From: an uncultured Bacteroidota bacterium
GTDB taxonomy: Bacteria > Bacteroidota > Bacteroidia > Chitinophagales > Chitinophagaceae
Assembly: GCA_903887415.1 (NCBI GenBank)
Contig: CAISPO010000007.1
Span: 1 to 64,000 of the forward strand
DNA: 64,000 bases
Reading direction: 5' to 3'
Part shown: positions 1 to 64,000 of the stretch, piece by piece
How positions within the stretch are numbered: the first letter of the stretch is position 1
How the letters are laid out: every line of letters starts with the position of its first letter
Notes under the pieces: generated by a model
The model's database searches: none
Told to the model about the DNA's origin: nothing
What the model saw: the letters and a program-made list of their open reading frames with translations, nothing else
Program-made: the position numbers and the translations under genes

Positions 1-73
1 CAATGCGTTTCTGTGCAAAAGCGCCTGGTGCGCTGATGATTGTGATGGCTGCGATTAGGAGTATCTTTTTCAT
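1..73 (-). CDS. N-terminus of a secreted or outer-membrane protein (cut by window edge)
   Basis: Only the first 24 codons are present, starting at the ATG at 73 and running off the left edge. The translation begins with two lysines, continues with a hydrophobic core and ends in a small-residue stretch (Ala-Phe-Ala-Gln) that looks like a signal peptidase I site, so the product is exported. Nothing can be said about its function. The next gene on this strand lies upstream across a 530-base spacer. Confidence 0.6.
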   Translation of the reverse strand, partial: MKKILLIAAITIISAPGAFAQKRI

Positions 74-275
74 ATTCTTTAATGTTTTGTGAAGCGTTTG
101 TGATTGATTTGTTAATACAAATGTATATCGGCTTTCTGAAACTGCAAAATATTTTCTGAAATATTTTTAAATATTTTTAGTAACTAAGTGTAATATGCTG
201 ATTAACAAAATAAGAAAAGATAATACGCAATGTGAATTTACCGCGAAGCTCTTTTGCCCAGAGTTATATCAAGTT

Positions 276-291
276 TGGCACGTCATTTGCA
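276..291 (+). promoter_or_regulatory. candidate sigma-54 (RpoN) promoter
   Basis: The sequence TGGCAC-N5-TTGCA is a perfect match to the -24/-12 consensus (TGGCAC, five-base spacer, TTGCW) and points right. No gene on the + strand follows within 3 kb that is clearly its target. It could drive a small RNA or an unrecognised short ORF, or be a chance match. Confidence 0.35.
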
Positions 292-477
292 ACTGGTTAA
301 CAAATGATGATTTATGAACCAGACAGCCATAATTCACGAAATGGGGCATCATTCCAGCCTATTCAGCATTGAAGCGCTGATAATACCAGCAATATCATTG
401 TTCTACAGAACAATAGTACCAATGACTACCTTTCTAATAACGAATGTAAGGCCATAATGCCATTTGAACATTACAAA

Positions 478-600
478 CCACCTCTGCGAGAAACCTTTTC
501 ACATGCCTCGCGGTCCTAGAAACGAAATGAGGGAAAACCGCGCCTTTGCGCCTTTGCGAGAAACCTTTACACCTTGCAAGAGACCTTTTTGCGAGACAGT
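478..600. repeat. degenerate repeat built on CTTTGCGAGAAACC
   Basis: The words CTCTGCGAGAAACC, CTTTGCGCCTTTGCGAGAAACC (in two parts) and CAAGAGACCTTTTTGCGAGA recur within about 120 bases. It is noncoding and just downstream of the leftward PagL-like gene. I recall similar word-like intergenic repeats in other Bacteroidota. Confidence 0.5.
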
Positions 601-603
601 TGA

Positions 604-1731
604 TCAAAAACCCGCGCCAACACCGAATTCCGCATATTCAGCAGTGATCTCATGAGTCAGCAACATAGCAGAAAGGAACAATTCTTTTAAGCCGCCATGT
701 TCTTTTTGAATGAGGTAAAAATTAACGCCGATCTTTTCATAAAAAGGATCAAACTTCAGATAGGTCTGGTGATAGTAAACGCCTAGCTGGGTTACCAGCC
801 CTACCCTGCCTTCCAGAAATTCATTGCCTACGAAAAAAGCACCATCCCATGAGTGGTTTTTCTCATGGCCATAATCCACACCGTAATTGATCAGGAAGTC
901 GTAAACATCTTTATGGTAAGCATAGTCGGCGCCTGCAAACATTTTGTTTTTACCCAGCCAGCGCTTGCTTACATAAGCGGTGCCGATATAGGCAGGGGCA
1001 ATAGGATTGTCCGTCTTAGGCGCACGGGCTTCTTTAAGCGACATGCCATAGCGCACCTCCACAAGCCAGCGATTCTTAAGTTTGGGCAGCTCTCTTGTTA
1101 TATGCGCTGGCCTGTCGGTAACCGGAAAATACTGCACACCTACGTGTACTCCACCCATGTTCACGCCGAGGTTTGGTTGATGGTAGTCTGCATCGGAGAT
1201 ATGCGTAAAGTTAGCGCCCACCTGTACCTGCCAATGCTCGTTGACATGATAGCGCACATCGGTCATAAATACTGCAAAGTCATTGATATGGCTGCCTATA
1301 GCGTTATTTAACGTGTCAGCAGGCGCTGTAGCCTGGTATTTACGGGTCACATAGCCCAGCCCATCGCCAAACCGGAACGTCCATTCCACATCCTTGCCCC
1401 GTATCAGCGGCACCTGCAGATTGGGGTAAATGCCAATGCAATTGCCAAAGACTTGGTTTAGCCCATAATCGGTATAAGTAACACCAATGCCAATTAGCGG
1501 ATACCTTCGCCGCTGCTGCCAGTCTTTCTTCCCATAGGTCTGCCAGATAAAATTGAAATCCAGCGCAGACGAAAATGCAGGGATCGGCGCGGTAAACTTT
1601 CGCGTGTGCTTTATCACCTTACCGCCCAGCGCATTAGCCTCTATGCCAAACCCGGCCATGGAGCTTTGCTCTTGTGCATAGCATGACGCTGATAAGTAAC
1701 AGCAAAACAATAAAACAAGATACCGGAACAT
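604..1731 (-). CDS. acyloxyacyl hydrolase / PagL-like lipid A deacylase
   Basis: Predicted outer-membrane protein of 375 aa with a signal peptide (residues 1-20, ending CYAQ). The first ~200 residues form a beta-barrel pattern matching the acyloxyacyl hydrolase (PagL-related) family, which removes an ester-linked 3-O-acyl chain from lipid A. The catalytic-type His and Ser are visible as the HIS triplet in FTHISDADYH (His177, Ser179). The C-terminal ~165 residues are a second barrel-like region seen in Bacteroidota homologues. The ATG at 1731 is preferred over an upstream TTG at 1743 because the signal peptide begins there. Activity on lipid A is inferred from the family. Confidence 0.75.
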   Translation of the reverse strand: MFRYLVLLFCCYLSASCYAQEQSSMAGFGIEANALGGKVIKHTRKFTAPIPAFSSALDFNFIWQTYGKKDWQQRRRYPLIGIGVTYTDYGLNQVFGNCIGIYPNLQVPLIRGKDVEWTFRFGDGLGYVTRKYQATAPADTLNNAIGSHINDFAVFMTDVRYHVNEHWQVQVGANFTHISDADYHQPNLGVNMGGVHVGVQYFPVTDRPAHITRELPKLKNRWLVEVRYGMSLKEARAPKTDNPIAPAYIGTAYVSKRWLGKNKMFAGADYAYHKDVYDFLINYGVDYGHEKNHSWDGAFFVGNEFLEGRVGLVTQLGVYYHQTYLKFDPFYEKIGVNFYLIQKEHGGLKELFLSAMLLTHEITAEYAEFGVGAGF

Positions 1732-1784
1732 AGAAAGCGGCAAAAATAGGATTTCTACGGTTTTTTATCTCATTACATCAACCG

Positions 1785-2282
1785 CTAGCGCCCATTCAGC
1801 TTCATCCCATAATACACATGATTACACTCCTCCCCGTCAAAATCAGCTACCCCCGGCAGAAAGGCCCAGCGGTGAAAACCGAATTTCTCCACCAGCTTCA
1901 CACTGGCTTCATTTTTATCAAGGATTATGGCTATGGCGGTTTTATAATGCAGTTGGCGGGCAGCGTTGATGCCATATACCAATAGCTGCGAGCCGATACC
2001 CATTTTCTTATAGCTGCTGTGTACAAAATAACTGATCTCTACGGTATAGCGCAAGGCTCCCCTGCCCGCCCTGTATGGGCTTATGGTAAGCCAGCCAGCC
2101 ACTACGTCATCAACCACATAAACCAGTAACGGGAATTTATCAGGCGTATGCTCATAAAACCAGCCTACCCGGTCCTCTACCCGCACACGTTCTGTAAACC
2201 CCGTCTGGAATTTCGCGTCAATAGCCTGGTTGTATATCTCAACTATGCTCTCCAGGTCTTTGAATTGTGCCGTCCTGATCAT
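1785..2282 (-). CDS. GNAT family N-acetyltransferase
   Basis: 165-aa protein with the GNAT fold. An N-terminal strand with IVEIYNQAI resembles phosphinothricin-type acetyltransferases. The acetyl-CoA-binding motif A lies around YKKMGIGSQLLVYG, and the late LVEKFGFHRW segment is typical of this subfamily. It should transfer an acetyl group from acetyl-CoA to an unknown amine in the cytoplasm. The ATG at 2282 fits the family start. It lies 23 bases downstream of the membrane-anchored hypothetical gene and is probably cotranscribed with it. The substrate cannot be read from sequence. Confidence 0.8.
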   Translation of the reverse strand: MIRTAQFKDLESIVEIYNQAIDAKFQTGFTERVRVEDRVGWFYEHTPDKFPLLVYVVDDVVAGWLTISPYRAGRGALRYTVEISYFVHSSYKKMGIGSQLLVYGINAARQLHYKTAIAIILDKNEASVKLVEKFGFHRWAFLPGVADFDGEECNHVYYGMKLNGR

Positions 2283-2305
2283 ACGCTTGAAAATTACTGT
2301 TCCAT

Positions 2306-2899
2306 TTAATGCGGCATACTGCCGTTGCCACTGTTGTGCATCAGGTTCACTATTTCATTTCCTTTTTCAAACAGCTTTATCCATGCCGATGTCCCGTCTT
2401 CTATATGCAATAATTGTTCCTGCGCGGCATATATACCTTTGTTCGTAAGCAGGTAGAACCGCACACAGCCTTTATCACACGGTTCTGCAGCAGATACACG
2501 GATGGCCCTGCTTATATAGCTTTGCGCGGTAGTCACCAGTTCCACGGCAGCCTCACCCACTGCGGGGCTTTTGCCACCACCGGTCTTGCCGCCACCCGTG
2601 CTGAAATAGATATTTGCAGCGCCTGTTATGTATGCCGTCAGTGTTACGATCATAGCTCCAAAGTCACAATCCATGATAACACCATACACCAGCGTTTCAT
2701 TTCCGGGTATTGTCAGTTTCAGTTGTGCCGGTGTTACATTTATGGCAAGGTTTCTTAACCCAAGGTAGGACTCATCTTCCGGTGCGGCTTCGGTAGTGCC
2801 CATCTGCTTTTTCAGCATCCTGTTTCGTCGCACAAAGTAAACGATCACCACTGCCTGCAGCAGCATCAGTATTGCATATAGTATCGTTTCCCTGCCCAT
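2306..2899 (-). CDS. hypothetical membrane-anchored protein
   Basis: 197-aa protein of unknown function. Residues 5-23 form a single hydrophobic helix followed by RRNRMLKK, suggesting an N-in signal anchor or inner-membrane tether. A Gly/Lys-rich stretch (STGGGKTGGGK) is near residue 105, and a pair of cysteines (PCDKGC) near 140 could form a disulfide or bind metal. It lies between two other leftward genes, 23 bases from the GNAT gene on one side and 23 bases from the winged-helix-like gene on the other, so the three may form an operon. Confidence 0.6.
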   Translation of the reverse strand: MGRETILYAILMLLQAVVIVYFVRRNRMLKKQMGTTEAAPEDESYLGLRNLAINVTPAQLKLTIPGNETLVYGVIMDCDFGAMIVTLTAYITGAANIYFSTGGGKTGGGKSPAVGEAAVELVTTAQSYISRAIRVSAAEPCDKGCVRFYLLTNKGIYAAQEQLLHIEDGTSAWIKLFEKGNEIVNLMHNSGNGSMPH

Positions 2900-2922
2900 A
2901 GTTATCCTGTAAATGTACGGCT

Positions 2923-3441
2923 CTAATCAAACTTATGATACTTGCCAACAATGCAGAATACAATAATGGCTATAATAATAAGGACGTAATACAGGAGGTT
3001 GCTCTTTTTTTCCTCGTCCATAGGATGATGCGCTATCTCTGCGGGGGTTGGCTGGTTACTTTCCACATAGCCTTTTTGCTGTATGGCACGAATGTCTGAT
3101 ATCAGCCTGGCGTTATGCTCCTTTTCCCACACTGCATACTGGCCTACCGAGCCTACAGCCTTTAAATGTTTCCCTTTCTCTGTGATCACAAACTTCCCGC
3201 CTTCCCTGGCTATGTGAAACTCATTTTTAAGCAGAAACTGCGAGATATTCCATACCGTTCTCGTCGATAGCGACTGGTAGTCCTGATCTGCGCCAATGCT
3301 GCCATTATCAATAAAATGCTGCTTTTCCCTTTGCAGGTATTCATGTATAGCCAGTTTCAGGCCGCTTAGCTCATCGAAAGTTTGTGTAGGAATAAACCTG
3401 TCTAATACTTCTATTTCGAATCCGGTTAACGTATTATTCAT
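2923..3441 (-). CDS. hypothetical protein, winged-helix-like N-terminus and C-terminal membrane anchor
   Basis: 172 aa. The N-terminal ~125 residues are helical, with a turn and a short hairpin (REGGKFVITEKGKHL) reminiscent of a winged helix. The last ~25 residues are a hydrophobic helix (LLYYVLIIIAIIVFCIVG), so the protein is probably tail-anchored in the inner membrane. I chose the ATG at 3441 because a GGAGGA sequence sits at Shine-Dalgarno distance upstream. An in-frame ATG at 3465 would add eight residues. No family is recognised. Confidence 0.55.
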   Translation of the reverse strand: MNNTLTGFEIEVLDRFIPTQTFDELSGLKLAIHEYLQREKQHFIDNGSIGADQDYQSLSTRTVWNISQFLLKNEFHIAREGGKFVITEKGKHLKAVGSVGQYAVWEKEHNARLISDIRAIQQKGYVESNQPTPAEIAHHPMDEEKKSNLLYYVLIIIAIIVFCIVGKYHKFD

Positions 3442-3521
3442 AAGTCGTGTTTCCTCCTCAAACATAAATACCTTTTCTTACGAAAGCAATACCTGCAAAT
3501 ACAATTTATTACTTTCGCTGC

Positions 3522-4250
3522 ATGAAATGGTTTTTTGTGATTCTGTTGATATTGGCTTTCCCTGCTTCACTGTCTGCACAATCCCGCGAGGATACCATAA
3601 TAGTCGTGCCGCAAAAAATACCGGCTCCTGTGAACGGCCTGAAACTTGGCGCGATAAGCGCTGGCAACAATGCTACCGCAACGCATTGTGATTATGAAGA
3701 AGTCATAACAGAAGCGAAAAACAAAGCAAGGGAAATGGGCGGCAATGTGGTGAAGATCACCGAACTGGCCCCGCCGGCTTTTGTAAGCAAATGCTACCGT
3801 TTAAAAGCGGATGTTTATTATGCGCCTGGTTTCCGGGACTCTATGGTAAAGCAAATAACTAAACCGGCTGCGCATCCCGGCATTGCCGAGCCACATGCCA
3901 CGCTTTTCATTTACCGGCTGAAAGACACCATTGCACTTGGCGGGTCGTACTACATACGCATGAACAGTGATAGCATAATTTGCGAAACCAAAAGCAGGTC
4001 GGGTGACTCTCTGAATATATATAAAGAGGGCCCGTTTATCTTGTGGGCAAAAAAAGGCGGCCATTGCGAACTGAAAATGGATGTAAAGTTTGGCGAAACG
4101 TATTATGTGCGCTGCGGGCTTATAAAAGATGGCCTTAAGCTGGTGCCCGTTATAACATTGATGGATAAGGCTACCGGCGCGGCAGAGTATAACAAGGAGG
4201 GAAAAAGGAAAAAGAATATGGGCGTAAAGTATTTGCAGGAAGTACATTAA
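3522..4250 (+). CDS. secreted protein with DUF2846-like C-terminal region
   Basis: 242-aa exported protein with signal peptide residues 1-20 (cleavage after LSAQ). Residues ~35-100 (AISAGNNATATHCDYEEV then AREMGGN) resemble small periplasmic domains of the YbjQ/RcsF type, with two cysteines that could pair. Residues ~125-230 resemble DUF2846: a beta sandwich opening with ATLFIYRLKD, typical of Bacteroidota lipoproteins. It starts divergently from the winged-helix-like gene at 3441 and is followed after 22 bases by the haem-binding gene. Function unknown; the domain calls are by eye. Confidence 0.55.
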   Translation: MKWFFVILLILAFPASLSAQSREDTIIVVPQKIPAPVNGLKLGAISAGNNATATHCDYEEVITEAKNKAREMGGNVVKITELAPPAFVSKCYRLKADVYYAPGFRDSMVKQITKPAAHPGIAEPHATLFIYRLKDTIALGGSYYIRMNSDSIICETKSRSGDSLNIYKEGPFILWAKKGGHCELKMDVKFGETYYVRCGLIKDGLKLVPVITLMDKATGAAEYNKEGKRKKNMGVKYLQEVH

Positions 4251-4272
4251 TTGAATTCGACAAATTATTAGC

Positions 4273-4761
4273 ATGGCACAGACTAAGGCACATAAGGTTA
4301 TAAAGTACACTTTTATCGGGCTGCTTGCGGCATTGCTGATCATCCAGTTCTTCCATCCTGCAAAAAATATTAACGCAGTATCTTCACCGCAGGATATTGC
4401 AGCGCTGTATGTGGTACCCGACAGCGTACACGAAGTGCTGCAGAAAGCCTGCATGGATTGTCATAGCAATAATACCCGGTATCCGTGGTACAATAATATA
4501 CAACCGGTAGCCTGGTGGCTTAATGATCATATTACGGAGGGCAAGCGGGACCTGAATTTTTCAGAATTTGGAGCCCGGCCACCGGAAAAACAAGCCCGAA
4601 AGCTGAAGAAGCTCGCAAAAGAGGTGAAGGAGGGCGGGATGCCGCTCTCCAGTTACACCTGGATACACAGAGATGCAATACTCACTGAGCGGGAAAAGGA
4701 TATATTGATAAACTGGTCAAATACACTTTCAGAACAGATAACCAGCCAGGCGAAAAAATAA
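4273..4761 (+). CDS. haem-binding domain protein (single c-type haem)
   Basis: 162-aa protein with an N-terminal hydrophobic segment (residues 10-25) and a single CMDCH motif near residue 59, followed by SNNTRYPWYNNIQPVAWW. This arrangement is characteristic of the Bacteroidota haem-binding domain family. The haem would be attached covalently at the two cysteines on the periplasmic side of the membrane. A redox or sensing role is inferred from the haem, not shown. It is 22 bases downstream of the DUF2846-like gene and probably in the same transcript. Confidence 0.8.
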   Translation: MAQTKAHKVIKYTFIGLLAALLIIQFFHPAKNINAVSSPQDIAALYVVPDSVHEVLQKACMDCHSNNTRYPWYNNIQPVAWWLNDHITEGKRDLNFSEFGARPPEKQARKLKKLAKEVKEGGMPLSSYTWIHRDAILTEREKDILINWSNTLSEQITSQAKK

Positions 4762-4901
4762 TAGTGTGCGCTTCTGTGTGTTTGCTATTAAGTTGTTATT
4801 AAAATGAAGGTCTTCTAAAAAGGATTAATTTTACGGTTACAGGCCCTTGGCACAATTCTGGTACGGAAATCAAAAATCACTAACCACTTCAAAACAGACA
4901 A

Positions 4902-5585
4902 ATGAAACAATTCAAATTATTTCTACTCACTGCGTTTATTACCATTTCCGCATTCGGAGCGCTTATTTATTCTTCCTGCAGGAAAGACAAATGCAAAGGC
5001 GTAACCTGCCAAAACGGTGGCACCTGTAATGACGGGAGTTGTGTATGCCCTTCCGGATATTCCGGTAATTTTTGCGAAAACTCTTCTATAACTTATACAA
5101 ATGACACCTATACGCCCATCAACATTACGGTAGGTGGAAGCGCTGCTGTAATCAATGCAGGAACCTCCGTTTCGTTTATCGGGGCGGCTGGCACGGCAGT
5201 TAATGTAACGGCCTATACTTCCGGCACTACGAGTACAGGCTCGCAGGTAGGCGACCTGATCAGTTGGAGCTTTACCGACAACTTCCCGACCGACGGCGAC
5301 GCGCTGACAGAACCACTCGATGTAAGTGCTGCCTATTTTTACCTTTATATGAAAAACACAAACGCGTCTGAATCGATAAATGCCATTTATGTCAATTACG
5401 GATCGAGCCAGCAAACTGTGGACAATGTAACCGCGCCAAACGATGGAAACGTTTATGGCATAGGCTATTATCTTGCCTATTCTAACACTGAAGTGTATGC
5501 TACAGGCAGCGCATCATCCTACTGGACATGGTATCCCGCGATTCCCAATGTGGCTAATGCAACAGTTACTTTAACAGCTAACTAA
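4902..5585 (+). CDS. lipoprotein with EGF-like domain
   Basis: 227-aa exported protein. The signal sequence ends in a lipobox-like IYSSC (Cys at 26), so it is probably anchored in the outer membrane. Residues ~31-59 form a compact EGF-like module with six cysteines (CKGVTCQNGGTCNDGSCVC, then GYSGNFCE), a fold often used in adhesion. The remaining ~165 residues are Thr/Ser/Asn-rich beta-strand sequence without a recognised family. It converges with the YdeI-like gene, sharing its last 4 bases. A surface role is inferred. Confidence 0.7.
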   Translation: MKQFKLFLLTAFITISAFGALIYSSCRKDKCKGVTCQNGGTCNDGSCVCPSGYSGNFCENSSITYTNDTYTPINITVGGSAAVINAGTSVSFIGAAGTAVNVTAYTSGTTSTGSQVGDLISWSFTDNFPTDGDALTEPLDVSAAYFYLYMKNTNASESINAIYVNYGSSQQTVDNVTAPNDGNVYGIGYYLAYSNTEVYATGSASSYWTWYPAIPNVANATVTLTAN

Positions 5586-6205
5586 TCTTTCTCTTTTCGC
5601 TTTGCGCGCACTGTGGGATTAGTAAACCGCTCCAGCATTTTGCCTTCATTGGCGGCGGCTATTATTTCGGCTACCCGTTTGGCTTTCGATTCTTCGTTCT
5701 TCACGCCATTTGTGTAGTAGAGGATATACTTTTTATTCGTCTTACTCAGCGTATCAAAAAAAGCCTTTGCCTTCTTATTCCGGGCAAAGGCTTTTTCTAA
5801 TATGGGAGGCACTGTAAATGATTCGATGCCATCCAATTTAGCCCAGGTGCCGTGATGCTTTGCTATGTCTATTTTTTCCTGCCCCGCCGGGGTCATAAGG
5901 CCTTGTGCGATAAGTGATTCAACCCGGTCTTTGTTCAGCTTAGACCAGCCGCTTTTTGGCTTGCGCGGCGTGAATAGCTGCATATAACTATGCTCGTCAA
6001 TAGGGTTCAGTGTGCTGTCTATCCACCCAAAACACAATGCCTCCTCTACCGCATCGGCATATGGCACCCGGGTTTTACCGCTGTCTTTCTTGTAGTACAC
6101 CAGCCACACGCCGCTGCTGGCAGCATGGTGCTGCTCCAGCCATTTCCGCCATGCCTTGCGGTCTTTGGCGTAGTAGGTGTTTGTTTTGTCTATGCCTTTT
6201 GCCAT
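5582..6205 (-). CDS. YdeI/OmpD-associated (OmdA) family protein
   Basis: 207-aa cytoplasmic protein. Conserved family features are visible: an N-terminal WRKWLEQHHAASSGVWLVYYKK block, AVEEALCFGWIDS, and PRKPKSGWSKLNK, then a C-terminal helical region (FFDTLSKTNKKYILYYTNG) with basic residues at the very end. The family is widespread and its biochemical role is not settled. A link to bacterial stress or polymyxin tolerance has been proposed for B. subtilis YdeI. The gene ends 4 bases inside the convergent EGF-like gene. Confidence 0.85.
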   Translation of the reverse strand: MAKGIDKTNTYYAKDRKAWRKWLEQHHAASSGVWLVYYKKDSGKTRVPYADAVEEALCFGWIDSTLNPIDEHSYMQLFTPRKPKSGWSKLNKDRVESLIAQGLMTPAGQEKIDIAKHHGTWAKLDGIESFTVPPILEKAFARNKKAKAFFDTLSKTNKKYILYYTNGVKNEESKAKRVAEIIAAANEGKMLERFTNPTVRAKRKEKD

Positions 6206-6287
6206 TTTTTAAAGTCACAAATTTAAGGCAGAAACATGTTTGCCGGCAACTATCGCTTACCGAAAAGGAACCGGAGCATGAGTTGCC

Positions 6288-6692
6288 CTACTGTCCTTCC
6301 TGATGAAGTAACATCCATGAAGTGCCAAAGCGGTCGCGGAGCATCGCATACCGGGATGCGAAGGGCGTCTGCTGCATTTTTGCAAAAACCTCCCCGCCGT
6401 TGGCCAGCAGTGCATAAATGCGCTCGGCCTCAGCGGCACTATCGAAGGTAAGAGAGAGGTAGGCGCTGCGCATGGGTTCCGCGCCGGGAATATCTGCACC
6501 CATTAGTATCATGCCGCCTATCTCTATCCGGGCATGGATGATCTTGTCTTCGCGCCCTTTCGCCATGGCGGCCGCATGTGGCATCTCGCCGAAAGTGGCC
6601 ATGGACATGATTTTACCGCCCAGGTTCTCTTCATAAAATTGAAAAGCATCGCGGCAGGTGTCTTTGTAGTTAACATAAATGTGCAGCTTCAT
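6288..6692 (-). CDS. VOC superfamily protein, PhnB-like
   Basis: 134-aa protein with the paired beta-alpha-beta-beta-beta modules of the vicinal-oxygen-chelate (glyoxalase/bleomycin-resistance) fold. The opening IYVNYKDTCRDAFQFYEENL and the end FGTSWMLLHQ match the PhnB/3-demethylubiquinone-methyltransferase-like branch. Members bind a divalent metal or have lost it. Substrate unknown. The ATG at 6692 starts the first strand directly. Transcribed leftward, 83 bases upstream of the YdeI-like gene and possibly cotranscribed. Confidence 0.8.
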   Translation of the reverse strand: MKLHIYVNYKDTCRDAFQFYEENLGGKIMSMATFGEMPHAAAMAKGREDKIIHARIEIGGMILMGADIPGAEPMRSAYLSLTFDSAAEAERIYALLANGGEVFAKMQQTPFASRYAMLRDRFGTSWMLLHQEGQ

Positions 6693-7003
6693 GATGATAT
6701 TTTTAGTCTCAGCAAAAATAAAAAAACAACAAGGAAAGAATCGTGCCTAACGCAAAGGTTGGGCCGGGTTGGGCAGAGTACAACGCTCAGCCTGGACTCG
6801 CGCCAACTTAGTTTAGTTCCTTGAATGGCGATCGCAGATCGGATTTTATTTTGTTACTGATGCCCCCCGGAACATCAAAAAAAAGGCAAGTAGGGGTGAC
6901 TTTCCCAATAGCAGGAACAATCGGAAAACAAACAGATTTATCATATAAAGCTATTCTCACGGTATGCTTTTTGTGCATGTTCAGTGTAATAAAAACGAAT
7001 CCA

Positions 7004-7126
7004 ATGAAAAAGATAATAGCAGCTTTCATGCTTGTATTTATAAGCCTGGGAAGCATCAGTAGCGCCAGTGCTGCAGCATGGCATCATCACCACCACCATC
7101 ACCATCATCACCATCGCCCGATGTAA
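7004..7126 (+). CDS. secreted poly-histidine micropeptide
   Basis: A 40-aa ORF: a classic signal peptide (MKKIIAAFMLVFISLG, small residues up to SSASAAA) followed by Trp, eleven consecutive His residues, then Arg-Pro-Met and stop. If processed after the alanines, the mature peptide would be only ~15 residues and mostly histidine, able to bind Ni, Zn, Cu or haem. The His codons mix CAT and CAC, which suggests selection on the protein instead of a simple DNA repeat. A strong terminator follows 20 bases after the stop. An upstream in-frame extension to 6821 is unlikely because the signal peptide begins at 7004. Confidence 0.65.
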   Translation: MKKIIAAFMLVFISLGSISSASAAAWHHHHHHHHHHHRPM

Positions 7127-7145
7127 AGCTGAGGGTAGTGTTTGA

Positions 7146-7182
7146 GGGATAAATGTCTCCTATGAGATATTTATCCCTTTTT
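7146..7182 (+). terminator. intrinsic terminator after the poly-His gene
   Basis: A 14-bp stem (GGGATAAATGTCTC, loop CTAT, GAGATATTTATCCC, one G-T wobble) is followed by TTTTT. It lies 20 bases after the stop codon of the poly-His peptide gene. Confidence 0.85.
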
Positions 7183-7415
7183 CGTATTTATGCGTAGCGG
7201 TTTGCTCAAATTCACGCGTATAGGACATTACCGCTCTGCCCTATACTGCAACCTGAAGATTGCTTTCCACCGGGGCGTACTCGGAGACGTACGACCAACC
7301 GCGATTTCTTAATTTTGGAAGATTAAGGGGCAACGCGGGGAGATTCTTGTATGCAATGCTGTACTCAAACTAGCGTTAGTAGCGATTGTTTATTACATTT
7401 GGTAAAAACATTACT

Positions 7416-9080
7416 ATGAAACCTATATTCTATTTTGTGTCAATGCTTTTTTTCCTTTTCCCATTTTGCTGCAAAGCAGATGCTACGGATCTGTATAAAG
7501 TCAAAACTGATAGAACCGGAAATATTTACGTTCTCGGAGAATTTAGCGGTGAAGTGAAAATTGGCTCTTTTGTTTTAGGGGACTCCTCAAATTATTATTA
7601 TCCATACTATTTCATTGCAAAATTCACACCATCGGGAGCGGTTCTTTGGGCTGAAACAATTGTAGGAGTGGAAGATGGTTGTGTGGGAAATTGTCCCGGT
7701 TATGTAGGCTTGGTAATTGACAATGACAATAGTGTTATTATTTCTTTATCAAGCAATGATTCAGTCAAGTTTAAAGGAGTGTCTTATTACCAACCGAACA
7801 TTATTAAATTGGACTCAGTTGGAAATTTACTTTTCACAAAACGAATAAGAGAACTAAACATGGCTGAGACTGATGTCTCAATCGATAGCAAAAACAACAT
7901 TTATTACGCAAGTGTTTTCGATAGGTCGATTTCGTCGGATAGCATAACATTAATTACCTGCGATAGTACTTCTCACAAATCTTTTGTAGCCAAAATATCA
8001 CCAAGTGGCGCGACAAAATGGATCAGAGAAATTGCATCCCCAATTTCAGGCTATACTACAAGTTTACAGGAATGCTTTTTTATTACAACAGATTCAAATG
8101 GTAATTCCTATGTTGGAGGAACTTCCAACAACACAATTTCACTTGATACTAACATTTTCACTTGTGCTGGCTTCTGCCCTTTTCTTGCTAAACTTGACAG
8201 TAACGGCAATCCTGTATTTTTGAAAGGCTTTACTGAACGATGGATCTACGGAACCGGATATTCACATCTGGCTGATGGTTGCATTTCTAATGATCAAAAA
8301 ATAATTGTATGTGGGAGCTTTCGAGATACTGTCAATGTTGGACCTAGCAATGTCGTCGTAACAAGGGCAAATGTTGTTACTCCATATCTGTCAACTACAA
8401 ATATTTCTAATGGAAATGAATTGTGGTATCAATATAACCAGAACATTGACTCATCCTGGTATTGGAGCAATCTATATGATGTGTCGTCTGATAGTTCTAA
8501 TAACATACTCGTAATTGGCGACATGAAAGATAGAATTCAATTTTACAATGGCGCAGGGTTGTCCTCATTAACCCCAAGTTTGTCAAATACATACTTTGCT
8601 AAATTCGACTCTGCAGGCAATTTTCAATGTTATAAAACCGACTCAACCCGATTAGTAGCTGGAACGGCACATGGCTCCAATTATTATACCATTAGCCTAA
8701 CTAATGGTTCAATTTACTTTGGTGTGTTATATGATTCAATCGAGATAGTGAAGTGGGATATCGCTAGCTGTTCTAAAGTATGGACGACCATAATCAAGCA
8801 AGCTGGAGTTCTACCACCTCCAGGGAACGTTTCAACGGTTTCAAATAACGCTAAAAGGTTGTCGTTTTTCCCAAATCCAAGCAACAATGGAGTCTTTTTT
8901 AAGAAAACGAATTCGACACTTACATATTCGGTTGAGATGTTCAGCATAAATGGCCAAAGAATTGATTTTTCAGATTCTCAATATGCTATTGACATTTCAG
9001 AACAGCCGAAAGGAATTTACCTTTATAGGGTTGTATTCGGTGACCAAACGGTTGAAACTGGTAAAATAGTCTATCAATAA
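7416..9080 (+). CDS. T9SS-secreted beta-propeller-like protein
   Basis: 554-aa exported protein with signal peptide residues ~1-20 (ending CCKADA). The body contains repeated units such as DRTGNIYVLGEF, DSNGNSYVGGTS and DSSNNILVIGDM, spaced like SBBP/beta-propeller blades. The last ~75 residues (FFPNPSNNGVFF ... QPKGIYLYRVV) are a type A type IX sorting domain, so the protein should cross the outer membrane by T9SS. The ATG at 7416 is chosen because it begins the signal peptide; the TTG at 7386 is not needed. Base composition is clearly more AT-rich than the neighbouring metK, hinting at separate ancestry. Confidence 0.8.
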   Translation: MKPIFYFVSMLFFLFPFCCKADATDLYKVKTDRTGNIYVLGEFSGEVKIGSFVLGDSSNYYYPYYFIAKFTPSGAVLWAETIVGVEDGCVGNCPGYVGLVIDNDNSVIISLSSNDSVKFKGVSYYQPNIIKLDSVGNLLFTKRIRELNMAETDVSIDSKNNIYYASVFDRSISSDSITLITCDSTSHKSFVAKISPSGATKWIREIASPISGYTTSLQECFFITTDSNGNSYVGGTSNNTISLDTNIFTCAGFCPFLAKLDSNGNPVFLKGFTERWIYGTGYSHLADGCISNDQKIIVCGSFRDTVNVGPSNVVVTRANVVTPYLSTTNISNGNELWYQYNQNIDSSWYWSNLYDVSSDSSNNILVIGDMKDRIQFYNGAGLSSLTPSLSNTYFAKFDSAGNFQCYKTDSTRLVAGTAHGSNYYTISLTNGSIYFGVLYDSIEIVKWDIASCSKVWTTIIKQAGVLPPPGNVSTVSNNAKRLSFFPNPSNNGVFFKKTNSTLTYSVEMFSINGQRIDFSDSQYAIDISEQPKGIYLYRVVFGDQTVETGKIVYQ

Positions 9081-9214
9081 TTATGGTAGAATCTACGGTT
9101 ACACCACGTATCAAAATTTTACCCCCTACTTTTTTTTTGCAAATTATAAACCCTAATATTAACAATCTTTCCCGCCTCAAATTTGATATACCAATAAACA
9201 ATACATAAATTGCA

Positions 9215-9300
9215 GCCCCGTAGGGAAATTCCAAAAAATAAAAATCCAAATTCCAAAATCCAGAGTCCAATTTCAATTTTAAACTTTAAAAAAAACAGTA
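9215..9300. repeat. AT-rich spacer of AAATTCCAAAA words
   Basis: The leader of metK is built of degenerate repeats of AAATTCCAAAA and AAAATCCAAATTCC. The same words recur at 27468-27535 before another gene. Noncoding. Confidence 0.5.
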
Positions 9301-9308
9301 TTCTAACA

Positions 9309-10562
9309 ATGTCGTATCTATTTACATCAGAGTCAGTATCAGAAGGGCACCCGGATAAGGTTGCCGACCAAATATCGGACGCACTCGTGGACAACTTCCT
9401 GGCGTGGGACCCACAGGCTAAGATAGCCTGCGAAACACTGGTTACTACCGGGCAGGTGGTGCTGGCAGGTGAAGTGAAATGCAAAACTTATATTGATGTG
9501 CAAACCATAGCGCGCGAGGTGATAGCTAAAATAGGCTATACCAAGAGCGAATATATGTTTGAAGCGCACTCGTGCGGTGTACTGTCTGCCATTCATGAGC
9601 AGAGCGCAGACATCAACCAGGGCGTGGAAAAAGCAAACAAAGAAGACCAGGGAGCGGGCGACCAGGGTATGATGTTTGGCTATGCCACCAACGAAACTGA
9701 CAACTATATGCCGCTGGCGCTGGACCTGGCACATAACCTGCTGCTGCAACTGGCGGCCATACGCAAGGAAGGCAAGGAGATGAAGTACCTGCGCCCTGAT
9801 GCGAAGAGCCAGGTGACCCTGGAATACAGCGATGACAACAAGCCCGTGCGCATAGACGCGATAGTTATCAGCACACAGCATGATGACTTTGCCGAAGAGA
9901 AGAAGATGCAGGCGAAGATCATGAAGGATGTGAAGGATATACTGATACCAAGGGTATTGAAGAGCTATCCGCAGCATGTGCATCTGTTCAACTCGAAAAT
10001 AAAATACCACATCAACCCAACGGGCAAGTTTGTGATAGGCGGCCCGCATGGTGATACTGGTCTTACGGGTCGTAAGATCATTGTGGACACTTATGGCGGC
10101 AAGGGCGCACACGGTGGTGGTGCATTCAGCGGTAAAGACCCAAGCAAGGTGGACCGCTCGGCTGCATATGCTACACGCCACATAGCCAAGAACCTGGTAG
10201 CTGCGGGCGTATGTGACGAGGTGCTGGTGCAGGTGTCTTACGCTATAGGCGTGGCACAGCCTATGGGCATCTATATACAAACCTATGGCACTGCCAAGGT
10301 AGATATGCACGACGGCGAGATAGCTAAGATAGTAAGCGAGGTATTTGACATGCGCCCATACTTTATAGAAGAGCGCCTGAAGCTGCGCCAGCCTATGTAT
10401 AGCGAAGCCGCAGCCTATGGCCATATGGGGCGCACACCTGAAACTGTGACCAAGGTATTCAAAAGCGCAGACGGCAAAAGCAAGACCATGAAGGTGGAAC
10501 TGTTTACGTGGGAGAAGCTGGACTATGTGAAGAAAGTGAAAGCAGCGTTTAAAATAAAATAA
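9309..10562 (+). CDS. metK: S-adenosylmethionine synthetase
   Basis: 417-aa cytoplasmic enzyme making S-adenosylmethionine from methionine and ATP. Clear family landmarks: the N-terminal [17 protein letters not shown], the [12 protein letters not shown] nucleotide-binding motif, [13 protein letters not shown], and the P-loop-like [16 protein letters not shown]. The length is normal for the Bacteroidota type, which carries a longer central insert. The ATG at 9309 begins the conserved N-terminus, and the upstream open frame is spacer repeat. No SAM-riboswitch consensus could be found in the leader. An intrinsic terminator follows at 10629. Confidence 0.97.
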
Positions 10563-10628
10563 TTCGGCAATTTGGGAATTCGACAATAGCGCGAATTATG
10601 ATTCCGAATCTGGTAAAATAATTTGAAG

Positions 10629-10650
10629 TCCCCGCTGATGCGGGGATTTT
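10629..10650 (+). terminator. intrinsic terminator after metK
   Basis: A 7-bp GC-rich stem (TCCCCGC, loop TGAT, GCGGGGA) is followed by TTTT, 67 bases after the metK stop codon. Confidence 0.8.
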
Positions 10651-10839
10651 GATTTTCGGGAATTCCACATAGTTGCGAAGTGGGGATTGAGGATTTCTGT
10701 GGACCTGAAAAAAGATTCATTTCAGAATCAACGGGTTATTTATTAATTGAAGGATGGAGCGTTGGCAAGGAATGCCGGGCATGGTTTTTTTTTGAAAGAG
10801 GAATACAAAATTATTCATTCTTTAAAAAGCCAAATTATT

Positions 10840-12201
10840 ATGACAAACCATCGTAAGCACCAGAACACAACCACGCCTGAGCGCGACTACAATGACACAG
10901 ACCGCACAACCAATGAAAGCGGCAGCAACTACGGCGAAGACACCAATGATGACTTTACGAATGACTCGCTGGGAACCGGCAAGAACACCCGTAAAAACCG
11001 CGGCGGCCAAAACGAAAGCTACGGCAACATAGGCAGCTACCAGGACAACTATGCAGGCCGCAACTATGGCTCAGGCGCCAACCGCGAATGGGACAACGAC
11101 CGCGACACAAACAACTATCGTGGATCTTCTTTTGGCGGTGGACGCGGGGAACAGGGCCGCAGGTATGAAGGCGGACAGCAGTACAACAGCAATTATGGCG
11201 GGCAGCAATATGGCGGCCGTAACAATGAAGGCCGTTTTGGCGGGGGCACCGGCTACCAAGACCGGGATTACGATAACGGCTCACAATATGGTGGCGGCCG
11301 CTATAGCCAGGGCAACGACTGGCAAAACCAGGACCGCGACAGCAATCGCAACACGGGCAATTCCGGATTTGGCCAGAGCGGCTCCCGCTACAGCAGCAAT
11401 GAACAATGGGGCAACAGTGGCAACTATGGCCAGGGTGGTAACCAATGGGGCAACAACGACAGGAACTCACAATGGCGCGACCGCGGAATGTATTCGCAGT
11501 GGAACAATGACCGCGATAGCCAGTGGGGCAACAGCGATTCACAATATGGTGGAGCTAACTATGGCCGTGGTAATTACGGAACCGGCACACAATGGGGTAA
11601 CAATGGATCCGGATCCCAGTATGGAAGCGGCAATTCCGGAAGTGGCTCCCAGTGGGGCAACAGCGGATCCGGATCCCAGTATGGAAGCGGCAGCACAGGT
11701 AGTGGCTCTCAGTGGGGCAACAGCGGCTCAGGGTCTCAATTTGGAAGCGGCAGCACCGGCTCCCAGTGGGGCAATAGCGGAAGCGGTTCACAATGGGGTA
11801 AAAGCGGCCAGGGATCGGAATATGACACTATGCATAAAGGCAAGGGACCAAAGGGTTATAAACGCTCAGACGAGCGCATACAGGAAGAAATTAACGACCG
11901 CCTCACTGACGACCCTCAACTGGACGCATCAGATATTGAAGTAACAGTAACTGGCGGAGAAGTGAAACTGAGCGGTACCGTAGAAAGCCGCCAGGCAAAA
12001 CGCCACGCAGAAGACCTAGCCGAAGCTATATCGGGCGTATCGAATGTGGAGAACAGCATTCGTGTAAAGCAAGATAAAGAAACCGGCAGCAGCACTTCTG
12101 ATAAGAGTTCAACTTCCGGCTCATCGTCAACCGGCTCATCATCATCTGCCAACAGCCATAACGGAAATGATAAAAATAAGAAGACCGGCGCTATGTCGTA
12201 A
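10840..12201 (+). CDS. Gly/Ser/Gln/Asn-repeat protein with C-terminal BON domain
   Basis: 453-aa protein with no signal peptide. Residues ~1-320 are low complexity, rich in Gly, Asn, Ser, Gln, Tyr, Arg and Asp (YGG, QWGN, DRD words), probably disordered, with a near-perfect tandem array at 11602-11800. Residues ~345-415 form a BON domain (RIQEEINDRLTDD, VTGGEVKLSGTV, AEAISGVSNVENSIRV), a small phospholipid- or surface-binding fold. A Ser-rich tail follows. Such proteins are usually stress-related, but this one lacks a visible export signal. The ATG at 10840 (MTNHRKH) is preferred over upstream alternative starts. A terminator lies at 12237. Confidence 0.75.
   Translation: MTNHRKHQNTTTPERDYNDTDRTTNESGSNYGEDTNDDFTNDSLGTGKNTRKNRGGQNESYGNIGSYQDNYAGRNYGSGANREWDNDRDTNNYRGSSFGGGRGEQGRRYEGGQQYNSNYGGQQYGGRNNEGRFGGGTGYQDRDYDNGSQYGGGRYSQGNDWQNQDRDSNRNTGNSGFGQSGSRYSSNEQWGNSGNYGQGGNQWGNNDRNSQWRDRGMYSQWNNDRDSQWGNSDSQYGGANYGRGNYGTGTQWGNNGSGSQYGSGNSGSGSQWGNSGSGSQYGSGSTGSGSQWGNSGSGSQFGSGSTGSQWGNSGSGSQWGKSGQGSEYDTMHKGKGPKGYKRSDERIQEEINDRLTDDPQLDASDIEVTVTGGEVKLSGTVESRQAKRHAEDLAEAISGVSNVENSIRVKQDKETGSSTSDKSSTSGSSSTGSSSSANSHNGNDKNKKTGAMS
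11602..11800 (+). repeat. in-gene tandem repeat, 54-60 bp units
   Basis: About three and a half imperfect units of 19, 20 and 18 codons encode NSGSGSQYGSG(S/N)(T/S)GSGSQWG-type blocks, starting at 11602, 11659, 11719 and 11773. Units differ in length by whole codons, as expected from slippage that keeps the frame. Confidence 0.8.
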
Positions 12202-12236
12202 GCAACACGCATAAAATATCGCTATTGAAAATAGAA

Positions 12237-12268
12237 AGGGTGCCCGAAAAAGGCACCCTCTTTATTTC
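12237..12268. terminator. terminator between the BON gene and lipA
   Basis: Stem AGGGTGCC / GGCACCCT (8 bp) with loop CGAAAAA, followed by CTTTATTT on the + strand. It lies between convergent genes and terminates the BON-protein transcript; it may also stop lipA transcription. Confidence 0.8.
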
Positions 12269-12321
12269 CTTTACGTGTCCAGTCCTGAAATAGGATTACC
12301 CGCGGTATCCCGGCTTTTAGT

Positions 12322-13260
12322 TTATTTATTACTTATCTCCTTACTCTCCTCCCACTTCCTTCTACCCTCACCGGCAAATACATGCCGTTCGCTATGGTAA
12401 GATGATCGCACCAATGGCCCGCTCTCCACATAGTCCAGGCCCATTTTGTACCCCTCCTCCCGGAAGAAGGCAAACTCATCAGGATGAACGAAACGCACTA
12501 CGGGAAGGTGCTTTTGCGTAGGTTGCAAGTATTGTCCCATAGTCACTACATCACAGCCATTATCTGCCAGGTCCTGCAGTGATTGCAATACCTCGTCTTT
12601 CTCCTCACCCAGGCCCAGCATAATCCCGCTCTTGGTGCGCATACCACCATCTTTCAGTCTGCGTATCACCTCAAGGCTACGATGGTACTTAGCTTGTATG
12701 CGCACTTTTTTCGTCAGCCTTTCTACTGTTTCGAGGTTGTGGGAAACTACATTAGGGGCTACGTCTATTATGCGTTGCAGGTTATCCCAGTCGCCTTTAA
12801 AATCAGGTATCAGTGTTTCCAGCGTTGTGTCCGGGTTTAGTGCGCGTACCGCCTTTATCGTATTGGCCCAGATAATGGAGCCGCCATCCCTGATCTCGTC
12901 CCTGTCCACACTTGTTATCACGGCATGTTTCACCTTCATCAGGTATATGGCCTCAGCCACACGCTGAGGCTCATCCCAGTCCACAGGCTCTGGCCTGCCT
13001 GTAGCCACCGCACAAAAACCGCAGGAGCGGGTGCATATATTGCCCAGTATCATAAAGGTAGCTGTGCCCTCACCCCAGCACTCGCCCATATTGGGGCAGT
13101 TGCCACTTTCGCAGATGGTATGCAGCTTATGCGTGTCCACAAGGCCGCGCACATGGCGGTAATTCTCGCCCATGGGCAGCTTCACCCGCAGCCAGCTTGG
13201 CTTCTTCACTCTCGTCTCCTGATTTATGTCCACAGAACTGATAACCGGTAACTCCTGCAT
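12322..13260 (-). CDS. lipA: lipoyl synthase
   Basis: 312-aa radical SAM enzyme that inserts two sulfurs into octanoyl groups on lipoyl-dependent enzymes. Both iron-sulfur motifs are visible: the auxiliary cluster cysteines in [12 protein letters not shown] and the radical-[11 protein letters not shown]. The family's C-terminal VRSSYHSE is present. The length is normal. The ATG at 13260 (MQELPV) is chosen over a TTG at 13269. On the - strand a TAATTTTG box (plus-strand CAAAATTA, 13267-13274) lies next to the start and may be its -7 promoter element. Confidence 0.97.
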
Positions 13261-13380
13261 AGGCTGCAAAATTAAACCAGAATTTGCACAATTGAACAGA
13301 ATTTGAGGAATGATAAAATCAGCCGAATTTATAATACACGCATCCTAAAATCTTCGCATCCTAAAAATCTTAGTCAGGAC

Positions 13381-14205
13381 CTACCACCGCCTGCCAAACT
13401 GGAAAGAAACATACATATCCACAAAGTAGGGATTGCCGCTACTGCCGGCTATAAGCGCTATGGGCTGGGCATAATATTCTATGTTCACCCCTGCTTCCGC
13501 CCCGATCACATTTTTGCGGTTGGCAGAGAAATCGAAATGCAATGCCGACTTAAAATGGCCACCGGGGATGAATTGCATTTCACCAAGGCCTTTGCTGAAC
13601 CCTGCGCTGCCTTCTATCTCCCCCTTGTTCAGAAAATCGGTCGCTGTAGCTTCTGAATATTTTATTGCAGATGGGTCGCTCAATACATTAATGTAATAGG
13701 GCTTCAGCATACCCAGCGATACACCGATCACATTTAGCCAATGGATGGAAACTGCCCCAGGGTCGGGCTTGCCGGCTATCATGCGCATAGTGCCGATACC
13801 GAGCTTGAGTGCATAAAAATTATTTATTTTCCCGTAGATGTATTTTGGAGAACCGGTGCTCGCCCCTGCTACAACGGCAGCAACCTTCTCTTCCCTGGGG
13901 TCTTTCTTCTCGGTAAATTCCAACTGGAATAAGCGCACTTTGTAAAACATATCCCTGCGCTTCAGATCGAGGGGTTTTACTTTTCCCAGGTCCATAAACG
14001 CGCTCCAGCCATCAGTGTTCAGCCTTATGCCTGCGCTCAACTCATGTGTAATACCTTTAGGGCCTTTGGGTTTGTTAGGATTTTGCCGCACCTGCGTAGG
14101 GTGTTTGGTAGTGTCACTGGACTTAGGTGCCGACTGAGCATAGGTACAGTGCGCTGAAATGCAGCACAGTGATACCAATATCCCGGTCCTGATGGCTTTG
14201 TTCAT
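13381..14205 (-). CDS. predicted outer-membrane beta-barrel protein
   Basis: 274-aa exported protein with signal peptide residues ~1-24 (MNKAIRTGILVSLCC, ending AHCTYAQ). Residues 25-50 are a Lys/Pro/Thr-rich linker. The rest alternates short amphipathic strands (ELSAGIRLNTDGWSAFMDLG, KINNFYALKLGIG) and ends in Phe-Gln-Phe-Gly-Arg-Arg-Trp, an aromatic C-terminus typical of outer-membrane barrels. No family is recognised. The ATG at 14205 starts the signal peptide; upstream codons to 14256 are probably noncoding. Confidence 0.6.
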   Translation of the reverse strand: MNKAIRTGILVSLCCISAHCTYAQSAPKSSDTTKHPTQVRQNPNKPKGPKGITHELSAGIRLNTDGWSAFMDLGKVKPLDLKRRDMFYKVRLFQLEFTEKKDPREEKVAAVVAGASTGSPKYIYGKINNFYALKLGIGTMRMIAGKPDPGAVSIHWLNVIGVSLGMLKPYYINVLSDPSAIKYSEATATDFLNKGEIEGSAGFSKGLGEMQFIPGGHFKSALHFDFSANRKNVIGAEAGVNIEYYAQPIALIAGSSGNPYFVDMYVSFQFGRRW

Positions 14206-14303
14206 ACTTATATACAAGCGTAAATTACGAATAAAAGTTAATATGCACCACCTCATCCTATTTTTCCGATGATTTACTTCGTATTTTTAACAAAAATATT
14301 GCC

Positions 14304-14705
14304 ATGACCAGTAAAGTAGTTTATAACGGCGACCTGCGCACAACAGCCACCCACCTTCGCTCCGGTAACACTATAGAAACAGATGCCCCAACAGACAACC
14401 ACGGCAAGGGCGACCGCTTCTCTCCTACCGACCTTGTAGCCACCGCGCTTGCATCGTGCATTGTAACCACAATAGCTATACTCGCTCCCTCTATCAATAT
14501 AGAAGGCGCCGAATGCAGTGTTGAAAAAATAATGACGTCCAGTCCGCGAAAAATAGGCGAGATCATCGTTACTATAGATTTCCCTAAGTCAGGGCCATAT
14601 ACTGATGATGAAAAGAAAAGACTGGAACAAATAGCTACCTCCTGCCCGGTGCACCAAAGCCTGCACCCGGATTGTAAAAGGACGATCATTTTTAATTGGC
14701 CTTAA
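14304..14705 (+). CDS. OsmC/Ohr family protein
   Basis: 133-aa protein of the OsmC peroxide-reductase fold. The two conserved cysteines are present in ALASCIVTT and SCPVHQSL, and the opening TKVVYNGDLRT-type strand pattern matches the family. Members reduce organic hydroperoxides using the Cys pair, and some act only in general stress. Cytoplasmic. It begins about 100 bases from the divergent outer-membrane gene, so the two share an intergenic promoter region. Confidence 0.85.
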   Translation: MTSKVVYNGDLRTTATHLRSGNTIETDAPTDNHGKGDRFSPTDLVATALASCIVTTIAILAPSINIEGAECSVEKIMTSSPRKIGEIIVTIDFPKSGPYTDDEKKRLEQIATSCPVHQSLHPDCKRTIIFNWP

Positions 14706-14775
14706 AAAAGCAATTGAGATGCAGACTAAATATCTCGCGTGATTCGTTATCTAATACATACAATCGTCGTGCCCT

Positions 14776-15210
14776 ATGCGAATCCCTATATTATACACCA
14801 TTGTTCTTGCGGTTGCAGTGATCTGCGTTGGTGGCTGCAAGAAAAAAGATAATTCAATCAATGCCTCAAAGTATATAGCGAAAATGGCCGGCCGCAGATT
14901 ATGGTCTGGCAATTATAGCTACAAATTCCCACCCGACACTTCGGTGCAGTTGGTAAATGCGGTTGATACGCCGTATACCATTGAACAACACGGAAATAGT
15001 GCTGTCCTTGCCTTCGGACTAGTTCTAACTTGTTCTGGCGTCAACGATAGTACTATGATCGTAACATTTAGCTGTAGTGATAACGGTATCAATAGCGGCT
15101 TCAGCACCTACGCTGGCTTGACCTACTACGTTCAAAATGATTCAATGGAATATGACTACAGCTCTTACCATCATGACCTAGGATCAACGACATCTCTTCA
15201 TACAAATTGA
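14776..15210 (+). CDS. hypothetical lipoprotein
   Basis: 144 aa with an N-terminal hydrophobic segment ending in VGGC (lipobox, Cys ~21) followed by KKKDN, a common pattern for exported Bacteroidota lipoproteins. The mature part is beta-rich with Tyr, Ser and Thr (GNYSYKFPPD, TMIVTFSC) and has no recognised domain. It ends 7 bases from the convergent DUF2851 locus. Confidence 0.6.
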   Translation: MRIPILYTIVLAVAVICVGGCKKKDNSINASKYIAKMAGRRLWSGNYSYKFPPDTSVQLVNAVDTPYTIEQHGNSAVLAFGLVLTCSGVNDSTMIVTFSCSDNGINSGFSTYAGLTYYVQNDSMEYDYSSYHHDLGSTTSLHTN

Positions 15211-15217
15211 GATGTTT

Positions 15218-16489
15218 CTACTTTTCTGACCGGATAATGTTTAACCCTACTGTACATTCCAAACAACGCTTGGAAGAACAATAGTTATTGTATAGCTGCA
15301 GCAAAGCCTGCGACTGTGCAGCGTTTATGGCTTGCCAGCCATTGTCTTCCCACAGGCGGGTTATGTTGTTCTTCTCTGCTGGTACTGCTTCAAGGAGTTG
15401 CAGCGAGCGCTCTTGCAGCTTATGGGTATCCTGCCGCGCGGCATACAAGAACTGTATCGGCGCTATGGTATTGATGATAATATTCTGAACCGAAGATTTG
15501 CCTAACGCCTTTGGTGAAACCTGCTTTTGCGGTGCATCGAACTGGAAATGAGTATCCCAGTAGCTGCTTGCAGTAACATCGAGCAGCACATCGATCTCCT
15601 TTACAGAATGTGTTTCTATGATCTGGGAAAATAAATGGATGGACTTATGCACCAATGCAGCAAACTGGGCAATGCGCACCGTTGGAAAATTAGCTGGCCG
15701 CATCCGCAGGAATTTCCATAAATGCGGCGCAATGGGTTTTAGCTGGTATTTCTTCTTCAGGTAATCGTATTCCCTTTGCAGTTCACGCCGGTAATCATCC
15801 TTAAAATCATCATCCAGCATACCTGCCTGCCCAAAGAATAAGGCTTCCAGTTGTGTAAGGTTGTCCTTATGCCGGGTAGGTATATTCAGTGGTAGTGACT
15901 GTGCCAGCATCAGGAAGGGCGTAGCGTTGGTCTTAAAACCGAAGTTGGCCGCCATGCGCCAGTAGAGCAGGTTTCGCCAGTCTTCTGCTGAGTTTTCAAG
16001 CAGTATGTTCCAGTCGGCAAGCTTTTATTCCCAGCGCTCCGCCAGCAACCTGCTCATCCACCCTTCTTTAGTGATAGACTTCACTTGCTGGTGTTGCCCG
16101 GCGCATGGCAGTTTCTGCGTTGCCTGCATCAGCCCGGCATAATGAGAAATAATATGCCCCGGAATATGATCTTTCAATTCCAGCACCGGTGCATTCCCCG
16201 CCACGCCAGCTACATCATTTTCGTAAACCACATGCAGCGCCAGATTCTGATAAGCCGCATCATTCTGGTGTCCATGCCGCAACCAATCGCTGCTCTTGAT
16301 GTGCAGCTCTATATTTCCAACAAGCGTAGTATTCCCTATTTTCACCTTCCCTTCCAGGAAGTCAGGCCCGGCATCACGGTTTAGCTTGCCGCTGTACACC
16401 ACGGTTAGCGGCTCACCGCTTGCGGTATGCAAACTGCCCGGCTGGTACAGGCTATATTGCCAGATGAATTGGAATAAGGCTTCGTTCAT
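15218..16489 (-). pseudogene. DUF2851 family gene interrupted by an in-frame stop
   Basis: Read from the ATG at 16489, the frame covers 423 codons, the usual DUF2851 length, but carries TAA at 16027-16025 after 154 residues (LLAERWE, stop, KLADWNILLENSAEDWRNLL). Both halves are in the same frame and match the family: the N-terminal part has GPDFLEGKVKIGNTTLVGNIELH, the C-terminal part MAANFGFKTNATPFLMLAQS. A single base change would restore the gene. Translation could restart at the ATG at 15955. Function of the family is unknown. Either a true nonsense mutation or a base-calling error. Confidence 0.8.
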
Positions 16490-16536
16490 TTTAAATAAGT
16501 CTAAAGTAGAAATTTTTAAACCTGAAGTTCGTTTTT

Positions 16537-17088
16537 TCAATTATCTTCTTCCTTCAGCTCCTTAATAAGCAATGCCGCCTCGGCCCACAACATAGGTTCT
16601 TTGTCTATAAACTCAGCACTCACGGGTGACACTTCTTTACCGCCTGGCAATATCCATTTCACCAGTTTGTTCTTATTGAGGTAGAAACGTGTTATTTCCA
16701 TTTTTGTCTTCTTATCGTCATACCATACGCTGTCATGATTGGCTTTTGCTTTTTCTTCGGTTAAGGTATCCGGCCGGTTGTACTTGAAATTCTGCTCCAT
16801 CACAAATATGAGCATACCATCATCAAAATAATACTCATCAAAAACCCTGTTCGTATCTGTGAAATGCTCGGCATAAATCTTTCTTACTTCCGCATCCCGG
16901 TAGTAACCCGTAATAGAGCCCATGGCCGGCGAACTCAGGTCGTCAACACGCTTGGTGGTATTGTCCTTCAATTGCTTGTTTATCTTTTCTGTAGTCTTGT
17001 TCACATCAGCAACCACATCTTCCGGCTTCTTTTTGCAGGAAGAAACGCAGACAACCAATAAAAGGAAAGTAAAAAGGTAATTGTTCAT
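16537..17088 (-). CDS. hypothetical lipoprotein
   Basis: 183 aa. The signal sequence ends in VCVSSC with KKK following (lipobox Cys ~18), so this is an exported lipoprotein. The mature region is charged, helical at first (DVNKTTEKINKQLKDN) then beta-rich, and contains a segment about residues 75-165 (FDEYYFDDGMLIFVMEQNF) resembling small Bacteroidota lipoproteins without assigned function. It sits 47 bases upstream of the DUF2851 locus on the same strand and is probably cotranscribed with it. Confidence 0.65.
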   Translation of the reverse strand: MNNYLFTFLLLVVCVSSCKKKPEDVVADVNKTTEKINKQLKDNTTKRVDDLSSPAMGSITGYYRDAEVRKIYAEHFTDTNRVFDEYYFDDGMLIFVMEQNFKYNRPDTLTEEKAKANHDSVWYDDKKTKMEITRFYLNKNKLVKWILPGGKEVSPVSAEFIDKEPMLWAEAALLIKELKEEDN

Positions 17089-17156
17089 TGCTAATAAAGA
17101 ATGGCAAAAATAGTGCTATTGTGCGAACTCATGTATCTGATTATAAAACCGTGAAG

Positions 17157-17188
17157 TTTGTCTTTTATTATATTGTTCGCTACTTTTG
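17157..17188 (+). promoter_or_regulatory. Bacteroidota housekeeping promoter (TTTG-N20-TACTTTTG)
   Basis: TTTG at 17157-17160 and TACTTTTG at 17181-17188 match the -33 TTTG and -7 TAnnTTTG elements with a 20-base spacer. It lies 17 bases upstream of the ATG of the DUF6580 gene. This is the best two-element match seen in the window. Confidence 0.7.
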
Positions 17189-17205
17189 CAATAACAACTC
17201 CTGCA

Positions 17206-17760
17206 ATGAAACGTAACAACATAAGTATTTTACTCGCGATATTCCTAGTAGTGATGGCTGTTGCCACCCGTATTTTTAACGCGCAGCTTCATGTCGCCAA
17301 CTTTGTGCCTATTGCGGCCATCAGCCTGTTCAGCGGCGCTGTTATCAAAGACAAGCGCGGACTAGCATTTCTCACCCCACTGTTAGGACAGTTCCTTGCA
17401 GATGTGTATTTCCAGTTTTTCACCAATACTCCCGGCTTTTATCCCGGCCAGTGGCTTAACTATGGCGCTTTGGTTAGTGTAACCGCCCTGGGCTTGCTCA
17501 TGAAGCAACCTAAACCGCTCACAACTGTAGCTTTCCTGTTTGGCGGCTCTACCTTGTTCTTCCTCGTTTCTAACTTCGGGTACTTCCTTAGTGGCTGGAA
17601 TGGTTTCACATTTGCCGGCCTCGCTAAAACTTATATTGACGCCATCCCTTTCTTTAAATACACGATGATGGGTGACATGGTTGGCGGCATTTCGTTGTTT
17701 GGCGGCTATTTCTTTGTTCAACAGGCGTTGTTGAATAAAACCCAGAAGGTAAACGCATAA
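17206..17760 (+). CDS. DUF6580 family membrane protein
   Basis: 184-aa polytopic inner-membrane protein with about five hydrophobic helices (ILLAIFLVVMAVATRI, VPIAAISLFSGAVI, ALVSVTALGLLM, TLFFLVSNFGYFLSG and the last ~25 residues). The family resembles the substrate-binding S components of energy-coupling factor transporters in topology, but no substrate is known. Landmarks are the early RIFNAQLHVANFVPIAA and the later SNFGYFLSGWNG. The ATG at 17206 follows the promoter at 17157-17188 closely. A terminator follows at 17808. Confidence 0.75.
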   Translation: MKRNNISILLAIFLVVMAVATRIFNAQLHVANFVPIAAISLFSGAVIKDKRGLAFLTPLLGQFLADVYFQFFTNTPGFYPGQWLNYGALVSVTALGLLMKQPKPLTTVAFLFGGSTLFFLVSNFGYFLSGWNGFTFAGLAKTYIDAIPFFKYTMMGDMVGGISLFGGYFFVQQALLNKTQKVNA

Positions 17761-17807
17761 CTGCTTTTTTCTGCCACTCCAAAAGAAGGGCTGGATAGCA
17801 ATAACAT

Positions 17808-17836
17808 AAAAAATGCCTCTGTTAGTGGCATTTTTT
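17808..17836 (+). terminator. intrinsic terminator after the DUF6580 gene
   Basis: AAAAAATGCC, nine-base loop, GGCATTTTTT: a 10-bp stem ending in a T run, 48 bases after the stop codon. Confidence 0.8.
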
Positions 17837-17915
17837 ATTCCTGGTTAAAGAGCTATACTGACGATGGTCACTTTTATTTCTAACTATCATCACCCCCTTT
17901 TGTAAAAAACGTATC

Positions 17916-17923
17916 TATCTTTG
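17916..17923 (+). promoter_or_regulatory. -7 promoter box TATCTTTG
   Basis: Matches TAnnTTTG, 30 bases upstream of the 37-codon membrane micropeptide. An upstream TTTG is present, but only 13 bases away, so the -33 element is uncertain. Confidence 0.4.
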
Positions 17924-17952
17924 CTTCACTTCTTTCTTAAAAGCTGAGCAAT

Positions 17953-18066
17953 ATGGATTCCGAAGAACCTGGCGTAGGATATTTGTTTATCACGATTTTG
18001 CTGATCGTCACCGTAGTGATCGTCGTGGGCATAGTGCTTTATATTAAGCACGTGCATTCTTTCTGA
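17953..18066 (+). CDS. single-pass membrane micropeptide
   Basis: A 37-aa ORF from the ATG at 17953: an acidic N-terminus (MDSEEPGVGY), one hydrophobic helix of about 22 residues (LFITILLIVTVVIVVGIVLY) and a short basic tail with His (IKHVHSF). It has a -7 promoter box 30 bases upstream and lies alone between terminators. Its compact topology (N-out acidic, C-in basic) is plausible for a real small protein. Function unknown. Confidence 0.5.
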   Translation: MDSEEPGVGYLFITILLIVTVVIVVGIVLYIKHVHSF

Positions 18067-18177
18067 TTCATCGCCATCATTTTAGGCCCACCATTATCGC
18101 AGATTTCTTACCGGCATACTGGCGAATTACGTATTACCCGTGTGGCTCAATTATTGTACAGGTAGTATAAAAAAGCC

Positions 18178-18450
18178 ATGAAAGAAAATAAAGCAGCAAA
18201 AACGGGCAATGACACCTCGGACGGAGACGCCCGGGAAGAAGGCAGAATGGATAAAGATGAGGACTTAAAAAAAGGTCATGATAAAGAATCGCCTTTATCT
18301 AAGCCATTTACCGAAAAAAAGAGGCCTATAACACCACCTTCTTTATCATCACCTGACGGAAATCATGGGCATAGCAAAGATAGTATGGGAGAAAATGAAC
18401 AGCCCGATGCAACTTCAGAAGACGCCCCGGATTCAAATATTAACCGATGA
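18178..18450 (+). CDS. hypothetical highly charged, disordered protein
   Basis: 90 aa, almost entirely Lys, Glu, Asp, Ser, Gly and Pro, with no hydrophobic core, signal peptide or recognised domain. It starts at an ATG after a 111-base spacer and ends 40 bases before a terminator shared with the convergent gene. The even spread of charge and lack of stops argue for a real disordered protein, but this is weak evidence. Confidence 0.45.
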   Translation: MKENKAAKTGNDTSDGDAREEGRMDKDEDLKKGHDKESPLSKPFTEKKRPITPPSLSSPDGNHGHSKDSMGENEQPDATSEDAPDSNINR

Positions 18451-18490
18451 ATCCTGCGCTTTCCTATATTGTTCTTCAAAAGAAATAGTT

Positions 18491-18518
18491 ACAAAGCCCG
18501 CGAAAGCGGGGGTTTGTA
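18491..18518. terminator. bidirectional terminator
   Basis: Stem ACAAA-GCCCGC / GCGGGG-TTTGT with a GAAA loop, between convergent genes at 18450 and 18536. Confidence 0.7.
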
Positions 18519-18535
18519 ACACATAGTATCTGTTA

Positions 18536-19099
18536 TTACATGCTGCCCCACTCTTCCAGTGTCTTCACATCTGCCTGGCGTGGGAACACTTTAGTGGTGA
18601 GTACCCGATGCACTTCTTCATCCGCATCCGCGCAGCAATCTGAAATGATGGTTATTTTATAGTCTTTATCTGCAGCCTCGCGAGTTGTGGAAAGTACCAC
18701 CCCGCTTGTTGCAATGCCGGTAAGCACCATATGCTGTATGCCCAGCGACCGCAACACAACTTCCAGGTCGCTGCCTGCAAATGCGCTTACCCGGCGCTTG
18801 GTAACTGTGATCTCGCCCTCCTGCGGCGCCAGGTCGGCATGTACCGCCATAAAGGCACTCATGTCCACACCAGCAAACCGCTCTTTACTCGCAGCAAACC
18901 CCTTATTATTCCTGTTTATTTCCGGTGCACCCTGCCGAAATCCTACTACTACATAGATAACTGGTATTTTCTTTTCACGCGCGTGGGCAATTGCCTTGCC
19001 TACACTGGTAATAATGGCGGCCGAATTGGGAAGCATGCTAACTATTCCTGCCTGCATATCCATTACAAGCAGCGCTGTGTTTTGTGTGTTCTGTTCCAT
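18536..19099 (-). CDS. isochorismatase-like hydrolase lacking the catalytic cysteine
   Basis: 187-aa cytoplasmic protein of the isochorismatase/nicotinamidase superfamily. The catalytic Asp (LLVMDMQAGIV, Asp14) and Lys (TVTKRR, Lys101) are in place, but the usual Cys of the GIATxxC motif is Gly133 here (TGIATSGVVLST). Without the nucleophile it should not hydrolyse amides by the cysteine mechanism. True isochorismatases such as PhzD also lack this Cys. The ATG at 19099 is preceded by a GGAG sequence. It lies 31 bases downstream of the MFS transporter gene, suggesting an operon for import/export and processing of one compound. Confidence 0.8.
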   Translation of the reverse strand: MEQNTQNTALLVMDMQAGIVSMLPNSAAIITSVGKAIAHAREKKIPVIYVVVGFRQGAPEINRNNKGFAASKERFAGVDMSAFMAVHADLAPQEGEITVTKRRVSAFAGSDLEVVLRSLGIQHMVLTGIATSGVVLSTTREAADKDYKITIISDCCADADEEVHRVLTTKVFPRQADVKTLEEWGSM

Positions 19100-19130
19100 G
19101 TTTGTTCTCCTATTTTTAATTAATGATTGA

Positions 19131-20396
19131 CTACATTTTTTCCAGTACAGCCTCTTCACTTTCCTCTAGTTCGGCCATATTCTTTTTATCCATTCTATCT
19201 TTTCGCAGGTACTTAGAGAAGACCGCTGCTATAATAAGCGCAACGAAACCCTGGCAAAGTATAGCATTTGGCGCGCCTATGGACTGCGACACAGCACCTA
19301 TCAGCAGGCTGCCAAGCGGCAACATGCCAAAATAAGCCATAGCCACATAGCTCATTACCCTACCCCTCATTTTCTTATCTGAGTTCACCTGTATTATGGT
19401 CATAATGATAGTGGTTTGAGACATCATACCGAAGCCAGTAAATGTGGCCATGAACATAGCCAGCGGGAAATAGCTCATGTGCGAGAACAATACCAGGAAA
19501 ACTCCGAAAATAACAGTGTTGCGCAGCAATACGATCTTGAGGTCGGTACCTGGTTTTAATGAAGCCAGAAAAATAGAGCCCCCCACCGCCCCGAGTCCGA
19601 TGAAGCTATTGATATAGCCATAGGTAGCGGCATCGCCTTTAAAGATAACTTTGGCAAATACCGGCAACAACGTGTTGTAGGGCAATACCAGCAAACCCGT
19701 CAGCGCCAGCATGAGCATGATTATGCTGATAGCTGGTGTGTTCCTCAGATATACAAAACCTTCTGCAAGTTCCAGCGCTACCTTCTTCTTCATTGTTGAG
19801 GGTACATAGGCCGGCAGCTTCATCAATAGCAAAGAGGCGATCACCGCTACAAAACTCAATGCATTTATACTAAAACAGATGGCCGCGCCAAATTTCACCA
19901 GCACAATACCAGACAGTGCAGGCCCCACCAGCCTGGCAATATTTACCATAGAAGAATTGAGGGCAAGCGCATTGGGCAGGTCTTCTTTATTGGTGACCAT
20001 TTCATGTACCATAGGCTGGCGGGCGGGCACATCAAATGCATTGATAATGCCGAGTATTACGCTCAGCCCAAGTATCTCCCAAACGACATACTGGTGGGCA
20101 AAGATGAGCAAGGCCATCAGCACTGCCTGCACCATAGACGCGATCTGCGTAAATAGCAATACTTTATAACGGTTGTACCTGTCTGATGCTATACCACCCA
20201 GCAATGAAAAAAGGAACGATGGAAACTGGGATGCAAATACAGTAATGCCCAGCATTAGCGGCGAGTGAGTAATGGTATAAACCACCCAGCTCACAGCAGT
20301 GCGCTGCATCCAAGTACCGATCTGCGAAATTGACTGCCCGGTGAAGAACAGCCGGTAGTTGCGGTTTTTAAAAGCCTTAAATGTGGTGATACTCAT
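19131..20396 (-). CDS. MFS transporter (EntS/MFS_3-like)
   Basis: 421-aa inner-membrane protein with about 12 hydrophobic helices. The opening FKAFKNRNYRLFFTGQSISQIGTWMQ and LGGIASDRYNRYKVLL (the loop 2-3 motif with Asp-Arg) match the EntS-like exporter branch of the major facilitator superfamily. A second family block is NAFDVPARQPMVHEMV. Members export siderophores or drugs by proton antiport. The substrate is unknown. Same strand and 31 bases upstream of the isochorismatase-like gene. The last ~20 residues are acidic. Confidence 0.85.
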   Translation of the reverse strand: MSITTFKAFKNRNYRLFFTGQSISQIGTWMQRTAVSWVVYTITHSPLMLGITVFASQFPSFLFSLLGGIASDRYNRYKVLLFTQIASMVQAVLMALLIFAHQYVVWEILGLSVILGIINAFDVPARQPMVHEMVTNKEDLPNALALNSSMVNIARLVGPALSGIVLVKFGAAICFSINALSFVAVIASLLLMKLPAYVPSTMKKKVALELAEGFVYLRNTPAISIIMLMLALTGLLVLPYNTLLPVFAKVIFKGDAATYGYINSFIGLGAVGGSIFLASLKPGTDLKIVLLRNTVIFGVFLVLFSHMSYFPLAMFMATFTGFGMMSQTTIIMTIIQVNSDKKMRGRVMSYVAMAYFGMLPLGSLLIGAVSQSIGAPNAILCQGFVALIIAAVFSKYLRKDRMDKKNMAELEESEEAVLEKM

Positions 20397-20629
20397 AATT
20401 GTGAGCGCGGTACGGCCGGGTGTAAGACAAATTAAACTTTTTAGAAAACTAGTTTAGATGCCGTGCTTTTAGGTTGGGATGAAAATCATAATACTTTACA
20501 GGCTTTAGCCAAAATGCGGCAACAAGTACTCCCACGATCTCCATTTTGGCTAAAGCCAGCACCTGCTCCTTATCCATTCCCCGACCTAAAGGCCGGGGCA
20601 ACTGAATAGAAGATTGCAACTTTCCAACA

Positions 20630-20940
20630 CTAGAATTGCATTTGCTTTTCCACGAATGCCACACTGAGCATCCAGCTCATTACCACAATGCCCAGGAAAA
20701 AAACCAGGAGTGATGCTACTTTCTGGTTCGAAACTTTTCCGGCACGCATCAGCAAATAGCCGATAACAAGATTGAAAAGCCCCCAGAAAACATTGACGGT
20801 TGGCGATGAAGGCCCTTCCCCGGTGGAGTAGCAAAGGGAGTAGGAAATACATCACCCGAAACGCCGTGGATAAAATGCGGCACAGTATTGGCAATGAACA
20901 TTCCGGCAAAAAAGCAGGCTATATAATGGTACCATTTCAT
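20630..20940 (-). pseudogene. small three-helix membrane protein gene, frameshifted
   Basis: Starting at the ATG at 20940, the frame reads MKWYHYIACFFAGMFIANTV, then PHFIHGVSGDVFPTPFATPP. It then needs one extra base in the four-C run at 20818-20821 (plus strand) to continue as GEGPSSPTVNVFWGLFNLV, YLLMRAGKVSNQKVASLLVF, FLGIVVMSWMLSVAFVEKQ and stop at 20630. The restored ~104-aa protein has three hydrophobic helices and looks like a small, conserved membrane protein. As written, the frame ends early at 20749. The missing base may be an assembly error. Confidence 0.75.
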
Positions 20941-21045
20941 GATCGTAGATTTCTACTGCAAATATCGTGGAAACAAACGGTCTGGAGCTGTGACAATAAT
21001 CACAATCCATGCTAAATGGAGAACGCTAAATCTTCGTGGCAGCGA

Positions 21046-21621
21046 CTAAACCTTTTTTCCACGTATTCGGCTCAGCGTTTCACGGGTTACGCCGAGGTAA
21101 GTGGCCAATTGAGAAAGAGATATACGCTGCAGCAGTGTAGGGTTATTTTTTTCAATATAGCGGTAACGTTCAGTAGGTGTATATAATTTAAAAAGGTTGC
21201 TGTGCTCTTCCGCTACCAGCATAATGTGTAGCGCCAGCCGCCTTACAAAAAGCACGATCTGAGCATCGGAACCAGGTCTTTCCCTCCGCAGGTCCAGGTT
21301 AAAAACCCAGACCCGAGCATCCTCACCTGCTTCTATGGTCAGCTCAGAAGGCAAGCGGCCATTGAGGCTTTTTAAGTTAGTAGTGAACGCTCCTTCAAAA
21401 GTGAAATTCAGGTTGATCGCTGCTCCATCTTTATTATACCACGTGCGTAAGTAGCCTTTTTCCACCAGGTAAAACTCCCGGCATACCGTCCCCTCTTTCA
21501 GCAAGACGGTTCCCTTTTTAAACTCCCTACTCTCTGCCCAAGCAACCAGCAGGGGAATATCTTCAGCGGGAATCCGGTCCGATACTTTTTTTATATAATC
21601 CCCGATAGATTTACCTTCCAT
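21046..21621 (-). CDS. Crp/Fnr family transcriptional regulator
   Basis: 191-aa cytoplasmic regulator. Residues ~20-115 form a cyclic-nucleotide-binding-like beta roll (FKKGTVLLKEGTVCREFYLV, EKGYLRTWYNKDG). The C-terminal part carries a helix-turn-helix (ISLSQLATYLGVTRETLSRI). No cysteines suggest an iron-sulfur sensor, so the signal is unknown. It is divergent from the DUF2092 gene starting at 21778, with 156 bases between them, and could regulate it. Confidence 0.85.
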   Translation of the reverse strand: MEGKSIGDYIKKVSDRIPAEDIPLLVAWAESREFKKGTVLLKEGTVCREFYLVEKGYLRTWYNKDGAAINLNFTFEGAFTTNLKSLNGRLPSELTIEAGEDARVWVFNLDLRRERPGSDAQIVLFVRRLALHIMLVAEEHSNLFKLYTPTERYRYIEKNNPTLLQRISLSQLATYLGVTRETLSRIRGKKV

Positions 21622-21777
21622 TGCAAATGTTGCTGTGCAAATATCTCTATTAATCCGTTATAAAAAACAGGAGGCCTATGGTATGGTTTTTGTATTTTTT
21701 TTTAACTCTTCGCTTTAAACATTGGAGTATCTTCACAGTCAAATGTTTGCTTTTAAATCTTTATAAAATTTCTTACC

Positions 21778-22518
21778 ATGAAACTGAAGTTTTTATCGTT
21801 TATTCTTTTTTGCCTCATATCCGGCAAGATAAATGCCCAATCCTCCCGGATCGATACCGTGGCTGTTTCCGTGCTGGACCGCATGAGCGCTATGATCGGC
21901 GAGCTAAGCTCCTGCAGTGTACACGTAAAATCAAATTATGATGTCAGCAGCCTGACACTAGGCCTTGTGAAACATTCGGACGAGGAACATGTATATATTG
22001 GCGGCCCTGACAAGCTGCTGATACGCTCAGAAGGCGATAAAGGCAATAAATATATGCTTTATAACGGCAAAACGCTGAGCTATTATTCCATTGACAAGAA
22101 TCATTATTCGCAGGTGGCAGTCCCTTCCACTGTCATGGAGATGATAGACCATATGAATAAAACATATGGTATTGTTTTCCCGGTTGCTGATTTTCTTTAT
22201 CCTGGCTTTGTAGATGATATTTTGTCAGCGTCCAGCGACCTGGTGCTTCTGGGCATGACGAAAGTGGATGGCAAAGATTGCTATCATATTGCCGGAGCAG
22301 CAAAGGATAAGACCTTCCAGTTCTGGATAGCAGATGATCCATTCTACCTGCCTGTAAAAATGGTTATCGTTTATACTAACAAACCATTGAACCCGCAATT
22401 TGAAGCAACCTATTCAGAATGGCAGCTAAACCCGAACCTCCCCGCTGGTATTTTTGATTTCAAAGTACCGCCCGGCGCTAAAAAAATAAAATTGACGCCG
22501 TTGGCCGCAAAGAAATAA
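21778..22518 (+). CDS. DUF2092 family exported protein
   Basis: 246 aa with signal peptide (residues 1-20, cleavage after INAQ). The mature part fits DUF2092, a LolA/LolB-like half-barrel expected in the periplasm: VAVSVLDRMSAMIGELSSCS, PDKLLIRSEGDKGNKYMLYN, and a C-terminal FDFKVPPGAKKIKL. The fold suggests binding of a lipid or hydrophobic ligand, but its role is not established. It is 26 bases upstream of the DUF6515 gene on the same strand, so the two are probably cotranscribed. Confidence 0.8.
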   Translation: MKLKFLSFILFCLISGKINAQSSRIDTVAVSVLDRMSAMIGELSSCSVHVKSNYDVSSLTLGLVKHSDEEHVYIGGPDKLLIRSEGDKGNKYMLYNGKTLSYYSIDKNHYSQVAVPSTVMEMIDHMNKTYGIVFPVADFLYPGFVDDILSASSDLVLLGMTKVDGKDCYHIAGAAKDKTFQFWIADDPFYLPVKMVIVYTNKPLNPQFEATYSEWQLNPNLPAGIFDFKVPPGAKKIKLTPLAAKK

Positions 22519-22544
22519 TTTTTACATCAAACAATATTTTAGTC

Positions 22545-23357
22545 ATGAAAACGCTTAGCAAAATGAAATCTATCAGCATAATCAGCATAATATGTGCCGC
22601 TCTGTTCTTTCTTCCTCAAGATAGTATTGCCCAACGTTTTGGCCACGGCGGAGGCGGAGGCGGTGCCAGGGGAGGCGGTGGAGGCGGTGGAGGCGGTGGA
22701 GGCGGAGCCCGTGGAGGCGGCGGTTTCAATGGCGGCAGCCGTAGCGCTGCTCCCCGGGTATATAGTGCACCTGCACGGGTAGAGCGCCCGGCCGGAGGTA
22801 TGCGCGAAGGTGGCGGCATACGTGAAGGGGGGGTTGTGCATGTTGGGGGCGGCGGTGTTATTCACAACGAAGGTGTTTATCATCATGGTTATGGCTTCCA
22901 TCCTTACTACTATCACCCGTATCATCCATATGTTTGGGGCGCATACTGGCACCCGTTTGGCTTTTTTGCTGCGGCGCTTACTGCCGATGCGATATTATAC
23001 AATTGGGGCAACCAGCAATATTATTATGACGATGGCGTCTATTACCAGCCATCGGAAGGAGGATATACCGTTGTAAATCCGCCTATAGGGGCTGTCGTTT
23101 CCTATCTGCCAACTGGTTATCTAACAGTGCCGCTCGGCGACGAAACTTACTATTACTACGGCGGTACTTTTTACATCAGCCAAGGTGGCTCTTTCAGAGT
23201 GGTTCCCGCTCCGCCAGGAGCGATCGTGACAGAGATACCTGAAGGAGCTGTAGAACAGTCGATCAACGGCCAAAGCTACCTCCTGTACAATAACACCTAT
23301 TACCAGCCTATTTCCCAGGAAGGACAGGATGCATATGAAGTAGTACAGGTTAATTAA
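22545..23357 (+). CDS. DUF6515 family Gly-rich exported protein
   Basis: 270 aa. A signal peptide (to ~DSIAQ) is followed by a Gly/Arg-rich low-complexity stretch (residues ~30-65), a His/Tyr-rich segment (YHHGYGFHPYYYHPYHPY), and a C-terminal ~130 residues of DUF6515: paired repeats of YYYDDGVYYQP, PPIGAVVSYLPTGY, YYYYGGTFY and YLLYNNTYYQPIS. Starts at 22545 or 22563 are both possible, since both give a signal peptide. Function unknown; the family is common in Bacteroidota and Proteobacteria. A terminator follows at 23385. Confidence 0.8.
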   Translation: MKTLSKMKSISIISIICAALFFLPQDSIAQRFGHGGGGGGARGGGGGGGGGGGGARGGGGFNGGSRSAAPRVYSAPARVERPAGGMREGGGIREGGVVHVGGGGVIHNEGVYHHGYGFHPYYYHPYHPYVWGAYWHPFGFFAAALTADAILYNWGNQQYYYDDGVYYQPSEGGYTVVNPPIGAVVSYLPTGYLTVPLGDETYYYYGGTFYISQGGSFRVVPAPPGAIVTEIPEGAVEQSINGQSYLLYNNTYYQPISQEGQDAYEVVQVN

Positions 23358-23384
23358 AAACAACTGCGAAACAATATAATTAGT

Positions 23385-23418
23385 AAGGGAAGCACCGCAA
23401 TTCCGGCGCTTCCCTTTA
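23385..23418 (+). terminator. intrinsic terminator after the DUF6515 gene
   Basis: AAGGGAAGC stem pairs with GCTTCCCTT around a loop with its own small stem; it lies 28 bases after the stop codon. Confidence 0.75.
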
Positions 23419-23476
23419 ATGTTAGTTTAATCGTGATTGAGACAAATTCAATATCTTTATCCCATAAAAATGCCCT

Positions 23477-23944
23477 ATGAAGTATTTGTCCCTTATTTCC
23501 GTTTGCGCCCTGTTTTTTTTGTATTCCTGCGGTAAGTGTACCTGCCAGGATCCTATTATAAAAGGGATAAACCTTAGTAACCTGGACACAGCCACGGAGC
23601 AAACCGCCAATATAGATGTGTATTTCAGGAGTGCAGTATCATTTTCATCGCTGGAAGGCTCGACACCTGGTGTGAAGATCAGTAATGTAAACGGCCATGG
23701 CGATATAGAATATAGCTTTGATTTCGACCATGACTACATAGTTACCATCAACCCGGCAGGCAAAATATTTAAGATATCCGGTATTGCCCACGGTAATTAC
23801 AGCAAGCAAAACGGAGGGTTTAAAGCCAGTTGCCAGAGCTGTGTCAACAGCATCACCTACACCGTCAATGATTCAATAGTAACCTTCCCGCAACAGGTGA
23901 CCCCGGTAATTAACCTAAATTTTTACCTGGGGATAAACCAATGA
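23477..23944 (+). CDS. hypothetical lipoprotein
   Basis: 155 aa. The signal sequence ends at a lipobox FLYSC (Cys ~18) followed by GKCTCQD, suggesting an exported lipoprotein with extra cysteines near the N-terminus and another pair (SCQSCVNS) near 125. The mature part is beta-rich. No family is recognised. It lies between the terminator at 23385 and the promoter of prs. Confidence 0.6.
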   Translation: MKYLSLISVCALFFLYSCGKCTCQDPIIKGINLSNLDTATEQTANIDVYFRSAVSFSSLEGSTPGVKISNVNGHGDIEYSFDFDHDYIVTINPAGKIFKISGIAHGNYSKQNGGFKASCQSCVNSITYTVNDSIVTFPQQVTPVINLNFYLGINQ

Positions 23945-24035
23945 TGCCACCGAAGAAAAGCCTGAACCGGAAAAACTGCTCAAAGTGTTAGTAAGTAAGG
24001 AATAAATACCCGCCCAAACGCTGTTACCTTTTTAT

Positions 24036-24043
24036 TACCTTTG
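24036..24043 (+). promoter_or_regulatory. -7 promoter box of prs (TACCTTTG)
   Basis: Exact TAnnTTTG match 18 bases upstream of the prs start codon. No clear -33 TTTG at the right distance. Confidence 0.5.
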
Positions 24044-24061
24044 CGGTCCATACCACACTCA

Positions 24062-25006
24062 ATGGATTCTTCAGTAAAAATTTTCTCGGGAACTGCCTCC
24101 AATTACCTGGCAGAAACAATTTCAAAAAATTACGGCAAGCCACTTGGAGCACTTTCCATCCAGAAATTCAGCGATGGTGAGTTTCAGCCGGTGTTCCAGG
24201 AGTCCATCAGGGGCGACTATGTTTTCCTGGTGCAGTCCACTTTCTCTCCTTCGGATAACCTGATGGAACTGCTGATGATGATAGACGGCGCCCGACGCGC
24301 GTCTGCTGGCTACATCACATGCGTTATTCCTTACTTTGGCTATGCCCGGCAAGACAGGAAGGACAAGCCCCGCGTTTCCATAGCCTCTAAGCTCGTAGCC
24401 AACCTACTTACGGAGGCAGGTGCCAACCGGGTAATGACCATGGACCTCCATGCCCCGCAGATACAAGGTTTTTTTGATATACCTGTGGACCACCTGGATT
24501 CTTCCGCAATTTTTATACCCTATATTGAAAAATTAAAGATAGAAAACCTTATCTTTGCGGCCCCCGATGTAGGAAGTACAAACAGGGTGCGCGAAGTAGC
24601 CAAGTATTTTGAAGCAGATATGGTTATCTGCGACAAGCAACGCAAGCGTGCAAATGAGATAGCGGCAATGACGGTGATAGGCGATGTGAGCGGCAGGAAT
24701 GTAGTGCTGATAGATGATATTTGCGACACTGCGGGCACCTTATCAAAAAGCGCTGCGATACTTAAAGAGCGCGGAGCATTGTCCGTAAGGGCTTTTTGTA
24801 CGCATCCCGTGCTGAGCGGCAATGCGTACGAGAACATAGAGAACTCGGTGCTTGAAGAATTAGTGGTTTGTGATACCATACCGCTGAAAAAGGCGACGAA
24901 AAAAATAAAAGTGTTGTCAACCGGCGAACTGTTCGCAATAGCCATCCGCAATACTTTTGAGAATAAGTCAATAAGCTCTTTGTTTATTCATAGTAACAGG
25001 AAGTAA
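24062..25006 (+). CDS. prs: ribose-phosphate pyrophosphokinase
   Basis: 314-aa cytoplasmic enzyme that makes PRPP from ribose 5-phosphate and ATP for nucleotide, His and Trp synthesis. Visible motifs: SDGEFQPVF near the N-terminus, YFGYARQDRKDKPR, VMTMDLHAPQIQGFFD, and the PRPP-binding loop VVLIDDICDTAGTL. The length is standard for class I enzymes. The ATG at 24062 starts the conserved region; an upstream TTG at 24041 is unlikely. Confidence 0.96.
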   Translation: MDSSVKIFSGTASNYLAETISKNYGKPLGALSIQKFSDGEFQPVFQESIRGDYVFLVQSTFSPSDNLMELLMMIDGARRASAGYITCVIPYFGYARQDRKDKPRVSIASKLVANLLTEAGANRVMTMDLHAPQIQGFFDIPVDHLDSSAIFIPYIEKLKIENLIFAAPDVGSTNRVREVAKYFEADMVICDKQRKRANEIAAMTVIGDVSGRNVVLIDDICDTAGTLSKSAAILKERGALSVRAFCTHPVLSGNAYENIENSVLEELVVCDTIPLKKATKKIKVLSTGELFAIAIRNTFENKSISSLFIHSNRK

Positions 25007-25125
25007 TTAGCCAATTTGGCGATTCGACAATTTGGCAATGCTTGTGTTACTTTTTATAAAATGAATTGCGGAAATAAGTACAATTGGCTAATTGTCTAAT
25101 TATCAAATTAACGAATTAGAATAAA
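25007..25125. repeat. AT-rich spacer of CAATTTGGCAATTCG words
   Basis: Degenerate repeats of GCCAATTTGGCGATTCG and CAATTGGCTAATTGTC follow prs. A shorter version with the same words follows metK at 10563-10600. Confidence 0.5.
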
Positions 25126-25180
25126 GACTGTTTATACAAAAAAATCCGCCCCCACAAAGGGAACCTTAATTATTAATAAG

Positions 25181-25223
25181 ATTTCAGTCCGGATGTTTGG
25201 CGGATATTCGCCCGTACTGAAAT
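25181..25223 (+). promoter_or_regulatory. structured leader upstream of rplY
   Basis: A perfect 8-bp outer stem (ATTTCAGT / ACTGAAAT) encloses a second hairpin (GGCG / CGCC) and an unpaired CCGGATGTTT segment. It ends 15 bases before the rplY start codon. Ribosomal proteins are often autoregulated through leader structures, so this may be an L25-responsive element. That is an inference from shape and position. Confidence 0.4.
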
Positions 25224-25238
25224 AGCAAAACACTAAAA

Positions 25239-25907
25239 ATGAAAAGTGTAAAAATTGAAGGTAAAAGCAGAAGCGGCCTTGGCAAAAAAGCTACACGCCA
25301 TCTCCGTTCTGAAGATCATGTACCAGGCGTAATATACGGTGGTACGGAAACAGTCCATTTCAGCGCACCTGTTATGGCATTCCGCGGACTTGTTTATACA
25401 CCAGAGTTCCAGATCGCAGAGATCTCTGTTGACGGCAAGAACTACAGGACGATCATGAAAGACATCCAGTTTGATGTAGTTACTGACGAGCTGAACCACA
25501 TCGACTTCCTGGAGCTGGTAGAAGACCGCAAGGTTGTGGCTACCCTGCCCCTGAAATTCCACGGCCAGGCACAAGGCGTGAAAGACGGCGGCCGTCTTGA
25601 GCTGAAAATGAAATCACTCAATGTACGTACGCTTCCAAAACACCTGAAAGAACATATTGAAGTAGATATTACCAACCTTCAACTGCATGGCAACATACGT
25701 GTACAGGAAGTGATAGCTGAAAACATGGAGATCCTTAACTCTCCGCGTATCCCGGTTGCATCGGTAGTTACTACCCGTGCCCTGCGCCAGGAAGAGACTG
25801 CAGCAGCAGCTCCGGCAGCAGGTAAAGCAGCACCGGCGGCGGCAGCACCAGCAGCCGGTAAAGCAGCTCCGGCGGCGGCAGCAGCTAAACCAGCGGCTAA
25901 GAAGTAA
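25239..25907 (+). CDS. rplY: 50S ribosomal protein L25 (general stress protein Ctc type)
   Basis: 222 aa. The N-terminal ~90 residues are the 5S-rRNA-binding L25 domain (RSGLGKKATRHLRSEDHVPG, VIYGGTETVHFSAP, DVVTDELNHIDFLEL). Residues ~95-185 are the TL5/Ctc C-terminal domain (LPLKFHGQAQGVKDGG, LHGNIRVQEVI). The last ~40 residues are an Ala/Pro/Lys repeat (AAPAAGKAAPAAA) that probably forms a basic flexible tail. It binds 5S rRNA in the large subunit. A hairpin-rich leader lies just upstream and a strong terminator just downstream. Confidence 0.92.
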   Translation: MKSVKIEGKSRSGLGKKATRHLRSEDHVPGVIYGGTETVHFSAPVMAFRGLVYTPEFQIAEISVDGKNYRTIMKDIQFDVVTDELNHIDFLELVEDRKVVATLPLKFHGQAQGVKDGGRLELKMKSLNVRTLPKHLKEHIEVDITNLQLHGNIRVQEVIAENMEILNSPRIPVASVVTTRALRQEETAAAAPAAGKAAPAAAAPAAGKAAPAAAAAKPAAKK

Positions 25908-25969
25908 GAATGAAATCTATCAATTAGCAGCAGGGAATAACGGCCCCTTCTGCATAACAAATACACTAA

Positions 25970-26000
25970 TAGAAAATGGCGCCACTGGCGCCATTTTCTA
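25970..26000. terminator. strong terminator after rplY
   Basis: A 13-14 bp stem (AGAAAATGGCGCC, ACT loop, GGCGCCATTTTCT) between convergent genes. It is symmetrical, with T runs on both strands, so it can stop both rplY and the NHL gene. Confidence 0.85.
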
Positions 26001-26061
26001 TTCTTAATTCGGTATCATTATTATTATCGCACCAAGTTACAACTTAAGATTTACGACTAAT

Positions 26062-27411
26062 TTACTCTTTCACGAGTTGCGCTACCGCCTTTTTGTTGCC
26101 GCTTGCATCAGCTACCTGCAGCACATAAACCCCGGTAGCCAGTGATTGAACATTGAATGTCTGCGCACCATCAGCAATTACGTTCCAGGTTTCGCCTATT
26201 TTCCGGCCTAAAAGGTCATATACGGTAACCTGGTCATTCTGTACAAGTCCGTTCAGCGTTACGTGATTAGAAGATGGGTTAGGATACATATTCACGTCGT
26301 TATGAGTGAACACGCTGCTTACGCCCAGACTTACCAGGTAGGCCTCCCGGATACGCTCATTGTCGGCATCAGCTATATAGATATTACCGGAGATGTCAGT
26401 GGCCACGCCAACAGGATCTAACAACTGAGCGCCAAGCGCGTTGCCCAGGTCACCACCAAAACCACCAGCGCCATTGCCCACAACGGTGGTAATCACACCC
26501 GATGCGCTTACCATGCGGATCACATTGTTGTGTGCATCAGCAATATACAGGTTGCCGAAAGTGTCAAGGGCAATACTGGCCGGGTGATTCAGCGTAGCAG
26601 CAGTTGCAAGTCCGTTGTCTCCGCTGTATGCATACGATCCGTTGCCTGCATAAGTGCTGATGCCGCCGGTATCGTCCACTTTACGGATAACATCATTGTT
26701 GTAGTCGGCAATGTAAAGGTTGCCTGCACGGTCCACAGCTACGGCATAAGGAGAATCCAGCTCGGCATTCACAGCCGGAAAGCCATCGCCGGAGTAACCA
26801 AGAGTGTCATTGCCAGCAACAGTAGTGATCATACCTGCTGTATTGATCATGCGCACCACATTGTTGATGGCATCTGCAACATAGATATTACCCAGCGTAT
26901 CAACAGCCAGGCCGCGTGGCGCGCCAAAGGTAGCGTTGCGCGCAAGGCCACCATCACCAGTGTAACTATGCACACCGCTCTGTCCCGCGATCGTGGTGAT
27001 AATACCCAGCGTATTTACTTTGCGTATTACCGAGTACACGCCATCTGCTATGTACATATTGCCGTGCTTATCAAAAGCTATACCCTGTGGATCTACGCCC
27101 GCGCTGGTTGCAAGACCGCCGTCACCGGTATTTAGGCCTGAACCCGTGCCAGCTACCGTAGTTATGATGCCGTTTGCAATATTGATCTTGCGAACCCGGA
27201 TATTGGTAAAATCAACAAAATAAACATTACCCGAAGGATCGAGCGCTACATTTATTGGTGCATCCAGATCAGCGCCGGTAGCAGCAGCGCCATCACCACT
27301 ATACCCCTCGATCCCATTACCTCCGATAGTTTTGATTATCCTTAACTGCCCGTAAGACGGCAGTGACAGCATTAACAGGCCTGAGATCAATAAAGAAAAC
27401 GTACACTTCAT
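26062..27411 (-). CDS. NHL-repeat beta-propeller protein with T9SS sorting domain
   Basis: 449-aa exported protein with a signal peptide (ending LPSYGQ). About six NHL-type blades follow, each with GITTTVAGxG, GDGGLAT, PxGIAxDxxGNxYIAD and IRKV words, ending near residue 350. The C-terminal ~75 residues (VNMYPNPSSNHVTLNG, LLGRKIGETW, GVYVLQVADASG) are a type A type IX sorting domain, so it should be exported across the outer membrane. A binding or scaffold role is inferred from the propeller. It converges with rplY. Confidence 0.9.
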   Translation of the reverse strand: MKCTFSLLISGLLMLSLPSYGQLRIIKTIGGNGIEGYSGDGAAATGADLDAPINVALDPSGNVYFVDFTNIRVRKINIANGIITTVAGTGSGLNTGDGGLATSAGVDPQGIAFDKHGNMYIADGVYSVIRKVNTLGIITTIAGQSGVHSYTGDGGLARNATFGAPRGLAVDTLGNIYVADAINNVVRMINTAGMITTVAGNDTLGYSGDGFPAVNAELDSPYAVAVDRAGNLYIADYNNDVIRKVDDTGGISTYAGNGSYAYSGDNGLATAATLNHPASIALDTFGNLYIADAHNNVIRMVSASGVITTVVGNGAGGFGGDLGNALGAQLLDPVGVATDISGNIYIADADNERIREAYLVSLGVSSVFTHNDVNMYPNPSSNHVTLNGLVQNDQVTVYDLLGRKIGETWNVIADGAQTFNVQSLATGVYVLQVADASGNKKAVAQLVKE

Positions 27412-27467
27412 AGAAAATATTTGGTCAAATATAACATTATTCAGTTAAAAGTTAAAAGCCCGGCAGG

Positions 27468-27535
27468 CGCAAATTCCAAAAATGAAAACCAAACTCCAGA
27501 TGAAGCATTTTAAAATCCAAATTCTAACATCCAAT
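27468..27535. repeat. AT-rich spacer of AAATTCCAAAA words
   Basis: Contains AAATTCCAAAAATG, AAACTCCAGATG, AAAATCCAAATTC and TAACATCCAATT, the same word family as the leader of metK at 9215-9300. Confidence 0.5.
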
Positions 27536-27581
27536 TATCCGTTAGGAGGCCCTACTTAGCCTTCTTTACTAAAAACGGCTG

Positions 27582-28277
27582 CTATTTCAAAGTAACTGCT
27601 ACAGCCGGCCCTAACCGCTCCACCCACAGTGCGTATCCCTTAGGAGAAGGGTGTAAAAAATCACTCGTAAAAAGAGAGGAGTCCAGCGCCCGCTCACGCA
27701 ATATCCCCGATATATCTATGTATTGGCATTTATTGCCGAGGGCCATTTCTTTTATAGCGGTGTTGTAGGCGGCTACGTTGCGTACAATGTATGTCCGGTC
27801 TCTTCCTTTGAAATAAGGCGACTCGCTCCAGTCGGGTATGGAAAGAACAAATACCCGCTCAGTGTGTCCATTGACATATGCAATAGCTTTGGTGAGCAGT
27901 GATCCAAATTGCAGGCGATAGGCAGGGAAGTCGAGGCCACGGAGCTGGTTGTTAGACCCGATCATCAATGTTACAAAGGTAAAGGTGTCGTGGGAGCCCT
28001 TCTTTTGTACCGTATTATACAGGTCGGCCGACGTCCAGCCGGGGTACGCTATAAAAACAGGAGCCCCAACATCAAACCCCTCCTTACCCAGGTAAGCGAC
28101 AAGCTGGCTAGGGTAGTTCTCATCATACTTAACTTTATCGCCGAAAGTGAATGAGTCACCGAGAGCAAGGTACGTTAATTTGTGCGGCACCGGCTTGAAT
28201 ACATAATAAATTGCAAAAGCAATAAACAGCAGAATTATACTTAGCAATACGATATTAAACCTTTTGCTTGAATGCAT
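27582..28277 (-). CDS. membrane-anchored SGNH/GDSL hydrolase
   Basis: 231 aa with an N-terminal hydrophobic segment (residues ~9-28) that anchors or exports the enzyme. SGNH hydrolase motifs follow: GDSFTFG with the catalytic Ser, GSNNQ (block III), and DFLHPSPKG with the catalytic Asp-His. Members cleave acyl esters. Substrate unknown. It lies 10 bases downstream of a paralogous gene at 28288 and is probably in the same transcript. Confidence 0.85.
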   Translation of the reverse strand: MHSSKRFNIVLLSIILLFIAFAIYYVFKPVPHKLTYLALGDSFTFGDKVKYDENYPSQLVAYLGKEGFDVGAPVFIAYPGWTSADLYNTVQKKGSHDTFTFVTLMIGSNNQLRGLDFPAYRLQFGSLLTKAIAYVNGHTERVFVLSIPDWSESPYFKGRDRTYIVRNVAAYNTAIKEMALGNKCQYIDISGILRERALDSSLFTSDFLHPSPKGYALWVERLGPAVAVTLK

Positions 28278-28287
28278 TGTATTACTT

Positions 28288-28893
28288 TTATCCTGCTTTC
28301 AATGTTGCGGCAACAACCCCCGTAAGGCGCTCCGCCCAAACTTCATATTCCTTAGCGGAGGGGTGCAATCCGTCTCCCGCAAGAAAACCTGTGGTCATGG
28401 CATGGTCTCGTGTGCTATCCGTAATATACAGGTACTGGCATTTATGGTCGAGGGTAATTGCTTTACAGGCGGCGTTATACTCATCTATTTCTTTCGCCAC
28501 CTGCTGCCTGTCCCTGCCATCTGCATATGGCGTAGCGCCCCAATCCGGAATGGACAGCACAAATACATTATTTGCAACACCCTTGGCAAACACGATTGCC
28601 TGGTCCAGCAATTGCACGAATTCCTGCCGGTAGTTTTCCACACTCCGGCCACGGTATTGGTTGTTGACACCTATAAGCAATGTTACGAACGAGAAGGTTT
28701 CCCTTATATTATGCTCACGGATGGCAGCGGCAAGCTCATCAGTTGTCCAGCCGGTAGTGGCAATGATCACCGGGTCAGCAACGTCAAAATGCTGCTTGCG
28801 GAGCAACTGCACCGTTTGGTTGGGAAAGTTGTCGTGAATCGGGACTTGCTCACCAATAGTGTAGGAATCGCCGAGCGCTAAGTAGGAGTACAT
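28288..28893 (-). CDS. SGNH/GDSL hydrolase (paralogue of 27582-28277)
   Basis: 201 aa without a membrane segment. Motifs: GDSYTIG (Ser), GVNNQYRG, and DGLHPSAKE (Asp-His). It aligns along its whole length with the neighbouring gene (e.g. SFVTLLIGVNNQ against TFVTLMIGSNNQ, and VFVLSIPDWGATPY against VFVLSIPDWSESPY), so the two arose by tandem duplication. This copy is probably cytoplasmic and the other exported or anchored. Confidence 0.85.
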   Translation of the reverse strand: MYSYLALGDSYTIGEQVPIHDNFPNQTVQLLRKQHFDVADPVIIATTGWTTDELAAAIREHNIRETFSFVTLLIGVNNQYRGRSVENYRQEFVQLLDQAIVFAKGVANNVFVLSIPDWGATPYADGRDRQQVAKEIDEYNAACKAITLDHKCQYLYITDSTRDHAMTTGFLAGDGLHPSAKEYEVWAERLTGVVAATLKAG

Positions 28894-28954
28894 GCTATGT
28901 CAGAGATTAAAAGTAAAAATCAAAAAGCAATCATGATCAACAGCAATTTAAAAA

Positions 28955-29074
28955 TCAGATTTGCCAGCCCCTCATTATCTTTTCAACTTCATCAAGAGAA
29001 ATTCTTTCTTTAAGACGGTTATCTATCTCATCAATAAAGAGTAATGGTTTAAATAGATCATCAATGGTAAAGGT
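28955..29074 (-). pseudogene. C-terminal part of an antitoxin-like gene split by the mobile element
   Basis: The last 40 codons (TFTIDDLFKPLLFIDE..., ending MRGWQI and stop at 28955) of a 54-aa protein whose first 15 codons lie on the far side of the 5.7-kb element at 34773-34817. Joining the two at the 8-bp target duplication gives an unbroken frame (DHSPE then TFTIDD). The protein resembles the intact antitoxin at 35092-35271: same MT-E, P-F-D-L and E-K-W pattern. It was the third cistron of that toxin-antitoxin operon. Confidence 0.85.
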
Positions 29075-29082
29075 CTCAGGCG
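29075..29082. repeat. left target site duplication (CTCAGGCG)
   Basis: Eight bases directly outside the left inverted repeat, repeated exactly at 34773-34780 outside the right one. Confidence 0.9.
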
Positions 29083-29119
29083 GGTAGTCCGTCAGTTTGA
29101 AAGTTAAAGTTTTTTAACA
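29083..29119 (+). repeat. left terminal inverted repeat
   Basis: Starts GGTAGTCCGTCAGTTTGAAA. The first 27 bases are the exact reverse complement of 34746-34772. Ten further bases match with one difference (T against A at the 28th position). Confidence 0.95.
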
Positions 29120-29155
29120 CGGAGGGCGAAGATAAAAAGTCAGTAGTTTTGATGA

Positions 29156-29314
29156 ATGGCAAAAACAACCCGTCCGTATCGACCCAAAGATACAAATCAA
29201 TTAGCAAAATATATCGTTGAACTTTCAACAGGCGAACGAGAAGAAGTTTATGAAGATAAACCTCTATCTACCGTCAAAACTCCGAAAAAGAAAAAAATAC
29301 CGAAGAAGGATTAG
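29156..29314 (+). CDS. 52-aa basic protein at the left end of the element
   Basis: Small ORF from the ATG at 29156. It begins MAKTTRPYRPKDTNQLAKYI, continues VELSTGEREEVYEDKP, and ends in a Lys-rich tail (KTPKKKKIPKKD). The RPKDxNQLAKxIVxxxTGE core resembles, from memory, a widespread family of short basic proteins of unknown function. It lies 37 bases inside the left inverted repeat and its stop codon abuts the end of the convergent restriction-modification gene. A DNA-binding or transposition role is only a guess from charge and position. Confidence 0.6.
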   Translation: MAKTTRPYRPKDTNQLAKYIVELSTGEREEVYEDKPLSTVKTPKKKKIPKKD

Positions 29315-32300
29315 CTACAACGTGTAGGCTAAGTCTATTTCTTGCATTATCCTGTCCGTTTCCACTAATGCGGAAATGATTTTTTGGTAGTGCTTAACAT
29401 CCTCGTAACTCAATTCCTTTTCTTTTCGGTCTTTAAGCCACTTCTGAGCAGGTTGATACCCACCTATATAAATGTCCCATGCCAACTGCGGCACGTTTGC
29501 AAAATATTGGGTTTCGTTTATGTAAACTCTATCCCCCTTATAAATTAGCTTGCTCACAATGTTATCGCCATCAACCGAATATCTCGTAGCGGTCTTCAAT
29601 GTTGGGCTTTCCAATAAATGTACCCGTCTTAACTCGCCTCCCAATTTTACCAATTCCCAAAATACCGTAACGTCTTTAGGATATGGTATGCGAGGAAAAT
29701 CTATCTTCAAAAACTCCTTGTATGTTTTCCTATAAGTTGGGGAATGCAGTACCGCATAGATGTAGTCTAAAAGGTCTATTGGCGCAAAGGTGTTTTTAGC
29801 TGATTCCTTTTCTTCAATAAACGGGATGCCTATCTTTTCGGAAAATTGAACGACTGTTTTTTTGTTTAGATTGGGTATTCTTTTATCGTTACCACTAAGT
29901 TCAATCTCTCCTGAATTTTCCGCGTATAAATACAATGGGAAAATATATCCTCGTTCTTTTGTTCTATTTGATATTCTCGAATCATCGGCAATAAATTTCG
30001 TTATACCGACATGCTCCCAATTATTAATTGCAATTTGTCGGCATGTCATTAACCCTATATTATCGCCCTTAATAAAATGCTGCATAACATCTAATCGCCA
30101 ACGCCAAATTAACTTGTTATCAAAATATGTCCATTGCTCATCAAACGGGCGATAATCAATCTTCGTAAATTTTGTGTCGTCAATTTTGATAGTAGATTTG
30201 TTTTTTAAAATCCATTCAGCATAATTTTTACCGAGTCCAAATTCTTTCTTTAGCCAATCTTCGGTTACATCATTTTCCATGAAGTATTTTAATCTTTCCT
30301 CAAGGACATTTTTGTTTTCAGCTACAATAAAACCATCCCCATAGTTACAATTCCTGTAACACTCTTTATGAAAAGTTCATTAACTGAAAAACCTAATTCA
30401 TATTCACTTTGCCCATTAAAATCTTTAGGAACAAAGAAGTAATTTGGATGACTATATGTCAACTCTTTGAATTGTATATCGGCTATCTTTTTTTCTTCCA
30501 AAAATGAATACTTCATTTCTCTTTTCCCGAATAAATCGCAATGAAATATTTTACCTAACTCCGTGTCTTTTTTTATTCCTGTTTTAATAAAGATATTAAT
30601 TGAAACGCCTTGCATTATATCAAACACATTTTGGTCTACGCTCCCATCTTCCGCAGTTTCGCTTTTCTTAGTATTGCCATGTAAATCAAGTGTATAAATC
30701 TTATCGAAGGCTTTTAGCAAATTCCATCGCATACCCCTGAAAGTAGTGTTATCTAAAAACCCATGCGGATTAATGAAAGCCAATATTCCGCTACCGTTTT
30801 TTTCGATAAAATATTGTCCTAATCTTATGAATTTCACATAGTCGTCATTCAACCAATGTTTCTGCTCGTTGAAATGTTCCCCATTGGTGTATTTATATTC
30901 ATCAATTAGAGCATCTATCCAATTGTTTTTATTGTACGAAATCCCGCTATAAGGAGGATTGCCCATAACTACCATAACAGGTATATCCCTCTTTATATAG
31001 TTAGCCTCGTTAGCTTCCCTACTTAGCATATTCGCAAATAAGTTACCCGTATCTGGGTGATGCTTTTCTAAAGAATTTGTAAGATAAACTCTTAGTCGTT
31101 GTTCATTCTTGGGCTTATATCCCGTTTGGGTAAGCAGCAGGTCTAATTTTAAGTGAGCCATCGCATAGCTTGCCATAAGCAACTCAAACCCATTTATTCT
31201 TGGCAATAAATGCGTTTCGACATAGTTACTCCATGCCCCTCGTTGTTCTTCAAAATTTCTATTTATATGCTTTATTACTTCCGCTAAAAACGTACCAGTA
31301 CCCGTTGCAGGGTCTAATATTTGAACTTTATGAACCGAAACTTTCTGTTCGCTATCTTTAAGTTTTGAGCGTTGGTCTGATGTTGCTTTTGATTTGGCTG
31401 CAATCTTTATTTCTATCTTTTCTGTGTTAGCTAACCCCCCATCAAGGCTAAACTCACCTTTCAGAATATCGTCTACGGCATTTACTATAAATTTCACAAC
31501 CGATTCCGGCGTATACCATACACCTCTGCTTTTCCTAAGCTTCGGGTCATACTCCGACAAGAATGTTTCATAGAAATAAATAATCGGGTCTTTTTGTTGA
31601 TTTGTATTGTCGAAATTTTTAAGCAATGCTTTTACATCTGTTGCTCTAAAAATATCCACTAAGGCATTTACCACCCACGAAATTCTTTTGTCTAAATCAA
31701 TACCCGCGATATGGTCAAACAGGTTCCTTAAAAAAGGGTTCGTTTTGGGGATTAACTCTGCCGCTTCCCTACGTGTAAAAGTTTCCAATGACGGGTCATG
31801 CAATCGAGCAGAAAACATACCGTAAGCGATAGTTTGCGCGTATATGTCAGAAAATTGTTTTGTAGTTAAATCATGTATCAAAATTTGTTGAAAACCCTTT
31901 AATTGGTCATTTAAAGTGCTGTCGCTATCATGCTTAATATCGAATATCAAAGAGTGATAAATCACATCTGCTAATACCCTTGCATTATTAGCCATTAATT
32001 TAGCAAGGCTTTCAGGCGACTTAATTGTTTGACCTGATACTATTGAATAACTCTTGAGAATTGTTTCAAATGAAGTAAAATGTTCAGGCTGCGCAATAAT
32101 CTTATTCCCTACTTTTTCCCCGATAGAATAGGTAGCAACCAACTCCGTGTACTCATAAAATTCAAAATCAAGGTAGTTAGTGATTATCAACTTTGGCAAC
32201 GTCTTATACCTATCAAACTGCTCCTTATAATTCTTGTTACTCAGGTCTGTTGCTAATATTTTCGTTTCAATGTAACAAACAGGAATGTCCCCATTGGTAA

Positions 32301-32469
32301 GAATATAATCAGGCGCACCAATGTCTTGATGCTTAGGCTCATTTATCACGGTTACTTCGGGAATAATACTTTTTATTAGATTTTGAAGATGCCCCCTGTA
32401 ACTATGCTCTGTGGTTCTACCCGTTTTATTATCGTGGTTAATTTCTGATAGATATTCTTGTATGGTCAT
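29315..32469 (-). pseudogene. Type IIG/ISP-like restriction-modification enzyme, frameshifted
   Basis: Read from the ATG at 32469, this is a ~1,051-aa single-chain enzyme interrupted after ~715 residues. N-terminus: a PD-(D/E)XK-like nuclease (GAPDYIL, then VCYIETK; Asp54, Glu68, Lys70). Middle: an N6-adenine methylase with GVWYTPESVVKF (~316), motif I DPATGTGTF (386-394) and motif IV NPPYS (504-508). The C-terminus (DYRPFDEQWTYFDN, FPRIPYPKD, GGYQPAQKWL) looks like the target-recognition region of Type ISP/IIG enzymes, but there is no helicase. A missing base in the four-C run at 30337-30340 (plus strand) causes the frameshift; adding one base continues as MGDGFIVAENKNVLEERLKY. Defence against foreign DNA is inferred. 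Confidence 0.85.
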
Positions 32470-32592
32470 GGGTATTGTTCGTGTGTCAGTAAAAATATAC
32501 AAATAATTACATTCCAGCGATGTAATTATATCCACAAATAAATAGGGCGGGATTGTTAGTCCCGCCCTTAAATCACCCATGCTCTTGTATCG

Positions 32593-32772
32593 CTACGTTA
32601 TAAACAGCTTGAGCGTACCATTGTTGTCCTGAAAGGCAATGTGAACGGTTTTAGCATCCATATTAACATAGGCTCTGCCCGTTTTGTCAATAATTTCTAC
32701 CCGTATTACCGTTGGCAATAATTCAAACTTTGAATACTTGAACGGCTGTTCGTCCTTTGTTTCTTTTTCCAT
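32593..32772 (-). CDS. 59-aa hypothetical protein in the element
   Basis: Small protein from the ATG at 32772, beginning MEKETKDEQPFKYSKFELLP and then a beta-rich run (TVIRVEIIDKTGRAYVNMD, TVHIAFQDNNGTLKLFIT). It lies 11 bases downstream of the 153-aa gene and ~120 bases upstream of the restriction-modification gene, all leftward. Function unknown. The alternating pattern suggests a small beta barrel. Confidence 0.6.
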   Translation of the reverse strand: MEKETKDEQPFKYSKFELLPTVIRVEIIDKTGRAYVNMDAKTVHIAFQDNNGTLKLFIT

Positions 32773-32783
32773 TGTTTTGTGTT

Positions 32784-33245
32784 TTAAAGATGTTCAATTA
32801 GTTTTTGATATTCATCAGGCATAAGAAGCCCTTGCACCCTGAATATTTTCCCGTCCTTCACCCGTGTTCGTAAGAAAATATCTTTCTCGGGAGTTGGTAT
32901 CCAACAGATTTCTATCAGCCGTTTTTCATTCGGGAATATGATGCGCCTATCATGCGGCGGGTGCAATAAAACGGACGGGTACGCAATGCTACCATCGCGT
33001 ATCAACGCCATTTCAGCGGATACTTTTACACCCTCTTTTTTCATCAAGGCGAACGTTTGATACAGATACCCGAGGTAACGCCAATCGTTGCTCAAACCTC
33101 TCGCGGGATAACCGCTTGCATACCTGAAATGAAAGTACGGGTGAACAAGAAACGTGATGGGCTTTACGTCCAACCTGTTTAGTGCTTTTACGTAGGCCGC
33201 TACGACCTTCTTTGCTGTTTCGATTTGTTGTTGTATTGGTGTCAT
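32784..33245 (-). CDS. 153-aa hypothetical protein in the element, possibly NTF2-like
   Basis: Starts MTPIQQQIETAKKVVAAYVK. The N-terminal helix followed by ALNRLDVKPITFLVHPYFHFRY and later strands (AYPSVLLHPP, RLIEICWIPT) resembles a SnoaL/NTF2-like cone-shaped fold. Not recognised as a named family. It is 11 bases downstream of the SF0329 gene and in the same leftward run that leads to the restriction-modification gene. A role alongside the enzyme is possible but unsupported. Confidence 0.55.
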   Translation of the reverse strand: MTPIQQQIETAKKVVAAYVKALNRLDVKPITFLVHPYFHFRYASGYPARGLSNDWRYLGYLYQTFALMKKEGVKVSAEMALIRDGSIAYPSVLLHPPHDRRIIFPNEKRLIEICWIPTPEKDIFLRTRVKDGKIFRVQGLLMPDEYQKLIEHL

Positions 33246-33256
33246 GGCTTTTTGTT

Positions 33257-33763
33257 TTATTCTTGTGGTGTAAATCTTACGTTCATAATAATTTCAACCT
33301 GTGGCGTATCGCTCTTTGCAGCCCATATGTATAACTTTTGCTTGCCCACACGCCTATCCGCAGTCTTGAAAATATCAGTCAGGGATTTAACTACTTCCAT
33401 GTCTGATTGGTTCGTGTATGTTTTTTCAGGATGCCCTTTTCGCCTTGGTGTATGCTTGAATGATTTGAACTCACCTTTGAATTCCTTCTCCAACAGTTCG
33501 GCAACAGGCGTATCAATGTACTCACGCACTAACGCTGATATGCCGTTGCGGTTACACCACTCGCTGCTCATCGGTTCTACCTCGAAGTCTTTTGGAAAGT
33601 CCCAAATAATGTCTTTGCCTATCTTGACATAAAACCTCGGTATGGAACGTGTCGCATAGCCGTTCTTTGGTCGCATCGGATATGCGCTGCAACAAAATTG
33701 CATATCCAATCTCTGGTCAAATAATTTCTCAATCTCCTTTTTTAACTTGCTGAATTTGCTCAT
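33257..33763 (-). CDS. SF0329-like family protein in the element
   Basis: 168-aa cytoplasmic protein. The opening MSKFSKLKKEIEKLFDQRLD and the SIPRFYVKIGKDIIWDFPKD segment resemble what I recall of the SF0329 family, a poorly characterised group found in Bacteroidota and Gammaproteobacteria. The C-terminus is beta-rich (KLYIWAAKSDTPQVEIIMNV). It lies 6 bases downstream of the 99-aa gene and 11 upstream of the 153-aa gene. Function unknown. Confidence 0.6.
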   Translation of the reverse strand: MSKFSKLKKEIEKLFDQRLDMQFCCSAYPMRPKNGYATRSIPRFYVKIGKDIIWDFPKDFEVEPMSSEWCNRNGISALVREYIDTPVAELLEKEFKGEFKSFKHTPRRKGHPEKTYTNQSDMEVVKSLTDIFKTADRRVGKQKLYIWAAKSDTPQVEIIMNVRFTPQE

Positions 33764-33769
33764 GATTTT

Positions 33770-34069
33770 TTAGTGTTTTAATGGTACTCGGTTATTAATA
33801 TTAGTCATTGGTACTCGGTAAAAGTTGAAGTATTGCGTCACGCTACCGCCCTCTTGTTCTATGATATCAATATGCGTTGTCCCTTTTGGTAATGCAGGGA
33901 AAAACAAGGTGAAATGAAGTTGCTCATGCTTGTTCCTGAAAAAATATTTAGCAGGGGCAATCGGTATATTGTGTGCCAAAATCAAACCGAATTTTTCCTC
34001 CGTCCCACATGGTCTGATGAAAATATTCGGCTGTAATTGCACCCACCAACCACGGTTATATTTTATCAC
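33770..34069 (-). CDS. 99-aa hypothetical protein in the element
   Basis: Starts at a GTG (34069); no in-frame ATG is available before an upstream stop. The translation contains KHEQLHFTLFFPALPKGTTH and IDIIEQEGG, a pattern that I recall from exported or stress-related Bacteroidota proteins, here without a signal peptide. It heads a five-gene leftward run ending in the restriction-modification gene, so it may be the first gene of that transcript. Function unknown. Confidence 0.5.
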   Translation of the reverse strand: MIKYNRGWWVQLQPNIFIRPCGTEEKFGLILAHNIPIAPAKYFFRNKHEQLHFTLFFPALPKGTTHIDIIEQEGGSVTQYFNFYRVPMTNINNRVPLKH

Positions 34070-34119
34070 GTTTGGAGTAGTTATGCAGTTTAAGCATTAC
34101 TACAAGATAAAAATATTGT

Positions 34120-34127
34120 TACTTTTG
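34120..34127 (+). promoter_or_regulatory. -7 promoter box TACTTTTG
   Basis: Exact TAnnTTTG match 22 bases upstream of the rightward 100-aa gene; it lies between divergent genes inside the element. Confidence 0.45.
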
Positions 34128-34149
34128 AAAGTAGCCAAAACACGCAAGT

Positions 34150-34452
34150 ATGCCCACGCTTACATACAAAGACGTAGAAGATAGAATACGCGCAATCGTT
34201 CAAAAATCATCTAAATTCAAGATTGGTGAAACAAGCCAAACTAAAGAAGCAAGATTATCTCAGCACTCAACATTTTCTAAAATTGAAGTCGTAGCTACTT
34301 CTAAATACAAGAAACGCATTGATGAATGTGAAGGAGCAATGCTTAAAATATTCAAAGACCACCCAAAATGTTCAAACGAAAAAGAAGGCAGCGCAGGTAA
34401 AATGACTACTACTGACACCTACCTTCTTTATGTAGTGTACAATCCAAAATAA
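34150..34452 (+). CDS. 100-aa hypothetical protein, weakly GIY-YIG-like
   Basis: The only small gene in this half of the element that is read rightward. It begins MPTLTYKDVEDRIRAIVQ and contains FKIGETSQTKEARLSQH, reminiscent of the second motif of GIY-YIG nucleases, but the GIY and YIG tyrosines are not clear. The rest is basic and mixed alpha/beta, ending TYLLYVVYNPK. A nuclease role fits the setting but is weakly supported. A -7 promoter box lies just upstream. Confidence 0.45.
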   Translation: MPTLTYKDVEDRIRAIVQKSSKFKIGETSQTKEARLSQHSTFSKIEVVATSKYKKRIDECEGAMLKIFKDHPKCSNEKEGSAGKMTTTDTYLLYVVYNPK

Positions 34453-34458
34453 ACTCCA

Positions 34459-34656
34459 CTAACATTCGTCAAGCAATGGCTCATTGGGGTCTATTGCAAA
34501 GTAGTGTTTTATGAGGTACTTTATTTCAAGTATCTTATCCAATACAGGCGCATCTAAATTAGTGACCCTGCGAATTTCATCAACTAACTGTTCTCTTGTT
34601 AGAGTGGTCGTTTCAGTCTCTCTCTCTGAAAACCATACCATCTTATTATCGTCCAT
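34459..34656 (-). CDS. 65-aa hypothetical protein in the element
   Basis: Small acidic protein from the ATG at 34656, opening MDDNKMVWFSERETETTTLT, with a helical centre (REQLVDEIRRVTNL, VLDKILEIKYLIKHYF). The pattern is antitoxin-like in size and charge but has no recognised DNA-binding motif. Convergent with the rightward 100-aa gene, 6 bases away. It is the gene nearest the right inverted repeat. Confidence 0.5.
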   Translation of the reverse strand: MDDNKMVWFSERETETTTLTREQLVDEIRRVTNLDAPVLDKILEIKYLIKHYFAIDPNEPLLDEC

Positions 34657-34735
34657 ACACTCTGTTTTTATTATTTGATATTAAAACCCTGCCATTGGGT
34701 GAAATGAAAATTACATGGCTAAAAGACGTGAACGT

Positions 34736-34772
34736 TGTTAAAAATCTTTAACTTTCAAACTGACGGACTACC
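34736..34772 (-). repeat. right terminal inverted repeat
   Basis: Reverse complement of the left repeat: 27 bases exact (34746-34772) and ten more with one mismatch. Confidence 0.95.
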
Positions 34773-34780
34773 CTCAGGCG
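34773..34780. repeat. right target site duplication (CTCAGGCG)
   Basis: Identical to 29075-29082. It forms part of the interrupted reading frame. Confidence 0.9.
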
Positions 34781-34817
34781 AATGATCAACTATATCGATA
34801 AGAATTTCTTTTGTCAT
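34773..34817 (-). pseudogene. N-terminal part of the antitoxin-like gene split by the mobile element
   Basis: Fifteen codons from the ATG at 34817 (MTKEILIDIVDHSPE) up to the element. The ATG overlaps the TGA of the upstream toxin gene (ATGA), the usual arrangement of translationally coupled genes. The remainder is at 28955-29074. Together they make 54 codons plus stop without any frame change. Confidence 0.85.
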
Positions 34818-35104
34818 AAAATCATTTGAAATTCCGTGATGAGTGAACAATCCTGTATATTCATTATACGGACGCCCGATATTTTGTACATTATTCTGTA
34901 ACTCCCTTCTATCAACTCTCTAATACTTTGATCATTTCTCTCTGGAACTACCCTTCCAAGATGGGGATGAGTAATAAGAATTGTAGTCCTTTCATATACT
35001 TGTTTCAACCATTTCTCCGCATGGTTCTTTGAATCAAGGGCTATGTATCTAAAAATAAGATCGGCATCGGTAAGGGCGCGGGCAGACCAAACTATTTCAT
35101 CCAT
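34814..35104 (-). CDS. RelE/ParE family toxin
   Basis: 96-aa protein of the RelE/ParE fold: VWSARALTDADLIFRYIALD, then HAEKWLKQVYERTTILITHP, GRVVPERNDQSIRELIEGSY and RIMYKISG, in the usual order. ParE-type toxins poison DNA gyrase and RelE types cut mRNA; which applies is unclear. It begins inside the 3' end of the antitoxin gene (13-base overlap) and ends by overlapping the start of the broken second antitoxin-like gene (34817). Coupled translation of the three is expected. Confidence 0.88.
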   Translation of the reverse strand: MDEIVWSARALTDADLIFRYIALDSKNHAEKWLKQVYERTTILITHPHLGRVVPERNDQSIRELIEGSYRIMYKISGVRIMNIQDCSLITEFQMIL

Positions 35105-35271
35105 TCGTCAAACATCTTTTTTGCTTCCGAATGAGGTATAACTCTGCCTTCCTCAACATCTTTTTCTGCCTCTTCTATTTTACCCAGTACAATTAAACGC
35201 TCAACCAACTCATCGACGTTGAAGTTATGCGGCATGCTTTTAACTGTTTCAATAGCTCTTTCTTGTGTCAT
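35092..35271 (-). CDS. antitoxin partner of the RelE/ParE toxin
   Basis: 59 aa from the ATG at 35271: MTQERAIETVKSMPHNFNVD, then ELVERLIVLGKIEEAEKDVE and HSEAKKMFDEWMK. Size, acidity and the C-terminal amphipathic SEAKKMFDEW helix match the short antitoxins paired with ParE-type toxins. It overlaps the toxin start by 13 bases. A TAACTTTG -7 box (plus-strand CAAAGTTA at 35303-35310) lies just upstream on the same strand. Its remaining paralogue is the gene split by the element. Confidence 0.8.
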   Translation of the reverse strand: MTQERAIETVKSMPHNFNVDELVERLIVLGKIEEAEKDVEEGRVIPHSEAKKMFDEWMK

Positions 35272-35302
35272 AATACTTCAATTAATATACAGAAACGTCT
35301 TA

Positions 35303-35310
35303 CAAAGTTA
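35303..35310 (-). promoter_or_regulatory. -7 box of the toxin-antitoxin operon
   Basis: On the - strand reads TAACTTTG, an exact TAnnTTTG match, 31 bases upstream of the antitoxin start codon. No -33 TTTG at the right distance. Confidence 0.45.
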
Positions 35311-35327
35311 CATTTTTTTCTTTTCTA

Positions 35328-36701
35328 TCACTTCACATAAACTGTCTTTATGTTCACAAACTCATGTATGCCAAAACTGCCCAATTCCCTGCCATAGCCG
35401 CTTTGCTTAGTTCCACCAAAAGGCAGATGCGGATCGGAATGGACAAAATCGTTTACAAAGCAGCTACCCGCCTGCAGCTCATCAGCGGCCAGTTTTTCGG
35501 CCCTTCCCCTGTTCCTGGATATAATGCCGCCACCAAGACCATAAATGCTATCATTAGCGATCCGTATTGCGTCTTTTTCATCTTTTGCTTCAATGATGGC
35601 AGCCACCGGGCCGAACAATTCATCGTCATAGGCCGGCATCCCCTTCTTCACTTTCGTAAGCACAGTAGGCGGGTAAAACGCACCAGGGACTTCTGGTATA
35701 AATCCGCCACATAATACCTTAGCGCCTTTTTCAACGCTTTTTAATACCTGATCATGAAGTTGATCGCGCAGGTCAATCCTCGCCATGGGGCCTATCCTGC
35801 TTTTTTCGTCCATGGGGTCGCCGTAAGTAGCCTGCTTCATTTGTTCGGTATAGCGCTCCACGAATTCTTTATATACCTCTTTTACAACCACAAAACGCTT
35901 TGCCGCGATGCAGCTTTGCCCGCTATTTACCAGCCGCCCGCGGATGGCTATTGCTACAGCCAAGTCAAGATCGGCATCCGCGAGTATCACGTATGCATCG
36001 CTACCGCCCAATTCCAAGACTTGTTTCTTCAGGTTGCGCCCGGCGGCTTCCGCCACCTTGCTGCCCGCTGCTGTACTGCCAGTGAGCGTAACTGCCGAGA
36101 TTCGTGGATCATCGATCAGCTTTTCAACCCGTGAAGATGGTATCAGCAATGTTTGCAACAGCCCTTTCGGAGCGCCCGCTTTTAGTATGAGTTTCTCTAT
36201 CGCCAGCGCACAGCCGCTTACATTAGAAGCATGCTTCAGAATGATCACATTGCCTGCCATTGCAGTAGGAGCCATAGCGCGGAATACCTGCCAGTAAGGA
36301 AAGTTCCATGGCATAATGGCCAGCACCACACCTAATGGCTGATAAGAGACGTAGCTCTTGCGGGCATCGGTTTTCACCACCTCATCCGCCAGGAATTTAG
36401 CGCCATTTGCTGCATAAAACTCCAGGGTCGCAGCACATTTTTCCACTTCATAATACCCCTGCGATATGGGCTTTCCCATTTCCATCACCGCAAGTTTTAC
36501 CAGCCTGTCTTTTTCTTTCCTTATTTCTTTCGCGATATTCTTTAAAACGACAGCCCTTTTGCTAAACGACAACTGCCGCCATTCTTCAAAGGTCTTCCGT
36601 GATTGTTTCATGGCTTGCTCAACTCTTTTCTCATCATGTATTTCGTAAGAGGCGATCTCTTTTCCTGTGGTGGGATTGACGGATATTAAACGGTCTGACA
36701 T
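35328..36701 (-). CDS. NAD(P)-dependent aldehyde dehydrogenase, succinate-semialdehyde type
   Basis: 457-aa cytoplasmic enzyme of the ALDH superfamily. The catalytic Cys264 is in NSGQSCIAAKR and the general-base Glu230 in VLELGGSDAYV. The Rossmann part contains PWNFPYWQVFRAM and LTGSTAAGSKV. Sequence style and length (no N-terminal extension) fit the short succinate-semialdehyde dehydrogenase group (GabD-like), which oxidises succinate semialdehyde to succinate. Substrate cannot be proved from sequence. It is divergent from the phosphohexomutase gene with 111 bases between. Confidence 0.85.
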   Translation of the reverse strand: MSDRLISVNPTTGKEIASYEIHDEKRVEQAMKQSRKTFEEWRQLSFSKRAVVLKNIAKEIRKEKDRLVKLAVMEMGKPISQGYYEVEKCAATLEFYAANGAKFLADEVVKTDARKSYVSYQPLGVVLAIMPWNFPYWQVFRAMAPTAMAGNVIILKHASNVSGCALAIEKLILKAGAPKGLLQTLLIPSSRVEKLIDDPRISAVTLTGSTAAGSKVAEAAGRNLKKQVLELGGSDAYVILADADLDLAVAIAIRGRLVNSGQSCIAAKRFVVVKEVYKEFVERYTEQMKQATYGDPMDEKSRIGPMARIDLRDQLHDQVLKSVEKGAKVLCGGFIPEVPGAFYPPTVLTKVKKGMPAYDDELFGPVAAIIEAKDEKDAIRIANDSIYGLGGGIISRNRGRAEKLAADELQAGSCFVNDFVHSDPHLPFGGTKQSGYGRELGSFGIHEFVNIKTVYVK

Positions 36702-36755
36702 AGCAATAAAATTTGCCGTAAAATTAATTAACCTTATCTGTACAAAACGTTTTTA

Positions 36756-36763
36756 TAAATTTG
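36756..36763 (+). promoter_or_regulatory. -7 promoter box TAAATTTG
   Basis: Exact TAnnTTTG match 49 bases upstream of the phosphohexomutase start codon. No clear -33 element. Confidence 0.4.
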
Positions 36764-36812
36764 CCGCTTATAAATTAACAAACCATACTTTAAATATTCA
36801 ACCACACACCTG

Positions 36813-38216
36813 ATGGTAACAGAAAAAATAAAATTCGGAACAGACGGATGGCGGGCTATTATAGCGCAGGATTTTACCGTTTATAATGTAGCCCGCGTAA
36901 GCAAGGGGCTTGCGGATTGGCTGCTGCCGCAATTCGAACACCCGGTGGTAGTTGTGGGCCATGATTGCCGTTTCGGCGGACAATTATTTACAGAAGTAAC
37001 CACTAAAGTATTGTGTGCTAATGGCGTAAAAGTAATGCTGGCAAAAGGCTTTATCAGTACGCCTATGATCTCTATGGGCGTACTAATGCTGAAAGCGCAG
37101 CAAGGTGTTGTAATAACCGCATCGCATAACCCGCCTTCTTATAACGGTTATAAACTAAAGGGCGCACATGGCGGCCCATCCAGCCCTAAGGATATAGCTG
37201 CCGTGGAGGCATTGATACCGGAAGAAGTGGATATTCCAACGCAGTCTTTGGCCTATTGGGAAGAAAAAGGCTTGCTGGAGTACATCAACCTGGAAGACAT
37301 GTATGTTGATTACCTGAAAGAAAAGTTTGACTTTGAAGCGCTGTCGAAATCACCTTTTAAATTGGCATACGATGCTATGTTCGGCGCGGGGCAAAACGTG
37401 ATACGCCGCCTGCTTCCCGGCGCGGTGTTATTGCATTGCGACAATAACCCCGGATTTCATGGACAGGCACCGGAGCCGCTTGATAAGAATTTAAAGGAGC
37501 TTGCCCATACGGTAGCCACAACCCCTGAAATAAAAATTGGCCTTGCAACAGATGGCGATGCGGACCGTATAGGGTTGTATGATGGGGATGGTAATTTTGT
37601 TGACGCCCACAATATCATTCTTCTTCTTATCCACTACCTGCATAAGTATAAAGGAATGAACGGTAAAGTTGTTATTGCTTTCTCGGTAACTGACCGGGTA
37701 AAGAAACTTTGCGAGCATTATGGCATTCCGGTAGAAGTGACTGCTATTGGCTTTAAATACATCAGCGAGATAATGGTGCATGATGATGTGCTGGTAGGCG
37801 GCGAGGAAAGCGGCGGTATTGCCGTGAAAGGCCATATACCGGAGCGCGATGGAATCTATGATGGCCTTGTGATCTATGAATTCATGACCAAATCAGGGAA
37901 GACCCTTAAAGAACTCTGTGAAGAAGTATATGCGATCGTTGGCCACTTCTATTATGACCGCCACGACCTCACCATAGATAATGACAAGAAAAATGCCATT
38001 ATCAAAAAAGCAGCTGATGGCGGCTATACCAAATTTGGGAAGTATGGTTTCAATCGCGTTGAAACCATCGATGGCATAAAGTACCACCTGGACAATGGCG
38101 GATGGGTGATGCTGCGTGCGTCAGGTACCGAGCCACTGCTGCGCGTTTACGCCGAGGGGAACAGCAAAGAAGAAACACTGGATATACTGGAAGATGTGAA
38201 GAAAACTATCCTGTAG
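36813..38216 (+). CDS. phosphoglucomutase/phosphomannomutase family protein
   Basis: 467-aa alpha-D-phosphohexomutase. The active serine loop TASHNPPSYNGYKLKG has the phosphoserine at Ser104. The metal-binding loop is DGDADRIG, the sugar-binding loop GGEESGGI, and the phosphate-binding loop near the C-terminus is RASGTEPLLRVY. It interconverts hexose 1- and 6-phosphates for wall or storage polysaccharide synthesis; the exact sugar is not clear. It ends 11 bases inside the convergent ClC gene. Confidence 0.92.
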   Translation: MVTEKIKFGTDGWRAIIAQDFTVYNVARVSKGLADWLLPQFEHPVVVVGHDCRFGGQLFTEVTTKVLCANGVKVMLAKGFISTPMISMGVLMLKAQQGVVITASHNPPSYNGYKLKGAHGGPSSPKDIAAVEALIPEEVDIPTQSLAYWEEKGLLEYINLEDMYVDYLKEKFDFEALSKSPFKLAYDAMFGAGQNVIRRLLPGAVLLHCDNNPGFHGQAPEPLDKNLKELAHTVATTPEIKIGLATDGDADRIGLYDGDGNFVDAHNIILLLIHYLHKYKGMNGKVVIAFSVTDRVKKLCEHYGIPVEVTAIGFKYISEIMVHDDVLVGGEESGGIAVKGHIPERDGIYDGLVIYEFMTKSGKTLKELCEEVYAIVGHFYYDRHDLTIDNDKKNAIIKKAADGGYTKFGKYGFNRVETIDGIKYHLDNGGWVMLRASGTEPLLRVYAEGNSKEETLDILEDVKKTIL

Positions 38217-39588
38217 CGGGCAGTTTTTGCGCAGCCTCTTCTTCAAGTTCCTCCTGTTCCAGTTTTCTTACGTACTGCGCCCTCATGTGGTCGTAAAAAG
38301 AGTGTTTGTCAACGATGAGGGCAACCACACTCGCAATCATCCCAGCCAACATCAGGTGGAAGATAACGTTATGGCTGTCAGTCATCTCCAACACCAGGAT
38401 GGCTGAGGTGAACGGAGTGCGGGTAACCCCGGTAAGAAAACCAACCATGCCTGCCAGTATGATAAGATTGGTATTAGTAGCTGAGAGATCGAACCAGCTG
38501 GCTACCATTGCCCCGAAACTGGCACCGGAACTCAAAGCAGGAGCGAAGACGCCGCCCGAAACACCAGTTGTGAAACAAACTACCGGCCCTGAGAATCTTA
38601 AAAATGGTATGTACCAAGCTATTCGTTTATTGGCGGAGAACAGTACTGAATTCATCAACTCTTTGCCAGAACCCATCACTTCCGTGCTGCAGGTCACGGC
38701 CAGTAATACCATTATAACGGCACAAACGGTAACATAAGTTACCGTCTGGCTTTTAGTAAAATTGTTCTTCCAGCGAAAAATAGCCAGTATGAACCTGCAC
38801 ATGAGCGCCCCTAATACGCCAGTAATAACCGAAACAATAATAACGACCAGGAATATGTAGCCGCTTAGCTTGCTCACATCAGGATAGCCAAGATAAAGGT
38901 AGGAGCCCAAAAAATACTGGGCGGTAAGGCCGGCAATAATTACCGCCGAGAAAATGGCAGTGCGATAGTACCGGATATGTGTACGTGTCAACTCCTCTAC
39001 AGCAAAAACAATACCCCCAAGTGGTGTATTAAAAGCGGCGGCAAGTCCAGCAGCGGCACCCGTCATGATCATATTTCTCCGGGATATCCGCGGCCAGGAA
39101 TCAGGTATCCATTGGTTTACCTTCCTGAATACCGAACCCGCTATCTGTATCGTGGGCCCTTCCCGGCCCGTTGCGGCCCCACCAACAGCAACAAGAATAT
39201 TGGAGATGATCTTCACAACAATAACCTTTATGCTGAGCAGTTTTTTCACTTTATGATTGTCCTTCGGATTGGCTAGGTCTATAGCTGCCATTACCTGCGG
39301 TATGCCGCTACCCCTGGCATAAGGCGCGAACGTTACCACAATAAAATAAGCTATCAGAAATAGGGCCGGCGTAATAATAAACAGCCAATAAATGTGATTA
39401 TGAATAAAATACCTGGAAATAGATTCAGCACCTGCAAACAATTTGGTGTAAAGCACTGCTATGAGACCAGTAGCCAGAGAAGCTATCCAAAATGGTACAG
39501 CCTGTAGTAAGGTTGACTTTAATTTCTCATTTCGTATTTTCTCGAACGACGTTTTTAAGAATGACTTTACCCTGTTATCAGTGCTCAT
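38206..39588 (-). CDS. ClC family chloride channel/transporter
   Basis: 460-aa inner-membrane protein with multiple helices. Three ion-pathway signatures are visible: GSGIPQVMAAI, GREGPTIQIAGS (with the gating Glu), and GVSGGVFAPALSSG. Members move chloride or fluoride, often with proton exchange. No C-terminal CBS domains are present, so it is the short bacterial form. Overlaps the phosphohexomutase gene by 11 bases on the opposite strand. Confidence 0.9.
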   Translation of the reverse strand: MSTDNRVKSFLKTSFEKIRNEKLKSTLLQAVPFWIASLATGLIAVLYTKLFAGAESISRYFIHNHIYWLFIITPALFLIAYFIVVTFAPYARGSGIPQVMAAIDLANPKDNHKVKKLLSIKVIVVKIISNILVAVGGAATGREGPTIQIAGSVFRKVNQWIPDSWPRISRRNMIMTGAAAGLAAAFNTPLGGIVFAVEELTRTHIRYYRTAIFSAVIIAGLTAQYFLGSYLYLGYPDVSKLSGYIFLVVIIVSVITGVLGALMCRFILAIFRWKNNFTKSQTVTYVTVCAVIMVLLAVTCSTEVMGSGKELMNSVLFSANKRIAWYIPFLRFSGPVVCFTTGVSGGVFAPALSSGASFGAMVASWFDLSATNTNLIILAGMVGFLTGVTRTPFTSAILVLEMTDSHNVIFHLMLAGMIASVVALIVDKHSFYDHMRAQYVRKLEQEELEEEAAQKLPATG

Positions 39589-39834
39589 TGCATGAAATAA
39601 AGATTAAAGGTAGTGCAGACGAAACAGTTTTTTACGGATTTCGCCTATTCTAGCGGCTATAGTCTTCGCAATATAACGAACGAAACAAGATTGCTGGTAC
39701 CAAGGATATTTATAGCCAACCTTTTATAATTGGCAAGCATTTACATCCGGTATTAAAATAATTTCAAAATGAACTCATTAAACGTACATACCAAAATTTC
39801 GATCTTTTCTTTTTACTTTTTTACTTTTTTACCG

Positions 39835-39842
39835 TACTTTTG
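39835..39842 (+). promoter_or_regulatory. -7 promoter box of the SRP RNA
   Basis: TACTTTTG, exact TAnnTTTG, ending 4 bases before the predicted 5' end of the RNA. This is the expected distance for a transcription start. Confidence 0.6.
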
Positions 39843-39846
39843 CGCC

Positions 39847-39952
39847 CCGGCAAGTCTTATACGGCCAGCTCCCGATGAATCCCCCAGGGCAGGAATGCAG
39901 CAAGGGCGTTTGGTTGTAGCGGTGCGATGTGAGTAACTTGCCGGTTTTTTTT
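39847..39952 (+). ncRNA. ffs: signal recognition particle RNA (4.5S-like)
   Basis: About 98 nt. A 9-bp terminal stem (CCGGCAAGT / ACTTGCCGG) brackets the molecule, and the conserved apical domain contains CCCAGGGCAGGAATGCAG followed by CAAGGG. This is the Ffh-binding loop region of bacterial small SRP RNAs. A run of eight T follows the closing stem, acting as terminator. A promoter -7 box lies right before it. It targets nascent membrane proteins to the translocon together with Ffh. Confidence 0.92.
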
Positions 39953-40075
39953 GCCTCATAAAGTGACACTGCCTCTTACCCTTCTTATTACTTCCTCACA
40001 CAATATCCCCAATCGAATATCTTCAGCGAAACTTACCTATTGTTTTGATTAACTTTACGCACGAAATAACGAAAC

Positions 40076-40729
40076 ATGAAATTTTTTATAGATACAGCAA
40101 ATCTCGCCCAGATAAAGGAAGCACACGATCTCGGCATTCTTGACGGTGTGACAACTAATCCATCACTGATGGCAAAGGAAGGCATCAAAGGCCATGACGC
40201 CGTGATGCAACATTACAAGACCATCTGCGAAATGGTGGATGGCCCGGTTAGCGCCGAAGTACTCGGCACTACATTCGAAGGCATAATAGAAGAAGGTAAA
40301 AAACTCGTCCAGATCCATAAAAACATTGTGGTAAAGGTGCCGATGATAAAAGACGGAATTAAAGCCATAAAATGGTTTACCGATAACGATATCAGGACAA
40401 ACTGCACACTTGTATTTTCTGCGGGACAGGCTATTCTTGCTGCAAAAGCAGGAGCTACGTTTGTATCTCCGTTCATAGGCCGCATAGATGACAGCAGTTG
40501 GGATGGCGTTCAGCTTATTGAGCAAATAGTTGGCATCTACAATTCACAAGGGTTCATGACGGAAGTGCTTGCCGCATCCATCCGCAATCCATTGCATATC
40601 GTTCGTTGCGCAGAAGCAGGCGCTGATGTTTGCACCTGCCCATTGTCATCGATCCTGGGATTACTCAAACACCCATTGACCGACCTTGGGCTGGAGCAGT
40701 TCCTTAAGGATGCCCAATCGATGCAGTAA
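40076..40729 (+). CDS. fsa: transaldolase-like fructose-6-phosphate aldolase
   Basis: 217-aa protein of the short transaldolase subfamily. MKFFIDTANLAQIKEA and GVTTNPSLMAKEG open the barrel. The Schiff-base lysine is Lys87 in NIVVKVPM. FVSPFIGRIDD and VLAASIRNPLHIV are the typical late blocks. The family includes fructose-6-phosphate aldolases and transaldolases, and activity cannot be separated by eye. A good terminator follows at 40773. Confidence 0.88.
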   Translation: MKFFIDTANLAQIKEAHDLGILDGVTTNPSLMAKEGIKGHDAVMQHYKTICEMVDGPVSAEVLGTTFEGIIEEGKKLVQIHKNIVVKVPMIKDGIKAIKWFTDNDIRTNCTLVFSAGQAILAAKAGATFVSPFIGRIDDSSWDGVQLIEQIVGIYNSQGFMTEVLAASIRNPLHIVRCAEAGADVCTCPLSSILGLLKHPLTDLGLEQFLKDAQSMQ

Positions 40730-40772
40730 ATTGCGCGATGCATGGAAACCAAATTCGATAGAATAATTATAG

Positions 40773-40803
40773 AAATCCGGCTTGCGTGCCGGATTTTATT
40801 TTT
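40773..40803 (+). terminator. intrinsic terminator after the aldolase gene
   Basis: AAATCCGGC, loop TTGCGT, GCCGGATTT followed by TATTTTTTG: a 9-bp stem plus T-rich tail. Confidence 0.85.
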
Positions 40804-40834
40804 TGTATCTTACAACTATTAAACAAACTAAGCT

Positions 40835-41635
40835 ATGCTTAACCAGAACGAACTAAGGTTTGCTGTACTTATTGATGCCGACAATGTTCCCTACTCGAAT
40901 GTGAAAGGAATGATGGCGGAAATAGCCAAGTATGGTACGCCTACGTTTAAAAGGATTTATGGCGACTGGACAAAGCCAACTGTGTCCGGTTGGAAATCTG
41001 TGTTGCTTGAAAATGCAATTACCCCAATACAGCAGTATAGCTATACCACGGGCAAAAATGCCACGGACTCAGCCATGATCATAGATGCCATGGACATACT
41101 CTATACGGGTAAGGTAGATGGGTTTTGTATCATCTCCAGCGACAGCGACTTTACCCGGCTGGCACTGCGCCTGCGTGAAGCCGGGGTTAAGGTAATAGGT
41201 ATGGGCCAACGAAAGACCCCATCTCCTTTTATTGCTGCCTGCGACCAGTTTATTTATATCGAAATACTTGCTGAACGGGCTGTTGACGCTGTAAAAGAAG
41301 AAGAGGAGCGGAAAGAAGAAAATACTCCTGGAAATACCATCAAACCCCTTGATAAAAAAGCAATTCAACTCATTGCCTCCAGCGTTGGTGATGTAGCCGA
41401 TGAATCTGGCTGGGCGTTCCTGGGTGAAGTGGGGAAAATGATGCTGAAAAAAGAGCCTGACTTTGACCCTCGCAATTATGGCTTTGGCAAGCTGGGCCAG
41501 CTTATAAAAAGCACCCAGAGCTTTGAGATAGACGAGCGGCAGACGGATAAAAGCAATATAAAGCTGGTGTACATCAAGGTAAAGCCGGTAAATAAAAATA
41601 ACGTTCCCAATAAAAAAGTTACCAAGAGAAAATAA
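40835..41635 (+). CDS. NYN (PIN-like) domain protein with OST-HTH/LOTUS domain
   Basis: 266 aa. Residues ~1-150 are a NYN/LabA-like nuclease domain: LIDADNVPY with the first acidic residues, then TGKNATDSAMIIDAMDILY and IISSDSDFTRLALRLREAG, which hold the catalytic Asp set. A charged linker (EEEERKEENT) precedes an OST-HTH/LOTUS-type RNA-binding domain (~175-260, FGKLGQLIKS...). Expected to act on RNA in the cytoplasm. It is translationally coupled to the next gene through a TAATG overlap at 41635. Confidence 0.85.
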   Translation: MLNQNELRFAVLIDADNVPYSNVKGMMAEIAKYGTPTFKRIYGDWTKPTVSGWKSVLLENAITPIQQYSYTTGKNATDSAMIIDAMDILYTGKVDGFCIISSDSDFTRLALRLREAGVKVIGMGQRKTPSPFIAACDQFIYIEILAERAVDAVKEEEERKEENTPGNTIKPLDKKAIQLIASSVGDVADESGWAFLGEVGKMMLKKEPDFDPRNYGFGKLGQLIKSTQSFEIDERQTDKSNIKLVYIKVKPVNKNNVPNKKVTKRK

Positions 41636-42093
41636 TGAAACGCACGGTCTTATTCCTTTCGCTTCTGGCTGGCCTCTCAGTTATATCGGGCTACTTGTTG
41701 TCCAAGGCGTCGTGGATCGGCAAGGTGGGCATGACCTTCTTTTATAAAGAATATAACCTGCTGAAAATATGGTGGCAGGGCGCAATAGCAGTTTATTTAT
41801 TCTTGTTGATTTTGTTTGCGGGGCATAGCCTTATTCAGGCAAAGCTACCCAAAATAACGGCCCGCCTTCTGCATATATTAGCGCTTATGACAGCTATCAC
41901 TGCTTTATACTTTACTTACGATGATTTTACCACCGATCTTGCGCACAAGCTGCTGGGCAGGCGCTTTCACTATGGCTTTTACCTGATATGGATAGACTGG
42001 ATGCTGATGTGCCTGTTCTTTGCATTCAAAAAGAAAAAACCAGTTGGGCTTGTGGTTAAAGATCAAGATAGAACGGTGAAAGTAAATCAATAA
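41635..42093 (+). CDS. hypothetical four-helix membrane protein
   Basis: 152 aa with about four hydrophobic helices (LFLSLLAGLSVISGYLLSKA, IAVYLFLLILFAGHSLI, RLLHILALMTAITALYFTY, YGFYLIWIDWMLMCLFFAF). The start codon overlaps the stop of the NYN gene (TAATG), so translation is coupled. The last 38 bases overlap the convergent trmN6 gene. Function unknown; a partnership with the NYN nuclease is inferred only from the overlap. Confidence 0.65.
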   Translation: MKRTVLFLSLLAGLSVISGYLLSKASWIGKVGMTFFYKEYNLLKIWWQGAIAVYLFLLILFAGHSLIQAKLPKITARLLHILALMTAITALYFTYDDFTTDLAHKLLGRRFHYGFYLIWIDWMLMCLFFAFKKKKPVGLVVKDQDRTVKVNQ

Positions 42094-42766
42094 AAGCCTG
42101 CGTATAGCAGTTATCATTGCCTTTGATCATCAGTGCATGCTCCTTTTTTACGGCACCCATTTTACTGAATAGCCCTACTACCCTTTTTGCCGGCGCATTT
42201 GGCGCATGGCTAACAGATAATCTTTCAATCTCCTGAAACGATGACCCTGAAAGCAATTCCGTCCATTGGATATATTCTGCATGAGGTAACAATATGGAAC
42301 AATACCCATCGTCACTAAGGTTGGCAGATATAGCATTCAGCAACTCTGTGTAGGTAAGCGATAATGTATGCCGGGCATTATTCCTGTTTTCCCTCTCGCC
42401 AAGCAAACTGTTATTAAAAAATGGTGGATTCGTGATGATCAGATCATACTTATCTTCTGTAACATAGTCTCGCGCATCTGCCTCTACCACCTTTATCCGG
42501 TCACTCCATGGCGAAGCGCTAATGTTTTCAGCAGCCTGATCTGTTGCTGCTTTATCAAATTCTATTGCATCGACAATAATATCCGGGCTTCTTTGCGCCA
42601 GCATTAACGACAACAGGCCCGTTCCTGTCCCGATATCCAATACACGCTTTACTATTGGCAACACTGGCGTCCAGGCGCCTTGTATGCAGGCATCAGTTGT
42701 TACCTTCATAGCGCACTTGTCCTGCTCTATTCTGAACTGCTTGAACTGAAAGTAAGTGTTGCTCAT
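42056..42766 (-). CDS. trmN6: tRNA1(Val) adenine-37 N6-methyltransferase family protein
   Basis: 236-aa cytoplasmic SAM-dependent methylase. The family hallmarks are visible: the N-terminal FQFKQFRIEQDKCAMKVTTD, motif I VLDIGTGTGLLSLML, and the catalytic IITNPPFFNNSL of N6-adenine methylases. It should methylate A37 of tRNA1(Val) to m6A37, based on E. coli YfiC. It ends 38 bases inside the convergent membrane-protein gene and starts 9 bases downstream of the tsaD stop codon. Both enzymes modify adenosine 37 of tRNAs. Confidence 0.88.
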   Translation of the reverse strand: MSNTYFQFKQFRIEQDKCAMKVTTDACIQGAWTPVLPIVKRVLDIGTGTGLLSLMLAQRSPDIIVDAIEFDKAATDQAAENISASPWSDRIKVVEADARDYVTEDKYDLIITNPPFFNNSLLGERENRNNARHTLSLTYTELLNAISANLSDDGYCSILLPHAEYIQWTELLSGSSFQEIERLSVSHAPNAPAKRVVGLFSKMGAVKKEHALMIKGNDNCYTQAFIDLLSPFYLDL

Positions 42767-42775
42767 AATCGAACG

Positions 42776-43789
42776 CTAATGCCATGTTGCACGTGCAGTA
42801 GGCGTAACAGACATATCTGCACAGTCGCCTTTCAGGAATTTGTAATGGCCCGTAATGCCTATCATTGCTGCGTTATCTGTGCAGTATTCAAAGCGGGGAA
42901 TATATACTTGCCAGCCAGACTTTACACCTTCCTCTTTAATAGCCCTTCTGAGGCCGCTGTTTGCGGAAACACCACCAGCAATACCTATGTGCTTTATGTT
43001 CAGCTCTTTTGCAGCCTTACGCAACTTGGCCATCAGCATATTAATAATAGTATGTTGCACTGAGGCACAAATGTCTTTTATATTTTTCTCCGCAAAATCA
43101 GGGTCTATCTTTCGCTGCGCCTGTAAAAAATATAGTACTGATGTTTTTATGCCGCTAAAGCTGAACTCATAATCCTTCATTTCCGACATTGGGAACTTAA
43201 AACGGAGCGGATCACCCAAGGCTGCATATTTGTCTATTAGCGGGCCGCCCGGGTATGGCAGCCCCAGCATCTTGGCCACTTTATCAAACGCCTCGCCGGC
43301 AGCATCGTCTATGGTCTCCCCCAGCACTTCCATATCCAGGTAGTCGCGGCAAAGCACGATCTGTGTATGACCCCCAGACACCGTGAGACACAGGAACGGA
43401 AACTCCGGCTTATCCTCAATAAAATGTGCCAGTACATGTGCCTGCATGTGATGTACTGCAATAAGCGGTACATTTAAAGCCTGTGCAAACGCTTTTGCAA
43501 AACATGCACCCACCAGTAGCGAGCCAATGAGGCCTGGTGCCTGGGTAAATGCTACCGCAGTAATTTCTTCTTTGTTTACACCTGCGTCATTCAGTGCGGC
43601 ATCAACCACCGGCACTATATTCTGCATGTGGGCCCGCGATGCCAGTTCTGGCACAACACCGCCATAACGCTCATGCACTTTTTGCGTGGCAATCGTGTTA
43701 CTGAGCACCTTGCCATTTTGTATCACAGCGGCGCTCGTTTCATCGCAGGATGATTCTATAGCTAATATGTTTATTGGGTTTGAAGGCAT
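42776..43789 (-). CDS. tsaD: tRNA N6-threonylcarbamoyladenosine synthase subunit
   Basis: 337-aa cytoplasmic protein (Kae1/TsaD/YgjD). ILAIESSCDETSAAV opens the ASKHA fold. The metal-binding HMQAH is present, with SGGHTQIVLCRDY and VSANSGLRRAI later. With TsaB/C/E it makes t6A37 on ANN-decoding tRNAs and is normally essential. It starts at the ATG at 43789, with a TACCTTTG box (plus-strand CAAAGGTA 43808-43815) 19 bases upstream on the same strand. It lies 9 bases upstream of trmN6. Confidence 0.95.
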   Translation of the reverse strand: MPSNPINILAIESSCDETSAAVIQNGKVLSNTIATQKVHERYGGVVPELASRAHMQNIVPVVDAALNDAGVNKEEITAVAFTQAPGLIGSLLVGACFAKAFAQALNVPLIAVHHMQAHVLAHFIEDKPEFPFLCLTVSGGHTQIVLCRDYLDMEVLGETIDDAAGEAFDKVAKMLGLPYPGGPLIDKYAALGDPLRFKFPMSEMKDYEFSFSGIKTSVLYFLQAQRKIDPDFAEKNIKDICASVQHTIINMLMAKLRKAAKELNIKHIGIAGGVSANSGLRRAIKEEGVKSGWQVYIPRFEYCTDNAAMIGITGHYKFLKGDCADMSVTPTARATWH

Positions 43790-44081
43790 CTATATTTAGA
43801 AATCGGGCAAAGGTAAGCAAGCTGGTTAAGTCTGCCTTTGTTTCTGCGTTTTTTTCCTGTAATCTCCTCCAACATAAAGTCCGAGCCGGATGAGCATACC
43901 GGCATTAAGATTGAGATCAACGAACTTGTCTATTGGCCACTTCGGCTAAATCCACTATACCAAACCAGTAATTCACAAATGTGTCAATGGTCTTTGCTGT
44001 CACGATTCATGGTAGCGCTTTTAGTACAACAAATATAAGAAAATGTTGCCGATGGAATTTATGGGTTGTTCGCCGGAACTA
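43790..44081. other. spacer upstream of tsaD with decayed-looking coding traces
   Basis: No intact gene. On the - strand two short open stretches in different frames (FGIVDLAEVANRQVR near 43930-43970 and NAGMLIRLGLYVGGDYRKK near 43830-43900) read like a broken protein, but are too short for assignment. The rest is the tsaD promoter region (TACCTTTG at 43815-43808 on the - strand). Confidence 0.3.
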
Positions 44082-45380
44082 TTAATCATCGTCCCTATCA
44101 CCAGGTTTTCCTATAACGCTGGTTTCCAGTTCACCTTGTACGTCGTCAACAATATGTACCCATGATTTTTTGCGCCTCAGATACAGCCTGATGTATGATT
44201 TTTTACCAAATTTTGGATGAACCGTGACTTTGTTCTTATCAGTGGATATAACTATAGTTTCTTCCCTGGTCAGCTTCAGCTCATACTTTGAGTTCCAGCT
44301 CATTGATACGCTGCCGGTATCATTTAGTGCTATAGAGGCCTTTAGTCTTCTGTGGTCGGGCCTGGGATTTCGCGGACAATAAACGACCACATAGGCGCAT
44401 TGCTCATCCTTGAATGGCTTGGTTTTTTCTACAGCTACCGTAGTTTTGAAACTATCATAATTCGCTGCATAAAAGGCTGTGCCCCGTATGCTGTAACGAT
44501 CCGCCTCCCCTCTTTGCCGTATGTCGGAAACATAAAAAACGTTCGCACCTTCCTGTTGTGAACGTGAGGCAACTTTTGCCAGCTGCACTTCGAAACCTGC
44601 ATGATGTTTGGACGGGATACCGCAGCTTCGCACATGGTCCAGGTATGTAAGACCTTCACTACCCACTGGAAGATCGTGTGGCAATATGATGACCGGTACG
44701 GCAGAATGCTTTGGCACCCCCTTCAGCCGTTTCGGCAAAGTATTGAACTTATAGCAGATGCCGCCATTAATGATTCCCTTATAACCTATGCCCAATTCGA
44801 AAAAGCCACGGAGATTCCCGCCAAAGCTCAAACCCAACGGCGAATAATAACCGGTAGGCTCTACGGCATATACCGTTTGTGAACCATAGCCGGGATAAGA
44901 TTGATAAGTGTTAATAGTTGAATTATAAACATCCGCTTCTCTTTTATAAACAGCTCCCGCGCCAATGGTTGAATAAATGCGGACATCCTCACGGTCAAAA
45001 TAAGTAAACGACATTTCCAACGCTACCGTATAAGCTGTTCTCGAAAACGTCCCAATCGTGGAGGAAGACCAGTCGTCAGGCTTGCCCATCATATTGTCAT
45101 ATATCCATGCGCCCTTTTCTTTTTCTACCCCCGCAAACACACCAACAGTAAGGCACCTGTTGAGGAAAAATTTATAACCTGCAAACCAGGTTCCGGTAAC
45201 GGCAGTATTGGCGTACTGTTTCATTGTTGGTGCAAGGAAACCTATGGTCGTGCCGTCAAATATTTGCTCAGAGCTGAATATCCCTGCGCCTATGCTTATT
45301 TCCTGGTTGTGCGGCAAATATTGTGCTTGCGTGGGTAGCGAGCAGAAAAGGAATACAGTTAATTGTAGGTAGGCCTTCAT
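44082..45380 (-). CDS. exported outer-membrane beta-barrel protein
   Basis: 432 aa with a signal peptide (MKAYLQLTVFLFCSLPTQAQ). Residues ~25-215 form an outer-membrane barrel pattern: ISIGAGIFSSEQIFDG, MSFTYFDREDVRIYSTIGAG, GFFELGIGYKGIINGGICYK. Residues ~225-430 are a soluble-looking domain with VQLAKVASRSQQEGANVFYV, ending in a charged acidic tail. No family is recognised. The ATG at 45380 starts the signal peptide; upstream codons to 45446 are disregarded. It lies 72 bases downstream of engB on the same strand. Confidence 0.6.
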   Translation of the reverse strand: MKAYLQLTVFLFCSLPTQAQYLPHNQEISIGAGIFSSEQIFDGTTIGFLAPTMKQYANTAVTGTWFAGYKFFLNRCLTVGVFAGVEKEKGAWIYDNMMGKPDDWSSSTIGTFSRTAYTVALEMSFTYFDREDVRIYSTIGAGAVYKREADVYNSTINTYQSYPGYGSQTVYAVEPTGYYSPLGLSFGGNLRGFFELGIGYKGIINGGICYKFNTLPKRLKGVPKHSAVPVIILPHDLPVGSEGLTYLDHVRSCGIPSKHHAGFEVQLAKVASRSQQEGANVFYVSDIRQRGEADRYSIRGTAFYAANYDSFKTTVAVEKTKPFKDEQCAYVVVYCPRNPRPDHRRLKASIALNDTGSVSMSWNSKYELKLTREETIVISTDKNKVTVHPKFGKKSYIRLYLRRKKSWVHIVDDVQGELETSVIGKPGDRDDD

Positions 45381-45452
45381 GGGGCATGGGTTTAATTGAG
45401 AGTCTTCGTCACCAGGACATAACAAATATACCCAAATATTAGACAAAAACCC

Positions 45453-46085
45453 CTACTCCTCCTTCTCCGGCTTCACCATCTCCTCCAGCTTAAAATCTTT
45501 GTTCATTTCATCAATAAACGCAAGTATTTCTTTTCGCCCCAGGAACTTAACAGCGCTGGTAATAAAGCTGCGGGGAATGAATTCCCATTCCTGCTTCATG
45601 GCCTCTATAAATTGACGCGCATGCTTTGCGGCTTCGCGCTGGGTGCTTTTATCGGCCTTGGTGAATATGACATTAAAAGGTACACCCCATGCGCCTAGCT
45701 TGCGCAGGAAGGCGAGGTCCAGGTTTTGCGGTTCGTGACGGCTATCTATGAGTACAAATACAGTCACCAGGTTGGTGCGCTGCTGCAGGTAGCCGGCTAT
45801 CATCTTCTCCCAGATAGCACGGGTATTTTGGGATACTTTAGCAAAACCATATCCGGGCAGGTCAACAATGTAGAATGAGTTATTGATGAGAAAGTGATTA
45901 ATGAGCTGCGTCTTGCCGGGCGTATTAGAAGTCTTGGCCAGTTTGCTCTGGTTGGTGAGCATATTTATCAGGGAAGACTTGCCGACATTAGACCGGCCTA
46001 TAAACGCATACTCCGGCATATCCGGCTTAGGGCATCCCTCCACTTTAGGGCTGCTGATGATATATTTTGCTGTAGTTATTTCCAT
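45453..46085 (-). CDS. engB: ribosome biogenesis GTP-binding protein (YihA/YsxC/EngB)
   Basis: 210-aa cytoplasmic GTPase of the TRAFAC class. G1 GRSNVGKSSLINML, G3 DLPGYGFAKVS, G4 VIFTKADKST and G5 FITSA are all visible and in order. Members are needed for large-subunit assembly. It diverges from ubiE across 111 bases that contain AAAATTCAAAAGTAAAA-type word repeats. Confidence 0.95.
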   Translation of the reverse strand: MEITTAKYIISSPKVEGCPKPDMPEYAFIGRSNVGKSSLINMLTNQSKLAKTSNTPGKTQLINHFLINNSFYIVDLPGYGFAKVSQNTRAIWEKMIAGYLQQRTNLVTVFVLIDSRHEPQNLDLAFLRKLGAWGVPFNVIFTKADKSTQREAAKHARQFIEAMKQEWEFIPRSFITSAVKFLGRKEILAFIDEMNKDFKLEEMVKPEKEE

Positions 46086-46185
46086 TTTTCAAATTCAAAA
46101 GTAAAAATTCAAAAGTAAAAAGCCTCACATATTCCAGTAGTTTCAAAAACAAGGTATTTGAATTTTGACTTTTGAATTTTGGCTT
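46086..46185. repeat. AAAATTCAAAAGTAAAA word repeat between engB and ubiE
   Basis: Degenerate units of TTCAAATTCAAAAGTAAAA and ATTTTGACTTTTGAATTTTGG. The same words recur at 47525-47560, 47635-47665 and 59145-59190. Noncoding. Confidence 0.55.
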
Positions 46186-46196
46186 AACTTGCACCC

Positions 46197-46952
46197 ATGC
46201 AACCAGCGCCAAGCAGCAATCCTGCTGCCAAAATAGTACCTGACACCGCGTCAAATTTAAGCAAGAAAGCGCAAGTAGCCGATATGTTTAATAATATAGC
46301 GGGCCGCTACGATTTTCTGAACCATTTTTTATCGATGGGCATAGACAAAGGCTGGCGCAAAAAAGCCATTGCCGAAGTAGCCCAAATAAAGCCGCAGGCT
46401 ATACTGGACGTAGCCACAGGCACAGGCGACATGGCTATTGCTGCAGCTAAGACAATACAACCAAAACGAATAACCGGTGTGGATATAGCCACAGGTATGT
46501 TGGACGTAGGCCGCAGAAAAATAGCTGATCAAAACCTGCAACACGTCATAAGCCTGCAAACCGGCGACAGCGAATCAATGCCATTCAAGACCGGAGAATT
46601 TGACGCCGTAATGTGCGCCTATGGTGTACGCAACTTTGAACATCTTGAGGCCGGGCTCACCGAAATGTGCCGCATGCTTCGCAAAGGTGGAAAAGTAGTG
46701 ATACTGGAGTTCTCGCACCCTACACGCCCTGGTATAAAACAATTGTACAGTTTTTATTTCCGCTACATACTGCCCACACTTGGTAAACTGGTTTCCAAAC
46801 ACAGCAAGGCTTATACCTACCTGCCTGAGTCGGTAATGGCGTTTCCTGAAGGAAATCGGTTTTGTGAGATATTGCAGCAATGCGGCTTTAGGAATGCAAA
46901 GGCAAGGCCATTGACATTTGGTGTGACGACACTGTACACTGCTGAAAAATAA
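46197..46952 (+). CDS. ubiE: bifunctional demethylmenaquinone/ubiquinone C-methyltransferase
   Basis: 251-aa cytoplasmic SAM methylase (MenG/UbiE). Motif I LDVATGTGDMAIAAA, YDFLNHFLSMGIDKGWRKKA near the N-terminus, and MCAYGVRNFEHLEAGL are family signatures. In Bacteroidota it methylates demethylmenaquinone to menaquinone for respiration. Start ATG at 46197. It converges with the FMN reductase gene 6 bases later. Confidence 0.95.
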   Translation: MQPAPSSNPAAKIVPDTASNLSKKAQVADMFNNIAGRYDFLNHFLSMGIDKGWRKKAIAEVAQIKPQAILDVATGTGDMAIAAAKTIQPKRITGVDIATGMLDVGRRKIADQNLQHVISLQTGDSESMPFKTGEFDAVMCAYGVRNFEHLEAGLTEMCRMLRKGGKVVILEFSHPTRPGIKQLYSFYFRYILPTLGKLVSKHSKAYTYLPESVMAFPEGNRFCEILQQCGFRNAKARPLTFGVTTLYTAEK

Positions 46953-46958
46953 TCATTA

Positions 46959-47522
46959 TCAAGGTCTCATCGTCTTCAATGCCACGCCCCACTTATAAAG
47001 CTCGTTAAGCATCATATCCGCTGATTTATCGAGGCCGGGATCATTGATGAATTTTCCTTCGGCATCAATATGCTTCGTAAAAGCCGGAATATGGACTGCC
47101 ATTGAGATCGGCATCATGTCCACAGCAGTGATCACGCTTTTCAGCATTTGCACAGCTCTCGTGCCGCCCGAAACCCCGCCATAGCTCACAAAGCCTACTG
47201 CTTTATACTGCCACTCCTTCGAAAGAAAATCAATTGCGTTTTTAATTGTAGCCGGGTAGCCATAGTTATATTCAGAGGTCACGATCACAAAGGCATCTGC
47301 GGCATTTATGGTGGCGCTCCAATCCTTAGTGTGTTGGTGCTGGTAGCGTTGAAACCTGGGGTGTTCCGGCTCATCAAGAAAAGGCAGGTTGATGACCGCC
47401 AGGTCCAGTACTTCTACGTTAAATTCGGGATGCTTCTTTGCTATTTCTGTAAACCACGAAGCTATAATGGGGGCTTTGCGGCCGGGGCGTGTACTTGCGA
47501 TAATTATTTTTAGGTTCACCAT
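46959..47522 (-). CDS. NADPH-dependent FMN reductase family protein
   Basis: 187-aa flavodoxin-fold protein. IIASTRPGRKAPIIASWF binds the FMN phosphate, and VIVTSEYNYGYPATIKNAID is the central motif around the flavin ring. Members reduce FMN, azo dyes or quinones with NAD(P)H. Transcribed leftward and convergent with ubiE. The ATG at 47522 is the family start. Confidence 0.88.
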   Translation of the reverse strand: MVNLKIIIASTRPGRKAPIIASWFTEIAKKHPEFNVEVLDLAVINLPFLDEPEHPRFQRYQHQHTKDWSATINAADAFVIVTSEYNYGYPATIKNAIDFLSKEWQYKAVGFVSYGGVSGGTRAVQMLKSVITAVDMMPISMAVHIPAFTKHIDAEGKFINDPGLDKSADMMLNELYKWGVALKTMRP

Positions 47523-47590
47523 GGTGCAAATTCAAAATTCAAAAGTTAAAAATCAAAAACATGGGTAAAGTTATTCGATAATTTGTACAT

Positions 47591-47623
47591 AAAAAAAATC
47601 GGGTCATCTAGAAGACGACCCGA
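47591..47623 (-). terminator. intrinsic terminator after the BI-1 gene
   Basis: On the - strand: TCGGGTC stem, loop, GACCCGA, then TTTTTTTT, 43 bases after the stop codon of the Bax-inhibitor gene. Confidence 0.85.
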
Positions 47624-47666
47624 ATAATAATCTTAAATTTTTGACTTTTGAATTTTGAATTTGAAA

Positions 47667-48434
47667 TTAATCTCTCCTGTTTCCGAAGAGCCTCAACAGC
47701 ATCAGGAAAAGGTTAATGAAATCGAGGTAAAGGCTCAATGCACCCATTAGCGCCAGTTTCTTAGTATCGCTTGCTGATGTGCCTTCGTACTCAAGGCCTG
47801 CGCCTATCCTTTTTAGCTTTTGCGTATCATAGGCAGTAAGGCCGGTAAATACGGCAACACCAACAATGCTGATAATATAGCTCATGCCTGAGCTGTGCAT
47901 GAACATGTTTATGATGCTCGCTATCACAATACCTATGAGCCCCATAGTAAGCAGGCGCCCAAAAGAAGTAAGATCTTTCTCAGTTGTGTAGCCCATTACA
48001 GCCATTACGCCAAACATTGCAGCCGCCGCACCAAAACAGCTTACCACAGACCCCGCAGTATAAACAAGCAAAATGTTGCTAAGACTAATTCCCAAGACTG
48101 CAGCAAATGCAAGAAAAAGCAGTGTAAGCGTACCGGACGACAAACGCGCCATCCCAAACTGCATGATCAATAAAAATGCAAACGGGGCAAAGGTTACAAC
48201 CCAGAACAGCATGGTAGGCCTGAGCTGCCCGGCCTCATTCATTGCGTAAAGTTCACGCAATAAAGATGGTGTGCTGGCATAGAGAACTGAGAAAACAGTG
48301 GAGACGCCTAGCGCAACGAACATCCATAAAAATACACTGGCCATAAATTTTTTAGCGACAACGCCCGTGCCGCTCACCTGGTGACTATCAACAACTGTAT
48401 AGTCGGAAAATTCCTGTTGATTGTAGTTATTCAT
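47667..48434 (-). CDS. Bax inhibitor-1/YccA family membrane protein
   Basis: 255-aa protein with about seven hydrophobic helices and the BI-1 signature region TGLTAYDTQKLKRIGAGLEY followed by ALSLYLDFINLFLMLLRLFG near the C-terminus. The N-terminal ~30 residues are hydrophilic. BI-1 proteins leak calcium or protons in a pH-dependent way; in bacteria they are linked to stress and membrane-protease interaction. A terminator lies just downstream. Confidence 0.92.
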   Translation of the reverse strand: MNNYNQQEFSDYTVVDSHQVSGTGVVAKKFMASVFLWMFVALGVSTVFSVLYASTPSLLRELYAMNEAGQLRPTMLFWVVTFAPFAFLLIMQFGMARLSSGTLTLLFLAFAAVLGISLSNILLVYTAGSVVSCFGAAAAMFGVMAVMGYTTEKDLTSFGRLLTMGLIGIVIASIINMFMHSSGMSYIISIVGVAVFTGLTAYDTQKLKRIGAGLEYEGTSASDTKKLALMGALSLYLDFINLFLMLLRLFGNRRD

Positions 48435-48794
48435 ACGTTTTTTGAAAATTGTTACGTAAAGTTACGCATAACGCGGAAAAAAACGAGTGCCATTTGTTTC
48501 GTTTTAACTTTTTGCTAAACATACCATATCGGTGGAAATTCACCCTAAAAATGCCTATTTTTAAACGTACAAACAACACTTCGATAAGGAAAAACAACGG
48601 CTAAAAACATTGCTCAACCGTGTTTCCGCCGGTGGGCCAGATGGGATGAAAAACCGCAAACACCCATTTTTTCGGGCCGCTAACTCCGACTGAGCGGAGC
48701 ACATCCAGGTAAAGCATATGGATCACCATTTGAGGCAATTTGGGGTTTAACCCCAACCCCAACCCGCAAAAAGATCGGGAGACGGTTGGTTTTT
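48435..48794. other. 360-base spacer without a gene
   Basis: No supported gene. The left part probably holds the promoter of the leftward BI-1 gene (TAACTTTA on the - strand). At 48740-48760 lies TTGGGGTTTAACCCCAA, a short inverted repeat that may act as a terminator for the 48795-49760 gene. Confidence 0.5.
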
Positions 48795-49760
48795 TTAGGG
48801 CTTTGGATATTCTATCTCGACATTGAATTTCACCCGCTCCCTTTTCTTGGTAAGCACGTGCCAGTTGCCATCATAGGCTATACTCGTAGGTAGTAATACA
48901 TTGCCTGTTTGTTTTGTACGCACCTTCATGCGCACATCAAAATCGTAAACAAAAGTGTGGTAGGATAGCGAGTAATCACGCGCCACGATGCTATAGTCAC
49001 TCTTCCGGAACCAGGTGGTCAGGTTGTCATAAATAACCGAATGCTCATATCCCGGCTTGGGTGTTATCGAGAACACATAGCAATCCTGCCCATCGTATTG
49101 TTGCTGGTGTATTTTGAAATTATATTTTTCCGCTTCCCCTTGTTCAAATATGGATGCCCGGTCGCCCATCAGGGGAACACCGCTTACTTTAGAACCGGGG
49201 TTGAAAATAAGCTGTTTTAGCTCGTACTTGCTTTTCTCATTTTGCCCCTTTCCTCGTTCGTTCATTGAGCCGGCAACAACATCGCTTTCATTGCAAATAG
49301 GATTTGGGGCCAAAAACAAATAAGCAAACAATTCTGCCGTGTAATAATTGTACTCCCCGCTTTTCTTAAAAAAGTCACCTGTTACCTTTTGTTCCAGCAC
49401 CTTGGTTGTTCGGCAGCCACTGCTGCGCAATTGCTGCGTTTTGCTATTCATTGAAGCAATAACGCGATCATTTTTACCAAAGACCAGAAAGCTGTTTACC
49501 GCACTATAAGGCACCAGGTGCATACTTTTAAATGCTTTGTAAAATGTGGTGTCTGTTCGCACTCTGCGGATAAACGCATCCACATCAAAGCCGCTTTTTA
49601 CGGTAAACGTATCCAGCGAAATAGGTAATTGGAAGACACTGGTTGTATCCTGTTTTTGGGCGTGGGTGCCCGCAGGTAAGAAGACTAGCATCACGGGCGA
49701 AGAAAAATACAAGAATATTTTTCTCAGTTGCGTGTTCCATACGTCAATTAGCAAACCCAT
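48795..49760 (-). CDS. hypothetical exported protein
   Basis: 321 aa. After a 10-residue N-terminal stretch a hydrophobic segment (IFLYFSSPVMLVFLPAGTHA) looks like a signal peptide. The mature part is alpha/beta with a conserved-looking middle (GDRASIFEQGEAEKYNFKIH) and a beta-rich C-terminus (TWFRKSDYSIVARDYSLSYH) reminiscent of LolA-like lipid-binding folds. No family is recognised. The ATG at 49760 is the only good start. It stands alone between spacers. Confidence 0.55.
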   Translation of the reverse strand: MGLLIDVWNTQLRKIFLYFSSPVMLVFLPAGTHAQKQDTTSVFQLPISLDTFTVKSGFDVDAFIRRVRTDTTFYKAFKSMHLVPYSAVNSFLVFGKNDRVIASMNSKTQQLRSSGCRTTKVLEQKVTGDFFKKSGEYNYYTAELFAYLFLAPNPICNESDVVAGSMNERGKGQNEKSKYELKQLIFNPGSKVSGVPLMGDRASIFEQGEAEKYNFKIHQQQYDGQDCYVFSITPKPGYEHSVIYDNLTTWFRKSDYSIVARDYSLSYHTFVYDFDVRMKVRTKQTGNVLLPTSIAYDGNWHVLTKKRERVKFNVEIEYPKP

Positions 49761-49954
49761 CTGATAAAAATACGAAGGTTTTTACCGTTCAGTACTTAGG
49801 AGCGATGACAAAATAAAGTACACCATCTTACTCGTTCTTTTCCATTTTTACTTTATTGCAAAAGTCTTTAGTTAATTCATTATTCGCAGATTTTACGCCT
49901 CGTAAAAAAGAAAAATAACTTCGCAATAGGCTGTACTTTATTTCCTCAACGTTC

Positions 49955-49990
49955 CTTATCAACTTTTTAACCTATTACCCTATCAACTTT
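49955..49990. repeat. TTAACCTATTACC word repeat downstream of ispD
   Basis: Words TATCAACTTTTTAACC and TATTACCCTATCAACTTTT, the same family as 52275-52380 after mnmA. Confidence 0.45.
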
Positions 49991-50670
49991 TAAGAGCTTG
50001 CCTTCAGCAAGGTTTCAGCAATAAGCATGTCTTCGGGGGTGGTCACTTTGATGTTCTCCAGAGCGCCGTTAATGAGGTGGATAGGAGTGCCGTGGCTTTC
50101 CACTACGTTTGCCTCATCGGTGAAGGAAGGCTGGAATGGTTGCCGGAAAGCGGGCAGAATAATTTTAGTAAGAAATGTTTGCGGCGTCTGTATTATCCGC
50201 AACTGCTCGCGGTTTATGGATTTTGAGCCATCGGTCTCCAGTATCCGTATGCTCTCCATTACCGGCACTACCGGTATCGCACTGCCCTTTTCTAAAGCCT
50301 GCTGGTAGCAGCGCTGTATCAGCTCCGGCGAGAGCAACGGGCGCACTCCATCGTGCACGAATACTACACCATCGTCATTTACTTTCGCGAGGCCGTTTTG
50401 CACACTTTCATAGCGGGTATCGCCGCCAGCCACTGCTGTTACATCTATGTTGCCAAGATATGATTTAAGCACGGTCTTTGCACTGTTGAGCTGGTCGGTA
50501 GGCAACACGAGAATAATGTGAATGCCACGCAGTGTAGCCGCAAATGCCTGTATAGCATAGCACAGCAAGGGCTTGCCCAGCAGCGGCAGAAACTGTTTCG
50601 GCACTGATGCACCCATGCGCAAACCACGGCCACCTGCCACTACTACTGCATATTTCTTTATATCACTCAT
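49990..50670 (-). CDS. ispD: 2-C-methyl-D-erythritol 4-phosphate cytidylyltransferase
   Basis: 226-aa cytoplasmic enzyme of the MEP isoprenoid pathway. It transfers CMP from CTP to 2-C-methyl-D-erythritol 4-phosphate. The nucleotide-binding loop AVVVAGGRGLRMGASVPKQF is intact, with VFVHDGVRPLLS and the TPEDMLIAE late motif. The length is normal. The ATG at 50670 begins the Rossmann-like sheet; upstream codons to 50730 overlap the divergent gene and are disregarded. Confidence 0.94.
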   Translation of the reverse strand: MSDIKKYAVVVAGGRGLRMGASVPKQFLPLLGKPLLCYAIQAFAATLRGIHIILVLPTDQLNSAKTVLKSYLGNIDVTAVAGGDTRYESVQNGLAKVNDDGVVFVHDGVRPLLSPELIQRCYQQALEKGSAIPVVPVMESIRILETDGSKSINREQLRIIQTPQTFLTKIILPAFRQPFQPSFTDEANVVESHGTPIHLINGALENIKVTTPEDMLIAETLLKASS

Positions 50671-50723
50671 AGTGCTTAATTTTATTGAAACGGGCTTAAC
50701 AATCACAAAAAAACATAATTCCC

Positions 50724-51077
50724 ATGTCATTACAAAGGTATTCTTACAGATTTCTTTTTATTGTGATTATTTCTGTATTCAATTATACATCATATGGACA
50801 AGTTATCTATTCGACCAAGTATGCCAGTGATGCGAACGTAAAGGTTTATGTGACCACCTATAAAAGCGATGCCGACCTCGTGGTTTATAAAACACAGTAT
50901 AAAAGTGACGCTGATGGCAATAACGGCATTTGGTATTTTACCGAGTACCAAAGCGATGCGAAAAAGAAAATATACTTTACTGACTATAAAAGTGATGCTG
51001 ACCTGGTAATTTACTTCACCGAATATAAGAGCGATGCTGGCTGGCAGAATAAGAGCAAGCAGCAGAAGATGTACTAG
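50724..51077 (+). CDS. DUF6150 family YKSDA-repeat protein
   Basis: 117 aa with a short signal peptide (ending TSYG). The mature part is almost entirely repeats of about 11-17 residues built on a Tyr-hydrophobic-Tyr strand and the word YKSDA (YASDANVKVYVTTYKSDADL, VVYKTQYKSDADG, IYFTDYKSDADLVIY). Five to six copies suggest a small solenoid or beta-helix of unknown use. It is divergent from ispD and 96 bases upstream of mnmA. Confidence 0.75.
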   Translation: MSLQRYSYRFLFIVIISVFNYTSYGQVIYSTKYASDANVKVYVTTYKSDADLVVYKTQYKSDADGNNGIWYFTEYQSDAKKKIYFTDYKSDADLVIYFTEYKSDAGWQNKSKQQKMY

Positions 51078-51155
51078 GTCAATTCAAAAGTGCAAAATGT
51101 GCGCCACCTCTATTGCCATATAGGCAACATTAATCCACATTTCTTCACATATTCG

Positions 51156-51163
51156 TACCTTTG
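51156..51163 (+). promoter_or_regulatory. -7 promoter box of mnmA (TACCTTTG)
   Basis: Exact TAnnTTTG match 10 bases upstream of the mnmA start codon, allowing a very short leader. Confidence 0.5.
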
Positions 51164-51173
51164 CAGCCAATTT

Positions 51174-52274
51174 ATGAGTAAGAAAGGGAAGGTTTTAGTA
51201 GCTATGAGCGGCGGTATAGACAGTACCGTGAGCGCGCTTATGCTCCATGACCAAGGGTATGAGGTGGTTGGCATTACGATGAAGACATGGGATTATGCCT
51301 CTTCTGGCGGCGGTGGCAACGGGAAGAAAGAAACCGGCTGCTGCAACCTTGATTCGTTCAACGATGCACGTATGGCTGCTGTGCAGCATGGGTTTCCGCA
51401 TTATGTGCTGGATATAAGGGAGGAATTTGGGAACCATGTCGTTGAAAATTTCGTGGAGGAATATATTGCAGGCCGTACTCCTAATCCTTGCGTGCTGTGT
51501 AATACGCACATCAAGTGGGCGGCATTACTGAAACGGGCCAATTCGCTTGACTGCGAGTATATTGCTACCGGCCATTACGTGAAAGTGCGCGAGGAAAATA
51601 ACCGTCATGTGTTGTCCAGGGCAAAAGACCTGACCAAAGATCAAAGCTATGTACTGTGGGGGCTGGGGCAGGACTGCCTGGGCCGCAGTATATACCCGCT
51701 TGGCGACCTGCTAAAAACAGAAGTACGGCAAATAGCACATGATATGGGCTATGAAGAACTGGCAAAGAAAGCAGAGAGCTACGAAATATGCTTTGTGCCC
51801 GACAACGACTATCGCGGCTTCCTGAAAAGGAACGTGGCCGGCCTGGAAGAAAGAGTGAATGGCGGCGATTTTGTGCTTGCAGATGGCACCAAGGTGGGCA
51901 AGCATAGCGGCTATCCGTTTTACACCATCGGCCAGAGAAAAGGCCTGGAAGTAGCCATGGGCAAACCTATGTATGTGACCAATATACTGCCGGATACAAA
52001 TACAGTGGTGCTGGGCGAAATTCATGAGCTGCAGGAAAGCGAAATGCTGGTGCGCGGACTTAATATGGTGAAATATGCCGCGATACCGGATAACATGGAA
52101 GCCATAACCAAGATCCGATATCGTGATCCGGGCACGGAAAGCATATTGACCAATGTGCCAGGTGGCGTTCATGTGAACTTCCGCCATGCGGTAAGCAGCA
52201 TAGCGCCCGGACAGTCGGCAGTGATCTATGAGGGAGATGATGTAGTGGCAGGAGGAATTATCCAGAAGGTTTGA
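51174..52274 (+). CDS. mnmA: tRNA 2-thiouridine(34) synthase
   Basis: 366-aa cytoplasmic enzyme that thiolates U34 of tRNA Glu, Gln and Lys. The PP-loop SGGIDSTVSALML is near the start, and the catalytic cysteines are in GRTPNPCVLCN and YEICFVPDNDYRGFL. The rest (RKGLEVAMGKPMYV) is the thiouridine-synthase beta domain. The ATG at 51174 (MSKKGK) is chosen; a longer frame upstream is not needed. An exact -7 box precedes it. Confidence 0.95.
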   Translation: MSKKGKVLVAMSGGIDSTVSALMLHDQGYEVVGITMKTWDYASSGGGGNGKKETGCCNLDSFNDARMAAVQHGFPHYVLDIREEFGNHVVENFVEEYIAGRTPNPCVLCNTHIKWAALLKRANSLDCEYIATGHYVKVREENNRHVLSRAKDLTKDQSYVLWGLGQDCLGRSIYPLGDLLKTEVRQIAHDMGYEELAKKAESYEICFVPDNDYRGFLKRNVAGLEERVNGGDFVLADGTKVGKHSGYPFYTIGQRKGLEVAMGKPMYVTNILPDTNTVVLGEIHELQESEMLVRGLNMVKYAAIPDNMEAITKIRYRDPGTESILTNVPGGVHVNFRHAVSSIAPGQSAVIYEGDDVVAGGIIQKV

Positions 52275-52380
52275 TTTGCCAAAGGGTTAAAAGGTTAATA
52301 AGTCAATTAGTTTCAGTCCCTTTAACTTTTCGCTCATTTAACCTATCGCCTTATTAACCGGTTGCCTTTTTAAACTTATT
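52275..52380. repeat. GGTTAAAAGGTTAATAAG word repeat downstream of mnmA
   Basis: Words GGGTTAAAAGGTTAATAAG, CCTTTAACTTTTCGCTC and TTTAACCTATCGCCTTATTA. Same family as the spacer after ispD. Confidence 0.5.
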
Positions 52381-52435
52381 TCTAGCTAATTTCGATTCTT
52401 TATTTATATTTACGTGAAATATCCGCCGGTATATT

Positions 52436-53221
52436 ATGCATAAAAAAATCTTTTCTGGTTTATTGTTAGTGGCGATCTGCTTCGCAGTATCATCGTGCAA
52501 AAAAAGCAACAACAGCACTACCGACCCGACCATGAATTATTTCCCGATAAAATTCGGCCATTACGTTACTTATTCCGTTGATTCTGTCTATTACATCGGT
52601 GCCGGGAATAACTATTTCGGGTTTGATACCTGCACCCGCTTTGAAGTAAAATCCCAGCTCAAATATTCCATAGACGATACATTCCGGGATGCGCAGAACC
52701 GCCTTTCCTATATCATGGATGTGTATTCCCGCCCTTACGATGGCGGATACTGGCAGGGCAGCAGCGTTATACTGATAACACCTACTGAAACAACAGTCAC
52801 TGACCTTAATGCACCGGTTACACAAAGCCTGCTTTATACCCAGGACCGCACACAGTATGTAAAATTGATCTTCCCCATCAGTAATGGCTACACCTGGAAA
52901 GGCAATCAGTTTGCAGAAGTTAATGACCCCACTTTCGCTTACCTGAATAACTGGAATTATACTTACCAGAATTACCATTTATCTTATTTCAACGGGCAGA
53001 TCAACTTTGATAATACCGTTACAGTGCTTGAAGACAACGAGAACGTTAATTATACCAACGTTGATTCTGGCGTTGCCGGATACCGCACCTTTGCCAAAGA
53101 AGTATATGCCTACAATGTAGGTATGGTTTACAAAGAATGGACCCACTACACCTGGAACGCATTTGACGCCAGTTGCTGGAATGGATATTCCGTGATCATG
53201 AAGGCGATAGACTACAACTAA
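52436..53221 (+). CDS. hypothetical lipoprotein
   Basis: 261 aa with a lipobox FAVSSC (Cys ~20) followed by KKSNNS, a common Bacteroidota export signal. The mature part is a Tyr-rich beta protein (FPIKFGHYVTYSVDSVYYIG, then NNWNYTYQNYHLSY) with two cysteines. No family recognised. Its stop codon is 2 bases before the start of the subtilase gene, so they form an operon; the subtilase could act on or with it. Confidence 0.65.
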   Translation: MHKKIFSGLLLVAICFAVSSCKKSNNSTTDPTMNYFPIKFGHYVTYSVDSVYYIGAGNNYFGFDTCTRFEVKSQLKYSIDDTFRDAQNRLSYIMDVYSRPYDGGYWQGSSVILITPTETTVTDLNAPVTQSLLYTQDRTQYVKLIFPISNGYTWKGNQFAEVNDPTFAYLNNWNYTYQNYHLSYFNGQINFDNTVTVLEDNENVNYTNVDSGVAGYRTFAKEVYAYNVGMVYKEWTHYTWNAFDASCWNGYSVIMKAIDYN

Positions 53222-53223
53222 TT

Positions 53224-54897
53224 ATGCTCAGGAAAGTGAAATGGCTGTGTCTTGTTCTTGCGCTAATGCAAGGCTTCAAGGCAAGTGCGCAGCAGTATGC
53301 CTTCCAGGTTACATTCACAGACAAGAACAATACTCCTTACAGCCTTAGCAGCCCGGCTGCTTATTTATCTGCTCGGGCATTGGCGCGGCGTACCACACAA
53401 GGAATAGCGATAGACAGTACCGACCTGCCTGTGAACACCACTTATGTGGATAGTGCGCTTACGCTAACCGGCGGCATACTGCACGAGACTTCGCGCTGGC
53501 TCAATTTATGTGTCATATTACTTTCTGATTCGTCCCAAATACATACGCTTGACGGTATAGCATTTGTAAGCAACACAAAAATGGTTGCTTATTACAGTAC
53601 TTTTCTGCATCATCGCAACAGTAATAACACAAGCGGAAACCCTGGCGGAAATATTTCCAATAAAACAACTGCACCGGACAATGTTTTCTATAGCAATACC
53701 TGGCTACAGACCACTATTGTAAATGGTAACTACCTGTACGACAAAGGTTACACCGGTGCCGGAAAGCTTATTGCTGTGCTGGATGCCGGCTTCCTTGGCA
53801 CAGATACTAATACAGGTTTCGACAGCCTATGGGCAGACAGCAGGGTACTCGATAAGCATAATTTCACATTGAACAGCAGTGATGTATTCAACTACGACAC
53901 GCATGGCACCAGCGTACTATCTACCATGGCAGGCTATGTACCTGATACCTTTGTTGGCGCAGCGCCCCTGGCCTCTTATGCGCTTTACATCACTGAGGAT
54001 GATAATTCGGAACAACCGATAGAGTTGCTAAATATGCTATGTGGTGCCGAACGTGCCGACAGCCTGGGCGCGGATATCATCACCACATCCCTGGGCTACA
54101 ATACTTTCGATAATGCTGCCTGGAGCTTTACGTTTGCGACAGACTTTGATGGCAAGACCACAACAGCGGCCAAGGCAGCTAACATAGCCACAAAAAAGGG
54201 TATGCTCTTTGTGGCAACTGCAGGCAATGAAGGCGGAGACAGCTGGAATATGATACTTACGCCCGGCGATGCGGATAGCGCTTTAACAATAGGGTCTGTA
54301 GATGTTTCCTTGGTCAATGCGGCTACGAGCGGTTACGGGCCAAATGCTGCAGGGCAAATAAAGCCTGATGTATGTGCGCTGGGGCATTTTGCCAGTATTT
54401 TGACTGAGACTGGCTATGGGAGCGAAGACGGAACCTCTTTTTCCACGCCGCAGATAGCGGGATGGGCATCCTGCCTTTGGCAGGAAACCCCGGCTGCGAC
54501 GCCTGCACAGATCAGGCAGGCCATCATAAAGTGCGCCAGCCAGTACACCAGCCCCGGCAACCAGATAGGCTATGGCATCCCAAATTTTGAGTGTACCTCC
54601 CAATTACTCAATGTACGCGACACCCCCACTCCATTTACCCCGGAGAAATGGGTGCTGGCAACCCCCAATCCATTCACGGATGAGCTGAGGCTTTCTGTAT
54701 CTCCAAATGCGTCCGGGAATGTTGATTTCAGCCTTATGGACGTTGCGGGCAGAGCACTCTTTTGGGTGCAGTATTATTTATTCAAGGGCTACAACTCGCC
54801 GTTTACCATTTCTGTTCCGGAGTTGCCCGCTGGTATCTACATTCTTAAGGCAAAATCACCTACGCAGCAGCAGGTGCTGAAACTGGAGAAACGGTAA
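53224..54897 (+). CDS. subtilisin-like (S8) protease with T9SS sorting domain
   Basis: 557-aa exported protease with signal peptide (ending KASAQ). Catalytic triad in standard order: Asp187 (LIAVLDAGFLG), His227 (DTHGTSVLSTMAG), Ser405 (DGTSFSTPQIAGWAS), with oxyanion Asn335 (ATAGNEGGDS). Residues ~25-150 look like a prodomain. The last ~75 residues (ATPNPFTDELRLSVSPNASG, PAGIYILKAKSP) are a type IX sorting tail, so the enzyme should be released or surface-bound. ATG at 53224, 2 bases after the upstream lipoprotein stop codon. Confidence 0.92.
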   Translation: MLRKVKWLCLVLALMQGFKASAQQYAFQVTFTDKNNTPYSLSSPAAYLSARALARRTTQGIAIDSTDLPVNTTYVDSALTLTGGILHETSRWLNLCVILLSDSSQIHTLDGIAFVSNTKMVAYYSTFLHHRNSNNTSGNPGGNISNKTTAPDNVFYSNTWLQTTIVNGNYLYDKGYTGAGKLIAVLDAGFLGTDTNTGFDSLWADSRVLDKHNFTLNSSDVFNYDTHGTSVLSTMAGYVPDTFVGAAPLASYALYITEDDNSEQPIELLNMLCGAERADSLGADIITTSLGYNTFDNAAWSFTFATDFDGKTTTAAKAANIATKKGMLFVATAGNEGGDSWNMILTPGDADSALTIGSVDVSLVNAATSGYGPNAAGQIKPDVCALGHFASILTETGYGSEDGTSFSTPQIAGWASCLWQETPAATPAQIRQAIIKCASQYTSPGNQIGYGIPNFECTSQLLNVRDTPTPFTPEKWVLATPNPFTDELRLSVSPNASGNVDFSLMDVAGRALFWVQYYLFKGYNSPFTISVPELPAGIYILKAKSPTQQQVLKLEKR

Positions 54898-54932
54898 CAG
54901 TTTGAGTAACCGTTAGAAATTTGAACCCAATT

Positions 54933-55814
54933 TTATTGCCCTGACAACAGCACCTGCCATGCTTTTTCTATTTCCTTAGCATCTAGCAGTTCTTTAGCAT
55001 ACTGGTGCAGCGCTTCTTTTTTAGCTGTTTCGTCGTGCGTGTAAGTCCTCATAATATTTGACAGCCTTTCATCCTGCAACAATTCACCAACTACGGGTAT
55101 AGTAGTACAGTTGCCCAGCATGCCCAGGCTGTTACCCGTAAGTATGCTGCTGTGGCGTATGTGGGCTGGCAGCGCATCTACACCTATACCAAGCTCCACG
55201 TTTGGCTTATGCACTTCAAATATCGCGCTGCCGGATGCTCGGCAGTAATAGTCTGCCCCCATACGCGCTACCAGGTCTATTTTATTTGGGTCTATCTTCC
55301 CTTGTTCGTCCAGTACATTGTCGTCTATATGCATGCACACCACCTCACAGATAATGAGATTAGCTGCCCCACCCTCTTTGCCTGTTTCTATTACCTGCAA
55401 CAATTTGCATTCCAGCTGCACCGGCGACTCCTTCACCCTGAATGGCTTTACCATATCTGATTTAACCGGCGTAAAACCCGCTTTCACAAATTCATCCACA
55501 CCCTTTGGGTATTCGCAACTCGCCAGGTTGGTTTGCTGCACAATGTTGTAGTTCACCACATTTATCACCACCTCTTTGGTCTCATAAACATTCTCCAGCG
55601 TATGCTTAATGGTATTATCGCGCACCCGGCGGGCAGGAGAGAAAATGCATATCGGTGGCTTGCTCCCAAATACATTGAAGAAGCTGAAAGGGGCAAGATT
55701 AGCATTACCATCTTTATCTATAGTGCTGGCAAAGCAAATAGGCCGCGGTGCAACCGAGCCCAATAAATAAGCATGTAATTGAGCGGTCTTTATTTCTCCC
55801 GGTATTATTTTCAT
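54933..55814 (-). CDS. flavin reductase family protein
   Basis: 293 aa, FMN-binding split-barrel fold of the flavin reductase-like superfamily. GSVAPRPICFASTIDKDGNA is the typical first block, followed by APFSFFNVFGSKPPICIFS. The C-terminal ~90 residues are helical and unusual in length for the family, perhaps a dimerisation extension. The ATG at 55814 (MKIIPGE) is preferred over 55841. A perfect 28-bp palindrome lies immediately upstream. Confidence 0.8.
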   Translation of the reverse strand: MKIIPGEIKTAQLHAYLLGSVAPRPICFASTIDKDGNANLAPFSFFNVFGSKPPICIFSPARRVRDNTIKHTLENVYETKEVVINVVNYNIVQQTNLASCEYPKGVDEFVKAGFTPVKSDMVKPFRVKESPVQLECKLLQVIETGKEGGAANLIICEVVCMHIDDNVLDEQGKIDPNKIDLVARMGADYYCRASGSAIFEVHKPNVELGIGVDALPAHIRHSSILTGNSLGMLGNCTTIPVVGELLQDERLSNIMRTYTHDETAKKEALHQYAKELLDAKEIEKAWQVLLSGQ

Positions 55815-55829
55815 ATCTCTATTAATTTC

Positions 55830-55857
55830 GTAGAGACGCAATGCATTGCGTCTCTAC
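55830..55857. repeat. perfect 28-bp palindrome (GTAGAGACGCAATG and its complement)
   Basis: 14-bp arms without spacer, between the PfkB and flavin reductase genes. I recall GTAGAGACGC-type palindromes being dispersed in cyanobacteria and Bacteroidota. It could form a hairpin in the leader of the flavin reductase mRNA or be a terminator-like or REP-type element. No T run follows. Confidence 0.7.
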
Positions 55858-55880
55858 ACCATATCAATGAATAAACTTAC

Positions 55881-56801
55881 TTAGTTCCTTATCTCAAAAT
55901 TCGCCAGATTGATAAACTCGTTCACACGCGCACCTATGTCAGCGGCATTTATTTCTTTCATTCTTATTGGCCCAAACTTCTCCACGCAATAAGATGCCAG
56001 TGCAGAACCCATAATGATCGCCGCTTTCATGCTCTCGAACGAAACGTCATTTATCCGTGCCAGGTATCCGATAAACCCTCCGGCGAATGTATCTCCTGCG
56101 CCTGTCGGGTCAAAAACATCTTCCAGCGGCATAGCAGGAGCAGCGAATATCTTGTTTTCATAAAACAGGAGGGCGCCATGCTCACCTTTTTTAATGATCA
56201 CATACTTCGGACCCATTTTCTGTATTGCTTTGGCTGCTTTTACTAAGGAATGCTCTCCTGTAAGTTGACGGGCTTCGCTGTCATTTACCATCAGCAGGTC
56301 TATCATACCGAATACCTTTTTCAGGTCGTCCATGGCAGTATCTATCCAGTAGTTCATGGTATCCATGATCACCAGCTTCGGGCGCTTGTGCAGTTGGTTG
56401 AGTACGCTTATCTGTATAGCGGGAGCCAGGTTGCCCAGCATTACATAGTCTGCACCCTGGTAGCTGGCTGGCACTTTAGGGTTGAAATCAGCCAGCACAT
56501 TGAGCTCTGTTACCAGTGTATCACGTGTATTCATATCCAGGTGGTAACGGCCGCTCCAGAAAAAACACTTGCCGCCGGGCACCACTTCTACGCCCTCAAA
56601 AGTTACATTGCGGGCTTCCAGTTCAGCCTTCTCTTCCTGCGGAAAATCTCCTCCCACAATGGAAATGAGATGTATTGGCTTTGTAAAACTGGAGGCTGCC
56701 CAGGCAGCGTATGTCGCAGAGCCGCCAATGATGCGGTCAACCTTACCAAATGGCGATTCCAGTGCATCAAATGCCATGGTGCCTACTAACAATAAAGACA
56801 T
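55881..56801 (-). CDS. PfkB family sugar/nucleoside kinase
   Basis: 306-aa cytoplasmic kinase of the ribokinase superfamily. The N-terminal GGSATYAAWAAS and the C-terminal anion-hole motif DPTGAGDTFAGGF with the catalytic Asp are intact. Substrate not clear; the family phosphorylates sugars, adenosine or fructose 6-phosphate. It lies upstream of the flavin reductase gene on the same strand, 66 bases apart. Confidence 0.88.
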   Translation of the reverse strand: MSLLLVGTMAFDALESPFGKVDRIIGGSATYAAWAASSFTKPIHLISIVGGDFPQEEKAELEARNVTFEGVEVVPGGKCFFWSGRYHLDMNTRDTLVTELNVLADFNPKVPASYQGADYVMLGNLAPAIQISVLNQLHKRPKLVIMDTMNYWIDTAMDDLKKVFGMIDLLMVNDSEARQLTGEHSLVKAAKAIQKMGPKYVIIKKGEHGALLFYENKIFAAPAMPLEDVFDPTGAGDTFAGGFIGYLARINDVSFESMKAAIIMGSALASYCVEKFGPIRMKEINAADIGARVNEFINLANFEIRN

Positions 56802-56957
56802 AAATGTTTAAAATTTGCAGCAAATGTAATGGATATGGTTTGGAATCGGGAATTTGGGGTAGGAAATGGAATTTGGGCCTGGGACTGTATACCCTAAGAC
56901 GATTGTGGCACAGCGCAATTGCCGTTAATACATGCTCGACGAAAGCTATAAGGATGC

Positions 56958-57329
56958 TTACTTCTTCCCTTTCACTGCCACAAGGTAAGCCACGATCTTC
57001 TTTGCCGTAACTGAATCAACAGGAGCATGATACTTCGCCACCATTTTCGTCACCTCTGCCTCCCACGTCTTCGCCGGAAAGTCTGGCTGTGAGCTTATAT
57101 ATTTCAGCGAGTGGCAAATTGCGCAATAGGACAGGAACTCGGTCTTTCCTTCGTGCTCAGGGAATACAGGCGGCGGGGAGGGGTTTAAATCCATCTCTCT
57201 AACACTGCCTTTCACAGAAAAGGTATTTTCCGGAGCGCTGGCCGTTTCCTGTTTTGGTTGGTTACAACCATAGGCTACCAACCCAACAATGCAGGCAACT
57301 AAAACAATATAGACACTGTATTTGCTCAT
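56958..57329 (-). CDS. small c-type cytochrome lipoprotein, SorB-like
   Basis: 123 aa. A hydrophobic signal ends at a lipobox-like AYGC (Cys ~22). The haem motif CAICH (SYCAICHSL) lies near residue 75, and the C-terminus MVAKYHAPVDSVTAKKIVAY is typical of a short cytochrome c. The sulfite-oxidase-like gene lies 93 bases upstream on the same strand, so it probably accepts electrons from that enzyme, as SorB does for SorA. This is inferred from context. ATG at 57329. Confidence 0.8.
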   Translation of the reverse strand: MSKYSVYIVLVACIVGLVAYGCNQPKQETASAPENTFSVKGSVREMDLNPSPPPVFPEHEGKTEFLSYCAICHSLKYISSQPDFPAKTWEAEVTKMVAKYHAPVDSVTAKKIVAYLVAVKGKK

Positions 57330-57373
57330 AAAAAATACGCTTAACAACTAATGCTCCCGACTATCTACCAATT

Positions 57374-57397
57374 ACTAACTACTAACTACTAACTACT
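57374..57397. repeat. (ACTAACT)3 tandem repeat
   Basis: Three perfect 7-bp units plus ACT, between the cytochrome and sulfite-oxidase-like genes. Of the kind of word repeats seen in other spacers here. Confidence 0.6.
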
Positions 57398-57422
57398 ATC
57401 TACCATCTACTAGTACATACGG

Positions 57423-58594
57423 CTAATTAACATTCACATCCAGCTTTTCAATAAATCCTCTTGCATACCCACTCCTGTTCCACTGCTTGTCTGTCTGTGT
57501 ATGCCCGGCATTATCTGTTGCCCTCGCTTTCAGGTGATATACCCCCTTTGCCTCCGGCGTCCAGTTATACTTCCATCTTCTCCATGAATATTTCCCCAGT
57601 TCCGGATTTAACTGTGCTTCTACCCATGTTTTACCATCATCAAAAGAAAGCTCCATTTTTTTAATACCTGTCCCGTCATTAAAAGCCAGCCCCTCAACAA
57701 GGCACTGTTTGTGCGCAGTAACCGTTTCGCTGGTATCCGGCTCCACAAAAATGGAGTGCAGGTTAATGTTCGATATGGGCACAGTTACTTTTGCAAGGCT
57801 GTCCGGCTTTTCATTTGGGCCGGTTGCTGGGACGCGATACGCATTCTTCATCCAGAAGCCTTTGAATGTGTCGGTTAACACATTGATGTTGGCAAGTGCG
57901 CCCACCCAGTAGATAGCATACCAGCCCGGTACTACCAGTTTCAGCGGATAACCGTTCAGCATGGGCAACGGCTGCCCGTTCATTTCATAGGCTACCATTA
58001 CCTCACCATCATTTGCATGGTTTATATCCAATGACTTAACAAAGGCTGGAATATCCGGCAACGCGCCCCGGTCAAGCCCCTGGAAGGTAACTTCGATAGA
58101 CCCTTTCTTTGCGCCTGCCATTGCCAGGATATCCTTTAGTTTTACACCCTTCCATTTCGCGTTGCCCATCGCACCGTTATTCCACTGGCTGCCCGGGACT
58201 TTCGGGTTAAAAGTGGACCTGGAATTACCAGCACATATTGCCAGCGCCACCATTGAGTCAGGAGCGAATTTAGTTTTAAGATCATTCATCGAAAGCGCCA
58301 GTGGCTGTTCTACGGAGCCGCCTATATAAAGCCGGAATGTGTCAATATCAATTCTCGTCGGTATCTGGGACATATGCCAGCGTACAAAAAAAAGATCATT
58401 TGGAGTTATATCTTCCCTGAAAGCTTTTAATGGCGTTTCTAGTTGGGGGGACGATCGGTAAGCAATATCATTTCTTTTTTCTCCGGGTATTTTACCAATT
58501 CGGGGCCGTTATTATTGCCCGCATTACTTCCACAGGCGAATAATGTCGCGAAAACGATCAATACAGTAAAATAAAACAGTGCATTTTTGATCAT
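57423..58594 (-). pseudogene. sulfite-oxidase-like molybdopterin lipoprotein, frameshifted
   Basis: From the ATG at 58594 the frame begins with a lipoprotein signal (LIVFATLFAC) and ends early at a TAG after LLTDRPPN. One extra base in the six-G run at 58445-58450 (plus strand) continues it as LETPLKAFREDITPNDLFFV, RWHMSQIPTRIDIDTFRLYI and on to the stop at 57423, ~390 aa. The molybdopterin-binding Cys is in AICAGNSRS. WWxGWG-like PGWYAIYWVG and a C-terminal Ig-like dimerisation domain (TSETVTAHKQCLVEGLAF) follow. The restored protein would oxidise sulfite or reduce sulfoxides in the periplasm, passing electrons to the adjacent cytochrome. The base loss may be a sequencing error. Confidence 0.85.
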
Positions 58595-58695
58595 CAGTAT
58601 CGTATTGATATTTTCATTTTCGTGTAATATAGTAGCAATAAGCAATTTTTACAAAATCTTTATAAATTTACTTATTTTGCCAGCAAATGCAAATA

Positions 58696-59124
58696 ATGAA
58701 GAAAGTACACTTAGCAGCAATAGTAGTAGCCGGCGTGATGGCAATGTATTCATGTGGCGGATCAGCTACACAAACAGAAACCGCAAGCGCTCCCACTACA
58801 CCGGGAAAAGCAACCGGGGATGCTGTGTATAAAAAGACCTGTATCACCTGCCACCAGGCAAATGGCGAAGGATTGCCCAATACATACCCACCGCTCGCAA
58901 AATCTGATTTCATTTCTGATAAAGAAAAGACCATAGCGCAGGTAATTAAGGGCTATTCAGGTGAGCTAACCGTGAATGGCAAGAAATATAACAGCGCCAT
59001 GCCTGCACAGCAGCTCAACGACGAAGAGGTGGCTGCCGTACTTACCTATGTATATGGCAATTTCGGAAACGGAGGGACTACAGTAACTGCGGATGAAGTA
59101 AAGGCGGTGAGGGGGAAGATATAA
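58696..59124 (+). CDS. c-type cytochrome lipoprotein
   Basis: 142 aa. Signal with lipobox MAMYSC (Cys ~20), a Thr/Ala-rich linker, then a class I cytochrome c domain with CITCHQANGEG, PPLAKSDF, a probable distal Met (YNSAMPAQ) and the C-terminal helix AAVLTYVYGNFG. It is divergent from the sulfite-oxidase-like gene, across 101 bases. It probably shuttles electrons in the periplasm, possibly toward a terminal oxidase. An ATG at 58687 would add three residues. Confidence 0.85.
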   Translation: MKKVHLAAIVVAGVMAMYSCGGSATQTETASAPTTPGKATGDAVYKKTCITCHQANGEGLPNTYPPLAKSDFISDKEKTIAQVIKGYSGELTVNGKKYNSAMPAQQLNDEEVAAVLTYVYGNFGNGGTTVTADEVKAVRGKI

Positions 59125-59192
59125 GTTGGCTGGCCTTTGGGCTTTGGGTTTTGCTTTTTTACTTTTGAATTTTGAATTTTTACTTCTGAACA
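59125..59192. repeat. TTTTGAATTTTGAATTTTTAC word repeat
   Basis: Words GGCTTTGGGTTTTGC, TTTACTTTTGAATTTTG and AATTTTTACTTCTGAA, the same type as the engB-ubiE spacer. Confidence 0.5.
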
Positions 59193-59909
59193 ATGAAAGC
59201 AATGCTTTTTGCAGCCGGGTTAGGTTCTCGCCTAAAACCCTTTACAGACCACGCCCCGAAAGCGCTGGCTGAAGTTAATGGTAAAACCTTGCTGGAACAC
59301 AATATCAGGTATCTTCAGCGATTCGGCATATATGAAGTTATTGTCAATGTCCATCATTTCGCCGATATGATAGAAGATGCCCTTTTTGAGCACGATAATT
59401 TTGGTTCCGAGATCACTATTTCGGATGAGCGGGCGGAAGTACTTGAAACCGGTGGCGGGCTTAAAAAAGCAACTCATTTTTTTGATGGCGAAGCCGACTT
59501 TGTGGTCATGAATGTAGATGTGCTCACCAACCTTGATCTTGAAAAAATGATCACTGCGCACACCTCGGGTAATGCTATTGCCACACTTGCGGTAATGAAA
59601 AGAGACTCCTCACGCCAGTTGCTTTTTGATGAGGAAATGTCCCTGTGCGGGTGGATCAACAACAGTACCGGCCAGGAACGCATTTCCAGGCCCATTACGC
59701 CGCTGCAGCCGTTTGCATTCAGTGGCATACAAGTATTATCGCAGGCGGTGTTGCAGGATATTCCTTTTGAGGGTAAGTTCTCGCTTATCGACCTTTATCT
59801 GCATCTTGCAAAAACGCACATCCTCAAAGGCTACGATCATACCGGCAATATCTTTATTGATGTAGGCAAGCCCGGCAGCATAGAAAAGGCGGAATACCTC
59901 TTTCAATAA
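59193..59909 (+). CDS. sugar-phosphate nucleotidyltransferase (MurU/GDP-mannose type)
   Basis: 238-aa cytoplasmic enzyme. AMLFAAGLGSRLKPFTDH is the nucleotide-binding loop, ETGGGLKKA the sugar-binding part, and NVDVLTN (Asp) the metal-binding motif. Closest by eye to MurU and mannose-1-phosphate guanylyltransferases. It should make a UDP- or GDP-sugar for wall or lipid building. Ends 12 bases before recO, which is convergent. Confidence 0.85.
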   Translation: MKAMLFAAGLGSRLKPFTDHAPKALAEVNGKTLLEHNIRYLQRFGIYEVIVNVHHFADMIEDALFEHDNFGSEITISDERAEVLETGGGLKKATHFFDGEADFVVMNVDVLTNLDLEKMITAHTSGNAIATLAVMKRDSSRQLLFDEEMSLCGWINNSTGQERISRPITPLQPFAFSGIQVLSQAVLQDIPFEGKFSLIDLYLHLAKTHILKGYDHTGNIFIDVGKPGSIEKAEYLFQ

Positions 59910-59921
59910 TAAGCGCATTGG

Positions 59922-60656
59922 CTAATGCAGTATTGCCCGCAATACGGATAGCGACCGGATATTGCCCATATGCTGCGTATGCTGCTGCAGGTAGGCTACA
60001 TACCAGTCTATAAGCCGCAGCCGCTGGCCCGCATTCATTTCTACTTGCTTCAAAGCATCTGTGCTGCTCGCCTGCAATAGAGCACTTAATGCCCGCGCGT
60101 CCTCGTCATTGATTCCCGACATTTCTCCGGGGGCATGGTCTGTAAACCCGCCCTCGTGCATATTGAGATAAGGGGCACTCGCAGAATAGCTCCCTTTCAG
60201 CGGATAGCCCAATTCGCGACTGCATTCCATAATGAAAAACAATGGGAAGTTAGCCACATCATGAAGGGGCATTTTATCAAGAGCAATAAAATATTCATAG
60301 GCAATAGTAAACAAGGCAGGCAGCGGCCCCAGCTCCGGCAGCAGGCGCAGCAGCAATTCCACAGAGAACAGTACAATGCTGTTTTTCACCACATCCTCCT
60401 TCAGGCCATTATAGATATGCGCCGCCTGGAACTCACGTATCCGCTGCATCGTTTTTTGCGGCTGGTGATAGACCACCAGTTCCAGCAGTGTACCCGGCTG
60501 AAAAAAAGCCGCGCGGTTCTGCCTGGATTTAGCTGATCTCACGCCTTGCACCATGTAGGTCTGCACACCATAAAGCTCTGTAAACAACGTAACCACAAGA
60601 CTGGTCTCGCCATATTTTACCGGCCTCAGCACTATTCCATTCGTCTTGTGCAGCAT
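59922..60656 (-). CDS. recO: DNA repair protein RecO
   Basis: 244 aa with an N-terminal OB-fold (GIVLRPVKYGETSLVVTLFT, VQGVRSAKS), a helical middle, and a C-terminal part without the four-Cys zinc motif seen in some RecO. It anneals strands and loads RecA with RecR in the RecFOR repair pathway. The order nucleotidyltransferase, recO, porZ is what I expect in Bacteroidota; recO and porZ are on the same strand. Confidence 0.9.
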   Translation of the reverse strand: MLHKTNGIVLRPVKYGETSLVVTLFTELYGVQTYMVQGVRSAKSRQNRAAFFQPGTLLELVVYHQPQKTMQRIREFQAAHIYNGLKEDVVKNSIVLFSVELLLRLLPELGPLPALFTIAYEYFIALDKMPLHDVANFPLFFIMECSRELGYPLKGSYSASAPYLNMHEGGFTDHAPGEMSGINDEDARALSALLQASSTDALKQVEMNAGQRLRLIDWYVAYLQQHTQHMGNIRSLSVLRAILH

Positions 60657-60734
60657 GTTGAGGAATTAGGAATTTGTCTTTAGGAATTGGGATTGTTTTT
60701 CGTTCCCAGGCTTAAGACTTACGACTAAAAAAGC

Positions 60735-63044
60735 CTATTGCAAAAAAACCATTTTACCTGAATAGACCTGCGACCCATCGCTGCTGGACGCAAACACCAG
60801 GTACACCCCGCTTTGCGGCCTGTGGCCTTTGTAGTCCACCCCATTCCATACCGCCTGTCCACCCAGCGCCTTAGTGCGAAAGACAAGCTGGCCTGTTACA
60901 TCAGTAATGCGCACATCCGCATCTGCAGTCAGGCCTTTTATGGCTATGGTGCCGCTATACCCGCTTGGCACCGGGTCAGGGAATATGAGCACGTTCGAGT
61001 TCGATGTATTCCCATCTGTCGCAGTGCCGCGATAGCTTACCAGTCCCTGGTCTGTACCGATATACACCTCACCGGTAACCTGATCCACGGCTATCTTCTC
61101 AATATGGTTTGACGGCAGCGGGCTATTGTCCTGTGTAAAACGGTAAACGATCTGGCTGGCATCTGAAGAAAGCAGCCACACACCTTCGTCTGTGCCTACC
61201 CACTTGCGGTTAGCGCCATCTACGGCTATTGTCCGCACATTGCTGCCGGCAAACAGGTAGCCGGCATACTGGTCGTATTGCACTATGGGTATCTGCGCAT
61301 CGCATGGCGGGGTTCCATCAAATGGCGCGTAGCAATTGCTCACGATGCCGATACCATTGGCTGTGCCAATCCAGATATTATTGTTTTTGTCTTTGGCCAC
61401 ACAATATACCGTGTTGCTCGGCAGGTTGCCATTGCCAACCCCTGTTGACAGCTTATAGTATTTATCATCGGCTGGGTCCTGCAAAGTATTGTTTGTATTA
61501 TACACAAGCGCACCTACGCCGTATGCACACGCCACCCATACCTGCCCGTTATCATCTATTGTCAGTGGCCCGCCATTGGCCGTATTAGGGACATAGAACT
61601 TGTACCAACTGCTATCAGGCAGCGGCGTCCTTACGTAAAGCACATCCCTGGCGCTGAATGAACTCAGCCATAAGTTATCGCTTGCATCTATAGCTATCCC
61701 GAGGATCTGCTTTTGCCCGGCACCAAAATAGGATACGCTGGAATCAAATATTGAGTTTTGCTTTATCACTTGTAAAACGCTGCTTTGGGGGCTCAGCGTT
61801 ACCAGGCCATCTAAAAATGAGCCTGCATAAACTCTTCCGTCTTTTTCATCCTTAACGATAGCAGTAATATCATGAACTGTATCAAATGTGGACGTAATAC
61901 CCAAAGTATATTGAGTCCATTTGCCGCTATTATAATGCGAAAACCCGTCCCGGTTAAAGTCAGCCCCGTACTTATCGTCAAACCCGCCGTGGGCTACCCA
62001 CAAATCCCCGTTATTTGCGTAAATATCGAAAGAGAACTCATCAGCAGGGCCTTGTGGAACATTATGGTACACCTGGTATTTTCCAGTGTCCACCACACGC
62101 CACTCAAGGCCGCGGTAAGAGTCTGATATCCATATCTGGTTATTTAACAGTTTCACTGTCTGGATAGGGACGCCAGGGCATGGAATAGAATCAATAAGGC
62201 TGTCAGTGGTGGAATTCATAACTTGCACTTTCCCACCATATATTGTAGGGATATAAGTCGATATAAACAAGCTATCGGCATGTCCATCTATATGTTCTAT
62301 CAACGCCGAGTCAGGTATAAAAACAGTTTGCGCTGTATCAGCTACGATCTTGTACACAGCACTGTTATTGGAAAGGAATATGAAATTACCTGCTGTTGCT
62401 ATATTATTGAAAACATGCTTGTTGCTGTCCATCAGTTGCCATACAGCAAAATTCTGCAGCTCCGGGTTATCCTTATTGACGCGGTAAAGCCCTGATCCGG
62501 TAACAGCATAAAAGGTATCCCCAAGCCCGGTAAAATCATTCACCGGCGCTATCCCGCTATTAACAGTGAACTGGTAGGTCTGCAATATATTGTGCGAGGC
62601 AAGGTCTATCACTACCACACCGATTGACGTACTCAGGTACGCAAGGCCGTTTTCGGTATAGACATGATACACGGCCTTCGTGCCTGATATGGTCTTTAAT
62701 TTCAGGTCAGGGATGTTATAAAAGGTATTGTTCTTAAACAGGTCTATGTTGCAGTCCTTATATACCAATACGGTTATAGAAGTTGCAGCATCGTACCCCA
62801 CACATGCCATGCCAATATCAGACATACCATTCACTTTACTGTAGGTCTCCGTGATATTGGTACTTGGGTTGAATGTATAAAAGCCCTGATTGCAAATATT
62901 GAAGATCGTGCCGCCATCTGTGGCCATTCCTAACGAGGAGTTGTAAGGAAGATAAGCATCCCAGTACCCTATTGGCTTGTCCTGCCCTTTTAATACACCC
63001 GCTAGTAATATAAAAACAAATAAAAAACAATATGTGTGCTTCAA
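60735..63044 (-). CDS. porZ: PorZ-like type IX secretion component with beta-propellers
   Basis: 769 aa. Signal peptide to ~LKGQ. The N-terminal half (IGYWDAYLPYNSSLGMATDG, then NICNQGFYTFNPS) matches the PorZ N-terminal propeller. The second half has two-component-regulator-type propeller blades (IWIGTANGIGIV, KWVGTDEGVWLLSS, VYIGTDQGLVSYRG). The C-terminal ~75 residues are a T9SS sorting-tail (VLIFPDPVPSGYSGTIAIKG). PorZ is an outer-surface part of the T9SS attachment complex. The start is TTG at 63044 (MKHTYC...), since no in-frame ATG lies close; this is unusual but the signal peptide begins there. recO is downstream on the same strand. Confidence 0.85.
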   Translation of the reverse strand: MKHTYCFLFVFILLAGVLKGQDKPIGYWDAYLPYNSSLGMATDGGTIFNICNQGFYTFNPSTNITETYSKVNGMSDIGMACVGYDAATSITVLVYKDCNIDLFKNNTFYNIPDLKLKTISGTKAVYHVYTENGLAYLSTSIGVVVIDLASHNILQTYQFTVNSGIAPVNDFTGLGDTFYAVTGSGLYRVNKDNPELQNFAVWQLMDSNKHVFNNIATAGNFIFLSNNSAVYKIVADTAQTVFIPDSALIEHIDGHADSLFISTYIPTIYGGKVQVMNSTTDSLIDSIPCPGVPIQTVKLLNNQIWISDSYRGLEWRVVDTGKYQVYHNVPQGPADEFSFDIYANNGDLWVAHGGFDDKYGADFNRDGFSHYNSGKWTQYTLGITSTFDTVHDITAIVKDEKDGRVYAGSFLDGLVTLSPQSSVLQVIKQNSIFDSSVSYFGAGQKQILGIAIDASDNLWLSSFSARDVLYVRTPLPDSSWYKFYVPNTANGGPLTIDDNGQVWVACAYGVGALVYNTNNTLQDPADDKYYKLSTGVGNGNLPSNTVYCVAKDKNNNIWIGTANGIGIVSNCYAPFDGTPPCDAQIPIVQYDQYAGYLFAGSNVRTIAVDGANRKWVGTDEGVWLLSSDASQIVYRFTQDNSPLPSNHIEKIAVDQVTGEVYIGTDQGLVSYRGTATDGNTSNSNVLIFPDPVPSGYSGTIAIKGLTADADVRITDVTGQLVFRTKALGGQAVWNGVDYKGHRPQSGVYLVFASSSDGSQVYSGKMVFLQ

Positions 63045-63140
63045 GATGCTATAGATTAAATAATATGGTCAAAAGTAAAGAAATAACGCATTTTCTGCGT
63101 TGATATTGCATATAAAACATGCCAGGGCAGGTTTATACAA

Positions 63141-63186
63141 AAAAACAAAGCATCGCAAACAATTAAGTTGCAATGCTTTGTTTTTT
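63141..63186 (-). terminator. terminator of tRNA-Cys, possibly bidirectional
   Basis: Stem AACAAAGCAT / ATGCTTTGTT with inner GCAA / TTGC pairs, followed by poly-T on the - strand (and poly-T on the + strand), just downstream of the tRNA. Confidence 0.85.
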
Positions 63187-63191
63187 AATCG

Positions 63192-63262
63192 AGGTCGAAA
63201 GCGGATTCGAACCGCTGTAGCAGCTTTTGCAGAGCTGTGCCTAGCCACTCGGCCATCCGACC
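63192..63262 (-). tRNA. tRNA-Cys (anticodon GCA)
   Basis: Cloverleaf on the - strand: acceptor GGTCGGA pairs with TTCGACC (one G-U), the anticodon arm CAGCT-CTGCAAA-AGCTG gives anticodon GCA, and the T arm is AGCGG-TTCGAAT-CCGCT. Discriminator T, as in tRNA-Cys. 71 nt, no encoded CCA. A terminator follows. Confidence 0.97.
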
Positions 63263-63317
63263 GTGGGTGCAAATGTAGTAAAAAATTGTTTCTTTACAAC
63301 TTCAATTACCCGTAACA

Positions 63318-64000
63318 ATGAGCAGGAATATCATTAACCCAATAGAAGACACGGAGCTCATCATAAATGAGCGCGGCCGGATATATCACCTGGACCTTGC
63401 CCCGGAGCATTTGGCCCCAACCGTAGTCACCGTGGGCAGCCCAGACCGTGTGAAAGAGGTGTCTAAACATTTTGATATGATCACCCACAAAGCCCAGCAC
63501 CGGGAGTTCATAACGCATACCGGCCGCATTGGCACTAAAGAAATAAGCGTCATCAGCACGGGCATCGGTTCCGGCAATATAGATATTGTCTTCAATGAGA
63601 TGGATGCGCTCGTAAATATTGATTTTAAAACACGCACTATAAAGGATCTGAAAACATCGCTCTCCATCATTCGCCTTGGCACCTGCGGCGCATTGCAAAA
63701 AGACATACCGGTGGATAGTATGATCGTATCATCGCATGGAATAGGATTGGACAACCTGCTGCTCTACTACAAGCTCACCAACAGCTCTGATGAAAGCTAT
63801 ATCCTTAATGAATTTATGCAGCATACCAATATCGGTCTGAAAAACATTGTGCCATACATAAACGAGGCATCTATTTCTTTGCGCCGCCACTTCGGGCCTG
63901 AATATGTGCACGGCATTACAGCTACCTGCCCCGGCTTTTATGCACCGCAGGGCCGCACACTGCGCCTCACGCCCACCTTCCCCGACCTGCTGGACGCGTT
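63318..64000 (+). CDS. nucleoside phosphorylase (right end beyond window)
   Basis: First 227 residues of a longer protein from the ATG at 63318, open to the window edge. VVTVGSPDRVKEVSKHFD and ISTGIGSGNIDIVFNEMDAL (phosphate- and nucleoside-binding) and IIRLGTCGALQKDIPVDSMI mark the uridine phosphorylase/purine phosphorylase family. It should split nucleosides with phosphate in salvage. Divergent from the tRNA gene. Confidence 0.88.
   Translation, partial: MSRNIINPIEDTELIINERGRIYHLDLAPEHLAPTVVTVGSPDRVKEVSKHFDMITHKAQHREFITHTGRIGTKEISVISTGIGSGNIDIVFNEMDALVNIDFKTRTIKDLKTSLSIIRLGTCGALQKDIPVDSMIVSSHGIGLDNLLLYYKLTNSSDESYILNEFMQHTNIGLKNIVPYINEASISLRRHFGPEYVHGITATCPGFYAPQGRTLRLTPTFPDLLDA

Follow-up and report, generated by a model that had tools for sequence, protein, structure and literature searches.

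How did a DNA unit with the borders of a transposable element, carrying passenger genes and encoding no transposase, come to lie within another gene? This question is raised by a locus in a 64,000-nucleotide stretch of contig CAISPO010000007.1 (assembly GCA_903887415.1) from an uncultured bacterium of the Chitinophagaceae, hereafter called the window. As argued below, the unit is very probably a non-autonomous, cargo-carrying mobile insertion cassette of an IS1-family transposon group, which would have arisen when the transposase gene of such an element was lost or replaced, and been inserted by a transposase acting in trans.

Borders and target site

The element occupies positions 29083-34772 (5,690 bp), with both borders fixed to the base. 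Its terminal inverted repeats (29083-29119, + strand, beginning GGTAGTCCGTCAGTTTGAAAGTTAAAG..., and 34736-34772, - strand) are perfect over 27 bp and extend to 37 bp with one mismatch. The inverted-repeat search gave 38-nt arms, each including one flanking base, and these were the longest inverted pair in 28000-36000 (runner-up, 24 nt at 75%). The 8-bp target site duplication CTCAGGCG is located at 29075-29082 and 34773-34780. Joining of the flanks over one duplication copy gave an uninterrupted - strand frame of 54 codons, the 3′ part of this interrupted gene lying at 28955-29082 and the 5′ part at 34781-34817. An earlier note, made from the sequence alone, had described these ends, the duplication and the restored frame, and all were reproduced, the ends and duplication to the base; its view of a complete, apparently recent insertion is also supported. 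The G+C content was 37.5% within the element and 45.8% in the remainder of the window.

The 313-nt joined flanks were searched against 35 genus genomes (the window's own and 34 others) and matched only the window's own two flanks; the empty site that the note had suggested looking for in a related strain was not found among the 34 other genomes. A scan of the host genome with the 27-bp end gave two perfect copies and one with 3 mismatches (contig C53). A composite transposon was rejected, as the borders carry only the 37-bp ends and not two flanking IS copies. Terminal inverted repeats, a target site duplication at the borders and passenger genes without a transposase, all features of a mobile insertion cassette, are present.

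Gene content and passenger genes

Nine candidate genes were taken from the open reading frames of at least 50 amino acids (aa) in the element. Two are parts of one restriction-modification (R-M) gene, leaving eight genes, in agreement with the cargo count of the note. Searches of Pfam, PADLOC, PHROGs and NCBIfam with the nine ORFs gave no match to a transposase, recombinase or integrase at the E-value cut-offs applied, and the IS1-type transposase of a relative gave no match in the window by tblastn at 1e-5, in line with the note's impression that no transposase is encoded. As the element itself has no IS1 transposase, it is classed not among the IS but as a derivative.

The R-M gene is type IIG/ISP-like and is divided into two frames on the - strand, a 5′ part containing the N6-methylase part (30322-32580) and a 3′ part containing the specificity domain PF18135 (29315-30280). 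Since both parts form a single frame in 7 of 7 relatives compared, the window's copy is probably inactive; the R-M gene of the defence cassette proposed by the note is interrupted in this copy. Around eight R-M homologues (2.6-5.2 kb fetched around), no end with up to 3 mismatches at 16 fixed positions was found, so that these relatives were not counted with this transposon group, and capture of the R-M gene was probably a separate event. A single end-like site with 4 mismatches near one homologue (L100) was taken as chance. R-M genes occur in two unrelated elements, that of the window and one of Candidatus Glomeribacter (L039).

Two further passenger genes, encoding a 153-aa protein (p153; 32784-33245, - strand) and a 168-aa SF0329-family protein (33257-33763, - strand), have relatives (71% identical and 65%, respectively) on a contig (G033) bearing an IS1-type transposase. 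The relative of the SF0329 protein was the only one in 98 other genomes. On that contig the two genes are arranged in another order than in the window, and no transposon end was seen there. The remaining - strand passengers are a 59-aa ORF (32593-32772) with a weak PHROG match of unknown function, and a 99-aa ORF (33770-34069) and a 65-aa ORF (34459-34656) without family match. On the + strand, a 100-aa ORF (34150-34452) gave a sub-threshold match to T5orf172/MUG113 (GIY-YIG-like); its strand, and the end toward which it lies, are those of the transposase gene in related elements. Its structure model was too poor for use (mean pLDDT, 51), and a search against solved structures gave nothing at E up to 1.

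Small gene inside the left end

Immediately inside the left end, a 52-aa protein is encoded at 29156-29314 (+ strand), whose relatives form a family located inside one of the two ends of IS1-type cargo transposons, including elements that have a transposase. The family has the N-terminal motif RPxDxNQLAKxIVDxATGE, and many of its members are basic in their C-terminal part; one relative is annotated as 'histone H1' in M. loti. Among 395 genomes of the window's phylum, this end type was found upstream in 7 of 8 places where the family was found by profile (4 of 5 when profile members were removed), and in the class to which an Alphaproteobacteria record belongs (289 genomes) it was found upstream in 17 of 22 near-full-length places. 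The 52-aa ORF thus looks like a conserved component of these transposons and not random cargo.

A tblastn search of plasmids with the small protein of one element (L026) gave nothing at 1e-5, and a motif scan found members in all four plasmid elements fetched. Seven short forms (128-490 bp) that have the ends, with flanks matching 7 or 8 of 8, gave no match to the small-protein motif. One element (L115, in G353) contains other insertion-sequence genes, and its partner end was looked for and not found. Comparison of the small-protein profile with solved structures gave weak matches (best, 0.06; ribosomal L29, 0.12-0.58). Differences in the 17-codon core among four genus members were 0.20, 0.14 and 0.52 at codon positions 1, 2 and 3, a comparison that is biased because the core was located by its protein motif.

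The sequence TAGTTTTG at 29144-29151 (+ strand), 4 nt ahead of the start codon, fits TAnnTTTG, the Bacteroidota -7 box consensus. TAnnTTTG was found 4-5 nt ahead of ATG in 9 of 10 other Bacteroidota elements compared (exception, L029), which suggests a leaderless transcript. Tentatively, and with more doubt than confidence, we propose that a group of cargo transposons of the IS1 family, widespread and undescribed, has a dedicated leaderless small gene directly inside one end, whose product would be an accessory of transposition or establishment; elements like that of the window would keep this gene and borrow only the transposase. If so, defence and cargo elements that lack a transposase could be found by using the small gene as a marker.

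Transposase-bearing relatives and family assignment

Elements with the same end type, in the genus and in other phyla, have an IS1-family transposase, passenger genes and differing 8-bp duplications. Examples with an IS1-type transposase are L010 (5,263 bp; GTAAAATT), L026 (3,588 bp; GGATATTT) and L028 (3,785 bp; TAGCAGTT), L010 having near-identical ends at both sides. In a relative (G022), a 299-aa transposase ORF accompanies an end identical to that of the window over 27 bp; the second end was not found on that contig. In G022 and L010, therefore, the same ends exist with a transposase, as in a cognate IS. These ends and 8-bp duplications also occur in short forms free of genes (e.g., one of 377 bp in G015). 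Among 23 tabled end pairs, 15 had perfect 8-bp duplications, 5 agreed in 6-7 of the 8 positions and 3 in 4 of the 8; 19 of them were preselected by script for matching flanks, so that the table describes and does not test. The 4 pairs tabled without the flank filter comprised 1 perfect duplication and 3 without match.

The host genome gave one transposase match, a 299-aa ORF on contig C39. The end at C39:4172 and that at C53:864 have GTAAAATT and its complement at their borders, a pattern expected if a single element had been divided over the two contigs. The first genes of these contigs are relatives (37% and 42%) of two G022 genes that are neighbours. Because these resident ends differ from those of the window at positions 7, 8, 9 and 20 (C39) and 7, 9 and 20 (C53), the C39 transposase may fail to act on the window's ends.

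The three cognate transposases tested passed PF03400 (DDE_Tnp_IS1; 28.3, 31.5 and 34.0 bits, cut-off 24.1). The IS1 model NF033558 was the top NCBIfam match for both transposases tested, at 67.2 and 61.4 bits (curated cut-off, 100). D66, D139 and E206, presumably catalytic, are invariant across 12 transposase sequences and kept in that of C39. The fold model (mean pLDDT, 45) was too poor to confirm the fold, and the transposase profile found nothing among solved structures at E up to 0.1. IS1595-like ends, named in the note as one possibility, are extremely improbable. IS1595 elements do have 8-bp duplications and sometimes passenger genes, and NF033547 (IS1595) does match the C39 transposase, but at 19.8 bits, far under its cut-off of 75 and below the IS1 models; the G022 transposase had no listed match to it. 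Moreover, of the 5 matches in plasmids with coverage of at least 80% of the transposase, 4 are annotated 'IS1 family transposase'. Two of the checks that the note had set out, a search for the ends in other genomes and for a full-length relative with a transposase, thus gave the same end type with different duplications and the family name IS1.

Proposed origin and movement of the element

The ends, the 8-bp duplication and the left-end small gene of the window's element are of kinds found in IS1-transposase elements. Movement in trans, one of the note's two alternatives, is the best reading because transposase elements with the same end type exist in the genus and in the host genome. That the element arrived autonomous and lost its transposase gene by deletion in place is unlikely: the broken R-M gene might mean that decay had begun, and a contig with a transposase has relatives of some passenger genes, but no transposase remnant was found in the element, and neither the 27-bp ends nor the duplication has lost its perfect match. 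It is very unlikely that a mobility enzyme, as yet unrecognised, is encoded in the element, which would then need no transposase in trans. The position and strand of the 100-aa ORF are those typical of the transposase, but its match is under the cut-off, and 8-bp target duplications with terminal repeats are not known as products of GIY-YIG nucleases. The 52-aa family accompanies these ends, and to this extent the note's alternative of an unrecognised mobility protein is borne out; its members, however, sit in elements that also have a transposase, the seven short forms have the ends without its motif, and the protein is not a transposase.

In the favoured course of events, transposition in trans, an ancestor with an IS1-family transposase would have had this gene lost or replaced. 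The transposase, supplied by the resident C39 copy or by a G022-like element present at that time (nearer in end sequence), would have bound both ends, cut or copied the 5.7-kb unit and joined it to a staggered 8-bp cut in the 54-codon gene, repair of which would leave the target sequence duplicated. A promoter lying just within the left end probably drives the small gene there, and this gene may help or regulate the transposon.

Comparison with known systems

The mobile insertion cassettes compared here are smaller than the window's unit, and one of them, MIC231, belongs to IS231 (IS4 family). In the sections of the reports consulted, MIC231 of Bacillus cereus and the mic with qnrD of Proteeae consist of a passenger gene, inverted repeats and a target duplication without a transposase, and are moved in trans by a cognate IS (PMC3913671, PMC3129680). 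The window's element resembles them, so far as described there, in its inverted repeats, target duplication and passengers without a transposase; unlike MIC231, it has IS1-family ends and keeps a conserved small gene at its left end. Transporter insertion sequences (tIS) are defined, in the portions consulted, as IS carrying passenger genes (PMC9330008, PMC7986276). The transposase-bearing relatives fit this definition, whereas the window's element, without a transposase, does not. No IS1-family tIS was found among the matches listed in the open-licence literature, a scope outside which ISfinder entries and other papers lie.

Single-ORF members of the IS1 family are about 0.7-1.2 kb. The relatives share with them the cognate transposase matching PF03400, ends beginning GGT and the 8-bp duplication, but their complete transposase-bearing elements are 2.6-5.3 kb, with passenger genes and the conserved small gene. 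The duplication of E. coli IS1 is given as 8-10 bp in the part of PMC3031569 consulted, where R-M genes are also described as moved with insertion sequences, IS1 included, a whole plasmid being joined to IS1 or IS5 copies. In contrast to the movement described there, the window holds a single unit with internal cargo. The element would extend mobile insertion cassettes to IS1-type ends and indicates that passenger genes, R-M genes included, can be carried whether or not a working transposase is present, the conserved small gene at one end being a testable hallmark by which such elements may be recognised across phyla.

Borders and family of the element

The window element was delimited to the base at 29083-34772 (5,690 bp), with inverted arms that are perfect over 27 bp (37 bp with one mismatch) and with two copies of CTCAGGCG bracketing it as an 8-bp target site duplication. 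At 37.5%, its G+C content was below the 45.8% of the remaining sequence of the window, and a 52-aa ORF (29156..29314, + strand; the small gene) lies inside its left end. Joining of the flanks gave a 54-codon frame without interruption, and four model libraries were searched with the nine candidate ORFs without a match to any transposase, recombinase or integrase. The exact borders, ends, duplication, restorable frame and missing transposase described in an earlier note on this DNA were thus borne out.

The 27-bp end was searched with up to 3 mismatches in 99 genomes (the window's, G000, and 98 relatives) and was found in six, namely the window's and five congeners. In the congener G031, two ends lie 5.3 kb apart with GTAAAATT at each side, and the gene between them matches PF03400 (IS1 transposase). 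Because ends of this kind bracket such a gene, the ends of the window element could be assigned to the IS1 family, a full-length relative with a transposase being what the earlier note had looked to for the family name. With the G031 transposase as query (E 1e-20), matches were obtained in 7 of the 99 genomes (the window's and six congeners).

Further copies with different duplications, which that note had also proposed to look for, were found. Besides the G031 element (locus L010), both ends are present in L026 (3,588 bp, GGATATTT), L028 (3,785 bp, TAGCAGTT), L029 (4,094 bp, flanking bases matching at 6/8) and L031 (1,268 bp, holding the remnant of a transposase, CCCATTTC), and the elements of L027 and L030 are truncated by contig ends. 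Genome G015 contains a 377-bp form without transposase or small gene (GGCTTTTG), and in G022 a transposase is accompanied at one side by an end that agrees with the window's in all 27 bp; that contig yielded no second end.

Scanning of named genomes with the degenerate end GGTAGTNNNTCAGTTTGAANRTTA gave 49 stretches from several phyla, all of which were examined. Ten hold a pair with flanks in agreement at six or more of the eight positions; L047 and L061, among the ten, are records of congener genomes already read. Of the remaining 39, most hold a single end, some represent one half of an element met elsewhere in this analysis and some may be chance matches. Among the ten are elements of Rhodothermales (L035, 2,819 bp, AGTGGTTG) and of Candidatus Glomeribacter (L039, 1376-6485, 5,110 bp, ACCTTATA, with a fragmented transposase). 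Two Chitinophaga genomes contain 199-225-bp forms with these ends (L032, L041, L058, L063, L069 and L073), likely a MITE family; the flanks of L032 and L073 are mismatched, those of L032 being reverse complements of one another. In L115, a long regular-repeat array (9295-11787) that reads as repeated peptides and adjoins cas-like genes (judged by eye) is probably a CRISPR array.

In a plasmid search with the transposase of contig C39 of G000, 17 records matched, five of them over at least 80%. Four plasmid records were read: both ends and perfect 8-bp duplications are present in Acidiphilium (2,634 bp), Hoeflea (4,224 bp) and Mesorhizobium loti (3,370 bp), and ends with non-matching flanks in Methylocapsa.

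Among 23 end pairs, the 8-bp duplication is perfect in 15, matches at 6 or 7 of 8 positions in five and at 4 of 8 in three; since 19 of the pairs were preselected for matching flanks, these counts are descriptive, and the four pairs taken without preselection comprise one perfect and three imperfect. Shuffled pairings, which left some true partners together, do not enter this description. GTAAAATT borders both L010 2323-7585 and the C39/C53 element of G000; the two differ in genome and in neighbouring genes, and the shared border may reflect chance or target preference.

Transposases and a possible source in trans

Twelve transposases were aligned over 304 columns, in which D66, D139 and E206 are invariant; the L010 ORF lacks the first ~48 residues. 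The PF03400 cut-off was passed by all three transposases tested, and the NCBIfam IS1 model was the best match for both proteins tested with it, yet under its curated cut-off. IS1595-like ends, which the earlier note had considered possible, were not borne out, the NCBIfam IS1595 model scoring far under its cut-off. Of two proteins scanned whole, only the G022 transposase gave an HTH match, a weak one, and the quality of an AlphaFold model of the transposase was too low for use.

The single transposase match in G000 is a 299-aa ORF on C39 that retains D, D and E. The sequence after the end at C39:4172 is GTAAAATT, and that bordering the end at C53:864 is its complement; each contig starts within the element, and the genes at their starts show 37% and 42% identity to two neighbouring genes of G022. 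Because of these matching borders, contig starts and adjacent relatives, an apparently complete transposase-bearing element probably resides in G000, divided between C39 and C53. Between its ends and the window's there are differences at positions 7-9 and 20, and the G022 end is the closer match. A third element of the group in G000 (L112 5783, G000:C41:52782), with one end and a ~78-aa small protein, runs off the contig.

The small gene

Relatives of the 52-aa ORF sit inside one end of other elements, mostly 60-300 bp away, on the same strand as the transposase in L010, L026, L028-L031, L035, L039, L045, L080-L084 and L113. A protein-motif scan of 80 ends gave a match within 900 bp at 20, of which 17 look genuine and three (L010 left end, L035 left end and L070) look like chance; the 60 without a match include transposase-side ends, ends of short forms devoid of genes, ends truncated at contig edges and many single ends. 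Neither the window's 52-aa protein nor two other members tested matched Pfam or NCBIfam; one relative is annotated 'histone H1'.

For a test independent of the ends, genomes from the window's phylum (395 in all) were searched with profile A1 (20 members), giving eight places in six genomes, three of them in G000 (window, C53 and C41). An upstream end with 0 mismatches at 16 fixed positions is present at seven, the eighth being truncated by a contig end; profile members account for three places (window, C53 and G431, whose element is that of L035), and the end is present at four of the five others. For the class to which G498 (recorded as Alphaproteobacteria UBA1002) belongs, 289 genomes were searched, and A1 gave 34 places in 29 of them, with loci given for 30. 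The end (up to 2 mismatches, up to 600 bp upstream) accompanies 17 of the 22 near-full-length matches (one a profile member) and four of the eight weaker or partial ones; in random sequence, we calculate, an end at up to 3 mismatches would be expected in ~0.2% of 600-bp stretches. Transposase matches are present in the locus at three of the five near-full-length places without an end; L129 and L134 have no such match. L149, a weaker or partial place without an end, is part of a longer frame and lies opposite a transposase.

The region from end to ATG was compared in 16 chosen sequences (11 Bacteroidota and five others). TAnnTTTG lies 4-5 nt ahead of the ATG in 10 of the 11 (the exception is L029), and TATAAT, TATACT, CATACT or CATAAT 5-6 nt ahead in the five others. 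Read as consensus promoter boxes, these motifs suggest that the end region holds a promoter and that the message of the small gene, the expression of which we infer, is leaderless.

Cargo genes

The restriction-modification (R-M) protein, noted earlier as cargo, matches one type IIG model (1096 positions) in two pieces, from 1 to ~500 and beyond, and 754-1073. Relatives of the long piece (E 1e-100) occur in seven of the 99 genomes (G000 and six from outside its family), and three of the eight places listed have at least one internal stop. By tblastn, with L100 (two stops) excluded, both pieces lie in one frame at all seven loci compared, two of which have open frames of 1,120 and 1,056 codons; the window copy therefore shifts frame once, near 30280-30324, from decay or assembly error. 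The cargo of L039, an N6-methylase with a type I-like specificity protein, is a second R-M cargo in the group, unrelated to the window's.

The 168-aa SF0329 protein (33257..33763) has one relative among the 98 other genomes, on a G033 contig that also bears an IS1-type transposase and, in a different gene order, a 71% relative of the 153-aa passenger protein (32784..33245); no end was found on that contig. In L026, L029, L113, L083 and L084, the interval between small gene and transposase encodes two proteins, of ~160-215 aa (P63C in L026) and ~370-430 aa, a pair that may be an ancestral core. For the larger, matches to HTH, to M78 (IrrE-like; weak to strong) or to both were obtained at four of these five loci, and no Pfam match at L113. 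Collagen-like lipoprotein genes recur as passengers on transposase contigs of three congener genomes (L013, L017 and L010).

Insertion target

Relatives of the 54-aa frame (33-53% identity) were found in 12 of the 98 other genomes; all 16 listed cross the junction and none has an internal stop, which supports interruption of a gene by the window element, though the relatives could be paralogous. Among 34 other congener genomes, no exact empty site was found, an intact site in a related strain being what the earlier note had proposed to seek. Adjoining the insertion (34814-35271) is a ParE-type gene (PF05016) with a short upstream partner, and the interrupted gene itself looks, by eye, like that partner.

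Comparison with known systems

Mobile insertion cassettes have no transposase and are moved in trans by a cognate IS (PMC3913671, PMC3129680), transporter IS are IS with passenger genes (PMC9330008, PMC7986276), and IS1, with duplications of 8-10 bp, has been observed to carry an R-M plasmid into a chromosome (PMC3031569). Neither IS1-family cargo elements nor the small gene were found described among the best-listed open-licence literature (ISfinder lying outside this scope). The window element resembles mobile insertion cassettes in lacking a transposase, and its transposase-bearing relatives resemble transporter IS in carrying passenger genes.
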